Assembly (NCBI RefSeq): GCF_020886775.1
Contig: NZ_AP024525.1
Coordinates: 1,302,001 to 1,366,000 of the forward strand
Origin: Sinomonas cyclohexanicum
GTDB taxonomy: Bacteria; Actinomycetota; Actinomycetes; Actinomycetales; Micrococcaceae
Length of the DNA stretch: 64,000 nucleotides
Direction of reading: 5' to 3'
The notes beneath the pieces were generated by a model. It was not told where the DNA came from, ran no database searches, and saw only the letters and a list, made by a program, of their open reading frames with translations. The translations under genes were made by a program, and so were the position numbers. Position 1 is the stretch's first letter, and each line of letters begins with the position of its first letter. This document shows, piece after piece, positions 1-64,000 of this stretch.

Positions 1-1
1 G

Positions 2-1231
2 GGCAGCGAGGTCATCCAGGGCTCGGTCACGAGCATCGACCACGCCAACCGCAAGGCCGTCGTCGAGCTCCCGGGCGACCAGGGCACCATCGAGGTCCCC
101 TACGTCGACGTCGTCCTCGCAGCGGGCGCCATCACGCGCACGTTCCCGATTCCCGGCCTCGCCGAGAAGGGCATCGGCAACAAGACCATCGAGGAGGCCA
201 TCGCCCTCCGCAACCAGGTCGTCGAGCGCATCGAGTTCGCCTCGACCGCCACCGACCCGGCCGAGCGCAAGCGCGCCCTCACCTTCGTGGTCGTGGGCGG
301 CGGGTTCGCCGGCATCGAGACCATCGCCGAGCTCGAGGACCTCGCCCGCGAGGCCGTCCGCAACAACGGCCGCCTCCGCCAGGACGAGGTGCGCTTCGTC
401 CTCGTCGAGGCCATGGGTCGCATCATGCCCGAGGTCACCGCCGAGCAGGCCGACTGGGTGGTCAGCCACCTGCAGAGCCGCGGCATCGAGGTGCTCCTGA
501 ACACCTCCCTTGCCAACGCCGAGGGCTCCCTCAAGCTCATCAGCATGCCGGACAAGGCCCCGGCCGACGAGTTCGAGGCGGACACGCTCATCTGGACCGC
601 CGGTGTCCAGGCGAACCCGATGGTCCGCTCCACCGACTTCCCGCTCGAGCCGCGCGGCCGCGTCCGCGTCCTGCCTGACCTGCGCATCGCGGGGGACGAG
701 GGCATCGTCGAGAACGCCTGGGCGGCCGGCGACATCGCCGCCGTGCCGGACCTCACGGGCAAGGGCCTCCCCGACGGCACCTGCGTCCCGAACGCCCAGC
801 ACGCGCTGCGCCAGGCCAAGGTCCTCGCGAACAACCTGTGGGCCAACCGCTGGGACAAGCCGCTCGCGGACTACAAGCACAAGAACCTCGGCGCCGTGGC
901 GGGCTTCGGCCCGTGGAAGGGCGTGGCGAACATCAACGTGTTCGGCCGGATCGGCCTCAAGGGCCCGCTCGCCTGGCTCGCGCACCGCGGCTACCACGGC
1001 ATGGCCATCCCGACGGCCGAGCGCAAGTTCCGTGTGCTCCTCGACTGGTTCTCCTCGCTCTTCGCGGGCCGCGACACGACCCCCCTCCAGGGCCTCGAGA
1101 ACCCGCGCGCCGCGTTCGAGACCGCAGCCCGTCCCGCCCCGAAGCCCGCCGCCCCCGCCGCTGCGGCGCCGGCCGCCTCGGCGGACAAGGCCGACGGCGC
1201 CGGCAACAAGGTGCCCGCGGGCGTCAAGTGA
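2..1231 (+). CDS. ndh: Type II NADH dehydrogenase (NAD(P)/FAD-dependent oxidoreductase), 3' part
   Basis: The gene is cut by the left edge; the frame is open from base 2 to TGA at 1229-1231. Type II NADH dehydrogenases are membrane-associated flavoproteins that pass electrons from NADH to quinone without pumping protons. The visible part has the second Rossmann motif (VVGGGFAGIE, about residues 98-107 of the fragment), a WTAGVQ segment typical of the family, and the C-terminal FAD-contact motif AAGDIAAVPDL. The end is a Pro/Ala-rich tail after the amphipathic C-terminal region. A perfect hairpin follows 26 nt after the stop. The start and the first FAD-binding motif lie outside the window. 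The family call is firm; the exact quinone or substrate cannot be read from sequence. Confidence 0.88.
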   Translation, partial: GSEVIQGSVTSIDHANRKAVVELPGDQGTIEVPYVDVVLAAGAITRTFPIPGLAEKGIGNKTIEEAIALRNQVVERIEFASTATDPAERKRALTFVVVGGGFAGIETIAELEDLAREAVRNNGRLRQDEVRFVLVEAMGRIMPEVTAEQADWVVSHLQSRGIEVLLNTSLANAEGSLKLISMPDKAPADEFEADTLIWTAGVQANPMVRSTDFPLEPRGRVRVLPDLRIAGDEGIVENAWAAGDIAAVPDLTGKGLPDGTCVPNAQHALRQAKVLANNLWANRWDKPLADYKHKNLGAVAGFGPWKGVANINVFGRIGLKGPLAWLAHRGYHGMAIPTAERKFRVLLDWFSSLFAGRDTTPLQGLENPRAAFETAARPAPKPAAPAAAAPAASADKADGAGNKVPAGVK

Positions 1232-1257
1232 CCCTCGCACCGTTGACGCGGTGACCC

Positions 1258-1304
1258 ACGACGGCGGCCGCCTCCTTCTGCTCGAAGGAGGCGGCCGCCG
1301 TCGT
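1258..1304 (+). terminator. Hairpin terminator after ndh
   Basis: A perfect 20-bp stem (1258-1277 with 1285-1304) closes a 7-nt loop. There is no T-tract, as is common for actinobacterial terminators. The outer stem begins ACGACGGC and ends GCCGTCGT, shared with three other terminators in this window. Confidence 0.85.
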
Positions 1305-1337
1305 TCGCCCCACCAGACGCACTAGGCTGGTGGACAC

Positions 1338-1411
1338 GCCCCAGTAGCCCAATCGGCAGAGGCAGCGGACTTAAAATCCGCTCAGTCAGGGTTCGAGTCC
1401 CTGCTGGGGCA
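1338..1411 (+). tRNA. tRNA with UAA anticodon (tRNA-Leu by anticodon), short variable loop
   Basis: A full cloverleaf can be drawn. The acceptor stem is GCCCCAG (1338-1344) with CTGGGGC (1404-1410). The anticodon stem is GCGGA/TCCGC around loop CTTAAAA (1370-1376), giving anticodon TAA at 1372-1374. The T stem is CAGGG/CCCTG around TTCGAGT (1387-1403), and the discriminator base is A1411. CCA is not encoded. The variable loop (1382-1386, TCAGT) has only 5 nt. Bacterial leucine tRNAs are normally class II with a long variable arm, so the body looks like a class I tRNA carrying a leucine anticodon. Aminoacylation by LeuRS is therefore inferred from the anticodon and A73 only. Confidence 0.9.
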
Positions 1412-1494
1412 CACCGTCCTTCCCGTCGGCAGACTCCGCCACGGCACGCCCTGAGCGGGAGGATCCTACGTGTCGGTAACCTTTGGCCGAGCTG

Positions 1495-1524
1495 TTACAA
1501 GGCTGTGACCTGAATCACTGTAAT
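1495..1524 (+). promoter_or_regulatory. Candidate promoter of the ABC binding-protein gene
   Basis: A -35-like TTACAA (1495-1500) and a good -10 TGTAAT (1519-1524) are 18 bp apart. The -10 matches the consensus at 5 of 6 positions, the -35 only at 3 of 6. The spacer contains the CRP/GlxR-like palindrome described separately, so factor binding would sit between the two hexamers. Confidence 0.5.
1504..1519. promoter_or_regulatory. CRP/GlxR-like operator upstream of livK
   Basis: TGTGA-N6-TCACT matches the CRP/GlxR consensus TGTGA-N6-TCACA at 9 of 10 defined positions. It lies 102 nt before the livK start, inside the spacer of the candidate promoter. A second site of the same quality lies 99 nt before livH, the head of the convergent permease operon. 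A cAMP-responsive CRP/GlxR protein is the natural candidate, but none is encoded in the window. Confidence 0.6.
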
Positions 1525-1583
1525 AGGGGTTAAACGTTCTATTAGCCTGTCTTTTAATCAGGAACACCTGATTGTTCGCATCT

Positions 1584-1603
1584 GGAGGGCCGCCATGCCC
1601 TCC
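1584..1603 (+). promoter_or_regulatory. Stem-loop directly before the livK Shine-Dalgarno
   Basis: A perfect 7-bp stem GGAGGGC/GCCCTCC closes a 6-nt loop and ends 3 nt before the Shine-Dalgarno GGAGGAGAG (1607-1615). The first arm itself contains GGAGG, so it could act as a decoy, or the structure may help stabilise or present the ribosome site. The function is inferred; the base pairing is plain. Confidence 0.45.
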
Positions 1604-1620
1604 GATGGAGGAGAGAACGC

Positions 1621-2985
1621 ATGATTCAACGTCACTTCGCTGCGCCTCGGACGGCCAAGCTGGCCGCTCTGGGGGTCGGAGTCGCGCTGCTGGCGACCGC
1701 ATGCAGCGGCACGTCGAGCACGCCGTCGGGCTCCAGCACCTCCAGCGCGGCGGCCGCCGGGATTTCCTGCCCGGCGCCGTCCGGCAGCGCCGGCGCTTCC
1801 TCAGCGGCGGGACAGACGGTTGCTCCGGCCGATGTTCCGAAGGCCACCACGACGTCGCCCACCCCGCTCAAGCTCGGCACGCTGCTACCGCAGACCGGTG
1901 CCCTCGCGTTCCTCGGTCCGCCCGAGATCGCCGGCGTCAACCTCGCCGTCAAGCAGATCAACGACTCCGGCGGCGTCCTCGGCCACCCGGTCGACGTGAT
2001 CCACCGCGACTCCGGCGACACGACCACGGACATCGCCACCCAGTCGGTCACCAACCTGCTCGGACAGGGCGTCAGCGCGATCATCGGTGCGGCGTCGTCC
2101 GGCGTGTCCAAGACGGTGATCAACCAGATCACCGGCGCCGGCGTCGTTCAGTTCTCCCCGGCCAACACCTCCCCGGACTTCTCGACCTGGGATGCCAAGG
2201 GCCTGTACTGGCGCACCGCCCCTTCAGATGTCCTCCAGGGCCGCGTGCTCGGCAACTACATGGCCTCCTGTGGAGCGCAGACGCTCGGCATGATCGTTCT
2301 CAACGACGCGTACGGCACGGGCCTGCGGGACAACGTCAAGAAGGCGTTCGAGGGCGCAGGCGGCAAGGTCGTCGACGAGGAGCTGTTCAACGAGGGCGAC
2401 TCGCAGTTCAGCTCGCAGGTCGACAAGGTCGTCGCGGCAAAGCCGGACGCGATCGCCGTGATCTCGTTCGATCAGGCCAAGCAGATCATCCCGCTCCTCA
2501 CGGCCAAGGGCGTCAAGCCGACCCAGATGTTCTTCGTGGACGGCAACACCGCCGACTACAGCAAGGACTTCAAGGCCGGCACGCTCGAAGGGGCCCAGGG
2601 CACCCAGCCCGGGACGTTCGCCAAGGATGACTTCAAGGCGCAGCTGAAGACGATCGACCCGTCCCTCGTGAACTACAACTACGCCGGCGAGTCCTGGGAC
2701 GCCGCGAACCTCATCGCGCTCGCGGCAGAGAAGGCCAAGAGCACGAAGGGCACGGACATCGCCGCCCAGTTCGTGGACATCACCCACGGCAGCAACCAGT
2801 GCAGCGACTTCCCGAGCTGCGTGACGCTGATCCGCCAGGGCAAGGACATCCACTACATGGGCAAGTCCGGCCCGGTGAGCTTCGCGAAGAACGGCGACCC
2901 GCAAGAGGCCTACATCGGCATCTACAAGTTCGACAACAACAACGTGCCGCAGCCCCTCAAGGAGGAGTTCGGCAAGCTGAGCTGA
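1621..2985 (+). CDS. ABC transporter substrate-binding lipoprotein, branched-chain amino acid/amide type
   Basis: This is the extracytoplasmic solute receptor (Peripla_BP_6 fold, LivJ/LivK-like) that delivers ligand to the LivHMGF-type permease encoded convergently at 3129-7231. The N-terminus is a lipoprotein signal: positive start, hydrophobic stretch, lipobox LATAC with Cys28 as the lipid anchor, then a Ser/Thr/Ala-rich linker to about residue 75. The mature domain opens with KLGTLLPQTG and keeps family features such as an early GAASSGVS segment. The ATG has a strong Shine-Dalgarno at 1607-1615. At 454 aa it is within family length. Ligand could be branched-chain amino acids, urea or short amides; the sequence does not decide. 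Likely CRP/GlxR-controlled through the site at 1504-1519. Confidence 0.9.
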   Translation: MIQRHFAAPRTAKLAALGVGVALLATACSGTSSTPSGSSTSSAAAAGISCPAPSGSAGASSAAGQTVAPADVPKATTTSPTPLKLGTLLPQTGALAFLGPPEIAGVNLAVKQINDSGGVLGHPVDVIHRDSGDTTTDIATQSVTNLLGQGVSAIIGAASSGVSKTVINQITGAGVVQFSPANTSPDFSTWDAKGLYWRTAPSDVLQGRVLGNYMASCGAQTLGMIVLNDAYGTGLRDNVKKAFEGAGGKVVDEELFNEGDSQFSSQVDKVVAAKPDAIAVISFDQAKQIIPLLTAKGVKPTQMFFVDGNTADYSKDFKAGTLEGAQGTQPGTFAKDDFKAQLKTIDPSLVNYNYAGESWDAANLIALAAEKAKSTKGTDIAAQFVDITHGSNQCSDFPSCVTLIRQGKDIHYMGKSGPVSFAKNGDPQEAYIGIYKFDNNNVPQPLKEEFGKLS

Positions 2986-3007
2986 CCTCAGCCTGACGCA
3001 CGGCACA

Positions 3008-3042
3008 CAGGGCCCCGGCTCCCGCAAGGGACCGGGGCCCTG
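3008..3042 (+). terminator. Hairpin terminator after livK
   Basis: An 11-bp GC stem (CAGGGCCCCGG with CCGGGGCCCTG) is extended after a bulge by TCCC/GGGA around a GCAA tetraloop, 22 nt after the stop. No T-tract follows. Confidence 0.75.
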
Positions 3043-3070
3043 GCCCTGCGTGGGGATGAGGTGATCACAG

Positions 3071-3112
3071 ACGACGGCGCTGCCCACCTCATGCGGTGGG
3101 CGGCGCCGTCGT
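3071..3112. terminator. Bidirectional hairpin between convergent livK and livF
   Basis: Long near-perfect stem ACGACGGCGC-(T)-GCCCACC with GGTGGGC-GGCGCCGTCGT around a 6-nt loop. It lies between the convergent ends of livK (+) and livF (-) and can serve both. It belongs to the ACGACGGC terminator family of this window. Confidence 0.8.
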
Positions 3113-3128
3113 GCGCGGGAACGTCGTG

Positions 3129-3896
3129 CTACGAGTCGGCGAGCGTCCCCAGGTAGAGCTGGATGACCTTCGGGTCGTTGAGCAGCTCGCGTCCGGTTCC
3201 CGTGTACGCGTCGCGACCCTGGTCCAGGACATACCCGCGGTCGCAGATCTGCAGGCAGCGGCGGGCGTTCTGCTCCACCATGATCACGGACACGCCGGCC
3301 CGGTTGATCTCATGGACGCGCAGGAACGTCTCGTCCTGCTTGACGGGGGAGAGCCCGGCGGAGGGCTCGTCGAGCAGCAGGACGGCGGGGTCCATCATGA
3401 GCGCGCGCCCCATCGCGACCATCTGCCGCTCGCCGCCCGAGAGGGACCCGGCGCGCTGGGCCCGGCGCTTGCCGAGCTCGGGGAACAGGTCAGTGACGAA
3501 GTCCCAGCGCTCCTTGAAGACCTTGGGCCGCTGGAACAGCCCCATCTGCATGTTCTCCTCGATCGTGAGCGTGGTGAACACGTTGTTGTTCTGCGGCACA
3601 AAGCCGAGGCCGCGGCTCACGAGCTTGTTCGCCTTGAGCCCGGTGAGGTCCTGCCCACGGACCACCACCGAGCCGGAGTGCACGCGCACGAGCCCGAACA
3701 TGGCCTTCAGGAGCGTCGACTTGCCTGCGCCGTTGGGTCCGATGATGCCGATCAGCTCGCCCTGGCGGGCCTCGATGCTGCAGCCGTTGAGGATGTTGAC
3801 GCCCGGCAGGTAGCCGGCCACGAGGTTGGTGACGGTCACGACGGCCTCGCCGTCCGCCGCTGTGCTCGCGGGCTGGGGTGCTGTCTGCTCGCTCAC
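3129..3896 (-). CDS. livF: Branched-chain amino acid-type ABC transporter ATP-binding protein LivF
   Basis: A cytoplasmic ATPase that pairs with LivG on the LivHM permease. Walker A is GPNGAGKS (53-60), the signature LSGGE is at 152-156, and Walker B VLLLDEPSA is at 172-180. At 255 aa it is slightly longer than usual because of a 16-residue polar N-terminal extension. The start is GTG, and its first four bases GTGA contain the livG stop, so translation is probably coupled. Last gene of the livHMGF operon; the transcript ends at the shared hairpin 3071-3112. Confidence 0.9.
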   Translation of the reverse strand: MSEQTAPQPASTAADGEAVVTVTNLVAGYLPGVNILNGCSIEARQGELIGIIGPNGAGKSTLLKAMFGLVRVHSGSVVVRGQDLTGLKANKLVSRGLGFVPQNNNVFTTLTIEENMQMGLFQRPKVFKERWDFVTDLFPELGKRRAQRAGSLSGGERQMVAMGRALMMDPAVLLLDEPSAGLSPVKQDETFLRVHEINRAGVSVIMVEQNARRCLQICDRGYVLDQGRDAYTGTGRELLNDPKVIQLYLGTLADS

Positions 3897-4918
3897 TTGC
3901 CCTCCTCCTTCTGCGGCCGCTCCACTGTGAGGGTCTCGGCGTCCGATCCGACACTGTCTTCGGCGAGGATCCCGGCGTCCTCCGTACCGACCACCGACTC
4001 CTCGTCTTGGGCGAGCTCTTGCTCGAGCTCCGCGACACCACCTGCGGCGCCGAGGTCTACGTCGTGGTGCGCCCCCAGGTATGCGTCGATGACCGCCTGG
4101 TCCTTCATGACCTCGGTGGGCGGCCCCTCGGCGACGACTTTGCCCTCCGCCATGACCACGACCCAGTCGGCGATGTGCCGGACCATGTGCATGTCGTGTT
4201 CAACGAACAGGACGGTCATGCCCTCGGCCTTGAGGTTCTTGACGTGGTCCAGGAGGCTCTGCGTCAGGGCGGGGTTGACGCCCGCCATGGGCTCATCGAG
4301 CATGACCAGCTTCGGATTCACCATGAGCGCACGGGCCATCTCGAGGAGCTTTCGCTGCCCGCCGGAGAGGGAAGCGGCGTAGTCGTCTCGCTTCGTGTCG
4401 AGCTTGAACTTGACCAGCAGGGATTCGGCCTGGTCGGTGATGTCCTTCTCGCGGTTGCCCCAGATGCCCTTGAACAGTGCATTGCGGAGCTTCTCGCCGG
4501 GTTGGGACGAGGCGCCGAGGCGCATGTTCTCGATGACGGTCAGCTTGCCCATGACCTTGGTCAGCTGGAACGTGCGGACCATCCCGAGCCGCGCGACCTT
4601 GTACGAGGACATGCCCGCCAGGTCGGTGCCCTCGAATTGCCACGTGCCGGTGTTCGGGGTGTCGAAGCCGGTCAGCAGGTTGAACAGGGTGGTCTTTCCC
4701 GCGCCGTTGGGGCCGATGAGGGCCGTGATCTTGTGGCGGGGAATCTCGAGATGCTCGACGTCGACGGCGTTGATGCCGCCGAACCGCCTGCTCACGTTGT
4801 CGGCCACGACGATCGGATCGCGCTTCTTGCATCCCGGGGCCGCGGGGCCCTCGGCGATGGGTCTGGAGTCCGTCATGTAGTCCACTGCGGACTCACCGGT
4901 GTTGCCTGTCTCGCTCAT
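3893..4918 (-). CDS. livG: Branched-chain amino acid-type ABC transporter ATP-binding protein LivG, extended
   Basis: Second ATPase of the transporter. Walker A is GPNGAGKT (69-76), signature LSGGQ is at 184-188, Walker B VMLDEP is near 205-210, and the LivG-type C-terminal segment with VFVEHDM-like VLFVEHDMHMV follows. The ATG overlaps the livM stop (ATGA at 4915-4918). The protein is 341 aa, against roughly 250-290 for most LivG proteins. The extra length is about 35 polar residues before the ATPase core and an acidic tail of about 55 residues (286-341) rich in Glu/Asp. The tail is in frame and ends next to livF, so it is part of the gene; its role is unknown. Confidence 0.9.
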   Translation of the reverse strand: MSETGNTGESAVDYMTDSRPIAEGPAAPGCKKRDPIVVADNVSRRFGGINAVDVEHLEIPRHKITALIGPNGAGKTTLFNLLTGFDTPNTGTWQFEGTDLAGMSSYKVARLGMVRTFQLTKVMGKLTVIENMRLGASSQPGEKLRNALFKGIWGNREKDITDQAESLLVKFKLDTKRDDYAASLSGGQRKLLEMARALMVNPKLVMLDEPMAGVNPALTQSLLDHVKNLKAEGMTVLFVEHDMHMVRHIADWVVVMAEGKVVAEGPPTEVMKDQAVIDAYLGAHHDVDLGAAGGVAELEQELAQDEESVVGTEDAGILAEDSVGSDAETLTVERPQKEEGK

Positions 4919-5883
4919 GAGAACGCGAGCTCCTTCTTGTTGCCGAACACGCCCTGCGGCCGGAAGATCATCAACAGCATGAGGGCCACGCCCACGAGGA
5001 TGTAGCGCAGCTGGCCGGCCTGGGTGGTGCTCAGGAACGGCAGCGCGCCGATCCCGATCAGGCCGTAGAGCACGTTCTGGGTCAGCGACAGCACGACCCA
5101 GAAGATCATGGCGCCCACGATCGGTCCGAGGACTGTGGACATGCCGCCGAGCAGGAGGCAGGTCCACAGGAAGAACGTGAACTCGGTGCCGTAGTTGGCC
5201 GGCTGCACCACGTCGCGGGGCAGCGTGAACACGAGCCCGGCGAGTGCGCCGAAGACACCGCCGATGATGAGGGCCTGCATCTTGTAGGCATAGACGTTCT
5301 TCCCGAGCGAGCGCACGGCCATCTCGTCCTCGCGGATGCCCTTGAGCACGCGGCCCCACGGGCTGCGCATGAGGAGCCAGACCGCGATCCCGAGGATGAG
5401 CACGAGGCCCCAGCCGAAGACTCGGAAGAAGAAGTCGTTGCTGCTGTAGCCGAGGTAGTCGCCCTCTGGGAACGGGTTGAGCCGCAGGAAGTCAGCTCGG
5501 ATGCCGGCGAGTCCGTTCGCGGAGCCGGTGACATCAGTGAGGGTGTTGGTCGTGACGACGTAGCGGATGATCTCCGCGGCGGCGATCGTCACGATCGCCA
5601 GGTAGTCGGCGCGCAGTCGCAGTGTCGGGATGCCGAGGAGGAGCGCGAAGATCGCCGCGGCAACGATGGCCACAATGAGGGCCAGCCAGAACGGGAACTG
5701 CAGGTGGATCGTCGACATGGCGAAGCCGTACGCGCCGACGGCGATGAAGCCGGCCTGCCCGAAGTTGAGCAGGCCCGAGTAGCCGAAGTGCACGGCGAGG
5801 CCGAGTGCGGCGAGGGCGTAGGCCGCCGTCGTCGGGCTGACGAGCTCGCCGAGCGCCTCCAAGAGAATCTGTCCGAAATCCAT
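4915..5883 (-). CDS. livM: Branched-chain amino acid-type ABC transporter permease LivM
   Basis: Integral membrane permease of 322 aa with about 8-10 hydrophobic segments and the LivM-type cytoplasmic loop around GRVLKGIREDEMAVRSLG, which contacts the ATPase pair. The ATG follows GGAG at a 6-nt spacing and lies 10 nt after the livH stop. Its last bases overlap the livG start. It forms the transmembrane pore together with LivH. Confidence 0.9.
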   Translation of the reverse strand: MDFGQILLEALGELVSPTTAAYALAALGLAVHFGYSGLLNFGQAGFIAVGAYGFAMSTIHLQFPFWLALIVAIVAAAIFALLLGIPTLRLRADYLAIVTIAAAEIIRYVVTTNTLTDVTGSANGLAGIRADFLRLNPFPEGDYLGYSSNDFFFRVFGWGLVLILGIAVWLLMRSPWGRVLKGIREDEMAVRSLGKNVYAYKMQALIIGGVFGALAGLVFTLPRDVVQPANYGTEFTFFLWTCLLLGGMSTVLGPIVGAMIFWVVLSLTQNVLYGLIGIGALPFLSTTQAGQLRYILVGVALMLLMIFRPQGVFGNKKELAFS

Positions 5884-5893
5884 GGCGGTCTCC

Positions 5894-7231
5894 TTAGCCC
5901 ACTCGCTCGCGACGGCCCAGGATTCCCTGCGGCCGGAAGAGCAGGACGAGGATCATGACGACCAGCGCCCCGACGTACTTGAGGTCGGACGTGAGCCCGA
6001 ACACCGTGGTCAGCTCCACGAAGATGCCCACGACCACGGAGCCGACGAGGGCACCGAAGACGGTTCCCAGTCCGCCCAGGGTGACGCCGGCGAAGATCAT
6101 GAGCAGGATCTGCTGGCCCATGTTGAAGGAGACACCCGGCCGGTAGTAGGCCCACAGGATGCCGCCGAGCGCTGCGAGGAAGCCGCCTGTGACCCACACG
6201 AGGCGGATGACGCGGTCGACGTCGATCCCGCTCGCCGCCGCGAGGGCCGGGTTGTCGGCCACCGCGCGGGTCGCCTTGCCGAGGCGCGTGCGCAGGAGTG
6301 CGAATCCGATCAGGAGGATGACGATCAGGGAGATGAGCAGCGACCACAGGTTGTTGGGCGAGATCTTGACGACCCCGAGGTCGATGTCGGTCGACTGGGA
6401 GTAGGGAAGCTGCTGCGTCGCCCCGCCGAAGAAGAACAGGATCACGTACCGCGCGGCGAGGGCGAGGCCGATGCTCACGATCATCATGGGCACGACGCCG
6501 GTCCCGCGCCGCCTCAGCGGCTTCCAGAGCCAGGCGTCCTGCGCCCAGCCGAACGCGACGCCGGCGGCGAGCCCGCCGATGACGGCGAGCCAGAACGGCG
6601 CCCCGACTGCGCTGAGCGAGAAGACGACGACGGCGCCGAGCGTGACCATCTCGCCGTGGGCGAAGTTGGTCAGGCCCGTGGTGCCGAAGATGAGGGAGAG
6701 GCCCACGGCGGAGAGGGCGAGCAGGAGGCCGAAGCTCAGGCCCGCCACGAGGCGGTTCAGGAGGCTGGTGAAGAAGCTCTCCTGGTGGACCACGATGCCG
6801 GCGCCGAACGCGAAGATCGTGCTCGCGTTCGAGGTCTGGCTGAACGTGACCGTCCGGGGATTCTCCTGGCCGTCCGCGAGCTTGACCCCCTCTGGGAGCG
6901 TCGACTCGTCGAGCGTGACCTTGTAGCTGCCCTGCGCGGGCACGGAGATGCTCCACGCTCCCGAGGCCGATGAGGTGGTGCTGCCGCTGAATCCATTGCC
7001 CTCAGCACTGATCTTGACGCCCTCGAGAGGCTGCCCGCCGTTGCGCAGGAAGCCCGAGATGGTGTTCTGGAACTGGGACTGGCTGGAATTAGGGCTGGGG
7101 CTGGGCGAGGTCGTCGCCTCTGCGGCCGGGGCGATTGCCAGGAGCACTGCAAGGATGGCGCCGATCAGGGCGCCTGCGGCCGCCAGCGCGCGTGGTACGC
7201 GTTGGCGGGCGGCCGGGGCTGTGCTGGTCAC
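5894..7231 (-). CDS. livH: LivH-type ABC permease with an N-terminal secreted Ig-like domain
   Basis: The C-terminal two thirds (about residues 145-445) is a LivH permease, including the GLTNFAHGEMVTLG segment typical of the family. Before it are a signal-peptide-like start (hydrophobic run ending near AEA, residues about 15-40) and an extracytoplasmic domain of about 100 residues. That domain contains SGFLRNGGQPLEGVKISAEG and looks like a carboxypeptidase-regulatory/Ig-like beta-sandwich. Standard LivH proteins (about 290-310 aa) lack it. I chose GTG at 7229-7231 because GGAGG sits 6 nt upstream; an earlier in-frame ATG at 7315 would put 28 odd residues before the signal peptide. First gene of the operon. 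Confidence 0.85.
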   Translation of the reverse strand: MTSTAPAARQRVPRALAAAGALIGAILAVLLAIAPAAEATTSPSPSPNSSQSQFQNTISGFLRNGGQPLEGVKISAEGNGFSGSTTSSASGAWSISVPAQGSYKVTLDESTLPEGVKLADGQENPRTVTFSQTSNASTIFAFGAGIVVHQESFFTSLLNRLVAGLSFGLLLALSAVGLSLIFGTTGLTNFAHGEMVTLGAVVVFSLSAVGAPFWLAVIGGLAAGVAFGWAQDAWLWKPLRRRGTGVVPMMIVSIGLALAARYVILFFFGGATQQLPYSQSTDIDLGVVKISPNNLWSLLISLIVILLIGFALLRTRLGKATRAVADNPALAAASGIDVDRVIRLVWVTGGFLAALGGILWAYYRPGVSFNMGQQILLMIFAGVTLGGLGTVFGALVGSVVVGIFVELTTVFGLTSDLKYVGALVVMILVLLFRPQGILGRRERVG

Positions 7232-7329
7232 GAAGAGCCTCCGTCTTTCCGGGGGTGCGGCTGGCGTGCCAGCCGGAACGGTCGGTGCAACGGGCGCAGC
7301 CCATCGCACGTGCACCCGGTAAGCGGGAA

Positions 7330-7345
7330 TGTGACGAGGGTCACC
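7330..7345. promoter_or_regulatory. CRP/GlxR-like operator upstream of livH
   Basis: TGTGA-N6-TCACC matches the CRP/GlxR consensus at 9 of 10 positions. It lies 99 nt upstream of the livH start codon, in the 314-bp gene-free stretch 7232-7545. It mirrors the site before livK (1504-1519), suggesting that both halves of the transporter are controlled together. A TAACAT hexamer (minus strand, 7357-7362) just upstream could be the -10, but I see no convincing -35. Confidence 0.6.
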
Positions 7346-7423
7346 CGTTGGACGTCATGTTACCCGCGTGGATGGGCCAGTCCTGCAGTCTGGAGGCCGT
7401 CGGGAGGTCGCGATCCGGTAACG

Positions 7424-7435
7424 ACTGTAAACAGT
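7424..7435. promoter_or_regulatory. Perfect 12-bp palindrome, possible operator
   Basis: ACTGT-AA-ACAGT lies in an AT-richer patch about 190 bp upstream of livH and downstream of the groES-like gene. I do not recognise the factor. The rest of 7232-7545 holds no gene I can support. Confidence 0.3.
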
Positions 7436-7490
7436 TTCTTCAGGCGCACTTAAGCGTCCGGCGGCTCCGAGGAGTGGCCCTAAAGATTGT

Positions 7491-7511
7491 CCGCGCGGCG
7501 CCACCGCGCGG
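7491..7511 (-). terminator. Weak hairpin after the groES-like gene
   Basis: A 7-bp stem CCGCGCG/CGCGCGG with a 7-nt loop lies 35-55 nt downstream of the minus-strand gene at 7546. In such GC-rich DNA, short stems like this arise easily, so this is tentative. Confidence 0.3.
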
Positions 7512-7545
7512 GCGGCTCTGGGGTGCCGCGAGGCTCAGGAGGGCG

Positions 7546-7887
7546 CTAGAGGTAGAGGCCGAGATCGCTCGACGGCTCATCGTGTTCGGCGACCGCGTGG
7601 ACGTCGCGCTCGCGCAGGAGGACGTAGTCGCGTGCGGCGACCTCGACCTCGGCGCGGTCCTCGGGGTCGAAGAGCACATGGTCGCCAACCGACACCTGCC
7701 GCACGCTCGGGCCGGCTGCCACCACGTGGGCCCAGGCCAGCCGCTTGCCGAGGACCGCGGTCGCCGGGATGACGATGCCTGAGGCCGAGCGGCGCTCGCT
7801 GGCCTCCTTGTCGAGCTCCACGAGGATGCGGTCGTGGAGCATGCGCAGCGGCAGGCGGTGGCGGGTGGGCGCGGACTCGTTCGGCAC
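7546..7887 (-). CDS. GroES-like co-chaperonin family protein (orphan)
   Basis: A 113-aa protein with the Cpn10 pattern: LHDRILVELDKE near the start, an SASGIVIPATA segment where the mobile loop lies, and VSVGDHVLFDP plus YVLLRERDVHAV near the end. It is longer than the usual 95-100 residues and is not next to groEL, so it is probably a paralogue of the housekeeping GroES. It may cap a chaperonin or have diverged. The start is GTG at 7885-7887; a TAGACT -10 (minus strand, 7894-7899) ends 6 nt before it with no ribosome site, so the message is probably leaderless. Confidence 0.75.
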   Translation of the reverse strand: MPNESAPTRHRLPLRMLHDRILVELDKEASERRSASGIVIPATAVLGKRLAWAHVVAAGPSVRQVSVGDHVLFDPEDRAEVEVAARDYVLLRERDVHAVAEHDEPSSDLGLYL

Positions 7888-8001
7888 CGAGCCAGTCTAG
7901 TCGCGATGCCTCGGGAACTTCCCCGGCCGTCCGCGCGTGGACAGTATAGGCCGCCTCCGCAGCACCCGCGGGGCGAGACTGCATTCGACCAAGGAGCCGA
8001 C

Positions 8002-8901
8002 ATGGCATTTGGGGGAAACCCCGTCTTCCGGAGGAAGAACTACAAGGGCGCCATCGCGACGGCGCCGCCCGTGCCCACGGGGCCCTACGGGCAGAATCCG
8101 TACCCGCAACAGAACCCCTACGGCCAGCCTGCGCCCTATGGCCAGTATCCGCAGCAGCCGATGTCTCCCGAGCAGCTGGACGAGCTGTACCGTTCGCCGT
8201 CGGCCGGCCCGGCGCAGACGGGCCGGATGACGTATGACGACGTGATCGTCCGGACGCTCGCATGCCTCGGCTTCGTGGTGGTCGGGGCCGCTGTCACGCT
8301 GGCCATGCCAGCGAGCGCCTCCCTTGGCCTCATGGTCCTCGGCGCCCTCGGCGGGTTTGTGCTGGCCCTCGTGAACACGTTCAAGCGTGAGCCGGTGGCC
8401 GGGCTCATCCTGGCCTATGCCGCACTCGAGGGGCTCTTCCTCGGTGGGCTCACCCGGATCATCGACGCCTTCGCGCCGGGCGTCGGCTTCCAGGCCGTCC
8501 TCGGAACGGTCGTCGTGGCCGGCGTGACGCTTGCGCTCTACAAGAGCGGCAAGGTCCGCGCGACGCCCGGCCTCATGAAGTTCTTCCTCATCGCGATTGT
8601 CGGCTACCTCGGGTTCAGCCTCGTGAATCTCGGCCTCATGCTCTTCGGCGTCGTCCAGAACCCCTGGGGGCTGCGAGGAATGACGGTCATGGGCATCCCG
8701 CTCGGCGTGATCGTCGGCCTGTTGGCGATCGTGCTCGCCGCGATCTCGCTGATCTTCGACTTCAACTCGGTCGAGCAGGGGGTCCGCGCCGGGGCGCCGC
8801 GGCGCTATGCGTGGACCGCGGCGTTCGGGCTCACCGTGACGCTCGTGTGGCTGTACACGGAGATCCTGCGCCTGCTGGCGATCTTCAATAGCAACGACTG
8901 A
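8002..8901 (+). CDS. Bax inhibitor-1/YccA family membrane protein
   Basis: A 299-aa membrane protein. The first 80 residues are cytosolic and rich in Pro, Gln, Gly and Tyr (repeated NPYPQQNPYGQP-like units). They are followed by seven hydrophobic segments with the family hallmarks EGLFLGGLTR and a conserved Asp pair near the end (FDFNSVEQG). YccA/BI-1 relatives are leak channels or modulators of membrane proteases; the role in actinobacteria is not settled. The start ATG at 8002 has AAGGAG 5 nt upstream; an earlier in-frame codon at 7834 lies inside the neighbouring gene and is not supported. Single-gene unit ending in a strong hairpin. Confidence 0.85.
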   Translation: MAFGGNPVFRRKNYKGAIATAPPVPTGPYGQNPYPQQNPYGQPAPYGQYPQQPMSPEQLDELYRSPSAGPAQTGRMTYDDVIVRTLACLGFVVVGAAVTLAMPASASLGLMVLGALGGFVLALVNTFKREPVAGLILAYAALEGLFLGGLTRIIDAFAPGVGFQAVLGTVVVAGVTLALYKSGKVRATPGLMKFFLIAIVGYLGFSLVNLGLMLFGVVQNPWGLRGMTVMGIPLGVIVGLLAIVLAAISLIFDFNSVEQGVRAGAPRRYAWTAAFGLTVTLVWLYTEILRLLAIFNSND

Positions 8902-8922
8902 CCTCTCATGAAGAGCTCGTGA

Positions 8923-8963
8923 GCGGGAAGGCCCCCGGACGAATCGTCCGGGGGCCTTCCCGC
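8923..8963. terminator. Strong hairpin terminator after the Bax-inhibitor gene
   Basis: A perfect 19-bp stem (8923-8941 with 8945-8963) with a 3-nt loop lies between this gene (+) and the convergent galK (-), so it can stop both transcripts. Confidence 0.88.
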
Positions 8964-8993
8964 ACCGTGGCGCGCGTATCGGATGCCCCGCGC

Positions 8994-10178
8994 CTAGATG
9001 ACCCGCCGGGCCCCGTCCGCAGGGGAGACGCTGAACAGGTCCGGCTGCGCGAAGCCGGCCCGCGAGAACGCGGACAGGACGGCGTCCCTGACTGCCCCAG
9101 TGCGATCAGTGGGGACGAGGGCGATCGCCGATCCGCCGAATCCGCCGCCGGTCATGCGGGCGCCCAGCGCTCCGGCCGCGCGGGCAGTGTCCACCGCGAG
9201 GTCGAGCTCGGGGCACGAGATCTCGAAGTCGTCTCGCATCGAGGCGTGGCTCGCGTCCAGGAGCCCGCCGATCGCCCGCGGCCCCTCCGCGCGAAGGATG
9301 CGGACGGTCTCGAGGACCCGCTCGTCCTCGGTGACCACGTGGCGCACGCGCCGGAACGTGACGGGGTCGAGGAGCCCGCGGGCCTCCGCCAGGTCCGCGG
9401 AGGAGACATCCCTCAGCGCTTCCACCCCGAGGACCTCGGCTCCGAGCTCGCACGCCGCGCGGCGGCTCGCATATCCGCCGTCGGCGTGGGAATGGGCCAC
9501 CTTGGTGTCGACCACGAGGACGGCAAGCCCGGCGGCGGGCGCGTCGAACGGGATCAGCTCCACGCTCTGGTCCCGGCAGTCGAGGAATACAGCGTGCCCC
9601 GGCGCGCCGCGCAGCGAGGCGGACTGGTCTAGAATCCCGGTCGGCGCACCCACGAACCCGTTCTCCGCCTGCTGGGTCACGAGCACGAGGTCCTCGGCGC
9701 CCAGACCCGCGCCGGTCAGCTCGGTCAGCGCGGTAGCGACAGCGCACTCGATGGCGTGCGACGAGGAGAGTCCCGAACCGACCGGCACCGTCGAGCCAAG
9801 CGCCAGGTCGAACCCGGGCACCTCGACCCCGCGGGCCGCCAGGGCCCACACGACGCCCGCCGGGTAGACGGACCAGCCGGGCGACGTCCCGCGAGTGAGC
9901 CCGTCGAGGTCTAGCTCGACGACGCCTCCGCCGCCCTCGGCGCCTCCGTGCGTCGAGACCAGGCGTATGGTCCGGTCGGGCCGAACGCGGACGGCGACGT
10001 AGGCTGCCAAGTCGATCGCGAACGGCAGGGCGAAGCCTTCGTTGTAGTCGGTGTGCTCCCCGATGAGGTTGACCCGACCGGGAGCCCGCCACACGCCGTC
10101 GGGCGCCCCGCCGAAAGCGGAGGTGAACGCGTTGAGGACCGGTCCCGCCGCGTCCTGGACGGAAGGGGGCCGCGTCAT
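8994..10178 (-). CDS. galK: Galactokinase
   Basis: A GHMP-family kinase that phosphorylates D-galactose to galactose 1-phosphate, first committed step of the Leloir pathway. The galactokinase signature GRVNLIGEHTDYNEG is at 34-48, the phosphate-binding loop PVGSGLSSS is at 132-140, and motif 3 MTGGGFGGSA is near the C-terminus. Length 394 aa is normal. The ATG overlaps the galT stop (ATGA, 10175-10178), giving a translationally coupled deoR-galT-galK operon. galE is not in the window. Confidence 0.95.
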   Translation of the reverse strand: MTRPPSVQDAAGPVLNAFTSAFGGAPDGVWRAPGRVNLIGEHTDYNEGFALPFAIDLAAYVAVRVRPDRTIRLVSTHGGAEGGGGVVELDLDGLTRGTSPGWSVYPAGVVWALAARGVEVPGFDLALGSTVPVGSGLSSSHAIECAVATALTELTGAGLGAEDLVLVTQQAENGFVGAPTGILDQSASLRGAPGHAVFLDCRDQSVELIPFDAPAAGLAVLVVDTKVAHSHADGGYASRRAACELGAEVLGVEALRDVSSADLAEARGLLDPVTFRRVRHVVTEDERVLETVRILRAEGPRAIGGLLDASHASMRDDFEISCPELDLAVDTARAAGALGARMTGGGFGGSAIALVPTDRTGAVRDAVLSAFSRAGFAQPDLFSVSPADGARRVI

Positions 10179-11320
10179 GCCGGTGCCTTTCCCGCGGCGT
10201 CGGCGGGGCGCCGCGTCGGATTCTTCGTGAGGGCGTCCCGGAGCCGCTCGGCCACGTGCTCGGCGGTCGTGTCGTTGATGAAAGCGCCCATGGCCGCCTC
10301 GGAGCCTGCAAGGAACTTGAGCTTGTCCGCGGCGCGGCGCGGCGAGGTGAGCTGGAGGTGGAAGCGGCTCGCCGGCCGCAGCAGGGCATCGAGGGGTGCC
10401 TGATTCCATGCCGCGATGTACGGGGTGGGTGTGGGGTAGAGGGCGTCCACGGCCATCAGGAGCGAGAGGTAGGAAGATGCGAGCTCGTCCTTCTCCTCGC
10501 CTGTGAGGGACGTGAAGTCGGGCACATGACGGTGCGGCACGAGGTGCACCTCGAGCGGCCAGCGCGCGGCGAACGGCACGAAGGCGGTGAAGTGGTCCCC
10601 CTCGAGCACCACGCGCTCGCCGGCGGTCCGCTCGCGGTCCAGCAGGGTGCCGAGCAGGGTGGCCCGGCCGTCGGCGTCGTCGTAGAAGCGACGTGCCATC
10701 GCGGCCAGCTGGGCCGCCCGGGGCGCGACGTACGGGTACGCGTAGATCTGGCCGTGCGGGTGATGGAGGGTGACGCCGATGTCCGCGCCGCGGTTCTCGA
10801 AGGGGAAGACCTGCCGCACTCCGGGCAGCGAGCTCAGCGCGGCGGTCCGGTGGGCCCAGGCCTCGACCACGGTGCGGGCACGCTCGTAGGGCAGCCCCGC
10901 GAAGGACCCGGTGTGGCTCGAGGTGAAGGACACGACCTCGCAGCGGCCGACCGCGGGGGTCGTCTGGCCCCACGGGAGAGAGGCTGGCAGCTCCGCGGTG
11001 CCGGGCCCGAGAGACGGGAACCGGTTCTCGAACACGACCACGTCGTAGTCTGCGTCGGGAATCTCGGAGGCATTGGCCGGCGTGGTGGGGCACAGCGGGC
11101 ACTGGTCGGCGGGCGGCAAGTGGGTGCGGGACTGCCGGTGGGCGGCCACGGCGACCCAGTCGCCGGAGAGCTCGTCGTAGCGGAGGTGGCCCGGCACCGC
11201 GGGGCCTGCGAGCCCGCGGGCGTCCGGGGACGGCGTCCGGGGGGCGCTGCCCGGGTCGTCGAAGTAGATAAGTTCGCGGCCGTCAGACAGCCGCGTCGGG
11301 GTGATCAGGGGCGGGGTCAT
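10175..11320 (-). CDS. galT: Galactose-1-phosphate uridylyltransferase
   Basis: Exchanges UMP between UDP-glucose and galactose 1-phosphate. The active-site motif HPHGQ is at 187-191, with the uridylylated His in the middle of the HPH, and the zinc-type pair CPLC is at 74-77. Length 381 aa is slightly longer than E. coli GalT because of about 45 variable N-terminal residues. The start ATG overlaps the deoR stop (ATGA at 11317-11320) and its stop overlaps the galK start. Confidence 0.95.
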   Translation of the reverse strand: MTPPLITPTRLSDGRELIYFDDPGSAPRTPSPDARGLAGPAVPGHLRYDELSGDWVAVAAHRQSRTHLPPADQCPLCPTTPANASEIPDADYDVVVFENRFPSLGPGTAELPASLPWGQTTPAVGRCEVVSFTSSHTGSFAGLPYERARTVVEAWAHRTAALSSLPGVRQVFPFENRGADIGVTLHHPHGQIYAYPYVAPRAAQLAAMARRFYDDADGRATLLGTLLDRERTAGERVVLEGDHFTAFVPFAARWPLEVHLVPHRHVPDFTSLTGEEKDELASSYLSLLMAVDALYPTPTPYIAAWNQAPLDALLRPASRFHLQLTSPRRAADKLKFLAGSEAAMGAFINDTTAEHVAERLRDALTKNPTRRPADAAGKAPA

Positions 11321-12108
11321 GCGGTCTCCGATTCGTCGACGGGCGCGACGATGAGGTCCGGGACGGTCTGCCGGAGCTCGTCGAGCGCACTGGTGGAGAG
11401 GCCGTCGTCCGTGATGAGGGTGTCGACGGCGCTCAGGGGGAGGATGCGTGCGAGGCTCACGAGGCCGTACTTGCTGTGGTCGGCCAGTACCACGAGCCGT
11501 GCCGCGGACTCGGCAGCTGCACGGTTGGTCTCGGCCTCGAGCATGTTCGGCGTGGTGAGCCCGCCGCGGGGGTGGAGGCCATGGACGCCCATGAAGCAGG
11601 TCTCGACGTGCAGCTGGCGGAGAGTAGAGGTCGCCAGCGGCCCCACGAGGGCCTCCGACGGCGTCCGCTCGCCGCCCGTGAGGATGGTCCGCGCGCCCTC
11701 GTGGCTGGCGCTTCCGAGAGCCTCGGCGACCTTGATCGAGTTGGTCGCGACCGTGAGGTCCGGAACGCCGGCGAGCAGGCGGGCGAACGCGAACGTCGTG
11801 GTCCCGGCGGTGACGAAGATCGTGGCTCCGGGCCGAACGAGTTCGATCGCGCGTGCCGCGATCGCGCTCTTGGCGTCGGGCCTGTGCTCGCTCTTGGCCG
11901 CGAAGCCGATCTCGGCGAACCCGATCTCGGTGGGGCGAGCGGCGCCCCCGTGGACGCGGCGGGCGAGCCCCTGGAGCTCGAGGTGCTCGATGTCCCGCCG
12001 GATCGTCATCTCGGACACGCCCAGAGCGGACGCGAGTTCCGTGACGCGCACGGCTTCGCGCCGCTCGAGCTCGGCGACGATGTGCGCCTGGCGTTCGGCA
12101 GCCAGCAT
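11317..12108 (-). CDS. DeoR-family transcriptional regulator of the gal operon
   Basis: An N-terminal winged helix (ERQAHIVAELER, then LGVSEMTIRRDIEHLE near residues 30-50) is followed by a DeoR C-terminal sugar-phosphate sensor domain with VTAGTTTFAFARLL and VLADHSKYG. It probably represses the operon and is relieved by a galactose-derived phosphate; the ligand is inferred from position. It is the first gene of the operon with galT and galK. The leader contains three copies of a 9-bp repeat just before the Shine-Dalgarno. Autoregulation through the AT-rich repeats at 12181-12217 is likely. Confidence 0.88.
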   Translation of the reverse strand: MLAAERQAHIVAELERREAVRVTELASALGVSEMTIRRDIEHLELQGLARRVHGGAARPTEIGFAEIGFAAKSEHRPDAKSAIAARAIELVRPGATIFVTAGTTTFAFARLLAGVPDLTVATNSIKVAEALGSASHEGARTILTGGERTPSEALVGPLATSTLRQLHVETCFMGVHGLHPRGGLTTPNMLEAETNRAAAESAARLVVLADHSKYGLVSLARILPLSAVDTLITDDGLSTSALDELRQTVPDLIVAPVDESETA

Positions 12109-12121
12109 GGCGTTCCCCCCT

Positions 12122-12148
12122 TAATCCTGCTAATCCTGCTAATCCTGA
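12122..12148. repeat. 9-bp tandem repeat (x3) in the deoR leader
   Basis: TAATCCTGC, TAATCCTGC, TAATCCTGA in exact tandem. On the deoR strand it reads as CAGGATTAG units immediately upstream of the A/G-rich ribosome site. Repeat-number change would alter leader length, not the reading frame. Confidence 0.85.
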
Positions 12149-12180
12149 ATCTGCAGCTGATCCTGAGCCAGCACCCTAGA

Positions 12181-12217
12181 GCTAACACAAACAACAGCTT
12201 TCTAACAAAAGATAACA
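12181..12217. promoter_or_regulatory. Probable DeoR-type operator between deoR and galM
   Basis: An AT-rich patch with repeated CTAACA units (CTAACACAAACA at 12182-12193, CTAACAAAAGATAACA at 12202-12217). Read on the other strand it gives TTTTGTTAG and TTTGTGTTAG. Tandem TTTGTT-like repeats are typical targets of DeoR/GlpR-family repressors. It lies in the 180-bp divergent region and could control both deoR-galTK and galM. Confidence 0.5.
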
Positions 12218-12288
12218 TCCGACGGGTCGGAGGGGAAGAGGCTGCGCGGACTGTGCCGCGGCATGGTGCGACAGCTAGCGTTGGATCC

Positions 12289-13275
12289 ATGACACCATCA
12301 CCGACCGGCCCTTCCACTCCGGTCAGCCCAGCGTCGGGCCGCGCCGTCACCGGTCGCCAGTACGAGCTCCGCCGCGCCGGCGGCGTCGCCGTCGTGACCG
12401 AGCTCGCGGCGACCCTGCGCGCCTACTCGCGCGACGGCGTCGTGCTCACAGAGACATTCGGTGACGACCAGATCCCGCCGGGCGCCACCGGGATCACGCT
12501 CGCGCCGTGGGCCAACCGCGTCGAGGATGGACGGTGGCCCCTCAACGGCAAGGTGCAGCAGCTGGACATCACCGAACCCTCGCGGGGGCACGCTAGCCAT
12601 GGCCTGCTGCGCAACACGGGCTACGCGCCCGTCGAGGTCTCGGGCGCTTCGGTGTCCCTCGAGGCCACGGTGTTCCCCCAGCACGGCTACCCGTTCCTCG
12701 TCCGCCACCGCGTCGATTACGCGCTCGACGCCGACGGCGGCCTGAGTGTCACCCAGAGCCTCAGCAACGGCTCTGCGGCGCGCGCGCCGTACGTCCTCGG
12801 CGCGCACCCGTATCTGCGGCTCGGTGGGACGCCCACCGAGGAGCTCACCCTCACCGTCCCTGCGGCCACCCGCCTTGTCGCGGACGAGCGACTCATCCCG
12901 CGCGGCTCCGAGCCCGTGGCGGGGGAGTGGGACCTGCGCGGCGGACGCACCGTGGGCGAGCTCGCGGTGGACTGCGCGTTCACGGACCTCTCCTTCACGC
13001 ACGACGGCGCGGGGCCGGCCGCCGCCGCTGCCCCGCCCGCCGTCGTGCGCGCGACACTCACCGGTGCCGACGGCCGCAGCGTCTGGCTGTGGCAGGAGGA
13101 CACGTGCAGGTACCTGCACGTGTTCGTCACCGACACGTTCCCCGGGCGCGCCAAGGCGGTGGCGCTCGAGCCCATGACGGGGCCGGCGAACGCCTTCAAC
13201 TCAGGCGAGGGGCTCCGGTGGCTCGAGCCGGGCGAGTCCGCCTCGATGCGGTGGGGGATCGGCGCGAGCCTCTGA
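12289..13275 (+). CDS. Aldose 1-epimerase (mutarotase) family protein
   Basis: A 328-aa galactose-mutarotase-like protein that interconverts anomers of aldohexoses, fitting its place beside the gal operon. Visible marks are LAPWANRV, HGLLR near residue 105, the catalytic-His region LGAHPYLRLGG, and a C-terminal ALEPMTGPANAFN segment supplying the catalytic Glu. The ATG at 12289 has no Shine-Dalgarno; a TAGCGT -10 (12276-12281) ends 7 nt before it, suggesting a leaderless message. Divergent from deoR and likely part of its regulon. Confidence 0.88.
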   Translation: MTPSPTGPSTPVSPASGRAVTGRQYELRRAGGVAVVTELAATLRAYSRDGVVLTETFGDDQIPPGATGITLAPWANRVEDGRWPLNGKVQQLDITEPSRGHASHGLLRNTGYAPVEVSGASVSLEATVFPQHGYPFLVRHRVDYALDADGGLSVTQSLSNGSAARAPYVLGAHPYLRLGGTPTEELTLTVPAATRLVADERLIPRGSEPVAGEWDLRGGRTVGELAVDCAFTDLSFTHDGAGPAAAAAPPAVVRATLTGADGRSVWLWQEDTCRYLHVFVTDTFPGRAKAVALEPMTGPANAFNSGEGLRWLEPGESASMRWGIGASL

Positions 13276-13287
13276 AAGGATGGGTCC

Positions 13288-14478
13288 ATGGAGCCCAGCC
13301 CCGAAGGACCCCATCCGGACCCCGTGACCATCGATGCCCGTGCCGCGCGGGCCGTGACGGACGCGGACCTGCCCTTCGCGCTGCGGGTCTCAGCGGCGTG
13401 GGCGTGGCGCGTCGCGGTCATCCTCGTGGTCGCCTGGGCCATCGCGTGGGCGCTCGCGCAGATGAGCTTCCTCGTGATCCCCGTGCTCATCGCCGCGCTG
13501 CTCGCGGGACTGCTGAATCCGGTGGTCGGCTGGCTGCGGCGTGCGCGCGCGCCCAAGGGCGTGGCGGTGGCCGTCACGGAGCTGGGCTTCATCGCCGTCG
13601 TCGCCGGACTCCTGACCCTCGTGGGGCGGCAGATCTCCTCGGGCTTCGCGCAGCTGTGGGGCGAGGCGCTCCAGGGCCTGGCCGAGGTGCAGAGGTGGCT
13701 CGCGGAGGGCCCGCTGCAGCTGACGTCGTCCGAGCTCGGGACGTACATCACGGATGCGCGCCACCTGCTTGAGACCAATCAGGGCACGCTCCTCAACGGC
13801 GTCCTGAGCGTGGGCTCCTCGGCGGGGCATTTCGTCACGGGCGCCCTCATCACGCTCTTCGTGCTCGTCTTCTTCCTCCTTGAGGGGGAACGGATCTGGG
13901 CCTTCCTCGTCGGGCTCCTGCCCCGCCGCGCGCGGGCGGCGGCCGACGGCGCCGGCCGGAAGGGCTGGACCTCGCTCGTGAGCTACGTGCGGGTCCAGGT
14001 ATTCGTGGCGGCGGTGGACGCGGTCGGCATCGGCGTGGGCGCCGCCGTCCTCAGTGTGCCGCTCGCGCTTCCCCTGGGCATCCTCGTGTTCGTCGCCTCG
14101 TTCGTGCCGGTCGTCGGCGCGCTCCTGAGCGGCGCCGTCGCCGTCCTGCTCGCCCTCGTGGCGAACGGCCTCGTGAACGCGCTCATCATGCTCATCATCG
14201 TCGTCGCGGTCCAGCAGCTCGAATCCCATGTGCTCCAGCCGCTCATCATGGGCCGGGCGGTGTCGCTCCACCCGGTGGCCGTGATCCTGGCCGTGGCGGC
14301 GGGCTCCTACATCGCCGGCATCGCCGGCGCGCTGTTCGCGGTGCCCACTCTCGCCGTCACGAACTCGGCCGTGCGCTACATCGCGGCCCGTTCGTGGGAG
14401 AACTCGTGGGAAAATGGAGGTGCGCCGGTCCCGCCGGAAGACGCCGGGCCGGGCCCGAACCCCCGTGAAGCCCCCTAG
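13288..14478 (+). CDS. AI-2E family transporter (membrane permease)
   Basis: A 396-aa polytopic protein of the TqsA/YdiK-like family. There is a short cytosolic start, a pair of helices from about residue 35, a long soluble loop (about 115-185), then a cluster of helices with the family-typical PLGILVFVASFVPVVGALLSG and LESHVLQPLIMGRAVSLHP. Members export small molecules or signals; the substrate is not evident. It follows galM by 12 nt with GAAAGGA as ribosome site. Its stop overlaps the ilvA Shine-Dalgarno, so ilvA may be co-transcribed. Confidence 0.85.
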   Translation: MEPSPEGPHPDPVTIDARAARAVTDADLPFALRVSAAWAWRVAVILVVAWAIAWALAQMSFLVIPVLIAALLAGLLNPVVGWLRRARAPKGVAVAVTELGFIAVVAGLLTLVGRQISSGFAQLWGEALQGLAEVQRWLAEGPLQLTSSELGTYITDARHLLETNQGTLLNGVLSVGSSAGHFVTGALITLFVLVFFLLEGERIWAFLVGLLPRRARAAADGAGRKGWTSLVSYVRVQVFVAAVDAVGIGVGAAVLSVPLALPLGILVFVASFVPVVGALLSGAVAVLLALVANGLVNALIMLIIVVAVQQLESHVLQPLIMGRAVSLHPVAVILAVAAGSYIAGIAGALFAVPTLAVTNSAVRYIAARSWENSWENGGAPVPPEDAGPGPNPREAP

Positions 14479-14489
14479 GAGCACTGAGT

Positions 14490-15743
14490 ATGACTGCCCT
14501 CTCGACTCTCGCTGTGACGCTCGACGACGTTCTTGCAGCACAGGAGCTGCTCGAGGGCATTAGCGCCAAGACGCCCATTGAGGAGTCGAGGGCCCTCGGC
14601 CAGACGGTGGGAGGCGAGGTCTACTTCAAGTGCGAGAACCTGCAGCGGGCCGGCTCGTTCAAGGTCCGCGGCGCGTACGTGCGCATGGCGCGGCTCTCCG
14701 ATGAGGAGAAGCGGCAGGGCGTCGTGGCCGCCTCGGCAGGCAACCACGCGCAGGGCGTCGCATCGGCCGCGAAGCGCCTCGGGATCCGGGCCAGGATCTA
14801 CATGCCGCTCGGCGTTGCACTCCCCAAGCTCCAGGCGACCCGCAGCCACGGCGCCGAGGTGGTCCTGCACGGCCACAACGTCGACGAGGCCCTTGCCGAG
14901 GCGAAGCGGTACGCCGACGAGACCGGTGCAGTGTTCGTCCACCCGTTCGACAACGCGGACGTCGTAGCGGGCCAGGGCACGATCGGCCTGGAGATCCTCG
15001 AGCAGGTCCCGGAAGTGGACACGATCCTCATGGGCGTGGGCGGCGGCGGGCTCCTGGCCGGCGTCGCCGTCGCCGTGAAGTCCAAGGCCGCCGAGCTCGG
15101 CCGCGAAATCCGCGTCATCGGGGTCCAGGCCGAGAACGCCGCGGCCTACCCGCCCTCGCTCGCGGCCGACGCCGTCGTGCCCCTGCCGAAGGTCGCCACG
15201 ATGGCCGACGGCATCGCCGTGGGCCTGCCGGGTCAGATCCCCTTCAGCATCATCCGCGAGCTCGTCGACGACGTCGTGACCGTGAGCGAGGACTCCCTCG
15301 CCCGGGCCCTCATCTTCCTGCTCGAACGCTCCAAGCTCGTGGTCGAGCCCGCCGGCGCCGTGGGCGTGGCCGCGCTCATGGACGGCAAGCTCGCCGAGCT
15401 CGGGATCGACCCGAAGAAGACCGTCGTGATCCTCTCCGGCGGCAACATTGACCCGATGCTCATGCTCAAGGTCATCCAGCGCGGCCTCTCCGCCGCCGGG
15501 CGCTTCCTCACGGTGCGCATGATGCTCGATGACCGCCCGGGCTCCCTCGCGACGATCTCCCGCATCATCGCCGAGAACGACGCGAACGTCACGGGCGTGG
15601 ACCACACCCGCGTCGGCGGCTCGATCGCGATGGGGGACGTGGCGATCACGATCGATATGGAGACGAAGGGCCACGAGCACTCCGACCAGATCCTCCGGGC
15701 CCTGCGCGCGGAGGGCTTCCAGCCGATCGTCATCCACGTCTGA
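14490..15743 (+). CDS. ilvA: Threonine ammonia-lyase (threonine dehydratase)
   Basis: A PLP enzyme converting L-threonine to 2-oxobutanoate and ammonia, feeding isoleucine synthesis or threonine breakdown. The PLP Lys58 is in the motif GSFKVRGA, the phosphate-cradling loop GVGGGGLLAG is near 180-190, and ACT regulatory sequence occupies about 335-417 (RMMLDDRPGSLATIS). The single C-terminal ACT domain and 417-aa length match the actinobacterial IlvA type. AGGAG lies 8 nt before the ATG. Confidence 0.93.
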   Translation: MTALSTLAVTLDDVLAAQELLEGISAKTPIEESRALGQTVGGEVYFKCENLQRAGSFKVRGAYVRMARLSDEEKRQGVVAASAGNHAQGVASAAKRLGIRARIYMPLGVALPKLQATRSHGAEVVLHGHNVDEALAEAKRYADETGAVFVHPFDNADVVAGQGTIGLEILEQVPEVDTILMGVGGGGLLAGVAVAVKSKAAELGREIRVIGVQAENAAAYPPSLAADAVVPLPKVATMADGIAVGLPGQIPFSIIRELVDDVVTVSEDSLARALIFLLERSKLVVEPAGAVGVAALMDGKLAELGIDPKKTVVILSGGNIDPMLMLKVIQRGLSAAGRFLTVRMMLDDRPGSLATISRIIAENDANVTGVDHTRVGGSIAMGDVAITIDMETKGHEHSDQILRALRAEGFQPIVIHV

Positions 15744-15755
15744 GGCGGCAGAACC

Positions 15756-16370
15756 GTGCGAGCGCCGGGGTCGACGAACGAGCTCGCGGGGCGCGCCCGC
15801 GCGGGGCTCGCCACCATGACGGCGGTCACGGTGGTGCTGTACGTGATCCAGCTGGTGAACATGACAACCTTCGGACTGCTGTCGAGGACGTTCGGCATCC
15901 GCCCGCGTGACGTGGGCAGCCTCCCCGACATCCTGACCTCCCCGCTCGTACACGACTCGTCGGGCTGGGGGCATCTCCTGGCCAACACGCTGCCGCTCTT
16001 CGTCTTTGGATTCCTGGCGTTCCTGGCCGGGCTGAGGCAGTTCCTCACGGCCGTGGCGCTGTCGTGGCTGGGGTCGGGGGTCGGCGTGTGGGTGTTCGGC
16101 GGGAGCCTTCTCGGCTACCCCTCCGTGACCGTCGGCGCGTCCGGTGTGATCTTCGGCCTCTTCGGCTTCCTCTTGGTCCGGGGCTTCCTGAACCGCAGCT
16201 GGTGGCAGATCCTCCTCGCGCTCGTGCTGTTCGCCGCGTACGGGGGCGTGCTCCTGGGGGTGCTGCCAAACGTGGGCCGCGGCATCTCATGGCAGGCGCA
16301 CCTGTTCGGCCTCGCGGGAGGGGTTGTCGCGGCCGTCCTCCTGCGGCCCAGGGGCCGGGTCGCCACCTAG
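15756..16370 (+). CDS. Rhomboid-family intramembrane serine protease
   Basis: A 204-aa membrane protein with the rhomboid catalytic dyad: Ser129 in GASG (127-130) and His182 in the last helix (WQAHLFGLAGG). The oxyanion-side HLLAN motif (73-77) is also present. Six hydrophobic segments fit the minimal bacterial rhomboid core. GTG start 12 nt after ilvA with no clear ribosome site, so it may be translated by coupling. The substrate is unknown. Confidence 0.88.
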   Translation: MRAPGSTNELAGRARAGLATMTAVTVVLYVIQLVNMTTFGLLSRTFGIRPRDVGSLPDILTSPLVHDSSGWGHLLANTLPLFVFGFLAFLAGLRQFLTAVALSWLGSGVGVWVFGGSLLGYPSVTVGASGVIFGLFGFLLVRGFLNRSWWQILLALVLFAAYGGVLLGVLPNVGRGISWQAHLFGLAGGVVAAVLLRPRGRVAT

Positions 16371-16443
16371 CGGCACGAGCATGCCCAGCTACTTTAGTCC
16401 AGTCACTTGATTAATCGGCTCGGCGGGCGCATCGTCGATGAAT

Positions 16444-16456
16444 GGGGAGAGTCCCC
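16444..16456 (+). promoter_or_regulatory. Small stem-loop before the RiPP precursor
   Basis: GGGGA-GAG-TCCCC forms a 5-bp hairpin ending 9 nt before the precursor Shine-Dalgarno AGAAGGAG (16466-16473). The rest of the 109-bp gap 16371-16479 has an AT-rich stretch (ACTTGATTAATC near 16405-16416) that may hold the promoter, but I cannot assign hexamers. Confidence 0.3.
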
Positions 16457-16479
16457 GAACCATCGAGAAGGAGAATGCC

Positions 16480-16731
16480 ATGGCCATCGACAACACTCCC
16501 GGCACCCGCTACGACATCGGCAAGGACAACGAGCTCGTCCCGACCGTCTGGCCGTTCAAGCTCGAGTGGATGGAGTTCACCGGACCTGAGGGCCTCGACA
16601 AGTGGGAAGAAGCCATGCGCACCAAGGTCGGGCTCACCATCGACGCGAAGATGTACAAGCCGGGGTGCGCCACCATCTCCGGATCCGGTGACGGCTGGGA
16701 CGACTGCGACTACTGGGGGAACGGCTGCTGA
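16480..16731 (+). CDS. Probable graspetide (ATP-grasp-modified) RiPP precursor peptide
   Basis: An 83-aa peptide directly before an ATP-grasp ligase of the graspetide type. The start ATG has an ideal AGAAGGAG 6 nt upstream. The leader carries VWPFKLEWMEF (23-33), resembling the PFxLxW-type recognition motif seen in leaders of ATP-grasp peptides. After a helical, charged segment the sequence changes at about residue 60 to a Gly/Asp/Cys-rich tail: Cys63, Thr65, Ser67 and Ser69 come first, Asp71, Asp74, Asp75 and Asp77 follow, then Cys76 and the final Cys83. Hydroxyl side chains preceding acidic ones fit hairpin-like ester crosslinks between Ser/Thr and Asp. Three Cys residues are unusual for this class. 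The assignment rests on context, leader motif and core composition. Confidence 0.72.
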   Translation: MAIDNTPGTRYDIGKDNELVPTVWPFKLEWMEFTGPEGLDKWEEAMRTKVGLTIDAKMYKPGCATISGSGDGWDDCDYWGNGC

Positions 16732-16732
16732 C

Positions 16733-17665
16733 GTGGCCCACATCGGCATCCTGACCCAGTCTGGAGACCTCCACGCGGAGCTCGCCGCACACTGGGTCGA
16801 GCAGGCCGGTGGGCGGGCATCGCTGATCTATGCGGACCGGGTCCCGCAGAGCGGGGGGATCAGCTGGGCGTCGTCGGCCCCGGATCGCGCGCGCCTCGAC
16901 GCGGCAGACGGCCCGATCAGCCCAGACCAGCTCGACGTCCTCTGGTGGCGGCGCGTCGGCCGGCCCACGGTCCCCGACGCGGTGAGCGACCCGGCTGCGA
17001 GAACGGTCGTCGCCAACGAGGCTCGAGACGCCGTCCTCGGCTGCCTCCGGGCGGGCTTCAGAGGACGGTGGGTCAGCGACCCCGATGCGACACGCCGCGC
17101 TGAGCTCAAGCTCGTCCAGCTCCGCGCGGCGCTGCGCGTCGGCCTGAGGGTCCCCCGCACCCTCGTGAGTCAGATCCCCTCTGACATCCGGGAGTTCTGC
17201 GCCGAGCTGGGCGGGAGGATGGTCGTCAAGCCTGTTGCGAGCACGATGGACATCCCGCTCCGGGCCGGCGTCCTCACCGAGGACACCCTTCCGGCTGACC
17301 GGGAGCTGGCCCTGGTCCCCGCCATCTACCAGGAACTCGTCCCCGGCGACGTCCATCTCCGGGCGTGCACGTGGGGGAGCACCGTCGTGGTGGGCACGAT
17401 CAGCTCGGACCTCATGGACTGGCGCACCGACGTGGCCCCGCGCGTCGGAACGGGGCAGCTGGGCGGGGGGACCGCCGCCCAGCTCACGGCGCTCAACGCC
17501 CACCTCGGGCTCGCGATGGGCATCTCCGACCTCAAGCCCGCGCCCGACGGCGGGCCGCCCTACTGGCTCGAGGTCAACCCCCAGGGGCAGTTCCTCTTCC
17601 TCGAAGGGCTGGGAGGGCCGGAGGTGGCGCGCAGCTTCGCGCGCTTCCTCCTGGACTGCGCCTGA
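16733..17665 (+). CDS. ATP-grasp peptide ligase (graspetide maturase, MvdC/MvdD-like)
   Basis: A 310-aa ATP-grasp enzyme expected to activate acidic side chains of the precursor and join them to Ser/Thr/Lys, forming macrolactones or lactams. Features include LDVLWWRRVGRP (68-78), typical of MvdD-type ligases, KLVQLRAALRVGLRVPRTL (126-144), nucleotide Lys166 in MVVKP, the peptide-ligase motif YQELVPGDVHLR (199-210), and metal ligands Glu280/Asn282 in WLEVNPQGQ. The GTG is 1 nt after the precursor stop, so the two genes are surely one unit. No methyltransferase, protease or exporter lies beside them; a hairpin (17698-17738) closes the unit. Confidence 0.85.
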   Translation: MAHIGILTQSGDLHAELAAHWVEQAGGRASLIYADRVPQSGGISWASSAPDRARLDAADGPISPDQLDVLWWRRVGRPTVPDAVSDPAARTVVANEARDAVLGCLRAGFRGRWVSDPDATRRAELKLVQLRAALRVGLRVPRTLVSQIPSDIREFCAELGGRMVVKPVASTMDIPLRAGVLTEDTLPADRELALVPAIYQELVPGDVHLRACTWGSTVVVGTISSDLMDWRTDVAPRVGTGQLGGGTAAQLTALNAHLGLAMGISDLKPAPDGGPPYWLEVNPQGQFLFLEGLGGPEVARSFARFLLDCA

Positions 17666-17697
17666 GGCCCTGCTGGGCCGATGTGGGCGGATGAACG

Positions 17698-17738
17698 ACG
17701 ACGGCGCCGCTCACCACTGAGGTGGGCGGCGCCGTCGT
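17698..17738. terminator. Bidirectional hairpin between the RiPP locus and greA
   Basis: An 18-bp stem with one G-T pair and a 5-nt loop lies between the ends of the convergent ATP-grasp (+) and greA (-) genes. It has the shared ACGACGGC...GCCGTCGT outer stem. Confidence 0.85.
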
Positions 17739-17771
17739 GCGCTGTTCGGGTTCCCAGATCCTGTACGGCGC

Positions 17772-18269
17772 TCAGCCGTTGTAGGGCGTAGCCGAGATGA
17801 TCTCGACCTCGATCTGCTTCCCGTTCGGGGCGGTGTAGGAGAGCTTGTCGCCCTGCTTGTGGCCCACGATCGCGGAGCCGAGCGGGGACTTCTCGCTGAA
17901 CACGTCCATGTCCGCGCCGGACTCGGCGATCTCGCGGGAGCCGAGGAGGAAGCGCTCCTCCTCGCCGGCGATCTTCGCCACGACGAGCATGCCCGGCTCG
18001 ACGACGCCGTCGTCCGCGGGCTTCTCGCCCACCTGTGCGTTGCGCAGGAGGTCGGTCAGCTGGCGGATGCGGGCCTCGATCTTGCCCTGCTCCTCCTTGG
18101 CGGCGTGGTAGCCGCCGTTCTCCTTGAGGTCGCCCTCCTGCCGGGCGGCCTCGATCTTCTCGACGATCTCATGACGGCCGGGGCCCGAGAGGTGGTCCAG
18201 CTCAGCCTTGAGACGGTCGTACGCCTCCTGCGTGAGCCAGGCGCCGCCCTGATGGGTCGTGGTGGACAT
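17772..18269 (-). CDS. greA: Transcription elongation factor GreA
   Basis: Rescues backtracked RNA polymerase by stimulating transcript cleavage. The N-terminal coiled coil carries the tip motif AARQEGDLKENGGYHAAKEEQ, with its catalytic acidic residues (Asp/Glu), and the C-terminal FKBP-like domain holds SPLGSAIVGHKQGD. Length 165 aa is typical. It has its own promoter at 18390-18418 and a structured leader of about 114 nt. Convergent with the graspetide locus. In M. tuberculosis the neighbouring genes are in the same order (Rv1080c greA, Rv1081c, Rv1082 mca). Confidence 0.95.
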   Translation of the reverse strand: MSTTTHQGGAWLTQEAYDRLKAELDHLSGPGRHEIVEKIEAARQEGDLKENGGYHAAKEEQGKIEARIRQLTDLLRNAQVGEKPADDGVVEPGMLVVAKIAGEEERFLLGSREIAESGADMDVFSEKSPLGSAIVGHKQGDKLSYTAPNGKQIEVEIISATPYNG

Positions 18270-18302
18270 GTCGTCTCCTCGTCAACGTCTTACATGCAAA
18301 GA

Positions 18303-18373
18303 CCCCGCCTGCGGTTATGCGCGTCCCCTTGAGGCGCGATGCCTCGGGAGCGCTTTCTGTACCACCGGCGGGG
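18303..18373 (-). promoter_or_regulatory. Structured leader upstream of greA
   Basis: On the greA strand the leader can form a closing stem GCCCCGCC...GGCGGGG (arms 18367-18373 and 18303-18309) around an inner hairpin with GAGGC/GCCTC arms. The closing stem is followed by TCTTTG. This looks like an attenuator or terminator-type element that ends 33 nt before the greA start. Pairing is visible; regulation is inferred. Confidence 0.4.
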
Positions 18374-18389
18374 CAATGGGTATTAGAAC

Positions 18390-18418
18390 ATTCTAGTGAA
18401 GATGGGACTCGATCCCAA
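18390..18418 (-). promoter_or_regulatory. greA promoter
   Basis: On the minus strand TTGGGA (18413-18418) and TAGAAT (18390-18395) are separated by exactly 17 bp, a good sigma-70-type promoter. Transcription would start near 18383, giving a leader of about 114 nt that contains the structure at 18303-18373. Confidence 0.6.
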
Positions 18419-18450
18419 GTTGGGACGATGCCCGGTGTGCCGTGTCGCGG

Positions 18451-18867
18451 CTAGGACGCCTTGAGCCAGCATGAGTCGACGACGCCCGAGACCGCCGCGC
18501 TCTCGGTCCGCAGCGGGACCCGATGCAGCGTGGTCGTCGTGCCCGACGCGCCGGCGTCCGGGCCGATCTCGATCTCCTTGAACCCCACGACCGCGAAGTC
18601 GTCGGAGAGAGCATGGACCGCGCAGACCGCCGTCGCCGAGGCGTCCTTGGTGACCTGGAAGTCGATCTCCGCGTGCCACGCATCCGGCGTGGAGAACCCG
18701 ACATCCTTGGACTGCACCCCGGAGCGCACGCTAGACGTGTAGGTGAGCCACCCCGCGACCACGATCGCAACGGCCAGGGCCGCGACGATGAGGATGCGCG
18801 CCGTGCGCTTGGTCAGCCGTTGGCGTGGGGCGCCGTAGCGGACGGCGAGGGCGGGGGAGTCGGTCAC
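18451..18867 (-). CDS. DUF4307 family single-pass membrane protein
   Basis: A 138-aa protein with a short basic N-terminus, one transmembrane helix (about residues 25-45), and an extracytoplasmic domain of about 90 residues with two Cys (in AVCAVHA and DSCWLK) that could form a disulfide. The family is actinobacterial and lies between greA and mca, as Rv1081c does in M. tuberculosis. The function is not known. GTG start; a TAGAAT -10 (minus strand, 18874-18879) lies 6 nt upstream, so the message is probably leaderless. Confidence 0.82.
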   Translation of the reverse strand: MTDSPALAVRYGAPRQRLTKRTARILIVAALAVAIVVAGWLTYTSSVRSGVQSKDVGFSTPDAWHAEIDFQVTKDASATAVCAVHALSDDFAVVGFKEIEIGPDAGASGTTTTLHRVPLRTESAAVSGVVDSCWLKAS

Positions 18868-18872
18868 CTGTC

Positions 18873-18879
18873 TATTCTA
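18873..18879. promoter_or_regulatory. Shared, back-to-back -10 element for two leaderless genes
   Basis: The heptamer TATTCTA reads TATTCT (18873-18878) as a -10 for mca on the plus strand and TAGAAT (18874-18879) as a -10 for DUF4307 on the minus strand. The distances to the two GTG starts are 7 and 6 nt. The two genes are therefore driven outward from one 7-bp sequence, leaving no room for leaders. Confidence 0.6.
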
Positions 18880-18885
18880 GGAGGC

Positions 18886-19791
18886 GTGTCAGAGAACCCT
18901 TCCGCCCTCCGACTCCTCGCCGTCCACGCGCACCCTGACGACGAGTCGAGCAAGGGCGCACCGATGATGGCCAAGTACGTGGCCGAGGGGCATGAGGTCA
19001 TGGTCGTCTCGTGCACCGACGGGTCACGGGGAGATATCCAGAACCCCCACATCCTCGATGCCCCGCACCCGCGGCGGGACATGGCGGGTGCCCGCCGGCT
19101 CGAGATGGCCGCGGCGCGCGAGGTCCTCGGCGTCCAGCACCGCTGGCTGGGCTTCACCGACTCGGGGCTGCCCGAAGGTGACCCCCGCCCGCCGCTGCCG
19201 TGGGGCTCCTTCGCGACGCTCCCGATCCAGGAGGCGACAGCCCCGCTCGTCCGCCTCGTCCGCGAGTTCCGGCCCCACGTCGTCGTGGCCTACGACGAGA
19301 ACGGCGGCTACCCCCATCCGGACCACATCATGGCCCACCGGGTCGCCGTCGAGGCGTACCGTGCCGCCGGGGATCCCGCGGCCTACCCGGATGCGGGCAC
19401 GCCGTGGTCGCCCTCGAAGCTCTACTACGACGTCTCGTTCAACCCCGCGAAGACGCGGCGCATCCACGATGCCCTCGAAGCAGCAGGCCTGAACTCGCCG
19501 TTCGCGGAGTGGATTGCACGCGCGAGCGAGAATGACGCCGAGGGCCACCGGCCGTGGACGTCCCGGCATCCGGTGACCACGCAGGTCGAGTGCGCGGAGT
19601 ATTTCGACGTCCGCGATCGGGCTCTCCTGGCCCACGCGACCCAGATCGATCCCGACGGATGGTTCTTCGCCGTGCCGCTGGCCCTGCGGCAGCGCGAGTG
19701 GCCGTGGGAGGACTACGCGCTCATCGACTCACGCGTGGGCTTCCCCGCCGAGGGGTCCGTGGAGGCCGACCTCTTCGCCGGGCTCCGGTAA
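18886..19791 (+). CDS. mca: Mycothiol S-conjugate amidase
   Basis: A zinc amidase of the LmbE/PIG-L fold that cleaves mycothiol adducts of toxins to a mercapturic acid and GlcN-Ins. Zinc motifs are AHPDDE (15-20) and HPDH (144-147). SSKG right after the first motif and the 301-aa length favour Mca over the related deacetylase MshB. Mycothiol is restricted to actinobacteria. GTG start at 18886, within a bidirectional leaderless promoter; AGGAGGC also precedes it. Confidence 0.92.
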   Translation: MSENPSALRLLAVHAHPDDESSKGAPMMAKYVAEGHEVMVVSCTDGSRGDIQNPHILDAPHPRRDMAGARRLEMAAAREVLGVQHRWLGFTDSGLPEGDPRPPLPWGSFATLPIQEATAPLVRLVREFRPHVVVAYDENGGYPHPDHIMAHRVAVEAYRAAGDPAAYPDAGTPWSPSKLYYDVSFNPAKTRRIHDALEAAGLNSPFAEWIARASENDAEGHRPWTSRHPVTTQVECAEYFDVRDRALLAHATQIDPDGWFFAVPLALRQREWPWEDYALIDSRVGFPAEGSVEADLFAGLR

Positions 19792-19828
19792 CGGTCGCGG
19801 CAGTTCTGGGCCCCGGTAGGATTGTCTG

Positions 19829-20110
19829 GTGCACAATCTCCTCGTTGCCCTCGCTCAGACGCCCGCGCCCTCACCCGAGGGGACGCTGCGGCCAGGTCTG
19901 AGCGAGGACATGATCACCCCCGGGACATGGGGGTTCATCGCGACCGCATTCGTGGTCATCCTCACCATCTTCCTCATCGTCGACATGGTGCGCCGGCTGC
20001 GCCGCGTGCGGTACAAGGCGCAGGTCGAGGAGTCCCGCGGGGAGCGGGAGAACAACGACCAGGCGAACAAGGACCAGACCGCCCAGGACCAGGGGCACGA
20101 GACCCGCTGA
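19829..20110 (+). CDS. Small single-pass membrane protein
   Basis: A 93-aa protein with one hydrophobic helix (about residues 33-53) followed by a basic stretch (RRLRRVRYK) and a very polar Glu/Gln/Asp/Asn tail. I recognise no domain. The position right after mca matches Rv1083 of M. tuberculosis, another small membrane protein. GTG start; TAGGAT (19817-19822) lies 6 nt upstream, indicating a leaderless message. Confidence 0.75.
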   Translation: MHNLLVALAQTPAPSPEGTLRPGLSEDMITPGTWGFIATAFVVILTIFLIVDMVRRLRRVRYKAQVEESRGERENNDQANKDQTAQDQGHETR

Positions 20111-20122
20111 GCGGGCGCCCCG

Positions 20123-22273
20123 TCAGGACGTCGGCTGCTGCGACGCTGGGACGCTCAGGCTCCCATAGCGCTCCATGCGGTGCCAGCGGAGGTGGAGCCC
20201 TGCCATCGCCGTGAAGACGGACTGGATGACCACGAGGTACATGAGCTGGCGGTACACGACCTGCTGGAGCGGGAGCGTCCACAGCGGGGCGAGCCTCTCC
20301 TTGTCGAGCCGGAACGCGTAGGCGGCCATGGCCAGCTGTGCGCCCATGAAGGCCAGCCACAGCAGGGCGATGCGCAGGGGGTCCAGGAAGAGGAGACCGT
20401 AGACGGCGAAGACGTCCACGATCGGTGCGAACAGGGGCAGGAGCACCTGGAGCACGAGCAGGTAGCCGAGGCCCCGGCGCCCCAGCTTGCCCGCCTGTCC
20501 GCCCTGCACGACGGCGCCGCGATGCTTCCACATGGCCTGCAGGGTCCCGTAGCACCAGCGGTAGCGCTGCTTCCAGAGTGCGCCGAGGGTCGCCGGAGCC
20601 TCGGTCCAGGCCCTCGCGTCGTCCTTGTAGACGACCCGCCAGCCCGCGCGGCACAGCGACATTGTGAGGTCGGTGTCCTCCGCGAGCGTGTCGCTGCTGA
20701 CGCCGCCCAGGCGTAGGAGGGCGTCGCGCCGGAACGCGCCGATCGCGCCCGGGACAGTGGGCATGCACTCGGCGAGGTCGAACAGCCGCCGGTCCAGGTT
20801 GAATCCCACGACATACTCGATGTGCTGCCACGCGCCGAGGATCCCCCCGCGATTGGCGACCTTGGTGTTGCCGGACACGGCACCGACGCGGGAGTCGGCG
20901 AGGGGCTGGATGAGAGCGTGCACGGTGCCTGGCTCGAAGACGGTGTCGCCGTCCACCATCACCACGATCTCGTGCGACGCCGCGAGCAGGCCCGCGTTGA
21001 GCGCGGACGGCTTGCCGCCATTCGCCTTCCGGATGACCACGACGCCCGGGAGGCCCAGCGCCTCGACGATGTCAGCCGTGCCGTCCGTGGAACCGTCGTC
21101 GACCACGATGATCTCGACCGGATGTGTCGATGCCGCGATGGAGGCCACGGCGGCCTCGATACCGGCCGCCTCGTTGTAGGCAGGCACGATGACCGTGACC
21201 GGGTCGGTGACTTCGGGCAGCAGCGGAACGTCGCGCCGCCGTCGGCCCCGGCGCGCGAGGCGATGGTGGCGGGACGCGACGGCGACCACGAGCACGGCGC
21301 GGACAAGCGTGACGACGCCGCTTGCGGCGAGCAGCCACGCGATGGTGTTCACAACCGCCTCGCTGACGCCCATGCCCCACACGAACGCGGTGCCGACGAC
21401 CTGCTCCGACGCAGGTGCCGGCCGCATGGTCGAGATGCCGACCGCGTCGCCGACGGTGGTGACCGTGTAGCCCTGGCCCTGGTACTTCGTGAGCATCTCG
21501 TCGAGGGCGGTGACGGTCTCGCTCCGGTCGCCGCCGCCGTCGTGCATGAGCAGCACTTGGCCTTTTGTGCCGGTGACCGTGAGGTTCTTCTCGATCGTGG
21601 GGACGCCCGGGCGGGACCAGTCGCGGCTGTCGACCGTGCTGAGCACCGTCAGGTAGCCGTCCGCGGCCGTCGACTTCATCGCGGACCACTCACTGGAGGT
21701 GATGGCGTCGTTCTCCGAGCTGTACGGCGGGCGCAGGAGCGTCGCGGACTGGCCCGTGATTCCGGCGAGCGTGCGCTGGGCGGCCCCGACCTCGAGGTTG
21801 CGCTGCCACTCGGGCACCTTCCCCAAGTCGACGTGGGTGAGGGTGTGGAGGCCTACCTCGTGGCCTTCGGCGACCATGCGCCGCACGAGATCAGGGTGGT
21901 CCAGCGCGGCGGTCCCGACCACGAAGAACGTCGCGTGCACGTGGTGTGCCGCCAGCACGTCAAGGATGCGCGGTGTCCATACGGGGTCGGGGCCGTCGTC
22001 GAACGTGAGCGCCAGCGTGCGGTCTCCGGGTCCGGCAGTTCGCACGGTCGACGACCGGGCATCGACCACTGGCCCCCCGTCGGTGACATCCGCGGGGACG
22101 CCGTTCGCGTCCCCGGAGGCGGCTGCGGAGTCGTCGCCGATGCCGGCGAGGTGCTGGGTGTACCCCTGGACAGCGAGGGCAAGCGCGAGCCCGATCAGGA
22201 GCGCGGCCAGAACGATCCAGTGAGTGCGGACGCGGGCCGGTTGCCGGGGGGCGCGGCGCTGCTTGGGCGTCAC
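20123..22273 (-). CDS. Bifunctional polysaccharide deacetylase / family 2 glycosyltransferase
   Basis: A 716-aa fusion. After an N-terminal membrane anchor (about 18-38) comes a NodB-type deacetylase: FDDGPDP (91-97), HTLTH (143-147), RPPYS (181-185) and LLMHDGGGD. Two transmembrane helices (about 297-335) lead into a processive GT-A domain with VIVPAYNEA (361-369), DGD (441-443), EDTD (532-535) and the QRYRW motif (569-573), then more helices. This combines activities like PgaB and PgaC, so it probably makes and trims a secreted beta-linked amino-sugar polymer; the product is inferred. The GTG overlaps the stop of the upstream gene (GTGA at 22270-22273). The pair is inserted in an otherwise conserved gene order. 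Confidence 0.88.
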   Translation of the reverse strand: MTPKQRRAPRQPARVRTHWIVLAALLIGLALALAVQGYTQHLAGIGDDSAAASGDANGVPADVTDGGPVVDARSSTVRTAGPGDRTLALTFDDGPDPVWTPRILDVLAAHHVHATFFVVGTAALDHPDLVRRMVAEGHEVGLHTLTHVDLGKVPEWQRNLEVGAAQRTLAGITGQSATLLRPPYSSENDAITSSEWSAMKSTAADGYLTVLSTVDSRDWSRPGVPTIEKNLTVTGTKGQVLLMHDGGGDRSETVTALDEMLTKYQGQGYTVTTVGDAVGISTMRPAPASEQVVGTAFVWGMGVSEAVVNTIAWLLAASGVVTLVRAVLVVAVASRHHRLARRGRRRRDVPLLPEVTDPVTVIVPAYNEAAGIEAAVASIAASTHPVEIIVVDDGSTDGTADIVEALGLPGVVVIRKANGGKPSALNAGLLAASHEIVVMVDGDTVFEPGTVHALIQPLADSRVGAVSGNTKVANRGGILGAWQHIEYVVGFNLDRRLFDLAECMPTVPGAIGAFRRDALLRLGGVSSDTLAEDTDLTMSLCRAGWRVVYKDDARAWTEAPATLGALWKQRYRWCYGTLQAMWKHRGAVVQGGQAGKLGRRGLGYLLVLQVLLPLFAPIVDVFAVYGLLFLDPLRIALLWLAFMGAQLAMAAYAFRLDKERLAPLWTLPLQQVVYRQLMYLVVIQSVFTAMAGLHLRWHRMERYGSLSVPASQQPTS

Positions 22274-22812
22274 GGATGCGTGGGCTGGGTCGTCGGCCGC
22301 CTCAGCTGACCGGGGGCTGTGGGATTGCTCTGGCCTTGACCAGGCGCCACTGTGGCCGTGGGCGCCGGCAGCGCTGCGGTCGGGGCCGGCGCGGGGGCCG
22401 CCGCCGCGGCTGTGGGGGCCGGCGCGAGCGCACCTGGAGCCGCGGCCGGCTGTGCGCCAAGACCTTGGGCGGGTGTCAGATAGCGCGCGACCGTGATCGG
22501 ATTCTCTGTCGCGGCGGGCAGCGGGGTCCCTGAGCCCGCGGCCGGGAGGGTCTCGCTCGGAGAATCCGTCGGAGTGCTCGGCGCTTGCGCCGGTGCGGCG
22601 GCAGGCGGGAGGAAAGGGGCAGCGGCGTTGGGGCCACCACCCAGGAGCGCGAATCCCAGGACAACGAGGTAGCCCGCGACGAGCAGGAGGGCCACGCCCC
22701 CGACGAGTCGCATGAGCCGCAGCTTCCTCCCAGAGGCGTCGACGAATACCGGCCCTGCGTCTGCCTGTGGCGACGCGCGGCGGCTGGGGGCACTGGTGTG
22801 AGGTGAGGCCAT
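22270..22812 (-). CDS. Pro/Ala-rich single-pass membrane protein coupled to PDA-GT2
   Basis: A 180-aa protein with a short polar start, one transmembrane helix (about residues 36-60), and a long Pro/Ala/Thr-rich tail outside the membrane, low in complexity except for PITVARYLTPAQG. The tail could span the cell wall. Translation is coupled to the deacetylase/glycosyltransferase, so a structural or partner role in polymer export is plausible but unproven. I prefer ATG at 22812: a TACAAT -10 (minus strand, 22822-22827) overlaps an earlier candidate start at 22836. Confidence 0.65.
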   Translation of the reverse strand: MASPHTSAPSRRASPQADAGPVFVDASGRKLRLMRLVGGVALLLVAGYLVVLGFALLGGGPNAAAPFLPPAAAPAQAPSTPTDSPSETLPAAGSGTPLPAATENPITVARYLTPAQGLGAQPAAAPGALAPAPTAAAAAPAPAPTAALPAPTATVAPGQGQSNPTAPGQLRRPTTQPTHP

Positions 22813-22873
22813 CGGTAGCCGATTGTAGACCGTCATCGTGGAGAGGACATGTCAAGGGTGCAGACTCTTCAAC

Positions 22874-25030
22874 ATGGAGAACCGCCTCGCCGGACAGGCT
22901 TCGGCCTACCTTCGCCAGCACGCGCACAACCCCGTCCACTGGCAGCCGTACGGCGCCGAGGCGTTCGCCGAGGCCGCCCGGCGCGATGTCCCGGTATTCG
23001 TTTCGATTGGTTACGCGGCGTGTCATTGGTGTCATGTCATGGCCCACGAGTCCTTCGAGGACGGGGCCACCGCCGAGGTGCTCAACGTGCGGTTCGTGAG
23101 CGTGAAGGTGGACCGGGAGGAACGCCCGGACGTGGACTCCGCATACATGGCCGCGTGCCAGGCGATGACCGGCCAGGGCGGCTGGCCACTGAGCATCTTC
23201 GCGCTGCCTGACGGCCGTGCCTTCTACGCCGGCACGTACTTCCCGCCCGCCCCGCGCGGGGGCCAACCGAGCTTCCGTCAGGTCCTCGACGCGGTCTCCG
23301 AGGCCTGGCGGGACCGGCGAGCGGCGGTCGAGCGCCAGGCCGCTGCGCTGGCCGAGGCCCTCGGCGGGCTGTTCTCGGACCAGCTGCTGCGCATCGATGC
23401 CCCCGGCGAGCACGACGCCGCCGGGCTGGCCGCAGTGGTGAGCGGCGCCGTCGTGCGTCTGGCCCAGACGGAGGACCGGGCCCACGGCGGGTTCGGCGGG
23501 GCGCCGAAGTTCCCGCCCTCGCCGGTGCTCGAGTTCCTCATCCGGCACGCCGCCGGGACGGCCGGCACCGCGGGCACCGCGGGGGAGGCCATGGCTCTCG
23601 CTGGCCGCACGCTTGCGGCACTGTGCCGCTCGGCGGTGTTCGACGTGCTCGGCGGTGGGTTCGCGCGGTACTCCGTCACCGCGGACTGGTCCCTGCCGCA
23701 CTACGAGAAGATGCTCTACGACAACGCGCAGCTCCTCCGCGCGCTCGTCCACTGGGTGAGGCTGGGCGGATCGCCCGAGCTCGGCGCGGACGAGGCCGGC
23801 GAGGCTGCGGCCCTCACCGCCGACTGGCTCGTCCGCGAGCTCGGCCTGCCCCGCGGAGGCTTCGCGTCATCCCTCGACGCGGACTCCGAGCGGGACGGCC
23901 GGCACGTGGAGGGCGGCTACTACGTGTGGACGGGTGCCGAGCTCGCTGAAGCACTGGGGAGCGAGAGCGCCGGAGAGGGCGGCACCGCGCACGACGCCGC
24001 GCGGCTGGCGTCGGCGTTCGGCCTGCGGGTGGGGGAGCACGCCGCTTCCGCTGGTCCCCTGCACGGCGGCCGTGAGCTCGGGGCCGAGGAGCGGGCGCTT
24101 CTCGCGAGGCACCGTCCCGCGCTGCTCGCGGCCAGGGCTCGAAGGACGCCGCCGTCCCGGGACGACAAGGTCGTTGCCGGGTGGAACGGCCTGGCCGTGG
24201 CGGCGCTCGCGGACGCGGCGGTGGCGCTCGACCGGCCGGACCTGCTGGGCCCGGCCCGGGAGGCCGCCGCGCTCCTCGAGACCGTGCACTGGGCCGCCGG
24301 GATGCTGCGGCGCGTCTCGCACGAGGGAGCCGCGTCCGGCATCGAGGGCATGCTTGCGGACTATGCGGGCTGCGCCGAGGGGGCGTTCTCGCTCTATGCG
24401 GCAACCGGGGAGACGCGGTGGTTCGAGTGGGCCGAGCAGCTGCTCGCCACTGCCCGTGCGCGGTTCGTTGCGGACGGGCTGCTCTCCGACGAGGCGGCAG
24501 GGACCGGCGATCCCTCGGACCCTGTGCCCGGCGTACGGTCCGCGCTCGCGGGCGCCCGGACTCTCGACCCGCACGATTCCGAGCAGCCCAGCGGGGCCTC
24601 GCTCCTGGCCGGGACGCTGCTGACCCATGCGGCCTACACCGGCGCGGAGGTGTCCCGTGCGCTCGCCGAGTCGATCATCGCCGCGCTGCCCGGGCTCGTG
24701 GCCCAGGGGCCGCGCTCGGCGGGCTGGCTGCTCGCGGTGGCCGAGGCTGCGCTCGCTGGGCCGCTTGAGGTCGCCGTGGTCGGGCCGCTCGACGGCGCCC
24801 GGGCCGCGCAGACCCGGGCCCTCCACTGCGAGGCGCTGCTCTCCCCGAGTCCGGGGCTCGTCGTGGCCCTGGGCGGCGGGGCCGGCGTCGCGCGTGCGGC
24901 GGTCCCGCTGCTGCAGGACCGCCCGGCCGCGCCGGACGGTGGCCCGCTCGCCTACGTATGCCGGGACTTCGCGTGCCGGCTGCCGGTCGGGACGCCGGAG
25001 GAGCTGCGGGGCCAGATTTCGGGCGGTTAG
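22874..25030 (+). CDS. Thioredoxin domain-containing protein, YyaL/SSP411 type
   Basis: A 718-aa protein with an N-terminal thioredoxin-like domain (DUF255) carrying CHWC (50-53) and an (alpha/alpha)6-barrel-like C-terminal region similar to GlcNAc epimerases. The N-terminus MENRLAG...[16 protein letters not shown] aligns with the family start, so ATG at 22874 is chosen over an in-frame GTG at 22838. The biochemical role is unknown; human SPATA20 is a relative. Corresponds to Rv1084 in the mycobacterial gene order. Divergent from the PDA-GT2 operon, with 61 bp between starts. Confidence 0.88.
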
Positions 25031-25042
25031 GGCGGGTGCGGG

Positions 25043-25717
25043 CTACGCCGCGGGCACCCCGAGCACGGCGAGCATGATCGCGATGAAGTGCACGGTGAAC
25101 GCCGCGACCGTGAACGCGTGGAAGAACTCGTGGAACCCGAAGTGCTGGTACGAGAAGTTGGGCCGGCGGACACCGTAGAACACTGCGCCCGCGATGTAGA
25201 GGGCCCCGCCCACGCAGATGAGGATGGCTGCGGGGATGCTCGCGGCGAAGAACTCGGGCAGGAACAGCAGGGCCGCGCAGCCGAGCACCACGTAGATGGG
25301 CACGTACAGCCAGCGCGGGGCTCCGACCCACAGGGTGCGGAACGCGACCCCGGCGAGCGCACCGGCCCAGATGAGCGTGAGGAGCAGCACGGCGGTGGGC
25401 CGGGGGAGGAGCACCCAGGACAGAGGCGTGTAGGTGCCGGCGATCACGAGCATGATGTTCGTGTGGTCGAGCCGCTTGAGCACGGCCTTGACGCGCGGGG
25501 ACCAGTTGCCGCGGTGGTAGACCGCGCTGACTGAGAACAGCAGGAGGCCGGTGAGCGCGTAGACCGCGCACGCGACCTTCCGGTCGGCGCCGGGGGCGAG
25601 CGCGATCAGCACGATGCCGGCGGCGAGGGCCAGCGGCGTGGTCACGGCGTGGATCCAGCCGCGCCACGAGGGCTTGATGGACAGGAGTTCTGCGCGCACG
25701 GCGGCGGACTGCTGCAT
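25043..25717 (-). CDS. Hemolysin III / YqfA family membrane protein
   Basis: A seven-helix membrane protein of about 224 aa in the PAQR/hemolysin III superfamily. Family metal-site motifs are visible: SAVYHRG in an early helix, LDHTNIM, and GFHEFFHAF near the C-terminus. Despite the name most are not proven toxins. Starts possible at ATG 25723 or 25717; I choose 25717 because a TAGGAT -10 (minus strand, 25725-25730) lies 7 nt before it and only 1 nt before the other. Corresponds to Rv1085c, divergent from uppS. Confidence 0.87.
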   Translation of the reverse strand: MQQSAAVRAELLSIKPSWRGWIHAVTTPLALAAGIVLIALAPGADRKVACAVYALTGLLLFSVSAVYHRGNWSPRVKAVLKRLDHTNIMLVIAGTYTPLSWVLLPRPTAVLLLTLIWAGALAGVAFRTLWVGAPRWLYVPIYVVLGCAALLFLPEFFAASIPAAILICVGGALYIAGAVFYGVRRPNFSYQHFGFHEFFHAFTVAAFTVHFIAIMLAVLGVPAA

Positions 25718-25728
25718 GGGCATTATCC

Positions 25729-25750
25729 TAACTTACGTCTGGGTAAGTTA
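25729..25750. promoter_or_regulatory. 22-bp palindromic operator at the hemolysin III promoter
   Basis: Perfect 8-bp arms TAACTTAC and GTAAGTTA with a 6-nt spacer. The left arm overlaps the TAGGAT -10 of the hemolysin III gene by 2 bp, so binding would block that promoter; it could also act on divergent uppS. The size and symmetry suit a TetR-type dimer. The regulator is not in the window. Confidence 0.55.
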
Positions 25751-25823
25751 CTCGAGAGTAGCATGTGGACGGGCTGCGGTAGCCTAGAGGGGCAGCTGCA
25801 CGGAATCGACGGGCGGGAGGGGC

Positions 25824-26585
25824 ATGGAACTGCCCGGTTTCCTCTATGGCTTCTACGAGCGCAGGCTCCAGCGTTCGCTGAGCCGGGACAGCATCCCCAA
25901 GCACGTCGGCGTCATGGTGGACGGCAACCGCCGCTGGGCCCGCCAGTTCAACGCCCCCACCAGTCAGGGCCACCGTGCCGGGGCGGACAAGATCCATGAG
26001 TTCCTCGGCTGGTGCCGCGAGCTGGGCGTTCGCGTCGTGACGCTGTACATGCTCTCCACCGACAACCTCAGCCGCTCGAGCGAGGAACTCGCTGAGTTGA
26101 CCACGATCATCGCGGACACCCTGGACCGGCTCGATGACGACCCGGCCGTCTCCGTCCACGCGATGGGCGCGCCCGAGATGCTCCCCGACCACCTTGCCGA
26201 GCGCCTCGCGCGCCTCACCGACAAGCCCAGCCCGTCGGAGCCGCTCCACGTCAACGTGGCGGTGGGCTACGGCGGGCGCCGCGAGATCGTCGACGCCGTC
26301 CGCAACCTCCTCCGCGACGCCCTTTCCCGCGGCGAGGATATCGCCGCCCTCGCCGAGCGCCTCGACGTGGACGACATCTCCCGATTCCTCTACACCGCCG
26401 GCCAGCCGGACCCCGACCTCGTGATCCGCACGTCCGGCGAGCAGCGCCTCTCCGGCTTCCTCATGTGGCAGAGCGCGTACAGCGAGTTCTACTTCTGCGA
26501 AGCCCTGTGGCCGGCCTTCCGCAAGGTCGACTTCCTCCGCGCGCTGCGCGACTACGCGGGCCGGCAGCGCCGCTTCGGCGCGTAG
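25824..26585 (+). CDS. Isoprenyl transferase (cis-prenyltransferase), short-chain type
   Basis: A 253-aa UPP-synthase-family enzyme. The catalytic Asp33 lies in VMVDGNRRWAR (30-40), and the C-terminal IPP-binding motif RTSGEQRLSGFLMWQSAY is intact. The sequence VMVDGNRRW and the position next to hemolysin III correspond to Rv1086, which makes omega,E,Z-farnesyl diphosphate, rather than to the long-chain Rv2361c type. The chain length here is therefore inferred. Feeds synthesis of polyprenyl carriers for the cell wall. The ribosome site is the A/G-rich GGGAGGGG before ATG. Confidence 0.88.
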   Translation: MELPGFLYGFYERRLQRSLSRDSIPKHVGVMVDGNRRWARQFNAPTSQGHRAGADKIHEFLGWCRELGVRVVTLYMLSTDNLSRSSEELAELTTIIADTLDRLDDDPAVSVHAMGAPEMLPDHLAERLARLTDKPSPSEPLHVNVAVGYGGRREIVDAVRNLLRDALSRGEDIAALAERLDVDDISRFLYTAGQPDPDLVIRTSGEQRLSGFLMWQSAYSEFYFCEALWPAFRKVDFLRALRDYAGRQRRFGA

Positions 26586-26615
26586 CCGGGCCTTCCTGGT
26601 GCGGAGAGGGCCGGC

Positions 26616-27281
26616 TCAGGAGCCCGATGCCCTGGGCCCGTCGAGCCCGACGTGTGCGCGCAGGAGGACCGCGTAGCGGTCGGCGTCCCCGCGCTCCAGG
26701 AATGTCACGAGCCGCCGGTGGTCGGACAAGAACCGAGGCAGGTTCGCCCCGCCCGAGCGCGCCACCGTGTGGGTGAGCCGCTCGAGCCGGGGCCTGATCT
26801 GGGCGTAGAAGCCGTCCACGAGGGTGTTGCCCGAAGCGGCGGCGACCCGGGCGTGGAAGGCGTGGTCGGCGCGGGTGAACGCGAGGGAGTCGCCGTCCCG
26901 GAGCGCGTCTGCCTGGGCCGAGAGGATGGCGTCCAGTGCCGCGGCCGTCGCCGCGGTGGCGGCCTCCGAGGACCCGCATGCGCGCACCGACTCCGACTCG
27001 AGCATGACCCGGGCCTCGAGGAGCTGCCGGGTTGCTGCGCCGTCCTCGGCGGTCACCACCGCGCCCTTCTTGGGGTAGAGGCGCAGCAGGCCCTCGGCGG
27101 CGAGCCGGAGGAACGCCTCGCGCACGGGGGTTCGGCTCACGCCGAGCTCGGCGGACTGCTCGCCCTCCGTGATGAGCGCGCCGGGAGCCAGGACGCCGAG
27201 GACGATCTTGTCGGCGAGGGCCGCGTGTGCGCGATCCGCGGCGCTCTGGGCGGCCTGGGGAGCTGGCGCGTGCGGACTCAT
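26616..27281 (-). CDS. GntR-family regulator, FadR (FCD) subfamily
   Basis: A 221-aa protein. The N-terminal winged helix has the GntR hallmark LGVSRTPVREAFLRLAAEGL (about 46-65), and the C-terminal FCD helical domain keeps metal-site-type residues in DHAFHARVAAASGN and HRRL. Such regulators respond to organic acids or sugar acids. TAGGAT (minus strand, 27288-27293) lies 6 nt before the ATG, so the message is leaderless. A 28-bp palindrome at 27296-27323 covers its -35 region and is the likely operator. The target pathway is not obvious from neighbours; divergent gene is PhoH. Confidence 0.85.
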   Translation of the reverse strand: MSPHAPAPQAAQSAADRAHAALADKIVLGVLAPGALITEGEQSAELGVSRTPVREAFLRLAAEGLLRLYPKKGAVVTAEDGAATRQLLEARVMLESESVRACGSSEAATAATAAALDAILSAQADALRDGDSLAFTRADHAFHARVAAASGNTLVDGFYAQIRPRLERLTHTVARSGGANLPRFLSDHRRLVTFLERGDADRYAVLLRAHVGLDGPRASGS

Positions 27282-27295
27282 GGTGCCATCCTAGG

Positions 27296-27323
27296 CTGTT
27301 GCATTTATTGATAGATGCAACAG
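27296..27323. promoter_or_regulatory. 28-bp palindrome, probable GntR operator
   Basis: Perfect 9-bp arms CTGTTGCAT and ATGCAACAG with a 10-nt AT-rich spacer. It begins 2 bp upstream of the -10 of the gntR gene, so the protein probably represses itself. Confidence 0.65.
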
Positions 27324-27419
27324 GCCGTCGAGTGGGGGTGAATGACACAGCTGTGATTTACCGGACACTCCCCGCGATGTAACCCGCCCGTCATGTGGCC
27401 CGGCGTACATTGACGGCAT

Positions 27420-27437
27420 CGGGGGCATCCGCCCCCG
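27420..27437 (+). promoter_or_regulatory. Stem-loop at the expected 5' end of the phoH message
   Basis: CGGGGGC/GCCCCCG arms with a 4-nt loop, 4 nt before the Shine-Dalgarno GGGGAGG (27442-27448). A TACATT -10 (27406-27411) would start transcription at or just before the stem, giving an mRNA that begins with a hairpin. Similar in layout to the hairpin before livK. Confidence 0.4.
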
Positions 27438-27454
27438 GTGCGGGGAGGCCGAGT

Positions 27455-28915
27455 ATGGACGTTGCGTCGCAGCAGCTCCAGGAGGCCGGTCCGGCCTCGC
27501 GGCCGAGCCGGACGGAACTGGAGAACGCCGGGGGAACACCCCCGGGGGCTGGAGTCGACGTGACGACCAACGACGGGACGACGAAGGCGGGGCTCGCCCG
27601 GCAGGACACAGAGCAGCGCAGGACCTACGTTCTGGACACGTCCGTGCTGCTGTCCGATCCGCGGGCCCTCCTGCGCTTCGCGGAACATGAGGTGGTGATC
27701 CCCGTCGTCGTGATCACCGAACTCGAGGGCAAGCGCCACGATTCCGAGTTGGGCTACTTTGCCCGCAAGGCACTGCGGCTCCTCGACGACCTGCGGGTCC
27801 AGCACGGGAGTCTGAACCACCCCGTGCCGCTCGAGACCGACGGCGGCGCCGTGGGCGGCACGCTCACCGTGGAGCTCAACCACATCTCGGCGGACGTCCT
27901 GCCGGCGGGCTTCCGCAGCGGCGACAACGACTCCCGGATCCTCGCCGTCGCACAGAACATGGCCAACGAGGGCCGAGCGGTGACCTTGGTGTCCAAGGAC
28001 CTCCCGATGCGCGTCAAGGCGTCTGCCATGGGGCTGGACGCGGACGAGTACCGCAACGAGCAGATCGTCGACTCGGGCTGGACGGGCGTGGCGGAGGTGG
28101 ATGCCACCGAGGAGCAGGTCGCGACCCTCTACGGCCACGAGCCCGCATTCATCCCCGAGGCCGCTGAGCTGCCCGTCAACACGGGCCTCGTGATCCTCTC
28201 CCCGCGCGGCTCGGCGCTGGGCCGCGTCGGGGCGGACAAGCAGGTCAGGCTCGTGAGGGGGGACCGCGAGGTGTTCGGCCTGCACGGCCGATCCGCGGAG
28301 CAGCGCCTCGCGATCGACCTCCTCATGGATCCCACGGTCGGCATCGTCTCGCTCGGCGGCAAGGCCGGCACGGGCAAGTCAGCGCTCGCCCTGTGCGCGG
28401 GCCTCGAGGCAGTCATGGAGAGGCGCGAGCACAAGAAGGTGGTCGTGTTCCGGCCGCTGTTCGCGGTGGGCGGGCAGGAGCTCGGCTACCTCCCCGGGTC
28501 CGAGGCCGAGAAGATGAACCCATGGGGCCAGGCGGTCTTCGACACGCTCGGCGCGCTCGTGAGCAAGGACGTCCTGGACCACGTGATGGATGCCGGCCTG
28601 ATCGAGGTCCTGCCGCTCACGCACATCCGCGGCCGCTCGCTGCACGACTCCTTCGTGATCGTGGACGAGGCGCAGTCCCTCGAGAAGAACGTCCTGCTCA
28701 CGGTCATGAGCCGCATGGGCCAGAACTCGAAGATCGTCCTCACCCACGACGTCGCCCAGCGCGACAACCTCCGCGTGGGCCGCCACGACGGGATCGCCGC
28801 CGTGGTCGAGACGCTCAAGGGGCACCCGCTGTTCGCCCACGTGACGCTCACGCGCTCGGAGCGCTCGCCGATCGCGGCGCTCGTCACCGAGCTCCTCGAG
28901 GGGGCCGAGATCTGA
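27455..28915 (+). CDS. PhoH family protein with N-terminal PIN domain (PhoH2 type)
   Basis: A 486-aa fusion of a PIN ribonuclease-like domain and a PhoH ATPase. PIN residues begin at [11 protein letters not shown] (Asp61) and continue with acidic positions in VITELEGK and DNDSRILA. The ATPase has Walker [10 protein letters not shown] and Walker [10 protein letters not shown]. Mycobacterial PhoH2 (Rv1095) with this architecture is a sequence-specific RNA helicase and RNase. The first about 50 residues are low complexity. ATG at 27455 has GGGGAGG 6 nt upstream. Single-gene unit. Confidence 0.9.
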
Positions 28916-28917
28916 GG

Positions 28918-29097
28918 GTCGACGACGCGCGCGTCCTCGCCTTCCGCCTCGACGGGCACCATCTCTCAGACGGCGCACGCTGCGGCAGCCTCGAGCAGGC
29001 GGCTGGAGCGTGCGCCGTCATCGAGGAGGAAGCCCACAGGCTCGCCGCCTTCCGGGGACACCCACGCGCCGAGGTCGCCTACACCACCGGCGGCTGA
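28918..29097 (+). pseudogene. Remnant of a winged-helix DNA-binding domain protein
   Basis: Two bases after the phoH stop, an open stretch of 59 codons without an ATG, GTG or TTG start near its beginning reads VDDARVLAFRLDGHHLSDG... then GSLEQAAGACAV. This resembles the N-terminus of the winged-helix DNA-binding domain family (HTH_42 type), whose members continue for another 300 or more residues. Here it breaks off into unrelated codons and a TGA, overlapping the end of the GNAT gene. It looks like a decayed fragment. Family recall is from memory and should be treated as tentative. Confidence 0.45.
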
Positions 29098-29744
29098 ACC
29101 CCGAGGAAGGCTGCCGCGGCGTCGTGTCCCTCGACGCGCAGCTCCCACTCCGGGCGCCGGAAGCTCTCCGGGGGCAGGCGGAGCCGCAGTTCGCGCTCGA
29201 CGACGCCGGGCCGCGGCGAGCGTCGCGCCTCGCCGTTGGGCTCGTACCCCAGTTTCCGGCTCACCCCGAGCGAGGGCGCGTTCCAGTCCCACGCGCTCGT
29301 GGTGGCGACCTCGGCGCCGAGGTGGTCGAAGGCCCACAGGAGTACCGCCGCCCGCATCTCGGTGCCGAGCCCGCGACCCTGGGCGTCACGGCGCAGCCAC
29401 GAGCCTGTGTTGACCGTCCTGAGCGTTGGAAAGCCTCTGGCGATGACGTCCTGCGAGCCGAGCAGCGCGCCGTCGTGCGCGAAGATCCCGAACATGATCA
29501 TCCAGTCCTCCGGGCGGCTGCGGAGGCGGCACTCCCAGATCCACCTGGCGGTGTTCGGTGCGAGGTCCGGCGACTCGTCCCACGGCATCCCGAAGGGCGT
29601 GCGGCCGCCCCCGTGGCCGTGGATCCCGGACGCCGCGGCCTCGACATACCGCGGAATGTCCTCATCGCGGAGCGGACGCAGCACAAGACGCGGCGTCATG
29701 AGGGACAGGCCGAAGATCGGCCAGAGGTCGGCCAGGGAGGTCAT
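29079..29744 (-). CDS. GNAT family N-acetyltransferase (RimJ/RimL-like)
   Basis: A 221-aa acetyltransferase. TPRLVLRPLRDEDIP is the usual first strand and helix, and DAQGRGLGTEMRAAVL is the acetyl-CoA pyrophosphate-binding motif A. The late GVSRKLGYEPNGEARRS is also typical of RimJ/RimL relatives acting on amino groups. The substrate is unknown. TAGCGT (minus strand, 29751-29756) ends 6 nt before the ATG: leaderless. Its 3' end overlaps the winged-helix remnant. Confidence 0.85.
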   Translation of the reverse strand: MTSLADLWPIFGLSLMTPRLVLRPLRDEDIPRYVEAAASGIHGHGGGRTPFGMPWDESPDLAPNTARWIWECRLRSRPEDWMIMFGIFAHDGALLGSQDVIARGFPTLRTVNTGSWLRRDAQGRGLGTEMRAAVLLWAFDHLGAEVATTSAWDWNAPSLGVSRKLGYEPNGEARRSPRPGVVERELRLRLPPESFRRPEWELRVEGHDAAAAFLGVQPPVV

Positions 29745-29801
29745 GGCGTCACGCTAGCGCACGCGGGCTCGGGGCGGCGTCAACTCCGATAGGGTTCGAG
29801 C

Positions 29802-30314
29802 GTGACCCTCCGCCTCCCCGAGCTCTGGCAGAGCAGCCCCGCCGCGTTCTGGCTCGTCGTGGCATGCCTGTGCTATTTCGTGTGGATGGCCGCCCGGCTC
29901 GCCGTGATCGACATCCGCAGCCACCTCTTGCCCAACCGGATCGTCCTGCCCAGCTATTGGGCGGCCGTCCCGCTCACCGTGGCCGCGGCGGTCGCTGCCG
30001 GCGGCTTCGACCTCGGCGCTGCGCTGCGGGTGCTCGGCGGCGGTGCCGTGCTGTGGCTCGCCTACTTCGTGCTCCGGGTCGTGTACCCGGCCGGGATGGG
30101 GTTCGGAGACGTGAAGCTCGCGGGGGTGCTCGGGCTGTACCTCGGCTTCCTCAGCTGGGCCCACCTGTTCTGGGCCACCGCCGCCGCGTTCCTGCTGGGC
30201 GGCCTCTTCGGCCTCGGTCTCATCGTGACTCGGCGCGGCACGGCGAAGTCCGCGATCCCGTTCGGGCCGTTCATGCTCGTGGGCGCGGCGCTCGCGCTCG
30301 CGCTCCCGGCCTGA
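29802..30314 (+). CDS. Prepilin peptidase, type A24, lacking the methylase domain
   Basis: A 170-aa membrane aspartic protease. The two catalytic Asp lie in VIDIRSHLLPNR (about residue 38) and in the GxGD-type motif GMGFGDVKLAGVLG (about 104-106). The N-terminal methyltransferase domain of PilD is absent, as in small TadV/FppA-like enzymes. No pilin or secretion genes are nearby. GTG start with TAGGGT (29790-29795) 6 nt upstream: leaderless. The stop is followed 6 nt later by the 19-bp repeat array. Confidence 0.85.
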   Translation: MTLRLPELWQSSPAAFWLVVACLCYFVWMAARLAVIDIRSHLLPNRIVLPSYWAAVPLTVAAAVAAGGFDLGAALRVLGGGAVLWLAYFVLRVVYPAGMGFGDVKLAGVLGLYLGFLSWAHLFWATAAAFLLGGLFGLGLIVTRRGTAKSAIPFGPFMLVGAALALALPA

Positions 30315-30320
30315 TCCGTT

Positions 30321-30372
30321 GAGGGGTCACTTCCCCGTCGAGGGGTCACCTCCCTGTTGAGGGGTCACTTCC
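30321..30372. repeat. Left 19-bp tandem array (three GAGGGGTCACTTCC units)
   Basis: GAGGGGTCACTTCC at 30321, 30340 (one mismatch) and 30359, spaced exactly 19 bp with 5-nt CCGTC/CTGTT-like linkers. It lies across the 3' end of the NUDIX gene and supplies its last codons and stop. An inverted partner array lies at 30923-30974. Confidence 0.93.
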
Positions 30373-30836
30373 ACGAAATGGGAGCGCCGCTCCGGGTCCT
30401 GCGCCCACTCGATGGCGCGGCGGTGGAGCGGCGGAAGGTCAGGAAGCTCGCCCGGGGAGAACCACGCGACCTCGAGATTCTCGTCATCAGCGACCCGCGC
30501 CTCGCCACCTACGTACGTGCACGCCATGACGACGTCCAGGTACTGCGCGTGGTCTCCGTTGGGATACACCATCGGAGCCGTCACACCGACGCCGGCGAGG
30601 TGGGTCACTATGACGTCCACCCCCGTCTCCTCAAGCACCTCGCGCACCGCCGTGGCAGCGGGCTCCTCGCCGGGCTCCATGATCCCGGCCGGCACCGTCC
30701 ATCGGCCGTTGTCGGCGCGCCGCACGAGGAGGAGGCAGCCGGCGTCATCCGTCACCACCGCCTTGACCCCCGGCAGCCACAGCGGGTGGACCCCGACCTT
30801 CTCGCGCAGGGTCAGGATGAATTCGGGAGTGGGCAT
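30327..30836 (-). CDS. NUDIX hydrolase
   Basis: A 169-aa pyrophosphohydrolase. The NUDIX box GIMEPGEEPAATAVREVLEETGV occupies 51-73 with all catalytic positions present. It has N-terminal strands PLWLPGVKAVVTD typical of ADP-ribose/NTP-type members; the substrate cannot be named. TAAGCT (minus strand, 30843-30848) ends 6 nt before ATG: leaderless. The C-terminal residues EVTPQQGGDPSTGK are encoded by the 19-bp repeat array, so the original end was probably replaced. The gene is bracketed by inverted arrays. Confidence 0.9.
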   Translation of the reverse strand: MPTPEFILTLREKVGVHPLWLPGVKAVVTDDAGCLLLVRRADNGRWTVPAGIMEPGEEPAATAVREVLEETGVDVIVTHLAGVGVTAPMVYPNGDHAQYLDVVMACTYVGGEARVADDENLEVAWFSPGELPDLPPLHRRAIEWAQDPERRSHFVEVTPQQGGDPSTGK

Positions 30837-30870
30837 GAACTCAGCTTAGGCCGGCACCCACAGAGCGAGA

Positions 30871-30916
30871 ACGACGGCGGCCGCCGCCTCGTGCGGGAGG
30901 CGACGGCCGCCGTCGT
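30871..30916 (-). terminator. Hairpin terminator downstream of fumC
   Basis: A 20-bp stem with one mismatch (30871-30890 with 30897-30916) and a 6-nt loop, with the shared ACGACGGC outer stem. It lies beyond the right 19-bp array in the fumC direction and upstream of the NUDIX promoter. Confidence 0.8.
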
Positions 30917-30922
30917 GCGTAC

Positions 30923-30974
30923 CAAGGTGACTCCTCAGCTGGGAAGTGACCCCTCAAGCGGGAAGTGACCCCTC
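30923..30974. repeat. Right 19-bp tandem array, inverted
   Basis: The complement GGAAGTGACCCCTC occurs at 30942 and 30961, with a diverged copy at 30923, again with a 19-bp period. It is oriented opposite to the left array (30321-30372), so the two face each other across the 550-bp NUDIX segment. It lies in the fumC 3' untranslated region. Confidence 0.92.
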
Positions 30975-30990
30975 AGCGGTCAGGGGAGGC

Positions 30991-32430
30991 CTACTTGTTC
31001 GGGCCCGTCATGGTGGTGACGTCGAGGGCCTTGTCGAGGTCGGCCTCGGAGACCTTGCCCTCGCCCTCGCCGACGAAGCCGAGCGCCACGGTGGCCTCGC
31101 GGATCGTGAGGCCCTCCTTGACGGCCTTCTTCGCGATGGCGGCGGCGTTCTCGTAGCCGATGAACTTGTTCAGCGGCGTCACGATCGAGGGGGAGGCCTC
31201 GGCGAGGAAGCGCGCGCGCTCGACGTTGGCCTGGATGCCGTCGACCATCTTGTCCGCCATGACGCGGGCCGTGTTGGACAGGAGGCGGATCGACTCGAGC
31301 AGGTTCGCGGCCATGACCGGGATGCCGACGTTGAGCTCGAACGCGCCGTTGGTCGAGGACAGGGCGATCGTGGTGTCGTTGCCGACGACCTGGGCGGCCA
31401 CCATGATCGCGGCCTCGCAGATCACGGGGTTGACCTTGCCCGGCATGATCGACGAGCCCGGCTGCAGGTCCGGGATGGCGATCTCGCCGAGGCCCGTGTT
31501 GGGGCCGGAGCCCATCCAGCGCAGGTCGTTGGCGATCTTCATGATCGAGTACGCGATGTTGCGCAGCTGGCCCGAGGCCTCGATGAGGCCGTCGCGGTTC
31601 GCCTGGGCCTCGAAGTGGTTGCGCGCCTCGGTGATCGGCAGCGCGGTGTCCTGCGCGAGGAGCTCGATGACACGCTGCGGGAAGCCCGCCGGGGTGTTGA
31701 TGCCGGTGCCCACGGCGGTGCCGCCGAGCGGGACCTCTGCGACGCGGGGGAGCGAGGCCTCGATGCGCTCGATCCCGTAGCGGACCTGCGCCTCGTAACC
31801 GCCGAACTCCTGGCCGAGCGTGACCGGGGTGGCGTCCATGAGGTGGGTGCGGCCGGACTTGACGACGTCCTTGAACTCGTCGGCCTTGCGGCTGAACGAG
31901 GCCGCGAGGTAGGTCAGGGCCGGGACCAGATCGTTCAGGAGCGCGTTCGTCGCCGCGACGTGTACCGAGGTCGGGAACACGTCGTTGGAGGACTGCGACG
32001 CGTTGACGTGGTCGTTCGGGTGGACGACCTTGTCGCTGCCCTGGTCCTTGAGCGCACGGGTCGCGAGCTCGGCGATGACCTCGTTCATGTTCATGTTGCT
32101 CGAGGTGCCCGAGCCGGTCTGGAAGACGTCGATCGGGAAGTGCTCGTCGAATTCGCCGGCGGCGACACGGTCGGCGGCGTCGGCGATCGCGTCCGCGAGA
32201 TCGCCATCGATCACGCCGAGGTCCTCGTTGGCGCGCGCGGCGGCCTTCTTGACTCGGGCCAGCGCCTCGATGTGCTTGCGCTCGAGGGTCTTGCCCGAGA
32301 TCGGGAAGTTCTCGACGGCGCGCTGCGTCTGGGCGCGGTAGAGGGCGGACGCAGGGACGCGCACCTCGCCCATCGTGTCGTGCTCGATCCGGTATTCCGT
32401 GGCAGGGGCCTGCACTGCAGAGTCAGTCAT
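30991..32430 (-). CDS. fumC: Class II fumarate hydratase
   Basis: Interconverts fumarate and L-malate in the citric acid cycle. The superfamily signature [11 protein letters not shown] and the substrate-site segments [11 protein letters not shown] and [10 protein letters not shown] are complete; length 479 aa is standard. TAATCT (minus strand, 32438-32443) ends 7 nt before the ATG. The order PhoH2, fumarase, glpX, DUF4245 resembles Rv1095-Rv1100 of M. tuberculosis, with local rearrangement. Confidence 0.95.
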
Positions 32431-32507
32431 GGCTCCCAGATTAGACCCCTGCCGCGTACACCCTCGAACCGAGACGGGAGTGCTGGTCTCGCCGACGCTG
32501 GCCGGGC

Positions 32508-33122
32508 CTAGACCTCGCCGATCTTCGAGACGAGCTCGGCCTTGCCCTCGGCGAGGTGGTAGCAGACACCGAGGACGGCGGTGCGGCCCTCCTCGACGGC
32601 CTTCGCGATGATCTGCGACGTCTCGAGGAGGCGGCCGCCGGTCTGCTTCGCATGCTCGACCACCGTGTTGTCGACGTCGGTGATCCCGTTGCGCTGCGCC
32701 GTCAGCACGCTCGGCATGATGCGCTCGACGAGGTCCCGCACGAACCCCTGGGGCATCTCGCCGGTCTCGTAGGCCTCGACACTGGCCGTCACGGCGCCGC
32801 ACGAATCATGGCCGAGGACCACGATGAGGGGCACGTTGAGGGGCTCGATCGCGTATTCGAGGGAGCCGAGCACGGCCTCATCGATGACGTGGCCGGCCGA
32901 GCGGACCACGAACGCGTCGCCCAGACCGAGGTCGAAGATGATCTCGGCCGCGAGCCGCGAGTCGGAGCAGCCGAAGATCACGCACACGGGGTTCTGGGTC
33001 TCCACGAGCTCGGCCCGTCGGGCGGAGTCCTGATTCGGATGGCTGCTCATGCCATCCACGAAGCGCTGGTTTCCGTCGCGCAGCAGCTGCCACGCCTGGG
33101 CTGGTGTCAGAGAATGAGGCAC
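32508..33122 (-). CDS. Beta-carbonic anhydrase
   Basis: A zinc enzyme interconverting CO2 and bicarbonate. Zinc ligands Cys52 (in GCSDSR, 51-56), His105 and Cys108 (GHDSCG) are present, with the Asp54-Arg56 dyad. Length 204 aa is typical. I use GTG at 33120-33122: TAGAGT (minus strand, 33130-33135) ends 7 nt before it, while an in-frame GTG at 33131 would overlap that -10. Confidence 0.92.
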
Positions 33123-33158
33123 GCGCCCCACTCTACGCCCGGGCCCTTCCGTGACGCG

Positions 33159-33737
33159 CTAGTTCCGCGGAGCGCCCACGACGGCGGCGGCGACCGTGTC
33201 GAACTCGTCGAACCCCGCAGATCCGCTCACCACCACGGTGGTTCCCGCGATCGTGGCGACGAGGCTCTTCTCGGTGCCGGGCTTGTCGTAGAGCGTCCAC
33301 TCGACGCCGGCCACGGTCCGGGTGCCGGTGGTCGGTGCCTTCTTGACCTGGTCGGCGAGCCACGTCGGGTTCGCCGACGCCGTCTGCACGATCGAGACGA
33401 ACTTCTGCTGCGGTGTCAGATACCCGATGTCCCAGTGTGCGACCCCGTCCGAGGTCCCGGACGCCCAGCGTGCGTAGTTGGGGGAGTAGTCGGACGGCAG
33501 CTGCGGGGCCACGGGTGTGAAGCCGGCCACGTCCTTGGCGTTGGCCGCGACGGAGGCGATGTCCACGGACGGCCGGTAGGGGTCCGTCTTCTGCCCCGCG
33601 TTGAGCAGCACCACGGGCACGATCGCGAGGACGGACACGAGCAGCGCCATGATCATGCCGACCACTGAGGCGTTCGCGCGCTTGGCGGCCGCGGGGGTCA
33701 GGACGGGCTTGAGGGGGGCCTGATCGGTGTTGCTCAC
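33159..33737 (-). CDS. DUF4245 family membrane-anchored protein
   Basis: About 192 aa: an N-terminal cytosolic stretch, one transmembrane helix (about residues 25-48), and an extracytoplasmic domain with GFTPVAPQLPSDYSPNYARW and repeated Trp/Tyr. The family is actinobacterial, lies next to glpX in many genomes (Rv1100 beside Rv1099c), and has no known function. Start uncertain: GTG at 33737 or ATG at 33755; neither has a clear ribosome site. Confidence 0.8.
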   Translation of the reverse strand: MSNTDQAPLKPVLTPAAAKRANASVVGMIMALLVSVLAIVPVVLLNAGQKTDPYRPSVDIASVAANAKDVAGFTPVAPQLPSDYSPNYARWASGTSDGVAHWDIGYLTPQQKFVSIVQTASANPTWLADQVKKAPTTGTRTVAGVEWTLYDKPGTEKSLVATIAGTTVVVSGSAGFDEFDTVAAAVVGAPRN

Positions 33738-33857
33738 CCATCCATGGTCCCGCATGCAGGGCCATGAGCGCGAATGGGCCTCGCGTCATCGTCTCGGTCC
33801 CGGCACACCGGAAAGACTAGGATGAGAGCAACCAGCCGCTCGAAGAAGAGGTCCACA

Positions 33858-34886
33858 GTGTCCCAAGACACCCAGTTCTCGACCCTGTCCAGCTCGCTCC
33901 ACGTGGGAGCCGATGAGCCGGACCGCAACCTCGCCCTCGAGCTTGTCCGCGTGACCGAGGCCGCGGCGATCGCCGGCGGGCACTGGGTCGGCTTCGGCGA
34001 CAAGAACAGGGCAGACGGCGCCGCCGTCGATGCCATGCGCTCGTTCCTCCAGACGGTCCACTTCAACGGCGTCGTGGTCATCGGCGAGGGCGAGAAGGAC
34101 GAGGCCCCCATGCTCTTCAACGGGGAGCGCGTCGGCGACGGCACCGGCCCGGAGGTCGATGTCGCGGTCGATCCGATCGACGGCACGCGCCTCACGGCCT
34201 TGGGCATCAACAACGCCCTCGCGGTCCTCGCGGTCGCCGAGCGGGGGACCATGTTCGACCCGTCCGCCGTGTTCTACATGGAGAAGCTCGTCACGGGTCC
34301 CGAGGCCGCGGACCTCGTGGACCTGCGCCTGCCCGTCAAGCAGAACCTGCACCTCATCGCCAAGGCCAAGGGCGTCAAGGTCAACCAGATCAACGTCTGC
34401 GTCCTCGACCGCGACCGCCACAAGCCGCTCGTCGAGGAGATCCGCGCCGCGGGCGCCCGGACCAAGTTCATCATGGACGGCGACGTGGCGGGCGCGATCG
34501 CGGCCGCCCGCTCCGGCACGGGCGTGGATGCGCTCATGGGTATCGGCGGCACTCCGGAGGGCATCGTCGCGGCCTGCGCGATCAAGTCCCTCGGCGGGAT
34601 CATCCAGGGGCGCCTGTGGCCCACGAGCGACGAGGAGAAGCAGAAGGCGCTCGACGCCGGCCACGACCTCGACCGCGTCCTGTCCACCAACGACTTGGTG
34701 ACGAGTGACAACTGCTACTTCGCCGCGACGGGCATCACGGACGGTGACCTCCTCAAGGGCGTCCGCTACGAGAAGGACCGGGTCAAGACCCAGTCGATCG
34801 TGATGCGCTCCAAGTCCGGCACGGTCCGCTTCGTGGATGCCGAGCACCACGCGAGCAAGTGGGAGAGCTGGGCACGCCGGGCCTGA
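33858..34886 (+). CDS. glpX: Class II fructose-1,6-bisphosphatase
   Basis: The gluconeogenic phosphatase of actinobacteria. Metal and phosphate motifs GEGEKDEA (76-83) and DPIDGT (105-110) are intact; length 342 aa is within range. Of several in-frame starts I use GTG at 33858, with AGAAGAGG upstream and a sequence start matching the family (around [16 protein letters not shown]). The TAGGAT at 33818-33823 could be the -10, leaving a short leader. Confidence 0.94.
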
Positions 34887-34918
34887 GCGGCGATTGACGC
34901 CTGCACAGCCAGACTAGA

Positions 34919-34949
34919 CTGGGGCGCGGCCGCGTAGGCCGCGCCCCAG
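34919..34949 (+). terminator. Hairpin terminator after glpX
   Basis: A perfect 13-bp stem CTGGGGCGCGGCC/GGCCGCGCCCCAG with a 5-nt loop, 32 nt after the glpX stop. A TAGACT (34915-34920) touching its left edge might be the -10 of the next gene. Confidence 0.8.
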
Positions 34950-34994
34950 CGCTGTCTCCGCCTGCCTGACCGTGCCGTCCAACCCCGGAGGAAC

Positions 34995-36116
34995 ATGAGC
35001 CCCGACACCCAGGTCCCCACGACCGCGCTGACCGTCCGAACGAGCCGCAGCCGCGAGGAGTGGGACGCACTGGTCGATCGGTTCGGGGGCCACCCGCTGC
35101 AGTTGTGGGGCTGGGGCCAGGTCAAGGCGGAGCACCAATGGCGCACGGAGCGGCTGGTCGTCGAGGAGGAAGCGCACGACGGCGCGGGGTCGGCATCCGT
35201 CGTCGGCGTGGCCCAGGTGCTCTACCGGGCGCTGCCCTGGCCGCTGAAGTCCCTCGCCTACCTCTCCCGCGGGCCCGTGTGCGCGCCGGAGGACGCCGAG
35301 CGCGTGCTCGCGGCCGTCGCGGGGGCCGTCCGCTCGGCGCACGGCTCGGTGGCGCTCGTGGCCGAGCCGGACTGGGAGGCGGGCTCGGCGGGTGAGCAGG
35401 GTCTGGCCGCGGCCGGGTTCAGGCGCACGGACTCGACGATCCTCATTCCGCGCACGCTCATCCTGGATCTCACGCAGAGCGAGGATGAGCTCATGGCCGC
35501 GATGTCCCGCACCACGCGGGCCAACGTCCGGAAGAACCTCAAGGGAACCCTCGAGTTCCGCCCTGTCGCGACCGAGGCCGAGCTCGAGCAGGTCCTCGCG
35601 ATCTACCGCGAGACGGCCGCGCGCGCCGGCTTCGGGATCCACGAGGACGGCTACTACCGGGACATCTGGCGCTACCTCGGCGACGGCTCGCCGGTGGTCG
35701 CGGCGTTCGACGGCGCGGACGTGGTCGCGTTCGTCTGGATCGCCAAGAGCGCGGGTACGGCCTTTGAACTGTACGGCGGGGTCAACGCGGCCGGGCAGAA
35801 GGCCCGTGCGAACTACGGCGTCAAGTGGGCCGCGTTCACGGCGATGAAGGCGGCGGGCTGCACGCGCTACGACCTCAACGGCCTGCTCAACGACGGCATC
35901 TCGGACTTCAAGAAGCAGTTCGCCCAGCACGAGGACATGCTCACGGGCACGTGGGAGTTGCCGCTCTCGCCGTTCTATCCGGTCTATGCCACGGGCATGC
36001 CGATTGCCCGCCGCACGCTCCAGCAGGGCCGCCGGGTCGCGAAGAGCGCCGCTCAGATCGGCGCGCGCCAGCTGGCCGGCGCCGCGGGCAAGGCCAAGGC
36101 GCTGATCCGGCGCTAG
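34995..36116 (+). CDS. FemAB-like peptidoglycan bridge aminoacyltransferase
   Basis: A 373-aa protein with two GNAT-like halves, as in FemX/FemA. Features are HPLQLWGWGQVKAEHQW near the start, RTTRANVRKNLKG (about 168-180), and a late GVKWAAFTAMKAAGCTRYDLNG segment. These enzymes add amino acids from aminoacyl-tRNA to the lipid II stem peptide to build the interpeptide bridge. The tail is basic, consistent with membrane or tRNA contact. CCGGAGG lies 5 nt before the ATG. The amino acid added is not predictable. It converges on manA with only 3 nt between stops. Confidence 0.87.
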   Translation: MSPDTQVPTTALTVRTSRSREEWDALVDRFGGHPLQLWGWGQVKAEHQWRTERLVVEEEAHDGAGSASVVGVAQVLYRALPWPLKSLAYLSRGPVCAPEDAERVLAAVAGAVRSAHGSVALVAEPDWEAGSAGEQGLAAAGFRRTDSTILIPRTLILDLTQSEDELMAAMSRTTRANVRKNLKGTLEFRPVATEAELEQVLAIYRETAARAGFGIHEDGYYRDIWRYLGDGSPVVAAFDGADVVAFVWIAKSAGTAFELYGGVNAAGQKARANYGVKWAAFTAMKAAGCTRYDLNGLLNDGISDFKKQFAQHEDMLTGTWELPLSPFYPVYATGMPIARRTLQQGRRVAKSAAQIGARQLAGAAGKAKALIRR

Positions 36117-36119
36117 CCG

Positions 36120-37403
36120 TCACGCCAGGCCGGACTCCGGCCCGAGCCCGGTGGTCACGGCGAACGCGAGGACGCCCTCGGGGCCCACGTGCGCGAGTGC
36201 GGGGGCCTCGGCGTCCGGGATGAACGCGCTCTCGCCCCGGGCCAGCACGAGGTCCCCCTTCGGGGTGTCCAGGGTGAGCGACCCTCGCACCACGAGCACG
36301 ACGGCGGCGCCCGCCTGGGCGACCGGGACCGGCTCGCGCAGCCCCGCCCCGTCGGCCGGGCCGAGCTCGATGCGCTGGAGCTGGAACTCCGTGAAGGGCG
36401 GCCGGTACAGCTGCTGCCCGAGCGCGGACTCATGCGGGGCCAAGAGGGGCACGCCCGGTGCGTCGAAGACCACGGTGCGGATCAGCTCCGGGATGTCAAC
36501 GTGCTTGGGGGTCAGCCCGCCGCGCAGCACGTTGTCCGAGGCCGCCATGACCTCGATGCCGAGGCCCGAGAGGTACGCGTGCACGTTGCCCGCCGGGAGG
36601 TACATCGCCTCGCCCGGTGCAAGGCTCACCCGGTTGAGCATGAGTGAGAGGAGCACGCCGGGGTCCGAGGGATAGGCGTCCGCGAGGTCGGCGACCGTGG
36701 CGAGCGCCCGATCGGCCGCGCTGCCGGCTGAGTCCGTCCCGATACTGCGGGCCGCGGCTCTTACTGCCGCAGCGGAAGAATCGACGGCCTCGCGCACGTC
36801 GGCGCCGCCGTTGATGAGACGGGCGAACGCCGTCCTGAGCGACTCCGGCTCGTCCGGACCGCGCAGCAGCTCCGCAACCTGCTCGGTGACCTCCGCCGCG
36901 TCCGATCCGGCAAGCAGCGCCGTGAGCCGCTCGAACAGCGCGGCGGATTCCGACGGCGGACGGAACCCCGAGAGCGCCTCGAATGGGGTGAGCGCGAGGA
37001 TCATCTCCGGCTTGTGGTTGTCGTCCTTGTAGTTGCGGTGGGGCGCGGTACGCGCGACGCCGGCCGCCTCCTCGGCGGCGAATCCCGCCTTGGCTGCCTC
37101 GAGCCTCGGGTGGACCTGGAGGGACAGCGGCGACTCGGCCGCGAGGACCTTGAGGAGATAGGGCAGCCGCGGGCCGAAGGCCGCGACGCTCTCGGCTCCG
37201 AGGGCGGCCACAGGATCCGAGGCGATGAGCGAGGCGAGCGTCTCGCCGTCCGGACCGTCCGCGGGAAGCGAGGGTGCGTCGGGGTGCGCGCCGATCCACA
37301 GCTCGGCCTCCGGCCGGCCGGTCGGCTCACGGCCCAGCAGCTCGGCGATCGCGCTCGTGGAGCCCCATGCGTAATCGCGGAGGGTGTTGGTGAGCAGGTA
37401 CAT
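36120..37403 (-). CDS. manA: Mannose-6-phosphate isomerase, class I
   Basis: A zinc enzyme linking fructose 6-phosphate and mannose 6-phosphate, supplying mannose donors for glycans. Class I marks are the zinc motif QVHPRLEAA, DNHKPEM, and LPAGNVHAYLSGLGIEVMA, with the catalytic Arg near LRGGLTPKH. Length 427 aa is typical. In many actinobacteria manA lies with manB between DUF3499 and sahH; here it is instead behind the LCP gene, 50 nt after its start region, probably co-transcribed from purK/purE/LCP. Confidence 0.94.
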   Translation of the reverse strand: MYLLTNTLRDYAWGSTSAIAELLGREPTGRPEAELWIGAHPDAPSLPADGPDGETLASLIASDPVAALGAESVAAFGPRLPYLLKVLAAESPLSLQVHPRLEAAKAGFAAEEAAGVARTAPHRNYKDDNHKPEMILALTPFEALSGFRPPSESAALFERLTALLAGSDAAEVTEQVAELLRGPDEPESLRTAFARLINGGADVREAVDSSAAAVRAAARSIGTDSAGSAADRALATVADLADAYPSDPGVLLSLMLNRVSLAPGEAMYLPAGNVHAYLSGLGIEVMAASDNVLRGGLTPKHVDIPELIRTVVFDAPGVPLLAPHESALGQQLYRPPFTEFQLQRIELGPADGAGLREPVPVAQAGAAVVLVVRGSLTLDTPKGDLVLARGESAFIPDAEAPALAHVGPEGVLAFAVTTGLGPESGLA

Positions 37404-37453
37404 GGAGTCCTCGCAGGGTGTCAGGAGAGCTTGAGACTGTCAGGCGCCGCGCG

Positions 37454-39085
37454 TCAGAGCGGGGTGCACTCGCCGTTGCCGGCCATGATCGCGTCCAGGA
37501 TGCCGTTCTGGCCGGTGCGGAAGAGATAGTCGAGCCGGTCCGCCGTGACCTTGACCCCGTCCGGGCCGATGTCGTTGTACTGGCCCATCGGGGCGGCCTG
37601 GCCCATCGGAGCGGCCTGGCCCATCGGGAGCGCTCCCGCGACCGCGAGCCCGGCGTGCCCGGCCGAGGTGAGGGCCGGCGTCGTGCTTCCGAGCGCCTTG
37701 GGGGAGGCTGTGCTCGACGCGGATCCCGTGGCCTCCTTCAGGACCGTCTGGACCTTCGCATGGATCGCGTCGAAGTCCGGGTATGTGGGGAAGGAGGCGT
37801 CGAAGTCCGGCGGGCCGATCACGAGGCGGCTCGTGGGCTGGCTCTTGCCCTTGAGCGCGAGGTCAACGAAGCTGCCCAGCTGGGAGGACGAGATGTTGGA
37901 CTCGACCACCTTGGTCCCGGCGCTCGCAATGCCCTCGAACTTGCTCAGGAGGGTGGCCGGGTTGAGCTGGTTGATCATGGCCTGCTGGATGCACTGCTGG
38001 CGGGCGATCCGGTCGTAGTCGCTCGCGAACTCGCGGCTGCGCCCGTACCAGAGGGCGTGGAAGCCGTCGAGGGTCTGCTCGCCGGGGGCGATCCAGCCCA
38101 CCGGCTGCGCGTGGTCGCCGTTGTTGTCCAGTGCCGCGCCGCTCATGGGGACCCACCCGCCGGCCTTGATGCGGATCCCGCCCATCGCGTCGATGAGCTG
38201 CTGGAAGCCAGCCATGTCCACCACGACGTAGGCCTGGACCTTGATGCCGAGGGTGCCCGAGGCCGCCTCGAGTGTCGCCTGCGCGCCCGGGTCGTCGACC
38301 CCGGGGTAGAGGTCGCGGTACTTCTGGTTGACTTCGGTGTTGATCGCGTTGATGAGGCACTCGTCGCCGCAGTTGTACCCGTCCGGGTACACCTTGCGCA
38401 TCGGCGAGTCCGCCGAGAACTGGGCGTTCTGGAGGTTTCGCGGGATGGAGATGAGCGCTGTGCGCCCGGTCTTCGCGTCCACGCTGATGATGGAGAGGCT
38501 GTCCGGGCGGCGGCCCTCGCGGTCCGCGCCCGCGTCCCCGCCCATCACCATGAAGTTGTAGCGCCCATCGACGGGATCGATCGCCGGACCGCCGGCGAAG
38601 ATCGTGCCGATCGCTCCGCGGCTCACGCCGATGAGGTAGGCGGCATACGCGAGGCTCCCGCTCGAGAGGACCATCGACAGCACGAGGGCGACCACGACGA
38701 TCGGCCGCATTCCCGGCGCCAGGAGGGGCACCCGGATGAGCCGCAGCGTGTTCAGGAACAGCAGCGCCCAGGCGAGCGCGAGCACGACGAGCACGACCAC
38801 CAGCACGAGGGAGATCACCGGGTGCGTGAAGATCGTCAGGACGGCGCCGCGGTTGATCAGGCCCACCACCAGGAGCAGCAGCGCGAGGGCCCACACCGTC
38901 ACGGTCACCATGAGGGCGCGGCGCGCGAGGCGCCGGTTTCCTGCGATGAGCTGCGCTGAGCCGGGCACGAGCAGAGTCAGGACCAGAAGCGTGATCGCGC
39001 GCTTGGTCCGCACCGTCGAGGGGGCGGCTTCAGGGTGGCGGATGGGATCCGTCTGGTGGCTGCGCTCCGGGGTGTGCAGGGCCAT
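37454..39085 (-). CDS. LytR-CpsA-Psr (LCP) family cell-wall ligase
   Basis: A 543-aa protein with four N-terminal transmembrane helices (about residues 28-150) and then an extracytoplasmic LCP domain opening FMVMGGDAGADREGRRPDSL, with conserved Arg/Asp residues for pyrophosphate lipid binding and ISIPRNL. LCP enzymes transfer undecaprenyl-linked glycopolymers to peptidoglycan; mycobacterial Lcp1/CpsA attach arabinogalactan. The C-terminal tail has a PMGQAA repeat coded by an 18-bp tandem repeat at 37580-37633. Start ATG with GGAGG close upstream, 11 nt after the purE stop. Confidence 0.9.
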   Translation of the reverse strand: MALHTPERSHQTDPIRHPEAAPSTVRTKRAITLLVLTLLVPGSAQLIAGNRRLARRALMVTVTVWALALLLLVVGLINRGAVLTIFTHPVISLVLVVVLVVLALAWALLFLNTLRLIRVPLLAPGMRPIVVVALVLSMVLSSGSLAYAAYLIGVSRGAIGTIFAGGPAIDPVDGRYNFMVMGGDAGADREGRRPDSLSIISVDAKTGRTALISIPRNLQNAQFSADSPMRKVYPDGYNCGDECLINAINTEVNQKYRDLYPGVDDPGAQATLEAASGTLGIKVQAYVVVDMAGFQQLIDAMGGIRIKAGGWVPMSGAALDNNGDHAQPVGWIAPGEQTLDGFHALWYGRSREFASDYDRIARQQCIQQAMINQLNPATLLSKFEGIASAGTKVVESNISSSQLGSFVDLALKGKSQPTSRLVIGPPDFDASFPTYPDFDAIHAKVQTVLKEATGSASSTASPKALGSTTPALTSAGHAGLAVAGALPMGQAAPMGQAAPMGQYNDIGPDGVKVTADRLDYLFRTGQNGILDAIMAGNGECTPL

Positions 39086-39096
39086 GGTCCTCCTTG

Positions 39097-39657
39097 TCAG
39101 CGCTTGTCGACGTGCTCGGCCGAGAACACCTGGGCAGCCTTCGCCCGCAGCGCCTCGCCCTTGCGGGCCGCGGTCGCCTTGAGCTCGGACGCGAACCCGT
39201 CCAGACAGGCAGACAGCCGCGCGCCGAGCTCGTCGTCGGCCGAGGCAAGCATACGGACGGCGAGCAGGCCGGCATTGCGCGCCCCGCCGATCGACACGGT
39301 CGCGACCGGGACGCCGGCGGGCATCTGGACGATCGAGAGGAGGGAATCCATCCCGTCCAGGGTCTTCAGCGGGACAGGGACGCCGATGACGGGCAGCGTC
39401 GTGACCGAGGCGAGCATGCCGGGCAGGTGGGCGGCGCCCCCGGCGCCGGCGATGATGGCCCTGAGCCCCCGCTCGCGCGCGGCCTTGCCGTACGCGATCA
39501 TCTCCTCGGGCATGCGGTGGGCCGAGACGACGTCGGCCTCGAAGGGGACATCGAACTCGGCGAGGGCCTCCGCGGCGGCCTCCATGACGGGCCAGTCAGA
39601 ATCCGAGCCCATGACGATGCCCACGAGGGGCTGGGCGGCTGCGGGCGTAGTGCTCAT
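39097..39657 (-). CDS. purE: N5-carboxyaminoimidazole ribonucleotide mutase
   Basis: Converts N5-CAIR to CAIR in purine synthesis, acting after PurK. The class I PurE motif [10 protein letters not shown] (about residues 17-26), SAHRMPEEM (about 45-53) and [11 protein letters not shown] are all present. 186 aa is slightly long, from a Lys/Ala-rich C-terminal tail. The ATG overlaps the purK stop (ATGA at 39654-39657). Confidence 0.95.
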
Positions 39658-40862
39658 GCCTTCTCCTCAGACTCGGTGACGGCGGCGCCGTCGTTCAGCG
39701 CGGCGGCGGGGGCGCCGTCGCGAACGATGCCCGCGACGCGGGAGGCCCGCGCGCGCAGCGACTCCGGGTCGGAGCCCGGGCCGCCCACGAGGTTCACGTG
39801 TCCGATCTTGCGGCCCGGACGCACGGACTTGCCGTACGCGTGGACCTTCACCGCGGGGTCTGCCGCGAGGGCCGCGGGGAACGCGCTGTAGAGGTCCTGG
39901 TTGGCGCCGCCGAGGTAGTTCTTCATGATGGCCCACGTGCCGAGCACGTCCGTCGCACCGAGCGGAAGATCCAGGACCGCGCGCAGGTGCTGCTCGAACT
40001 GGCTCGTCACGGACCCATCCTGCGTCCAGTGGCCCGTGTTGTGGGGGCGCATGGCCAGCTCGTTGATGAGGAATCCCGGCCCGCGGCCCGGCGTCTCGAA
40101 CAGCTCGGCCGCCATGACGCCCGTCACTCCGAGCGTCTCGGCAATCCGCACCGCAGCCTGCTGGGCGGCCTGCGCGACCGCCGGATCGAGCTCGGGTGCC
40201 GGCGCAATCACCTCGTCGCACACGCCCGCCACCTGGATCGTGTGGACCACCGGCCACGCGCGGGACTCCCCGCTCGGCGTCCTGGCGACCAGGGCGGAGA
40301 GCTCGCGGGAGAATTCGACCATCTCCTCCGCGAGGAGCGGCGACATGGTGCCGAACCAGTCGTCGCACTCCTGGGCGTCGGCGGGGGAGCGGAGCACGCG
40401 CACGCCCTTGCCGTCGTAGCCCCCGCGCGGCGTCTTCAGCACGATCGGCCAGCCGATCTCCGCGCCGAAGTCGATCAGCTCATCGACGTGGTGCACGGCG
40501 CGCCAGCGCGGGTTGGGCAGGCCCATGGCGTCCACCGCGGCACGCATGCGCAGCTTGTCCTGTGCGTGGACGAGTGCCTCGGGGCCGGGCTGGACGTTGA
40601 CGCCCTCCGCCATCAGCTCCAGGAGGTGCTCGGTCGGAACATGCTCATGGTCGAACGTCAGCACATCGACTCCGGCCGCGAAGGCGCGGAGGTCATCGAG
40701 GCTGCGGTAGTCGCCGACAGGGGCCTGGGGCACGGCGGGCACGGCGGAGACGTCCTCGGCCTCCGCAAGGATCCGCAGTTCAAGGCCAAGGGCAGTCGCG
40801 GCGGGGGCCATCATGCGCGCCAACTGGCCGCCTCCGACCACGCCGATCACAGGAAAACTCAC
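39654..40862 (-). CDS. purK: N5-carboxyaminoimidazole ribonucleotide synthase
   Basis: An ATP-grasp enzyme forming N5-CAIR from AIR, bicarbonate and ATP. Seen are the N-terminal [12 protein letters not shown], the central [11 protein letters not shown] loop, and the C-terminal [17 protein letters not shown]. Length 402 aa. I start at GTG 40860-40862: TAGGCT (minus strand, 40869-40874) ends 6 nt before it. A GTG two codons earlier would overlap the promoter. Head of the probable purK-purE-LCP-manA unit. Confidence 0.94.
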
Positions 40863-41010
40863 CCCCACAGCCTACAGAACGCGAGCCCTCGTGGGCCGGG
40901 GAGCGCAAGCCGCCACAGCTGCCGCACAGACGCCGGCGGTAGAATGCACTGTGCTCTGGCGCTCCGTGTCAATGCCCGGGGCGGCCCAAAACAGTAGTCC
41001 GTGGAGGATC

Positions 41011-41589
41011 ATGATCTCGACAATTTCCGACCGCCTGCGCGGTCTGGTCTCGCTCTTCTGGCGCGAGGTCGCCAAGTTCGGGACCGTCGGAGGTGTGGCC
41101 TTCGTCATCGACAACGGCCTGACCTACGTGCTGATGCACACCACGATGTCCGACTCCGAGGCCAAGGCCCGGTTCGTCGGCGCGACCGTGGCCACCATCT
41201 TCTCCTGGGTCGCCAACCGCTACTGGACCTTCCGCCACCGCAAGCAGGCCAACATGGTGCGGGAGTTCGTCATGTTCGCCGTCATCAACGGCATCGGCAT
41301 CGGCATTTCCACCGGATTCACCGCCATCGCGAAGTACTGGCTCGACATCCAGGACAAGAACATCCTGTTCCTCGCCGGAGTCGTCGGCATCGTCGTGGCC
41401 ACGGTCGTGCGCTTCTTCGCCTACAGGTTCTGGGTCTTCAACCAGGAACTCGACGCCGAGCCCGGGTACGAGGAAGACCACGAGATCTTCGAGCACGATC
41501 ACGCGGCGCGGTCCGAGCACGCCGCGCGTTCCGGCCACGCCGCCGCCCCCGGCAAGCTGGGCGACGTCGAGGCCCCGCCCAAGCCCTAG
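41011..41589 (+). CDS. GtrA family membrane protein
   Basis: A four-helix membrane protein of about 192 aa (GtrA/DPMS3-like), thought to flip or assist lipid-linked sugars across the membrane. Features are KFGTVGGVAFVIDNGLTYVL, SWVANRYWTFRHR, and RFFAYRFWVFN, all family-typical. The tail is rich in His, Glu and Ala (EHDHAARSEHAARSGHAA). I use ATG at 41011 with GGAGG just upstream; a GTG at 40951, 5 nt after a TAGAAT -10, is a possible leaderless alternative adding 20 residues. Equivalent to Rv3277, beside purK/purE. Its stop TAG overlaps the opposing stop in a shared CTAG. Confidence 0.85.
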   Translation: MISTISDRLRGLVSLFWREVAKFGTVGGVAFVIDNGLTYVLMHTTMSDSEAKARFVGATVATIFSWVANRYWTFRHRKQANMVREFVMFAVINGIGIGISTGFTAIAKYWLDIQDKNILFLAGVVGIVVATVVRFFAYRFWVFNQELDAEPGYEEDHEIFEHDHAARSEHAARSGHAAAPGKLGDVEAPPKP

Positions 41590-42326
41590 TCGGACTCGCT
41601 GATCTTCTCCGCTGAGCTGATCTTCTCCGCCGAGCGGAGGGTCGCGGTCTCCCGCACCTCCTCATGCAGCAGCACTGCAGAGCCCCCTGCGGCCCACGCG
41701 CCCAGAAGGCGCGCGAGCACGTCCCTGAGCCCCTCGCCTGCGCCGACGAGGATGCGCGCGCCCTCGACCGCGGGAACCGCGAAGTCGCGCAGCAGGGCCT
41801 CCTGCGTGAGCTCCTCGCCCGCTGAGGCGAGCGCCACGTCGTCCGGCGCCGGCGGGTCGAAAGGCTCGAACGAGTCCGCGAACTGCCGCACGAGGGCCGC
41901 GTAGTCGTGCGTGCCCTCGGGCAGCTCGCCGGGGTAGGCCAGCTCGAGGGCGCCGAGCGCGACGGCGACCCGCTCGCCGCCGGGGGCAACGGCGTCGTCC
42001 GCTGAATCCTGCAGCGTGCCCGGCCCCTCGAAGGTGATCTCTGCGGCCGACGCGTCGCCGTCGAGCACCACCGCGCCGACCTGCCACGCCGCTAGCGCGA
42101 CCACCACTGACTTCCAGTGTGCCGGGAGGTCGAGCCGCACGCGCGTACCGCGCTCGGCCTCGAGCTCCTCGGAGAGGAAGTTAGAGGTCTTGGCGACCCA
42201 GTTGTCCAGGACCCGACCGGAGAGCTCGATGCGCTCGCCCCCGGGGCCGTACCAGGTCAGGCGCGGGGAGGAAGCGTGGTGGCCGCTGCGCAGCTGCCGC
42301 AGGAGATCGGGGATGGTGGAGAGCAT
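41586..42326 (-). CDS. TIGR03089 family protein
   Basis: A 246-aa actinobacterial protein with weak resemblance to the N-terminal part of AMP-binding enzymes: LTWYGPGGERIELSGRVLDNWVAKTSNFL followed by WQVGAVVLDGD. It lacks the catalytic adenylation motifs. Homologous to Rv3268, found near the LCP and mannose genes. The C-terminus repeats SAEKIS twice, coded by an 18-bp tandem repeat near 41599-41634. Function unknown. Confidence 0.8.
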   Translation of the reverse strand: MLSTIPDLLRQLRSGHHASSPRLTWYGPGGERIELSGRVLDNWVAKTSNFLSEELEAERGTRVRLDLPAHWKSVVVALAAWQVGAVVLDGDASAAEITFEGPGTLQDSADDAVAPGGERVAVALGALELAYPGELPEGTHDYAALVRQFADSFEPFDPPAPDDVALASAGEELTQEALLRDFAVPAVEGARILVGAGEGLRDVLARLLGAWAAGGSAVLLHEEVRETATLRSAEKISSAEKISESD

Positions 42327-42554
42327 GCGCCCATTCTCGCTGCTCGCGACCCACTTCTGCAGGACTCGCGCACCGAATCACACAAGTGGAATTTCTTCCG
42401 GCCACTCGCGTCATGGGCGCCGGTGTCCCGTCTCCTTTACCAACGCAGGAGAGCGACGGTGGCCGGGGCCCGGGCCCGCGCGAGGCTCCCCCGAGGTCGG
42501 GCGTGTCGCCGACGGGTGGGGGGACTCGAATTGGCTAGAATCTGCCGCCGCCGC

Positions 42555-42584
42555 TTGACTCAGAGCGGCTTACACGCATGTAAT
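42555..42584 (+). promoter_or_regulatory. whiB promoter
   Basis: TTGACT (42555-42560) and TGTAAT (42579-42584) with an 18-bp spacer form one of the better sigma-70-type promoters here. It implies a leader of about 128 nt before whiB. Apart from this promoter the 392-bp gap 42327-42718 shows no gene or clear structure. Confidence 0.65.
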
Positions 42585-42718
42585 TAGCACTGGACAGTAA
42601 CTGCGCCGGCGGCTTCGATGTACCGATCATCGCATAGCCGAGGGGAACCGGCACCGGGATTCTTCCTGGCGCTGGACTCCGCGGCACGCCGCGCAGTACA
42701 CGACCCGAGGAGGAGCCC

Positions 42719-43270
42719 GTGGGACAGGCGGAGCGTATCCAGTATGAGTCGGCGGTCGCTGCGCAGGCGTCGACGCGGTACCGATCGAGGGGGATCCCCT
42801 CCGACTGGTATGTCGACCCGGCGGACCCCGACGCGCAAGAGCGCTACAGGGCCCTGTCCGACGAGGCCCTCGAGGACGCCGCAACGGCCTTACTCACGGC
42901 CCATGAGGCGGAAGAGGCTGAGCTCGACCCCGACGACGAACCGACCGACGAGGCGATCGAGCGGGCACTGGCCCTGCTCGCAAACCCGTCGCTGCACACG
43001 CCCAAGCCCGTCGTGATCGACCTCGTCCAGCCGGGCGAGCCCGAGGAGGGCGAGCTCGCGTGGCAGGCGGAGGCGCTGTGCGCCCAGACCGATCCGGAGG
43101 CGTTCTTCCCCGAGAAGGGGGGCTCGACCCGTGACGCGAAGAAGGTCTGCGGGTCCTGCACCGTGCGCGCCCAGTGCCTCGAGTACGCGCTCGCCAACGA
43201 CGAGCGGTTCGGGATCTGGGGCGGCCTCTCCGAGCGCGAGCGCCGCCGCCTGAGGAAGCGGGCGGTCTGA
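42719..43270 (+). CDS. WhiB family iron-sulfur transcription factor, WhiB2/WhmD-like, long N-terminus
   Basis: The C-terminal part carries four cluster Cys (121, 144, 147, 153; C-x22-C-x2-C-x5-C), the turn GIWGG (165-169) and a basic tail RERRRLRKR. The sequence and its position before the metallopeptidase/DUF3499/sahH genes match WhiB2 (Rv3260c), linked to cell division. The N-terminal about 110 residues are acidic, poorly conserved and make the protein 183 aa. GTG at 42719 has an excellent GAGGAGGAG site; an internal GTG at 43013 would give an 85-aa protein of ordinary WhiB length but has no ribosome site. Confidence 0.85.
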   Translation: MGQAERIQYESAVAAQASTRYRSRGIPSDWYVDPADPDAQERYRALSDEALEDAATALLTAHEAEEAELDPDDEPTDEAIERALALLANPSLHTPKPVVIDLVQPGEPEEGELAWQAEALCAQTDPEAFFPEKGGSTRDAKKVCGSCTVRAQCLEYALANDERFGIWGGLSERERRRLRKRAV

Positions 43271-46200
43271 TCCTGGACGCCGTACGCGTCACCGCAGTCG
43301 TCGTAGCCCACGACGGCGATGCGCACCTGCCCTCGACCCTGGCCGCCATCGCCCGTCAGACGAGGCCGGCCGACGCCGTCCTGGGCGTCGACACCGGCTC
43401 TCGGGACGATTCGGTCGGCCTCATGCAGGATGCGCTCGGCGCCGAGCACGTCGCCTCGGTCCGCGCGTCCGGTGGGTTCGGCGGTGCGGTGGCTCGCGGG
43501 CTGGGGGAGCTCGAGGGCGACGGCGCCGCGTCCGCCGGAGAGTGGCTCTGGCTGCTCCACGACGACTCGGCTCCGGCCCCGGACGCCCTCGCCGTCCTGC
43601 TCGAGGCCGTCGAGGCGGCCCCGAGGGTCGCCGTGGCCGGCTGCAAGCAGCTCGACGCCGATGCGCCCGGCCGACTGCTCGACGTCGGGCTGTCCGTGAG
43701 CCGGTGGGGCGAACGCCTCACCCTGATCGACGTGGACGAGCAGGACCAGGGCCAGTACGACGCCAAGAGCGATGTGTTCGCGGTCAACTCCGCCGGGATG
43801 CTCATCCGGCGCGACGTCTGGGAGCGCCTCGGAGGCTTCGACGCGGCACTTCCCGCGACCGGCGACGATGTGGACTTCTGCTGGCGCGCCCGCCTCGCGG
43901 GCCATCGGGTCGTGGTGGTCCCCGCCGCGCGGATCCTGCACACCGTGAGGCCCGACGCGGCCGGCACGCCTTTCGCCGCCCGGCGCGCCGAGGTCTACTC
44001 CCGGCTCAAGCACGCGCCCCTGTGGGCGCTCCCCTTCCATGCGCTTGGGGCGCTCCTCGGCGGACTCTGGCAGTTCGCGCTCGGGATCGTGGTGAAGGAG
44101 CCCCGGCTCGGCGCCGCGAAGCTGGGCGCGAGCCTGGCCGCCCTGGCGATGGTGGGCAGCCTCGCCCGAGGGCGCCGCGTCGCGTCCAGGACGCGCGCGG
44201 TCTCGCGGTCCGTGGTCATGGTTCCCCCGCTCGTCACCCCGCGAGCCGAGGTCTGGGCACACCGCCGCGCGCTGCTCGAATCCGCCGCGGCGGAATCGGA
44301 CTCCGTGGTGGGGGACGGCACAGGCAGCGCCGACGGCCCGAGCGAGCCGACCGGGGACTCCCAGCACGACTTCGCGGCCCTTGCGGTCTCCTCGCGCGGC
44401 TGGACCGGCACCGGCGCCGCGGTCGTGGCGGCCATGGCGCTCGTGGCCGGACTCGTGGCGCTGGCCCCCCTCCTCGGCGCGGAGGCCGCGGTGGGCGGAG
44501 CCTTGGCGCCGGTCTCGTCGGGCATCTCGGCGGTCTTCGCCCACGCCACCAGCTGGTGGACGGCCCTCGGGGCGGGTCAGCCGGGCCATGGCGACCCCTT
44601 CGACCTCGTCGTCTGGGTGCTTGGAATCCTGGGCCTCGGCGACGCGAACCGCGCGGTGGTGGTGGCACTGGTCCTCGCCGCCCCCGTTGCTGGCCTGGGC
44701 GCGTGGGCCCTCGCGGCGAGCCTCACCGCACATCGCGCGCCCCGCACCCTCGCCGCGCTCGTGTGGGCCGCGGCACCGTCACTCATCGTCGCCCTCGGAC
44801 AGGGGCGGCTCGGAGCGGTGATCGCGCATGCGGCCTTGCCGTGGGCCGCGCTCGGCATGCTGCGCGCCGTGGGCGGGGCACGGATCAGGGGCGCCGCGGG
44901 CCACCACGAGCCCCGCGCCGGCTCGGGCGGCGTTCCGTCCTGGACCGCCGCTGCGGCCGGGGGACTCGCACTGGCGTGCGCGACGGCGGGTGCGCCCTCG
45001 CTCGTGCCGCTCGCCGCCGCCGTCGTGCTCGTCCTGACGCTCGTGCTGCGTGGGCGGGCCAGGACGCTGTGGTGGGTCCTCGTCCCGACCGTCGCCATCT
45101 TCCTCCCGCTCTGGGTCTCGGCCCCGGGCAACCTGAGGGCATGGATCGCCGATCCCGGCGTCCCTCTCCCGGCCGCCCCCGCCGCGCCCTGGCAACTCGT
45201 GCTCGGCCAGCCCGTCGCGTTCGACGCCGCGACCGGGCTCACAGGCGTCCCGTTCCTCCCGGCCGGCGTGCCGTGGTCGCTGCTGGCGGCGATCCTCGTC
45301 GGCGCGCCCGTGCTCGGGGCGGCCGTGGCCGGCGCGGTCCTGCTGACCGGGCGCCGCGGGGCCGCCGCGCGGCTCCTGCTGGCGCTGGGCATCGGAGCGC
45401 TCGCCTACGCGTGGGCCGTCTCGCGCGTCCCGACGGCGGTCGCGGGCGACGCGCTCGCCACGCCGTTCGCCGGCCCGAGCCTCGGCGCGGGCTGCCTCGC
45501 GTTCCTCGGAGTTGCGGTGCTCGCGGGCGACTGGCTCATCGAGCGCCGCCGCGCTGCGGCACACCGCGGTGGCGCCGCGCGAACCGCCGCCGCGGCGGCC
45601 GCGCTCGCCGCGGTGCTCATCGCTGCTGGCCCGGTGGGCGTTCTCGTGCAGTGGGCCACGACGGGCCTGACCCACCCGCAGTCGTCCGGCGGCCTCGGGC
45701 CGGAGGCGCTCGTCGCCCCCGGAAAGGCCAGAGTCCTGCCCGCCACGGCCGCAGACCTGGGGCTCGGCCCCCAGCAGACCCGCACTCTCGTACTCCGTGC
45801 CACCGATGCGGGCGGGTTCACGGCGAGCCTCATGCGCGGATCGGGCACCACGTTGGACGCGCTCTCGGCGATCGCCTCCTCGCACCGGATCGCCGGCGAG
45901 TGGGGTGCAGAGCGGATCGCGGCGGACGACGGCGCCCTGGCCGCCATGCGCCGCGCCGTCGCCACCGTGGGCGGAGGCGCCGCCGTGGATCCCCGTGCAG
46001 ACCTCGAGCAGCTCGGCGTCGGCTTCGTGGTCCTCGCGGACACGAGCGCTGCCGACCAGCTCACCGCCAGCACGATCGACTCCGTCCCCTCGCTCGTCGC
46101 CGTGGGCCACACCGACGCGGGCTGGCTGTGGCGCGTGACGCCGACGACCGCCGCGCCCGACGCAGGGTTCGCCATCGACCAGCGAGTCCGCATCGTCGAC

Positions 46201-46752
46201 GCGTCGGGCAGGACCCTCCAACCCGTCCCGTCAGGAGCCGAGGGCCTCTCGTCCGCGCTTCCGGCGGGCCCCGAGGGCCGCAGGCTTGTACTTTCCGAGC
46301 GCGTCGACGCGGGCTGGCAGGCCACGCTCGACGGCATGCCGCTCCGGCCCACGTCCCAAGACTGGGCCCAGGCGTTCGAGCTCCCCGCCCAGGGCGGCCA
46401 GCTCGAGGTCCGCTACGCGAATCCCGCAGCCTTCCCGCTGGGCGTGCTGACGGTTGCGGCACTCGCCGTGACGGCCCTCCTGGCGATCCCGGCGACGGCC
46501 CGCCGGAGCCGCCCGGGCACGCCGGGGCGCGTCGCGTCCGCGCTGCTGACGTCAGAGGCGCAGCGCCGGGGACCAAAGCAGCGGGATGCACAGCGGCGGA
46601 GACCCAAGCGGCGGAGGCGCACTCGGGCCGAGGCCGGCGCGTCCCCCCGACCGGACGGTCCAGGGCCCGATGCCCCGGGGGCCGATCACGCGCCCAGTTC
46701 CGCCGGACCGAGTCGGGGAGAGGAGCCCGCCCACGATGAAGCCCACGTCTGA
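43267..46752 (+). CDS. Large family 2 glycosyltransferase with C-terminal membrane region
   Basis: About 1,161 aa. Residues about 5-260 form a GT-A domain (VTAVVVAHDGDAHLPSTLAA, LLHDDSAP, GDDVDFCWRARLAGHRV). It is followed by a linker, some ten or more hydrophobic segments (about 385-830), an extracytoplasmic region, a last helix near 1090-1110, and a basic/Pro tail. Probably transfers a sugar to a lipid-linked or envelope polymer. No ATG/GTG/TTG fits the start: CTG at 43267 makes a CTGA overlap with the whiB stop and has GAGGA 10 nt upstream. The only upstream alternative is a GTG at 43174 inside whiB. Confidence 0.8.
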   Translation: MILDAVRVTAVVVAHDGDAHLPSTLAAIARQTRPADAVLGVDTGSRDDSVGLMQDALGAEHVASVRASGGFGGAVARGLGELEGDGAASAGEWLWLLHDDSAPAPDALAVLLEAVEAAPRVAVAGCKQLDADAPGRLLDVGLSVSRWGERLTLIDVDEQDQGQYDAKSDVFAVNSAGMLIRRDVWERLGGFDAALPATGDDVDFCWRARLAGHRVVVVPAARILHTVRPDAAGTPFAARRAEVYSRLKHAPLWALPFHALGALLGGLWQFALGIVVKEPRLGAAKLGASLAALAMVGSLARGRRVASRTRAVSRSVVMVPPLVTPRAEVWAHRRALLESAAAESDSVVGDGTGSADGPSEPTGDSQHDFAALAVSSRGWTGTGAAVVAAMALVAGLVALAPLLGAEAAVGGALAPVSSGISAVFAHATSWWTALGAGQPGHGDPFDLVVWVLGILGLGDANRAVVVALVLAAPVAGLGAWALAASLTAHRAPRTLAALVWAAAPSLIVALGQGRLGAVIAHAALPWAALGMLRAVGGARIRGAAGHHEPRAGSGGVPSWTAAAAGGLALACATAGAPSLVPLAAAVVLVLTLVLRGRARTLWWVLVPTVAIFLPLWVSAPGNLRAWIADPGVPLPAAPAAPWQLVLGQPVAFDAATGLTGVPFLPAGVPWSLLAAILVGAPVLGAAVAGAVLLTGRRGAAARLLLALGIGALAYAWAVSRVPTAVAGDALATPFAGPSLGAGCLAFLGVAVLAGDWLIERRRAAAHRGGAARTAAAAAALAAVLIAAGPVGVLVQWATTGLTHPQSSGGLGPEALVAPGKARVLPATAADLGLGPQQTRTLVLRATDAGGFTASLMRGSGTTLDALSAIASSHRIAGEWGAERIAADDGALAAMRRAVATVGGGAAVDPRADLEQLGVGFVVLADTSAADQLTASTIDSVPSLVAVGHTDAGWLWRVTPTTAAPDAGFAIDQRVRIVDASGRTLQPVPSGAEGLSSALPAGPEGRRLVLSERVDAGWQATLDGMPLRPTSQDWAQAFELPAQGGQLEVRYANPAAFPLGVLTVAALAVTALLAIPATARRSRPGTPGRVASALLTSEAQRRGPKQRDAQRRRPKRRRRTRAEAGASPRPDGPGPDAPGADHAPSSAGPSRGEEPAHDEAHV

Positions 46753-48376
46753 CCAGCCCGGGCCGCAGAGGCCCCCCACTGCTGCCGCCGCGCCCCCCAC
46801 CGCTGCCGCCGCGCCCCGCCTGCGCCTGCGCGCCGCGGTCGCGGCCGCCGTCGGCGTGGTCCTGGCGGGCGCGGGGGCCGGGCTCACCGTCGCCGCCTCG
46901 GCCGTGCCCGAGCCGTCAGCCCTGGGCCCTCGGGACGCCCAGTCCATCGACGTGCCCACCGGGGACTCCGTGCGCGTCTGCCCGGGCCCAGCGCGGCTCC
47001 TCGAGGGCACCCCGGTCCAGGGCGACCCGCAGTTCAGCCCGGCCAGCAGGACCGCCAAGACGGCCGTGAGCGGGATCGTGCTTTCCGACACCCAGGGCAC
47101 CCTTCCGGACGCCGCCCTCGGCCCACTGGGTGGCACCGCACTGAAGTCCCTCCCCGGACAGTCCGCCCCGGCGGGCACGGTCGCGCAGCCGCGCGCCGCC
47201 GTCGTGAGCGGTGTGCCGACGGACGCGCTGAGCGCCCTCACGGCCAAACCGCTCTCGGGGGCCGCGACCGCACTGGGCGGCATGACCCGCTTCGAGGCCG
47301 GCGACGGGGATCTCCGCGGGCTCGCCACGGCCACCTGCACGGCCCCTTCCAACGACCAGTGGCTCTCGGGCGCCGAGACGACGGTGGGCCGCACCTCGGT
47401 ACTCACCCTCACGAACCCGAGCGCGACTCCCGCCACGGTGGACCTCGAGTTCTTCGGGGACAAGCCCCTGGCCCAGGCACCGCCCTCGAGCCGCGGCCTG
47501 ACGGTCAAGCCCGGCAGCTCGGCGTCGTATGTGCTGAGCGGCTACATGCCCGGCCAGTCCAACGTGTCCGTGCACGTGCGCAGCACGGGCGGTCCCGTGG
47601 CCGCGTCGATCCAGCAGTCCACGCTCCGTGGGCTGACCCCCGGCGGCGTCGAGCTCATCACGGCGGGCGCGCCACCGGCGCCGCGGCAGACGGTGACGGG
47701 GATCGAACTGCAGGATCCCGGCCAGTCGAAGGACCTCGCGTCCCGGGACGGCTTCGCAGACGCCCGGCCGGCCGTGCAGATCACCGTCCCCGGCGCGGCC
47801 GACGCCGTCGTGCAGCTCCGCGTCTACGGGCGCAACGGCGCGGTGCAGCTTCCGGGCGGCGGCGTCGTGACGGCCAAGGCGGGGGCAGTGACCGAGGTCC
47901 CGCTCGCGGGGCTCCCCGCGGGCGTCTACAGCGTCTCCGCGACCGCGGACGTATCGTTCTCCGCGAGCGCCCGCGTGCCGCGGGGCCTCTCGGCCACCCA
48001 ACCGATGGACTTCGCCCTCGCCACGGCGTCGCAGCGGATCGGGGACAGCCACGTGGTGGCGGTGGGTTCCGGCGGATCGCGGCAGATCGTCTTCGGTGTC
48101 CCGGACGGCAGGGCCCAGATCCGGGCGGTACCGGTGTCCGCCGACGGCGCCATGCACAGCCCCGTGACGCTCGACGTGGCCGGAGGGACCACCGCGGTCC
48201 TGGACGTCCCGGAGACGGTCGACGGCGCGGCCCTGGCCGGGTACGTCCTGTCCGCCTCCGGCGACGCGGCCTTCGGATCGCTGCTGTCCAAGGGCGACGG
48301 CAACGCGATCTCCTCGGCCTCGATCATCCCGGCTGCGGCTGGGTCCGAGACGCTGCCCGTGACCTTGGGCTACTAG
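46736..48376 (+). CDS. DUF5719 family secreted/membrane-anchored protein
   Basis: A 546-aa protein with a Pro/Ala-rich cytosolic start, one signal-anchor helix (about residues 30-55) and a long extracytoplasmic part of beta-rich repeats (for example TVGRTSVLTLTNPSATPATVDLEFFG). It is conserved in actinobacteria directly behind the WhiB-linked glycosyltransferase, whose end it overlaps by 17 nt, suggesting a joint role in envelope glycan handling. Function unknown. Strong GGAGAGGAG upstream of the ATG. Confidence 0.78.
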   Translation: MKPTSDQPGPQRPPTAAAAPPTAAAAPRLRLRAAVAAAVGVVLAGAGAGLTVAASAVPEPSALGPRDAQSIDVPTGDSVRVCPGPARLLEGTPVQGDPQFSPASRTAKTAVSGIVLSDTQGTLPDAALGPLGGTALKSLPGQSAPAGTVAQPRAAVVSGVPTDALSALTAKPLSGAATALGGMTRFEAGDGDLRGLATATCTAPSNDQWLSGAETTVGRTSVLTLTNPSATPATVDLEFFGDKPLAQAPPSSRGLTVKPGSSASYVLSGYMPGQSNVSVHVRSTGGPVAASIQQSTLRGLTPGGVELITAGAPPAPRQTVTGIELQDPGQSKDLASRDGFADARPAVQITVPGAADAVVQLRVYGRNGAVQLPGGGVVTAKAGAVTEVPLAGLPAGVYSVSATADVSFSASARVPRGLSATQPMDFALATASQRIGDSHVVAVGSGGSRQIVFGVPDGRAQIRAVPVSADGAMHSPVTLDVAGGTTAVLDVPETVDGAALAGYVLSASGDAAFGSLLSKGDGNAISSASIIPAAAGSETLPVTLGY

Positions 48377-48379
48377 GGG

Positions 48380-48904
48380 CTAGTAGCCGCGGTAGTACGG
48401 GTCGAGGCTCTCGGGTGCCACGCCCAGCATGAGGGCGGTGTACTCGACGACGATGTCATGGACGAGGTCCTGCAGCTCGGCCGGGGACCCGGCGCCGGTC
48501 TCCACGACCCGCCGGTAGATCGTGATCCGCGGGGCCCGACCCGGGCCGCCGGGCGTGTACTGGCCCTGCGGCGGTGTCCCGCCCTCGCGGAGCATCTGCT
48601 CGAGGCCCGGCGGGATCTGCTCGACCGCGTACTCGACGCCGTCCAGTTTCGACCCATTGAGCTCCTGCAGCCTGTCCGCGGCGTCGAACACCCAGTCCTC
48701 GAACCGCTCGGCACGGGTGCGGCTGGCAGGCAGGACCGAGGGGAGGATCTCGCCGCGGAGGCCTCGGCCGTGACGGTTCCTGCGGCGCTCCCTGAAGGTC
48801 CTGAGCCGACCGGCCCCCGGCTCACCCTCCGGTGGGACGGAGCGGATGCTCAGGGAAGGGCCGTCCGAGCTGAGCGGCGCCCCGGGGAACGGACTGTCCT
48901 GCAT
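48380..48904 (-). CDS. Metallopeptidase-family (zincin-like) protein with degenerate motif
   Basis: A 174-aa protein related to the small metallopeptidase family that accompanies DUF3499 and WhiB2 (Rv3259 in M. tuberculosis). The C-terminal part FEDWVFDAADRLQEL and ELQDLVHDIVVEYTALMLGV is family-like, but the expected HExxH is replaced by HDIVVEY, so zinc proteolysis is doubtful. ATG at 48904; TACAGT (minus strand, 48911-48916) lies 6 nt upstream, so leaderless. An in-frame start at 49075 would run through DUF3499 and is rejected. Confidence 0.75.
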   Translation of the reverse strand: MQDSPFPGAPLSSDGPSLSIRSVPPEGEPGAGRLRTFRERRRNRHGRGLRGEILPSVLPASRTRAERFEDWVFDAADRLQELNGSKLDGVEYAVEQIPPGLEQMLREGGTPPQGQYTPGGPGRAPRITIYRRVVETGAGSPAELQDLVHDIVVEYTALMLGVAPESLDPYYRGY

Positions 48905-49019
48905 ACATCGACTGTAGTTCGTCCCCCGGCACCGTGCGAGTCGCAGGGGGTGCGGCACGGGCACACCGCCTGTCGTCAATGCCACGCCGCGCGCAGTGCC
49001 GGGAGTAGGGTTCTGTGCC

Positions 49020-49427
49020 GTGGGTCCACTACGCCATTGTTCTCGATCTGCGTGCCGCCAGGCTGCGGTGGCCACGCTGACGTATGTCTACGCCGAATCG
49101 ACCGCTGTCCTCGGTCCTCTGGCCACATACGCGGAGCCCCACAGCTATGACCTGTGCGCGACCCACGCCGACCGACTGACGGTGCCCCGCGGCTGGGAGG
49201 TGCTCCGACTCGCCATCCCCGCGGCCCCGCCGCGCAGCCCCGACGACATCCTCGCCCTCGCCGATGCGGTCCGCGAGCAGGAGGCGGCCGGAGAGGAGCA
49301 CGACGCCGGGCCCTCCGCCCCGTCCTCGGCGCACCGCGGCGGGTCCTCCCGCGGGCCCCTCGAGGCGCCTCCCAGTGTGGAGGGGACCGTACGGCGTCAC
49401 CTGCGCCTCCTGCGGGAGCCGTCCTAA
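49020..49427 (+). CDS. DUF3499 family protein
   Basis: A 135-aa actinobacterial protein. The conserved N-terminal half reads RHCSRSAC and later YAEPHSYDLCATHA, giving three Cys and nearby His that could bind a metal. The C-terminal half is polar and variable. Rv3258c is the mycobacterial counterpart. Function unknown. GTG at 49020 chosen because it matches the family start (GPLRHCSR); TAGGGT (49006-49011) lies 8 nt upstream. Confidence 0.82.
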   Translation: MGPLRHCSRSACRQAAVATLTYVYAESTAVLGPLATYAEPHSYDLCATHADRLTVPRGWEVLRLAIPAAPPRSPDDILALADAVREQEAAGEEHDAGPSAPSSAHRGGSSRGPLEAPPSVEGTVRRHLRLLREPS

Positions 49428-49464
49428 GGCCCGCTCCTCCGCGAGGCTCGGTAGTCTAGAGGGC

Positions 49465-49662
49465 ATGCCGAATCTCAGCCCCTCGCTGCTCGCCATTCTC
49501 AGGTGTCCCGTGACCGGGTCCTCGCTCGTCCAGGATGGGGACGCCCTCGTCGCGACGGAGCCGGGACCCGACGGGACTGCCCCGCGCTACCCGATCGAGG
49601 ACGGCATTCCCGTCCTCCTCGCCCCCACGACGACCGCCGACCCCCAGGAGCACCTCGCATGA
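49465..49662 (+). CDS. Trm112-like small zinc-ribbon-type protein
   Basis: A 65-aa protein of the Trm112/YcaR family: [14 protein letters not shown] at the start and [13 protein letters not shown] at the end. Only one Cys remains of the usual zinc set, common in bacterial members. Eukaryotic Trm112 activates methyltransferases, so its ATGA overlap with S-adenosylhomocysteine hydrolase is suggestive. TAGTCT (49452-49457) lies 7 nt before the ATG. Confidence 0.82.
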
Positions 49663-51152
49663 CCCTCGACTTCAAGGTCAAGGACCTCTCACTCCATGAG
49701 GCGGGCCGGCACCAGATCCGCCTCGCCGAGCACGAGATGCCGGGCCTCATGGCGCTGCGCGAGGAGTACGGCGGGTCCCAGCCGCTCGCCGGGGCCAGGA
49801 TTGCCGGCTCGTTGCACATGACCGTGCAGACGGCGGTGCTCATCGAGACGCTCGTCGCCCTCGGCGCCGAGATCCGCTGGGCCTCGTGCAACATCTTCTC
49901 GACGCAGGACGAGGCGGCCGCTGCCGTCGTCGTCGGCACCGGCACCCCGGAGGACCCGCAGGGGGTCCCCGTGTTCGCCTGGAAGGGCGAGAGCCTCGAG
50001 GAGTACTGGTGGACTGCGGAGCAGATCCTCACGTGGCCGGGCGCCGACCAGGACCCGTCGCTGGGGCCGAACATGATCCTCGACGACGGCGGCGACGCGA
50101 CCCTGCTGGTGCACAAGGGCGTCGAGTTCGAGGCCGCGGGAGCGGTGCCTCCGGCCACGGACGAGGACTCCGAGGAGTACCGGATCATCCTGGACGTCCT
50201 CCGGGCCGGCCAGGAGAAGGACCCGAAGAAGTGGACCCGCACCGCCGCCGGCATCAAGGGCGTGAGCGAGGAGACCACTACCGGAGTCCACCGCCTGTAC
50301 CAGCTTGCTGAGCAGGGCAGGCTCCTGTTCCCGGCCATCAACGTCAACGACGCGGTGACCAAGAGCAAGTTCGACAACAAGTACGGCATCCGCCACTCGC
50401 TCCCGGACGGCATCAACCGCGCCACCGACGTGCTGATCGGCGGCAAGGTCGCCGTGGTCTGCGGCTACGGCGACGTTGGTAAGGGGGCGGCGGAGGCACT
50501 CCGGGGCCAAGGCGCCCGCGTGATCGTCACCGAGATCGATCCGATCTGCGCGCTGCAGGCCGCCATGGACGGCTATCAGGTGGCACGCCTCGAGTCAGTC
50601 CTCGGCCAGGGGGACCTGTTCATCACGACCACCGGGGGGAAGGACATCATCCTCGCCGAGCACATGGCCGCGATGAAGGACAAGGCCATCGTGGGCAACG
50701 TGGGGCACTTCGACAACGAGATCGACATGGCCGGCCTCGCGAAGGTCCCAGGCATCCGCAAGGTCGAGATCAAGCCGCAGGTCCACGAGTGGGTCTTCCC
50801 CGCCTCGACCGGGCTCGACGGCGCGGTGCCCGAGCACTCCGTGATCGTCCTCTCCGAGGGCCGGCTGCTCAACCTCGGCAACGCGACGGGCCACCCGTCG
50901 TTCGTCATGAGCAACTCGTTCGCGAACCAGACGATCGCCCAGATCGAGCTCTGGACCAAGCGAGAGCGCCCCGAGGCGCCGGCCGAGTACGAGAACAAGG
51001 TCTATGTGCTGCCGAAGATCCTCGACGAGAAGGTGGCGCGCCTCCACCTCGCTGCGCTCGGCGTGGAGCTGACCGAGCTGACCAAGGAGCAGGCCGAGTA
51101 CCTCGACCTCGACGTGGCGGGCCCGTACAAGGCGGACCATTACCGGTACTGA
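49659..51152 (+). CDS. ahcY: S-adenosylhomocysteine hydrolase (adenosylhomocysteinase)
   Basis: An NAD-dependent enzyme that removes S-adenosylhomocysteine, yielding adenosine and homocysteine, and so keeps methylation going. Family marks are [26 protein letters not shown], the NAD loop GYGDVGKG, and the C-terminal YKADHYRY. Length 497 aa is typical of the actinobacterial form with its inserted loop. ATG overlaps the Trm112-like stop. Ends in a long hairpin. Confidence 0.96.
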
Positions 51153-51185
51153 CCTTCCGGGCACCGACACTCTCCACCGGTCCGC

Positions 51186-51238
51186 CGGCCGCCCCGGTTC
51201 GTGTCCCGACCGTTGTCGGGGCGTGACCGGGGCGGCCG
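51186..51238 (+). terminator. Two-part hairpin terminator after ahcY
   Basis: A 13-bp outer stem CGGCCGCCCCGGT/ACCGGGGCGGCCG encloses an inner CCCGAC-CGTT-GTCGGG hairpin (51205-51220). No T-tract follows. Confidence 0.82.
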
Positions 51239-51286
51239 CGGTGTACCGGTACCCTTGGATGAGGCATTGGCAGAGGGGACGCAGAG

Positions 51287-52561
51287 GTGTCGGAGCAGGA
51301 ATCCGGGCAGGAATCGGTGTCGGGGAAGAAGTCCCCTGACCGCAAGAAGCTGGGCAAAGGCGGCAAGATCGCCATCCTGGTCGCGATCCTTGCTGTCCTT
51401 GGCATCGGCGGCACGTTTGCCGCGATGGGGCCGCTGCAGGCCTCGCCGATCAGCTCGGAGGCGGCCTCGCCCCTGCGCAGCCAGCCCGGCACCGCGTTCC
51501 CGGTCGTCAAGCCCGCCACGGTCACGGCGGTCCCTGCCACAGGGGCTAAGGAGGTCAATCCGGCGGCCCCGGTCACCGTGACGGTGGCCAACGGCACGAT
51601 CGACAACGTGAGCCTGCGCTCGGCATCCGGCCAGGATGTCGAGGGCACGCTCGGCGCCGCGCGCAGCGAGTGGACCTCGGGCGGGCAGCTCGCCTTCAAC
51701 ACGTCCTACACCCTCAGCTACACGGCGCTCGACGCCGCCGGCCGCACCACGAGCAGTACGTCGACCTTCACGACCGTCTCGACCAAGAACGAGGCGGACG
51801 CGGCGATGTACCCGCTCGACGGCATGAGCGTCGGCGTGGCCCAGCCCATCCAGCTCACGTTCAGCGAGCCCGTGACGAACAAGAAGGCCGTCGAGAAGGC
51901 GATCACGATCACCTCGTCCTCGGGCCAGCCCGGAGCCTTCCACTGGTTCAGCGACACGATGGTGCGCTACCGGCCTGAGGCCTTCTGGGCCGCGAACAGC
52001 ACGATCACCGTCAAGATGGACCTCTTCGGCGTGGATCTGGGCAACGGCCAGATCGGGAACTTCACGAAGACCAACACCGTGCACATCGGCGACAAGCGCA
52101 CTGCTGTGGCCGATGCGAAGGCCCACACCTTCACCGCCTACATCAACGACAAGCCGGTGCAGACGTGGCCGGCCACCCTGGGCGACGAGCGCTTCCCGTC
52201 GGCCCGCGGCTACCTCGTGCTCATGGAGAAGCAGCGGCGCGCCCACTTCGTCGCAGCGTCGATCGGCCTCAAGCCAGGCGACCCTGCCAACTACGGCGAG
52301 CTCGACGTCGAGTACGCCACGCGCCTCACGCCGAGCGGCGAGTTCATCCACCAGGCCACGGACAACGCCCTGCCGTACCTGGGGCAGGTGAACCTCTCCC
52401 ACGGCTGCATCGGCCTCGGTCCGGACGGCGCGGCATGGGTCTTCAACAACATGACCAGCGGCGACGTCGTCCAGATCATCAACACGGACGGCGACTACGC
52501 CAACTTCGACGACGGATTCGGCGACTGGAACATCCCGTGGGCCCAGTACGCCAATGGATAA
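51287..52561 (+). CDS. L,D-transpeptidase with Ig-like domains
   Basis: A 424-aa enzyme making 3-3 crosslinks in peptidoglycan. It has a basic N-terminus, a signal-anchor helix (about 26-46), two Ig-like beta domains (about 75-290) as in mycobacterial LdtMt, and a YkuD catalytic domain with the nucleophile Cys374 in SHGCIGL (371-377) and the upstream catalytic His in GEFIHQ. It has no lipobox Cys. GTG start after GCAGAGGGGAC. The variant Gly after HGCI instead of Arg/Asn is a minor departure from the common motif. Confidence 0.9.
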   Translation: MSEQESGQESVSGKKSPDRKKLGKGGKIAILVAILAVLGIGGTFAAMGPLQASPISSEAASPLRSQPGTAFPVVKPATVTAVPATGAKEVNPAAPVTVTVANGTIDNVSLRSASGQDVEGTLGAARSEWTSGGQLAFNTSYTLSYTALDAAGRTTSSTSTFTTVSTKNEADAAMYPLDGMSVGVAQPIQLTFSEPVTNKKAVEKAITITSSSGQPGAFHWFSDTMVRYRPEAFWAANSTITVKMDLFGVDLGNGQIGNFTKTNTVHIGDKRTAVADAKAHTFTAYINDKPVQTWPATLGDERFPSARGYLVLMEKQRRAHFVAASIGLKPGDPANYGELDVEYATRLTPSGEFIHQATDNALPYLGQVNLSHGCIGLGPDGAAWVFNNMTSGDVVQIINTDGDYANFDDGFGDWNIPWAQYANG

Positions 52562-52673
52562 CGCTTCGGCCACACGTGGGCGCAGCTGCCCGATAAGTGC
52601 CGGGACCACAGGGTAGCGTTGACCCAGACCCTGCACACGCCAGGCCCATGGGGGGCCATTACTGGACGGTGAC

Positions 52674-53672
52674 ATGTTGACCGACAAGAAACCCGGATCG
52701 GAGCCCGGGGCCGATTTCGACGAGTCCCAGGACAGCGACGAACCGGCCTTCGAGTGGATGAACAAGGCAGATGGCCCCGCCGCCGCGCCGGCTCCCGGAC
52801 CGGAGGAGCCCCACAAGGACCCCGTCCCGACGGGCGCCCTCAACGTGCGCCCACCCCAGGACGAGGTCGAGCGGCGTCGGGCGGAGCGTGACGCCGTGGC
52901 GCGGTCCAAGCCGGTGGGGCCGCGCATCGTCCAGGTGCTCATGGCGATCCTGCTGCCGTTCCTGCTGCTCATCGCGGCCGTCCGACTGGTCGCGAGCCCC
53001 GTGTTCCTGTGGATCGAGTACTACCGGCCGGGTTTCCCCGGAGACGGCTACGGGTTCACGACCGACGACCGCCTCACGTACGGCTCGTACGCCGTGGACT
53101 ACCTCGCGAACCTCGCCGGTCCGCGGTACCTCGGCGACCTTGTCTTCCCCTCGGGCGACCACCTCTTCACCGCCGGGGAGGTCAGCCACATGGCGGACGT
53201 CAAGGGAGTGGTCCTCGCCGCCTACGGCGCCGGGCTCATCCTGCTGGTCTTCTTCGTGTTCGCGTTCTTCGGCCTGCGCAAGACCAAGGGCGCGTTCGCG
53301 AGGGGCCTGTTTGCGGGCGCCTTCGTCACGATCGGCATCATCGCGGCCCTCGCGATCCTCGCGGCCCTCGGCTGGCAGCAGTTCTTCACGGACTTCCACG
53401 AGATCTTCTTCGCGAACGGGACGTGGACGTTCCGCCTCGAGGACACGCTCATCCGGCTCTTCCCGAGCCAGTTCTGGATCGATTCGGCCCTCGTGATCGG
53501 GGTGCTCGTGGCTCTTGTGGCGAGCCTCCTCGTGATCTTCTGCTGGCCGACGCAGCGCCGGCGGGCCCGGCGGCTGGCCGCCGGCGAGGGACGTGCACCC
53601 CAGACAGAGGGGACCGAGGCGGGCGCGCCGTCGGTGAACCCCGCCCGGAAGGACGCGGCTCAGTCCGAGTAG
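52674..53672 (+). CDS. TIGR01906 family integral membrane protein
   Basis: A 332-aa protein with an acidic/Pro-rich cytosolic N-terminus (about 85 residues), four transmembrane helices, and a conserved loop between the first two with HMADVKGV and YGSYAVDYLAN. Mostly found in Firmicutes and actinobacteria; function unknown. Its 3' end overlaps the opposing acyl-CoA synthetase gene by 13 nt. Confidence 0.8.
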   Translation: MLTDKKPGSEPGADFDESQDSDEPAFEWMNKADGPAAAPAPGPEEPHKDPVPTGALNVRPPQDEVERRRAERDAVARSKPVGPRIVQVLMAILLPFLLLIAAVRLVASPVFLWIEYYRPGFPGDGYGFTTDDRLTYGSYAVDYLANLAGPRYLGDLVFPSGDHLFTAGEVSHMADVKGVVLAAYGAGLILLVFFVFAFFGLRKTKGAFARGLFAGAFVTIGIIAALAILAALGWQQFFTDFHEIFFANGTWTFRLEDTLIRLFPSQFWIDSALVIGVLVALVASLLVIFCWPTQRRRARRLAAGEGRAPQTEGTEAGAPSVNPARKDAAQSE

Positions 53673-55537
53673 AGCTCCTCGAGGGCTTCGGGGACGGAAT
53701 CGATCAGGCGCTGCCGCCGCAGCTTGAGCGACGGGGTGAGGTCTCCGTCCTCGAGCGTGAGCTCCCGGGGGAGCACCACGATGCGCCGGATGGACTCGGC
53801 GCGGGAGACGCTGGCGTTGGCCGCGTCCACCGCCCGTTGGAGCTCGGCGAGCACGTCGGGATCGGACGCGGCGTCCGCGATGCTCAGCACGCGGCCGCGG
53901 CGCCGTGCCCACGAGCTCAGCTGGTCGCCGTCGAGCGCTACGAGCGCACCCACGAAGGGCCGGCCCTCGCCCACAACCACGGCGTGGGCGATGAGTTCGG
54001 ATTCCTGCAGGGCCTCCTCGAGCGGACCGGGCACCACGTTCTTCCCGCCGGCCGTCACGAGGATGTCCTTGAGGCGGCCGGTGAGGGTGAGGAAGCCGTC
54101 GGCGTCGAGCGATCCGAGGTCGCCGGTGGCGAAGTAGCCGTCGGGGCGGAACGCCTCGTTCGCGGCAGCGCTCGAGGCCGTGTACCCGCGGATCACGCCG
54201 ATGCCCTTGACGAGGACCTCCCCGTTCGCCGCGATGCGGACCGACGTGCCGGGCACGGGCCGTCCCACCGTGCCGATCCGCGTCGCGGCGGGGGTGTTGA
54301 CGGTGCATGGGGCGGTGGTCTCGGTGAGCCCGTAGCCCTCGAGGACCGTGAGCCCGGCTCCGCGGAAGAAGTGCGCGAGGGTGGGGCTCAGGGCGCTCCC
54401 GCCCGAGACGATGGTGGACACCTGGCCGCCGAACGCCGCCCGGAGCCGACCGTACACGAGCCTCTCGAACACGGCGTGCCGCAGGCGCAGCCTGCGGCCC
54501 GGACCCTCGCCGCGGCCGGCGGCCTCGTCGTCGAGCGCCCTCGAGTAGTCGCGCGCGGTGGCGGCGGCGCGCTCGAACAGGGAGCGCCGCACGCCCTCGG
54601 CGCGCTCTTGGGCTGACGCGTAGACCTTCTCAAACACCCGCGGCACGGCCAGCAGGAAGGTCGGGCGGAACGTCGCGAGGTCGGCCAGGAGGGTCGACTG
54701 GCGGGAGTGCCCCACCGTCACTCCCGCTGCCACGCACGTGACCTGGACGGCACGGGCCAGGACGTGGGCGAGCGGGAGGAACATGAGGGTGCGTGCGCCG
54801 GGCCCGACGACCTCGGGAAGGTGGGCCTGGAGGTTCACCGCGAGCAGCGCGAGGTTGGCATGGGTGATCTCGCAGCCCTTGGGACGCCCCGTCGTCCCCG
54901 ACGTGTACACGAGGGTCGCAAGGGAATCGAGGCGGGCCGCGGAACGGTGCCGTTCGAGTTCCTGGTCGGAGACTCCGAGGCCCGGTCCGGACAGCGAGAG
55001 GAGTGTGGAGCCGGTGCCGTCCTGGGTCATGACGGTCACGGGGAGCCACGTGGTGGCCAGCTCGGGGGTGGAGCCGATGACGTCCTGGACGGCGAGGGCG
55101 AGGTGGCTGTTCTCGACGAAGACGCGGCGCGCGCCGGAGTCCGCGAGGATGTAGGCGATCTGCGACGGCGAGGAGGTCTCATAGATGGGCACCGGAACGC
55201 CGCCGGCGTACCAGACGGCGAAATCGGTCAGCGCCCAGGAGTAGCTCGAGGCGGAGACGATCGCGACGCGGTCGCCGGCGTCGAGGCCGCTCGCGATGAG
55301 CCCCTTGGCAAGTGCCTTCACCTCGCGGCGGAACTGGTCGGCGCTGACGTGATCCCATCCGGTATCGGTTCGCACCGAGAAGAGCTCGGCGTCAGGAGTG
55401 GCAGCGGCCCGCGATTCGAGGAGGTCGGTGACGTTGGAGCTCGGGGGGAGCGCGGTGAGGAGTTCGGCGGCAGCCTCCGCTGGCGCCGGACGCTGGGTGG
55501 GTCCGGGGGTGGGTCCAGACTCCGGTTCGCCGCTCAT
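53660..55537 (-). CDS. Long-chain fatty-acid-CoA ligase (AMP-forming), FadD15-like
   Basis: A 625-aa adenylate-forming enzyme activating fatty acids to acyl-CoA. The P-loop-like motif YTSGTTGRPKG, the YGLTETTA A5 motif, YFATGDLG (A7) and the core GRLKDILVTAGGKNV (A8/A10 region) are complete. The domain order and the ending resemble M. tuberculosis FadD15. ATG at 55537 has GGAGGAG 7 nt upstream. Monocistronic. Confidence 0.92.
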   Translation of the reverse strand: MSGEPESGPTPGPTQRPAPAEAAAELLTALPPSSNVTDLLESRAAATPDAELFSVRTDTGWDHVSADQFRREVKALAKGLIASGLDAGDRVAIVSASSYSWALTDFAVWYAGGVPVPIYETSSPSQIAYILADSGARRVFVENSHLALAVQDVIGSTPELATTWLPVTVMTQDGTGSTLLSLSGPGLGVSDQELERHRSAARLDSLATLVYTSGTTGRPKGCEITHANLALLAVNLQAHLPEVVGPGARTLMFLPLAHVLARAVQVTCVAAGVTVGHSRQSTLLADLATFRPTFLLAVPRVFEKVYASAQERAEGVRRSLFERAAATARDYSRALDDEAAGRGEGPGRRLRLRHAVFERLVYGRLRAAFGGQVSTIVSGGSALSPTLAHFFRGAGLTVLEGYGLTETTAPCTVNTPAATRIGTVGRPVPGTSVRIAANGEVLVKGIGVIRGYTASSAAANEAFRPDGYFATGDLGSLDADGFLTLTGRLKDILVTAGGKNVVPGPLEEALQESELIAHAVVVGEGRPFVGALVALDGDQLSSWARRRGRVLSIADAASDPDVLAELQRAVDAANASVSRAESIRRIVVLPRELTLEDGDLTPSLKLRRQRLIDSVPEALEELYSD

Positions 55538-55628
55538 GTGCACTCCTCCACTGCGCTCCTGTGGTGCTGGCCGTCCCCCCGTCCCATCCTGCCATCTCGC
55601 CCCCGCGATCTCGCCTTACGGCTGGCGC

Positions 55629-57287
55629 CTATGTCCAGCTCGGCATCCACAGGCGCAGGCGCCACTCGATGTAAGGGATCGGCTCCGCCGTCCAGATCGG
55701 CATGAGGTACGCGGAGATCACAAGGGCGGCGAGCACGAAGACGCCCACAGCGAGGAACCCGGTCTGGCGACGGCCGGGAGAGTCCGTGGGCCGCCCGAGG
55801 AGGAGCCCCAGGACCATCGCGAGGGCCAGCACGAGGAATGGCTCGAACGAGACCGCGTAGAACGCGAACATCGTGCGGTCCGGGTACATGAACCACGGAA
55901 GGTAGCCGGCGGCGACGCCCGCAAGGATCGCGCCCGCGCGCCAGTCGCGGCGGCCGGCCCACAGGAGCACGAGCACGGCGAGGGCAAAGGTCCCCGCCCA
56001 CCAGATGAGCGGGTTGCCCACAGACAGCACCGCCGAGGAGCAGTGCTGCACCCCGCACACGCCGGCCGGCTCGGTGTAGTAGAACGAGACGGGCCGGCCC
56101 TGCAGGAGCCAGCTCCAGGGGCTCGAGGCGTACGGGTGGGGGGTGGACAGCCCGTTGTGGAAGGCGTAAGCCTCCTGATGGTAGTGCGCGAGGGATCGCA
56201 GCGACGCGGGAACCCAGTTCCAGGCGGGATCCGGGTTCGCCTCCGCCCAATGGCGGTACAAGCCGTTGTCGGACAGGAACCAGCCCGTCCAGGAGGCCAA
56301 GTACACCGCGCCGGCGGTCACGAGGATGCTCGCCGCAGCGAGCGGGGCGTCACGCAGGACGGCGGCGGCGAACCATGAGCGCACCCCCGCCTCGCGTCTC
56401 GCCCCCGCATCCCACAGGACGCTCATGATCCCGAACACCGCGATGAACGCGAGCGCGGACCACTTGACACCGACCGCGAGGCCCAGGCACACGCCAGCGG
56501 CGATCCGCCACCACCGCACGCCGAGCCACGGGCCCGTCACGAGCGCCGTCGGGCGTATCCTCCCGTCCGGACCGGCGAGCTTCCCGAGTCGGGCGGCGAG
56601 GCGGCGCCGGGCGTCGTCGCGGTCCAAGAGGAGGGCGCAGAAGGCCGCGAGGATCCAGAAGGAGAGGAAGATGTCCAGGATCCCGGTGCGCGAGAGGACC
56701 AGGTGGTGGCCGTCGATCGCGAGGAGCACTCCGGCGGCCGCCGCGAGCGTGTGCGAGCGGAACAGCCGGCGGGCGGCCCACGCCGTCATCATCACCGAGA
56801 GGGTGCCGACCAGCGCCGCCGAGAACCGCCACCCGAAGGAGCTCCCGGGGCCGAACAGGGCCATGCCGAACGCGATCATCCACTTGCCGACGGGCGGGTG
56901 GACCACGTACTCGGGCGACGCGAGGAGCCCGGACATGTCGCCGTTGACGAAGAGGTCGTTCGCGTTCTCGCTCCAGGCCCGCTCTACCCCCGAGACGAGG
57001 AACGAGTAGGCGTCCTTGACGTAGTAGGTCTCGTCGAAGATGAGCGCGTGCGGCCGGTCGAGCTGCCAGAAGCGCAGGACGCCGGCGATGAGCCCCACCG
57101 CGACCGGGATGAGCCACGCGAGCAGCCGGTCCCGGCGGTCCGCGTCCCGCCACCGGGTGCTCTGGCCGAGGAGCCGCTCGCGCAGCGACTGCGCAGGGTC
57201 CTTGGCAGCGCTGGCCGGGTCGAGGAGCCGGGGGCGCGCTGAGTTCCAGCTGCGCACGTGCGCACGGGTCTGGGTCGGGGTGGCCAT
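55629..57287 (-). CDS. Protein O-mannosyltransferase (GT39)
   Basis: A 552-aa integral membrane enzyme that transfers mannose from a polyprenyl phosphate donor to Ser/Thr of exported proteins. The catalytic acidic pair lies in the first loop, LIFDETYYVKDAYSFL, with VHPPVGKW in the next; about ten hydrophobic segments follow. Matches Rv1002c (Pmt), which is also divergent from the rsmI homologue Rv1003. ATG at 57287, 8 nt after a TAGCAT -10 (minus strand, 57296-57301). Confidence 0.92.
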   Translation of the reverse strand: MATPTQTRAHVRSWNSARPRLLDPASAAKDPAQSLRERLLGQSTRWRDADRRDRLLAWLIPVAVGLIAGVLRFWQLDRPHALIFDETYYVKDAYSFLVSGVERAWSENANDLFVNGDMSGLLASPEYVVHPPVGKWMIAFGMALFGPGSSFGWRFSAALVGTLSVMMTAWAARRLFRSHTLAAAAGVLLAIDGHHLVLSRTGILDIFLSFWILAAFCALLLDRDDARRRLAARLGKLAGPDGRIRPTALVTGPWLGVRWWRIAAGVCLGLAVGVKWSALAFIAVFGIMSVLWDAGARREAGVRSWFAAAVLRDAPLAAASILVTAGAVYLASWTGWFLSDNGLYRHWAEANPDPAWNWVPASLRSLAHYHQEAYAFHNGLSTPHPYASSPWSWLLQGRPVSFYYTEPAGVCGVQHCSSAVLSVGNPLIWWAGTFALAVLVLLWAGRRDWRAGAILAGVAAGYLPWFMYPDRTMFAFYAVSFEPFLVLALAMVLGLLLGRPTDSPGRRQTGFLAVGVFVLAALVISAYLMPIWTAEPIPYIEWRLRLWMPSWT

Positions 57288-57329
57288 CCTGCCCCATGCT
57301 ACCGGGGCGCGCTGGCGTAGGCTGGAGCG

Positions 57330-58304
57330 GTGCAGCCGCCCGAGACCACCGCCGATCCCGCCCGAGATTCCGCCGATCACGACGGTGCTCATCCCGACGC
57401 TGCTGACCACGACGGTGCTGACCACGACGTGGCCGCGCACGACGGCGGCACGCGCCTCGCGCCGTCGGCCGCGGGCGGGGCGGTGGTCCTCGCGGCGACG
57501 CCGATCGGCAACCTCGGCGACGCGAGCCGTCGCCTCATCGAGCTCCTTGGCGAGGCGGACATCATCGCGGCCGAGGACACGCGGCGACTGTCGCGCCTCG
57601 TGCACGGACTGGGCGTGCAGCCGCGCGGGCGGGTGCTCAGCTACCACGAGCACAACGAGTCCGCGAAGACGCCGGAGCTGCTCGAAGCGGTGGCGGGAGG
57701 GGCGACCGTCCTCCTCGTCACCGACGCCGGGATGCCCGCCGTGTCGGACCCGGGATTCCGGCTCGTGGAGGCCGCAGTAGCACAGGGCCTGACCGTGACG
57801 GCGGTGCCCGGCCCCTCGGCGGTGCTCACGGCGCTCGCGCTTTCCGGACTCCCCACCGACCGGTTCTGCTTCGAGGGCTTCCTGCCCCGCAAGGCGGGGG
57901 AACGGGCCTCGCGGCTCGCGGAACTGCGCGCGGAGCGGCGCACCATGGTCTTCTTCGAGGCCCCCCACCGGTTGGCCGTCATGCTGCGTGCCCTGGCCGA
58001 GGCGTTCGGGGACGGCCGGCGCCTGGCGGTGTGCCGCGAGCTCACCAAGACCTACGAGGAGGTCCTGCGCGGGGGCGCCGCCGAGCTCGCCGCGTGGGCA
58101 GAGGGAAACCAGGTGCGCGGTGAGATCGCGATCGTCGCCGAGGGCGCGCCCGAGTCTGCTCCGGCACGTCCCGAGGACCTCGTGGCCGAGGTCCAGTCCC
58201 TCGTGGCATCGGGGGCTCGCCTGAAGGACGCGGTCGCGGTGGTCGCGGAGGGCTCAGGAGCGAGCAAGCGGGAGCTGTACGCCGCCGTCGTCGCCGCGCG
58301 CTAG
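57330..58304 (+). CDS. rsmI: 16S rRNA (cytidine1402-2'-O)-methyltransferase with His/Asp-rich N-terminus
   Basis: Methylates C1402 in the ribosomal decoding centre. The tetrapyrrole-methylase-fold core starts near residue 50: VLAATPIGNLGDASRRLIE, AAEDTRRLSRL, SYHEHNE, DAGMPAVSDPG. The C-terminal SKRELYAAV helix is typical. The first about 48 residues are a biased extension full of His, Asp and Ala with repeated DHDGA units and are not part of the enzyme fold. Start GTG at 57330 with TAGGCT (57318-57323) 6 nt upstream: leaderless. Confidence 0.92.
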   Translation: MQPPETTADPARDSADHDGAHPDAADHDGADHDVAAHDGGTRLAPSAAGGAVVLAATPIGNLGDASRRLIELLGEADIIAAEDTRRLSRLVHGLGVQPRGRVLSYHEHNESAKTPELLEAVAGGATVLLVTDAGMPAVSDPGFRLVEAAVAQGLTVTAVPGPSAVLTALALSGLPTDRFCFEGFLPRKAGERASRLAELRAERRTMVFFEAPHRLAVMLRALAEAFGDGRRLAVCRELTKTYEEVLRGGAAELAAWAEGNQVRGEIAIVAEGAPESAPARPEDLVAEVQSLVASGARLKDAVAVVAEGSGASKRELYAAVVAAR

Positions 58305-58340
58305 TGCGAAGAGAAACCGCGGAATCACGCGGAAGTCAGT

Positions 58341-58362
58341 TGTGCACTTGCACAGGTGTAAT
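58341..58362. promoter_or_regulatory. Palindrome and -10 element before the aldehyde dehydrogenase gene
   Basis: TGTGCA-CT-TGCACA (58341-58354) is a perfect inverted repeat ending 2 bp before a TGTAAT -10 (58357-58362). A protein bound there would cover the spacer and -35 region. The factor is unknown. The 164-bp gap contains no gene. Confidence 0.45.
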
Positions 58363-58468
58363 GCGTCACAGTCGTTCGGGTCAGCATGGACACCCGTAGG
58401 GCCGGGGGCCTAGCGTGGAGGGAGTCCATCCACGCTCGACGCCGAGCGTGCGCCCTGAAGGAGTCGAC

Positions 58469-59962
58469 GTGTCTGAGACCACCGCTGTCACCCCCGAGCG
58501 CGAGCAGGAACTGCTTGCTAAAGTCCCCACCGGCCTGCTGATCAACGGCGAATGGCGCGAGGCCACGGGCGGGAAGAAGTTCGCGGTCGAGGACCCCGCG
58601 ACCGGCAAGACGCTGCTCGAGATCGCGGACGGCACGAGCGAGGACGCCGTCGCCGCGCTTGACGCCGCCGACGCCGCCCAGGCCGCGTGGGCCCGTACCG
58701 CTCCCCGCGAGCGTGGCGAGATCCTCCGCCGCGCCTTCGACCTCGTGACCGAGCGCGCCGAGGACTTCGCCCTGCTCATGACCCTCGAGATGGGCAAGCC
58801 GCTGTCCGAGTCCCGCGGCGAGGTCACGTACGGCGCCGAGTTCCTCCGCTGGTTCTCGGAAGAGGCCGTGCGGGACTACGGCCGCTACCTGACCACTCCC
58901 GAGGGCAAGAACAAGATCCTCGTCCAGCGCAAGCCCGTCGGCCCGGCGCTGCTCATCACGCCGTGGAACTTCCCGCTCGCGATGGCGACCCGCAAGGTCG
59001 GCCCCGCGCTCGCGGCAGGCTGCACGGCCATCATCAAGCCGGCGAAGTTCACGCCGCTCACCACACAGCTGTTCGCCTCCGTCCTCGTCGAGGCCGGTGT
59101 TCCGGCCGGCGTCGTCAACGTTGTCTCGTCGTCGTCGGCGTCGAGCATCTCCGGGCCCCTCATGAAGGATTCGCGCCTGCGGAAGGTCTCATTCACGGGG
59201 TCGACGCCGGTGGGCCAGCGCCTGCTCGCCGACGCCGCGCAGAACGTGCTGCGCACCTCGATGGAGCTGGGCGGCAACGCCCCGTTCATCGTGTTCGAGG
59301 ACGCGGACCTGGACAAGGCCGTCGAGGGGGCCATGGCCGCCAAGATGCGCAACATGGGCGAGGCCTGCACGGCGGCGAACCGATTCCTCGTCCAGGAGTC
59401 GGTGGCCGAGGAGTTCACCTCGAAGTTCGCCGCCGCGATGGCCGCGCTCAAGCCGGGCCGTGGCACCGACGCCGGCTCGAACGTGGGCCCGCTCATCGAC
59501 GGGGGTGCCCGCAAGGACGTCCACGCGCTCGTGACGGAGGCTGTCTCCTCGGGCGCGACGGTCGCCACGGGTGGCGGCCTGGTCGATGGCGACGGCTACT
59601 TCTACCAGCCGACCGTCCTTGCGAACGTCCCGAACGACGCCGAGATCCTCCGCAACGAGATCTTCGGCCCCGTGGCCCCGGTGACGACGTTCGCCACCGA
59701 GGAGGACGCCATCCGCCTCGCGAACGCGAGCGAGTACGGCCTCGCCTCGTACCTGTACACCAAGGACTACGCGCGCATGTTCCGCGTTGCCGAGCAGATC
59801 GAGTTCGGCATGGTCGGGTTCAACGCGGGCGTTATCTCCAACGCGGCGGCCCCGTTCGGCGGCGTCAAGCAGTCGGGCCTGGGCCGCGAGGGCGGCGCCG
59901 AGGGCATCGAGGAGTACACGACGGTGCAGTACATCGGCATCGCGGACCCCTACGCCCAGTAG
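58469..59962 (+). CDS. NAD(P)-dependent succinate-semialdehyde dehydrogenase family enzyme
   Basis: A 497-aa aldehyde dehydrogenase. Catalytic Cys300 (GEACTAANRF), Glu266 (MELGGNAP), Asn167 (PWNFPLA) and the C-terminal GGVKQSGLGREGG are intact. The PWNFPLAMATRKVGPALAAGC and SGLGREGGAEGIEEY patterns are close to GabD, so succinate semialdehyde is the best guess, feeding GABA carbon into the citric acid cycle. GTG has GAAGGAG 5 nt upstream. No GABA aminotransferase gene is adjacent. Confidence 0.88.
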   Translation: MSETTAVTPEREQELLAKVPTGLLINGEWREATGGKKFAVEDPATGKTLLEIADGTSEDAVAALDAADAAQAAWARTAPRERGEILRRAFDLVTERAEDFALLMTLEMGKPLSESRGEVTYGAEFLRWFSEEAVRDYGRYLTTPEGKNKILVQRKPVGPALLITPWNFPLAMATRKVGPALAAGCTAIIKPAKFTPLTTQLFASVLVEAGVPAGVVNVVSSSSASSISGPLMKDSRLRKVSFTGSTPVGQRLLADAAQNVLRTSMELGGNAPFIVFEDADLDKAVEGAMAAKMRNMGEACTAANRFLVQESVAEEFTSKFAAAMAALKPGRGTDAGSNVGPLIDGGARKDVHALVTEAVSSGATVATGGGLVDGDGYFYQPTVLANVPNDAEILRNEIFGPVAPVTTFATEEDAIRLANASEYGLASYLYTKDYARMFRVAEQIEFGMVGFNAGVISNAAAPFGGVKQSGLGREGGAEGIEEYTTVQYIGIADPYAQ

Positions 59963-60002
59963 ACCCCCCCAGGCGACCGCTCGGCAGGTCGTGTGGAGGG
60001 GG

Positions 60003-62372
60003 CTAGTCCTTCCTTCGCCGCAGCGCGCGCCCGAGCGCTGCGCGTACCCTGGCCCCCGCAGCCCTGGCTGCGGGGGCCAGCCGCGTCACGGCCCGGGTGA
60101 GCCACGCGAAGGACGACGGCGGGAGGGCGGCGATGCGCGCGCGGTGCACCGGGCGCTGGGCGAGCCGGCCGGCCCGGTGGACCTCCGAGACGGCGGCACG
60201 CGCGGCCTCCTCGTCGGCCTCGTAGCCGGGGCGGCCGAACTCGTGCCGCTCGTATTCGGTGGTGAGGGTGTCGAGCGCGCGGTGCAGGCCGCCGTCGTGC
60301 GTCTCCCAGGCGCCGAGCCGGTTCGCGAAGCTGCGCGGGGTGTCGGAGGGGTCGGGGGCGAGGCCGTGGTCGAGGCCGACGGCCTCGAGCTCCTCCCAGA
60401 TGCCGCGCAGGCCGCGGCTGAGGCGCCGTCGTCGCTGGGCCGCGCGGACCGCGGCCGGAAGCGCGACGACGACGGCGACGGCCAGGACGCCGAGGGCCAG
60501 CAGGAGCGCCGGGAGCCAGGCCGACTCGGCCGAGGCCTGTCCGGGCTGGGGAGCCTGGCTCGGCACCGGAGTGGGAGCGGCGGTGTTGGGGCCCGCGCGG
60601 AGGCCGTCGTTGGGATTGTCGAGGTTGCTGCTTCCGCCCTGGCCGACCGTATCGGTGAACGCGTAGGTGGGCAGGACGCCGCGGGACGGCGTCGGCTCGA
60701 ACGGGACCCAGCCGAGGCCCTGGAAGTACAACTCGGGCCAGGCGTGGGCGTCCTTGCCGTCCACCTGGTATTCGGGGAGCCCCTCGGAGGAGGGGATCGC
60801 CACGGTCTGGCCCGTGGGGTGCCCGGGGGCGAACCCGACCGCGATCCTGCTGGGGATGCCGACGACGCGTGCCATGACGGCCATCGCGGCGGCGAAGTGG
60901 ATGCAGTACCCGGCGCGCTTCTGCAGGAACGTGTCCAGGACGTCCATGCCGGTGCCGTCGTAGCCGTCCTCGACCGGGGTCTTCTCGGAATAGGTGAAGG
61001 TGCGCAGCCAGGCCTGGATCGCGAGGGCACGCGCGTACTGCGTCGTGGCGCCCTTGGTGACCTGGTCGGCGGCGTTGCGGACGCTGTCGGGCACGCCGCG
61101 CGGGACCTCGGCGGCGATGAGGTCGATCCCGCGCGGAGCGGTCACGGATGCGCTCAGTGCCGCGGGCGTGATTTGGGGCATCGTCGAGTGGACAACGTAG
61201 AACTGGTTCTGGCTCGACGCCGGTCCTCCCTTGACGCTGAGGTCGCTCGGGTCCCAGGCGAAGTCACCGCGGACGCCGTCGAAGGACGTCGGCGCGTAGG
61301 GCGCCGGAAGGTAGGGGCTCGTGAATTCGCCGGTCGCGATGACGGTGGTGGTCGTCGTGGACGGCACGGTCACCCGCGTGCCCGTGGAGATCTGGGTGAT
61401 GGGGCGTTCGCGCTGGTCGTCGTGGTTCTCGGGCCCCCAGGTTCCGCCGTTGAAGTCCTCGATCGTGACGGTGCGCAGGTACACGGGCGTCGTGGAATCG
61501 GTCGCGTACTTCAGGACTCCGAGGGCGCTCGAGCTGCGCAGGTCGTTGCCGAGGCTGATGAGCGGGTTCAGGCCCACGTTCTGCCCGATGGAGTTGAGGC
61601 GGGAGCCCTCGGGGAACGTGCCGCGGGTGAAGCCGGGGATGATCTGGGGGACCACGAGGGCCCCGGCCACGATTGCCGCGACGAGGACCACGAGGCGCGC
61701 GGGGGAGAGCGCTGCGGCCGTGTGCTCGCCGGCGCCCTCTCTGCCGCCCGGTTCGGCGCCCCGGCCGCTGCCCGGGCCGGTGTACGCCGAGCCCGCCGTG
61801 GCCAGGAGGCCCAGATATCCGGCCGCCGACGCTGCGAACCCGACCGCCCCCACGCTCTCCGGCTTGAGGGCCGCCGGGACGACGAGGACGGCGAGGACCG
61901 CGACGCCCGAGAGGGCCGGCATGCGGCACGAGATCGCGATGGTCTCGGTGACCAGCGCGATGAGGCCGAGCGCCCCGGCCGTGAGGGCGACGATGCCGAC
62001 GTTGGGGGCGGCGGGGACGGCATCGAACGCGATCGTGTGCCACGCCTCGTCGAGGGCTTCCCCGGCCGCGGTGAGGGTCCCGGGCGTCGGCAGGATCCCC
62101 GCGAGGCTCGCGTCGCGGAAGAACATCGAGTCCATCCCGATCGTCCACATGACCAGGCCCGCCAGCGCGACGAGGACGGGGTGCAGCCGGAAGATGCGCG
62201 CGGCGCTCGTACCGGCAAGCGCGGCGCAGACGACCACGAGCACCGGGTACAGCCAGCTGTAGCCCCGCAGGACCCCCGAGTAGGAGATCGACCCCCCGCC
62301 CACGGCCAGCGCGAGGAAGGCCTCGGCCGGAAGATGGCGCCACTGGAAGTGCCGCCGGACGCCCGCGGTCAT
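60003..62372 (-). CDS. Transglutaminase-like membrane protein (TgpA/DUF3488 type)
   Basis: A 789-aa protein with about eight N-terminal helices (up to residue 230), an extracytoplasmic transglutaminase-fold domain with the catalytic Cys in RAGYCIHFAAAMAVMAR and His in DAHAWPELYF, then one helix (about 640-660) and a cytosolic tail (DUF4129-like). It is encoded with DUF58 and MoxR proteins, a widespread trio whose job is unknown; peptide crosslinking or cleavage at the envelope is inferred. The ATG overlaps the DUF58 stop (ATGA, 62369-62372). Confidence 0.9.
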   Translation of the reverse strand: MTAGVRRHFQWRHLPAEAFLALAVGGGSISYSGVLRGYSWLYPVLVVVCAALAGTSAARIFRLHPVLVALAGLVMWTIGMDSMFFRDASLAGILPTPGTLTAAGEALDEAWHTIAFDAVPAAPNVGIVALTAGALGLIALVTETIAISCRMPALSGVAVLAVLVVPAALKPESVGAVGFAASAAGYLGLLATAGSAYTGPGSGRGAEPGGREGAGEHTAAALSPARLVVLVAAIVAGALVVPQIIPGFTRGTFPEGSRLNSIGQNVGLNPLISLGNDLRSSSALGVLKYATDSTTPVYLRTVTIEDFNGGTWGPENHDDQRERPITQISTGTRVTVPSTTTTTVIATGEFTSPYLPAPYAPTSFDGVRGDFAWDPSDLSVKGGPASSQNQFYVVHSTMPQITPAALSASVTAPRGIDLIAAEVPRGVPDSVRNAADQVTKGATTQYARALAIQAWLRTFTYSEKTPVEDGYDGTGMDVLDTFLQKRAGYCIHFAAAMAVMARVVGIPSRIAVGFAPGHPTGQTVAIPSSEGLPEYQVDGKDAHAWPELYFQGLGWVPFEPTPSRGVLPTYAFTDTVGQGGSSNLDNPNDGLRAGPNTAAPTPVPSQAPQPGQASAESAWLPALLLALGVLAVAVVVALPAAVRAAQRRRRLSRGLRGIWEELEAVGLDHGLAPDPSDTPRSFANRLGAWETHDGGLHRALDTLTTEYERHEFGRPGYEADEEAARAAVSEVHRAGRLAQRPVHRARIAALPPSSFAWLTRAVTRLAPAARAAGARVRAALGRALRRRKD

Positions 62373-63733
62373 GCCGTGCTCCTCGCGGTGCGGCCTCCAC
62401 GGGCCGTGCCCTCATCGGCGCGGCCCTTCGGGACCGTGCTCGCTGTCAGGGCTGCCCAGAGGTGCGCGATCGACGAGCGGGGCGTGGCCTCGACAGTGAG
62501 CCACCCGCCGTCGCGCAGCACTTCCACCGCCTCGCGGGACGTGCCCGCGCGCGATGTCACGACGAGGGCGATCGCCCGCTCGGCGAAGCCCGCGGCGGAG
62601 GCGAGCTGGTGGGCCTCCTGCCGGGTGGTCCGCCCGAGCACCGCCACGATCGGACCGCGGTGCCGGTGGCCCTCGAGCCGGTCCAGGAGGCTGTCGCTGA
62701 AGCCGTCGGTCCCCGCAGGGGTCTCGAGCGGGGCGATGGCCGCGAGGCCCTCGGCCACCATGGCGATCCCGTCGCGGCCCGCGTAGTCGGGGCTGTCCGG
62801 CTCGGGCGCGGAGGCCGAGTGCGCGAGCGCGAGCCCGCCGCCGGGCTCGAGGAGCCGGAGCGAGTAGCCGAGGTCGTTCAGGTGTGCGGCGATGGACATG
62901 ACGGCCGTGACGGCCCACTCGAACGCCGGGGAATCGTGGCCCTCGGGATCCTCGTGCCCGGGCAGCGGGAACGCCGGGCGCCGGAGGTCCACGACCAGGG
63001 TCGCCTCGGGTGAGACGGCCGACTCCTCCTGCCGGACCATGAGCTCGCCGTGGCGTGCCGTCGCGGCCCAGTGGACGCGCCGCATGGGGTCGCCGTGGCG
63101 GTACTCGCGCGTCATGACGTCGTCGTCGCTCGGATTCGACTGGATCCGTGCGGCGACGGATCCCTCGGCGCCGCGCACACCGGAGAGCACCGAGGCGGCC
63201 AGCGGCACGGCCGCGGGGGTCACCGTGAGGCGCGCCGTCGACCCGAGGCGGCTGTGGCGCTCCGCGAGGCCGAAGGGATCGGTGTGGCGGGCCTCGACGG
63301 GGCCGAGTTCGAAGAGGCCGCGCCGCGGGCAGGCGAGCTCGTAGCGGTAGTGGCTCGCGCCGTCGCGGGAGATTGACCGTCCCGGGTAGACGAAGGTGGG
63401 TCCGGTTCCAAGCGTGGGCGGAAGCTGCTCGGCCATGGACATGCGCCCCGACAGGAGTCCGCTGTGGTTCAGGCTCAGGGCGATCTCGGTGAGGTGGCCT
63501 GCCTCGACCACGTCCGGCCGTGGCTCGCGCCGCACCGTCATCGAGGGGCGGATCAGCAGGTTGGAGACGAGCGCCGCCGCCGGGATGAGGGCGAGGAAGA
63601 CGGCCAGGTGCAGGAGGTCCCTGCGGCCCATCACCTGGGCTGTGACGAGGACCACGGCCGCGGCGCCCACGAACCCCCAGCCGCGGGGCGTGAGCGTGCC
63701 CTGCCAGTCAGTCCGGGCTGCCGCCCTGGCCAC
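62369..63733 (-). CDS. DUF58 domain-containing membrane protein
   Basis: A 454-aa protein with two N-terminal helices (about residues 16-60), then a vWA-like cytosolic domain with the DUF58 signature YRHGDPMRRVHWAATARHGELMVRQEE. Such proteins act with MoxR ATPases, perhaps as their adaptor. GTG start, 9 nt after the moxR stop. Confidence 0.9.
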   Translation of the reverse strand: MARAAARTDWQGTLTPRGWGFVGAAAVVLVTAQVMGRRDLLHLAVFLALIPAAALVSNLLIRPSMTVRREPRPDVVEAGHLTEIALSLNHSGLLSGRMSMAEQLPPTLGTGPTFVYPGRSISRDGASHYRYELACPRRGLFELGPVEARHTDPFGLAERHSRLGSTARLTVTPAAVPLAASVLSGVRGAEGSVAARIQSNPSDDDVMTREYRHGDPMRRVHWAATARHGELMVRQEESAVSPEATLVVDLRRPAFPLPGHEDPEGHDSPAFEWAVTAVMSIAAHLNDLGYSLRLLEPGGGLALAHSASAPEPDSPDYAGRDGIAMVAEGLAAIAPLETPAGTDGFSDSLLDRLEGHRHRGPIVAVLGRTTRQEAHQLASAAGFAERAIALVVTSRAGTSREAVEVLRDGGWLTVEATPRSSIAHLWAALTASTVPKGRADEGTARGGRTARSTA

Positions 63734-63742
63734 GGTGCGGCC

Positions 63743-64000
63743 CTAGCCCCGCCGGCGTGCTGCGGGCGCCCCCGCGGCCGGGACCGGCACGGACTCGATG
63801 ATGGCGTGGAGGATGGCCGCCGCCGTGAGCCCGCTGCCGGCCGCCCGGCGGTCCAGGACCAGGCGGTGGGTGAAGACTGCGGGGGCCATCGCGGCGACGT
63901 CGTCCGGGAGCACGAAGTCGCGGCCGGCGAGGGCAGCGCGCGCCTTGGCCGCGCGGAGGAGCTGCAGGACCGCACGGGGGCTGGCCCCGAGGCGGAGACG
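63743..64000 (-). CDS. MoxR family AAA+ ATPase, C-terminal part
   Basis: The gene is cut by the right edge. The 85 C-terminal residues read RLGASPRAVLQLLRAAKARAAL and then GRDFVLPDDVAAMAPAVFTHRLVL, the typical MoxR lid domain, with the sensor-2-type Arg in GASPRA. The ATP-binding motifs lie beyond the window. The stop is TAG at 63743-63745. First gene seen of the MoxR-DUF58-transglutaminase operon. Confidence 0.88.
   Translation of the reverse strand, partial: RLRLGASPRAVLQLLRAAKARAALAGRDFVLPDDVAAMAPAVFTHRLVLDRRAAGSGLTAAAILHAIIESVPVPAAGAPAARRRG

Follow-up and report, generated by a model that had tools for sequence, protein, structure and literature searches.

A probable two-gene graspetide cassette, apparently acquired horizontally, in Sinomonas cyclohexanicum

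The gene pair and its insertion site

The window, the 64,000-nucleotide stretch of Sinomonas cyclohexanicum DNA analysed here, contains a gene for a short peptide followed, after a gap of 1 nt, by a gene for an ATP-grasp ligase (Table 1). A first-pass annotation had described an 83-aa peptide with a ribosome site, a ligase 1 nt further on, and a peptide tail carrying Cys63, Thr65, Ser67, Ser69, Asp71, Asp74, Asp75, Cys76, Asp77 and Cys83; all of these coordinates and residues were confirmed in the window sequence. Both genes have alternative in-frame starts (16438 for the precursor, giving 97 aa, and a GTG at 16688 for the ligase), but the recurrence of the 1-nt arrangement in two relatives, L001 and L057, supports the starts chosen. 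Scans of the locus for promoters and for T-tailed terminators found none.

Table 1. Coordinates of the gene pair, its predicted parts and its neighbours in the window
Feature	Position	Strand	Remarks
Rhomboid-family gene	15756-16370		Pfam 6.1e-22; ends 110 bp upstream of the precursor
Inserted segment without counterpart at the site in congeners	16371-17697	.	From the rhomboid stop to the inverted repeat; right edge approximate
Ribosome-binding site AAGGAG	16468-16473	+	6-nt spacer to the ATG
Precursor peptide gene, 83 aa	16480-16731	+	ATG at 16480, stop 16729-16731
Leader segment P21-T-V-W-P-F26	16540-16557	+	P21 invariant, 13/13
Leader segment L39-D-K-W42-E43	16594-16608	+	W42 and E43 13/13, L39 12/13; may form a helix
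Predicted core, residues 63-83 (CATISGSGDGWDDCDYWGNGC)	16666-16728	+	Putative core start after Pro61-Gly62
ATP-grasp graspetide-synthetase-like ligase, 310 aa	16733-17665	+	GTG start, stop 17663-17665
GC-rich inverted repeat	17698-17738	.	At the same site in most congener junctions printed
Putative greA	17772-18269	opposite to the gene pair	Named from its sequence

The cassette lies as an insertion of ~1.3 kb between the rhomboid gene and the gene that, from its sequence, we take to be greA. The site is empty in all 14 other genomes of the genus that were examined: in ten of them the rhomboid gene stands next to greA, the aligned ends being 20 to 170 bp apart, and in the other four ilvA is followed by greA with no rhomboid detected. 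In the window, the rhomboid stop and the end of greA are 1401 bp apart, which leaves about 1.3 kb extra. A gain at the window site is the simplest reading of these comparisons, and the failure to detect a rhomboid between ilvA and greA in four of the 14 congeners indicates that gains or losses have occurred here more than once. The inverted repeat beyond the ligase was seen by eye in seven of the eight congener junctions printed, L087 being the one lacking it; since most of these junctions have it, it lies outside the cassette, and is perhaps a resident terminator. Comparison of the junctions for mobile-element ends (shared words of 8 to 14 bases) returned only one 8-bp inverted match, and with a GC content of 0.698 the insert is unremarkable within the window. 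The cassettes of relatives sit in differing neighbourhoods. As judged from these comparisons, the cassette was apparently acquired horizontally.

Two other roles for genes at the site were considered and rejected. The first-pass annotation had found no protease at the locus; a rhomboid protease gene does end close upstream, but this gene is resident in the genus, and its presence beside greA in ten of the 14 cassette-free congeners led us to reject it as the leader peptidase of the system. A defence system was rejected likewise, PADLOC giving no match.

Relatives of the precursor and of the ligase

Counting that of the window, 13 distinct peptide-ligase pairs were found in four families of Actinomycetota, the 12 further pairs lying in three families other than that of the window; one divergent relative, L022, was found besides. 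A scan of genome contigs gave L001, from Microbacterium bovistercoris, in which the ligase is 70% identical, the core nearly identical and the 1-nt arrangement kept. Taxa were mostly sampled, with 1997 genomes in all, repeats counted. Ligase searches matched four of 295 genomes in the window's own family (the window and three weak matches), 15 of 396 in the order and, at 1e-20, 78 of 394 in the class. The DNA 5' of the ligase was read at 16 loci from the earlier ligase matches and at 30 loci returned by the class search, the weak matches L003, L004, L005, L017, L018 and L021 being left out of the locus comparison. Among the loci read, L006, L007, L024 and L025 bear the same core, L022, which came from the plasmid search, has a similar leader with another core, and at the others the ORFs are different or none could be recognised as such a precursor.

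A degenerate DNA pattern for the core matched 3 of 5, 2 of 247, 5 of 186 and 5 of 250 genomes (the last set including the three of the first), 15 matches representing 12 distinct genomes, and the reversed-pattern control gave none among the matches listed. Repeat copies of the window (L002, L023, L091) and of relatives already counted (L054, L055, L056, L059, L061) were dropped. Viral contigs contained no match for the core pattern or for the ligase profile, phages gave one weak ligase match, and a plasmid collection had no match for the precursor. The ligase matched 34 records of that collection, all at less than 60% identity, of which L022 was the sole one examined.

The 13 precursors range from 58 to 99 aa, and each closes with [T/S]-x-S-G-[S/C]-x-x-G-W-D-D-C-D and a further 1-6 residues. 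Their leaders are very dissimilar and were sorted by eye into four kinds, with Pro21, Trp42 and Glu43 (window numbering) invariant and Leu39 kept in 12 of 13. The PFKLEW segment that had been singled out in the leader is not conserved as such, but it overlaps PTVWPF (21-26). By eye, this latter segment of the window precursor fits the published leader motif Phhx(1,2)h, reported for about half of graspetide precursors by Makarova and colleagues (PMC8939145).

The arrangement of Ser/Thr ahead of Asp in the tail, on which the first-pass annotation had built its proposal, is kept in the homologues. Position 65, which lies outside the DNA search pattern, is Thr or Ser in every precursor; position 67, part of that pattern, is Ser in every one; position 69 is Ser except in L006, where it is Cys; and Asp71 is present in 12, with Gly in L001. 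Cys76 is invariant (13/13) between Asp75 and Asp77. In the window precursor the candidate donors are thus T65, S67 and S69, and the candidate acceptors D74, D75 and D77. Seven pairs were found with the core pattern itself, so that their conservation at positions 67-77 is partly circular, while L001, L006, L007, L024 and L025 were found by ligase similarity and for these the core conservation is not circular. No homologue among the 13 lacks the conserved Ser/Thr and Asp positions.

The same tail invites another interpretation, that S-G-S-x-D-G-W-D-D-C-D is an acidic metal-binding loop tuned by the ligase. The S-x-S-x-D-G spacing of the peptide resembles positions 1, 3, 5 and 6 of an EF-hand loop, and an invariant Cys amid Asp residues would suit metal binding as well. 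However, the fifth loop position (residue 71) is Gly in L001, the twelfth varies among Tyr, Glu, Gln and Ala, and metal binding alone leaves the adjacent ATP-grasp gene unexplained; we consider this interpretation very unlikely.

NCBIfam gave no credible family match for any of the 13 precursors, one chance-level match reaching 0.17. This lack of a match is all that was found to speak for a spurious small ORF that happens to lie beside an unrelated ATP-grasp gene, an explanation to which we assign next to no probability given the conserved core, the low pN/pS, the single ligase clade and the co-occurrence of the two genes described below. Uncorrected pN/pS values for 11 non-independent precursor pairs run from 0.18 to 0.60, and from these the homologues look to be under purifying selection. 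Such low values, coupled with core-pattern matches against a reversed control that had none among the matches listed, indicate that the gene pair is more than chance.

Comparison of the window ligase with graspetide families, proposed at the outset as a check, gave matches to the NCBIfam models TIGR04187 (3.5e-34), MvdC (4.8e-33) and MvdD (6e-23), all far below the curated cut-offs (for TIGR04187, GRASP_SAV_5884, 118.4 bits versus 350). The ligase had been credited with MvdD-type motifs; it is better described as MvdC/MvdD/TIGR04187-like, with scores under the curated cut-offs. These three models are matched by 13 of 13 ligases, with best values of 9e-53 for TIGR04187 and 4.2e-45 for MvdC. The window ligase scores below threshold for Pfam's MvdD pre-ATP-grasp domain (17.5 versus 27 bits), which ten of the 13 match at 0.01 or better. 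The closest solved structures by sequence are 5ig8 (4.6e-23), 7m4s (AMdnB, 8e-18), 9bou (4.4e-16), 5ig9 (9e-13) and 7drm (1.9e-7); 5ig8 and 5ig9, titled only 'ATP grasp ligase', we take to be microviridin ligases. Invariant in all 13 ligases are K126, K166, Q200-E201, H208, R210, D229-W230-R231, D266, K268, E280 and N282; in the alignments to the five structures E-x-N was aligned in all and DWR in three. A search of the window's own genome with its ligase gave no second match at E 0.001. An AlphaFold model of the ligase made from two sequences had a mean pLDDT of 34 and was not used.

Weaker matches of the ligases raise the possibility of a RimK-kind enzyme, one that adds residues to an Asp-rich tail and makes no rings: rimK_fam is weakly matched by ten of 13 (best 1.7e-10), Pfam RimK by two (best 0.0018), and the substrate tail is acidic. 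The MvdC and TIGR04187 matches are nevertheless tens of orders of magnitude stronger than those to rimK_fam and cover most of the protein, and a tail-extending ligase would have no need of the conserved Ser/Thr at 65 and 67 or Ser/Cys at 69, making such an activity highly improbable.

A tree of 41 ligases, the 13 and 28 others chosen among the remaining matches, placed the 13 core-linked ligases and L022 (Streptomyces) in one clade with support 100/98. L022 groups beside members of one family of relatives, f35 (85/86), and consequently the 13 core-bearing ligases are not one side of a branch. Of six clade relatives brought in by ligase similarity alone, five have the core; the core of L022 is very different, and the clade therefore does not strictly fix the core. 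No such core was seen in the DNA read around five of the nearest ligases outside the clade in the phylum sample (L092, L093, L094, L096 and L097). A ligase-profile search of 19 genomes, at E up to 1e-30, detected the ligase in all ten core-positive genomes and in none of the nine core-negative ones, these being nine congeners without the core, one of them merely 74% complete. A ligase ORF follows the core-bearing precursor at all 13 loci, so that homologues standing apart from an ATP-grasp gene were not encountered among them. On these comparisons, precursor and ligase are inherited as a unit and constitute one family. The graspetide proposal is thereby upheld in those parts open to sequence comparison: conserved Ser/Thr and Asp positions, ligase adjacency, a common clade and co-occurrence.

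Genes shared beside the cassette were compared as clusters of ORFs of at least 90 aa from the 13 loci (bits >70, first 40 clusters). Among the clusters listed, and setting aside other-frame overlaps of the cassette and close-relative pairs, an exporter gene of f35 is the only flanking gene common to at least three loci. It encodes an ABC exporter with fused membrane and ATPase parts and lies directly 3' of the ligase in all five f35 loci (L067, L068, L069, L074 and L075); in L067, the only one on which Pfam was run for it, there is a four-base overlap between its GTG and the stop of the ligase. The remaining eight ligases showed no ORF of this sort next to them. The statement that the locus has no exporter thus holds for the window, but five relatives carry one as a third gene, which supports a secreted product. 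A homologue of this exporter is encoded elsewhere in the window genome (48% identity over query residues 3-568), but it is only a candidate because the search returned 83 ABC-type matches. Also in the exporter cluster is an opposite-strand ORF of L071 that lies 3.7-5.4 kb upstream. A few matches link just two loci at a distance from the cassette, for example one about 8-9 kb upstream in the window with L001; we read all of these as unrelated. In the flanks of the seven non-f35 relatives, genes were picked out with a GC3 heuristic, and their names were assigned by eye.

Proposed mechanism and the place of cysteine

The locus is very probably a stand-alone, compact, horizontally acquired graspetide (ATP-grasp RiPP) cassette, an assessment that rests on sequence and takes in the mechanism proposed here. 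According to the part of PMC13097080 covered, graspetide ligases phosphorylate an Asp or Glu carboxylate, which is then attacked by a Ser, Thr or Lys side chain. In our model, the ligase would bind the leader, with the Pro21 segment and the Leu39-x-x-Trp42-Glu43 stretch as the probable contacts, phosphorylate Asp carboxylates of the core and join them to Ser/Thr hydroxyls. Most likely three macrolactones would form, linking Thr65, Ser67 and Ser69 to Asp74, Asp75 and Asp77, ring number and connectivity both being predictions; three conserved donors and three conserved acceptors make this the simplest outcome, as in rosaritide. Cleavage would probably follow Pro61-Gly62. Export would fall to host proteins, and in the one family of relatives probably to the dedicated ABC exporter.

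The invariant Cys76 probably has an essential role. In the lineage of the window, a Cys63-Cys83 disulfide may staple the ring system. The precursors of the window, L001, L057 and L007 have counterparts of both residues, and the other nine have neither; on the ligase tree the pair is present in two lineages and absent from two, so that the pairing is only suggestive.

Cysteine might also be built into the ring chemistry more broadly, replacing Ser at donor positions, standing amid the acceptors as Cys76 and bracketing the core as Cys63 and Cys83. We hold this to be unlikely; if true, the mature product would have native thioester links or disulfide-locked esters. The narrower idea that Cys serves as a ring donor in natural thioesters, with Cys76 or another Cys as ring atoms and not in a disulfide, is rather more doubtful still. 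In its favour, the position of Ser69 is Cys in L006, that of Ser67 is Cys in L022 in a weak alignment, and published ligases have made thioesters from substituted substrates, as reported in parts of PMC13097080 and PMC12291112. All three donor positions of the window are nonetheless Thr/Ser, the L022 alignment is weak, and paired Cys is equally explained by a disulfide. The passages of PMC13097080, PMC12291112 and PMC10787088 that were covered describe thioesters in graspetides only as non-native or engineered products and contain no native Cys-built graspetide.

Likeness to known systems and other precursor types

The gene pair resembles the TIGR04187/MvdC/MvdD systems of omega-ester peptides in having a short precursor adjoining an ATP-grasp ligase, a C-terminal core with Ser/Thr before Asp, and a leader with a conserved Pro then hydrophobic residues. 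It differs from them in a ligase far under the cut-offs and in a core of the form T-x-S-x-S-x4-D-D-x-D, whose final two Asp flank an invariant Cys. Microviridins are made from MdnA with its two ligases. The microviridin-type 7m4s is among the nearest solved structures, whereas the cassette has one ligase, no Lys in the predicted core and no PFFARFL, the microviridin leader motif given in the part of PMC8939145 covered.

Rosaritide (group 21, Micromonospora rosaria), in the account taken from PMC13097080 in part, has three macrolactones that link three Ser/Thr (Ser8, Ser9, Thr11) to three later Asp (Asp22, Asp24, Asp26), with a TIGR04187 ligase as the ring-forming enzyme; its biosynthesis depends on a PPIase-like partner protein, and its locus includes a PCAT gene. 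Its spacing differs from that of the window peptide, and both partner and PCAT gene are absent from the window cassette; the insertion has no room for a gene of the former kind.

The same source, in the part covered, puts on record ~21,600 predicted graspetides in 24 original groups and 19 new ones. A search of published text for the core motif strings returned unrelated papers only, group consensus sequences sitting in figures and supplements outside that search, and the subfamily may already be listed without comment among published groups 1-43. It is sparse, and its ring-forming segment matches no pattern in the literature text covered.

What the cassettes offer is a compact, apparently transferable ring-forming system of two genes in which one short core stands behind four dissimilar leader kinds, a setting that lends itself to testing which leader features a graspetide ligase reads and what it demands of the core. 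With an invariant Cys among the candidate acceptor Asp residues and, in one or two relatives, Cys at donor positions, it becomes directly testable whether graspetides can have native thioesters or a disulfide lock.

L022, on a plasmid of Streptomyces sp. NBC_00158 (NZ_CP108162.1), shares the ligase clade and is alike in its leader (PPVVF, AWE) and in a precursor (4741-4989) that overlaps the start of the ligase (4989-6044); it differs in a Cys-rich core (CETGCGPNCCCDKCDAA) without GWDDCD. A lantibiotic dehydratase gene begins about 4 kb downstream, and the plasmid collection held no second precursor like it.

Other loci read during the search have different ORFs ahead of the ligase. In L008, L010, L011, L012 and L092 this is a long ORF that by eye is zincin metalloprotease-like, with HExxH segments and in some cases a repetitive charged tail, and in L009 it appears by eye to be trypsin-like; these are perhaps tail-modified proteases or protease-precursor fusions. 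Three f22 genomes (L029, L032, L037) have a different conserved protein here, 149-159 aa long and with S-D-D-G-x-x-x-D-S-L-D at its end; it is probably a long-leader graspetide precursor of another type, and its tail faintly resembles the SDDGWDDCD of f17 peptides. In f35, small ORFs with ELDESAL-x-GI-[SN]-GG precede the ligase in L039, L040, L045, L047 and L049, two each in L047 and L049, so that one ligase perhaps serves several precursors, with cleavage at GG.
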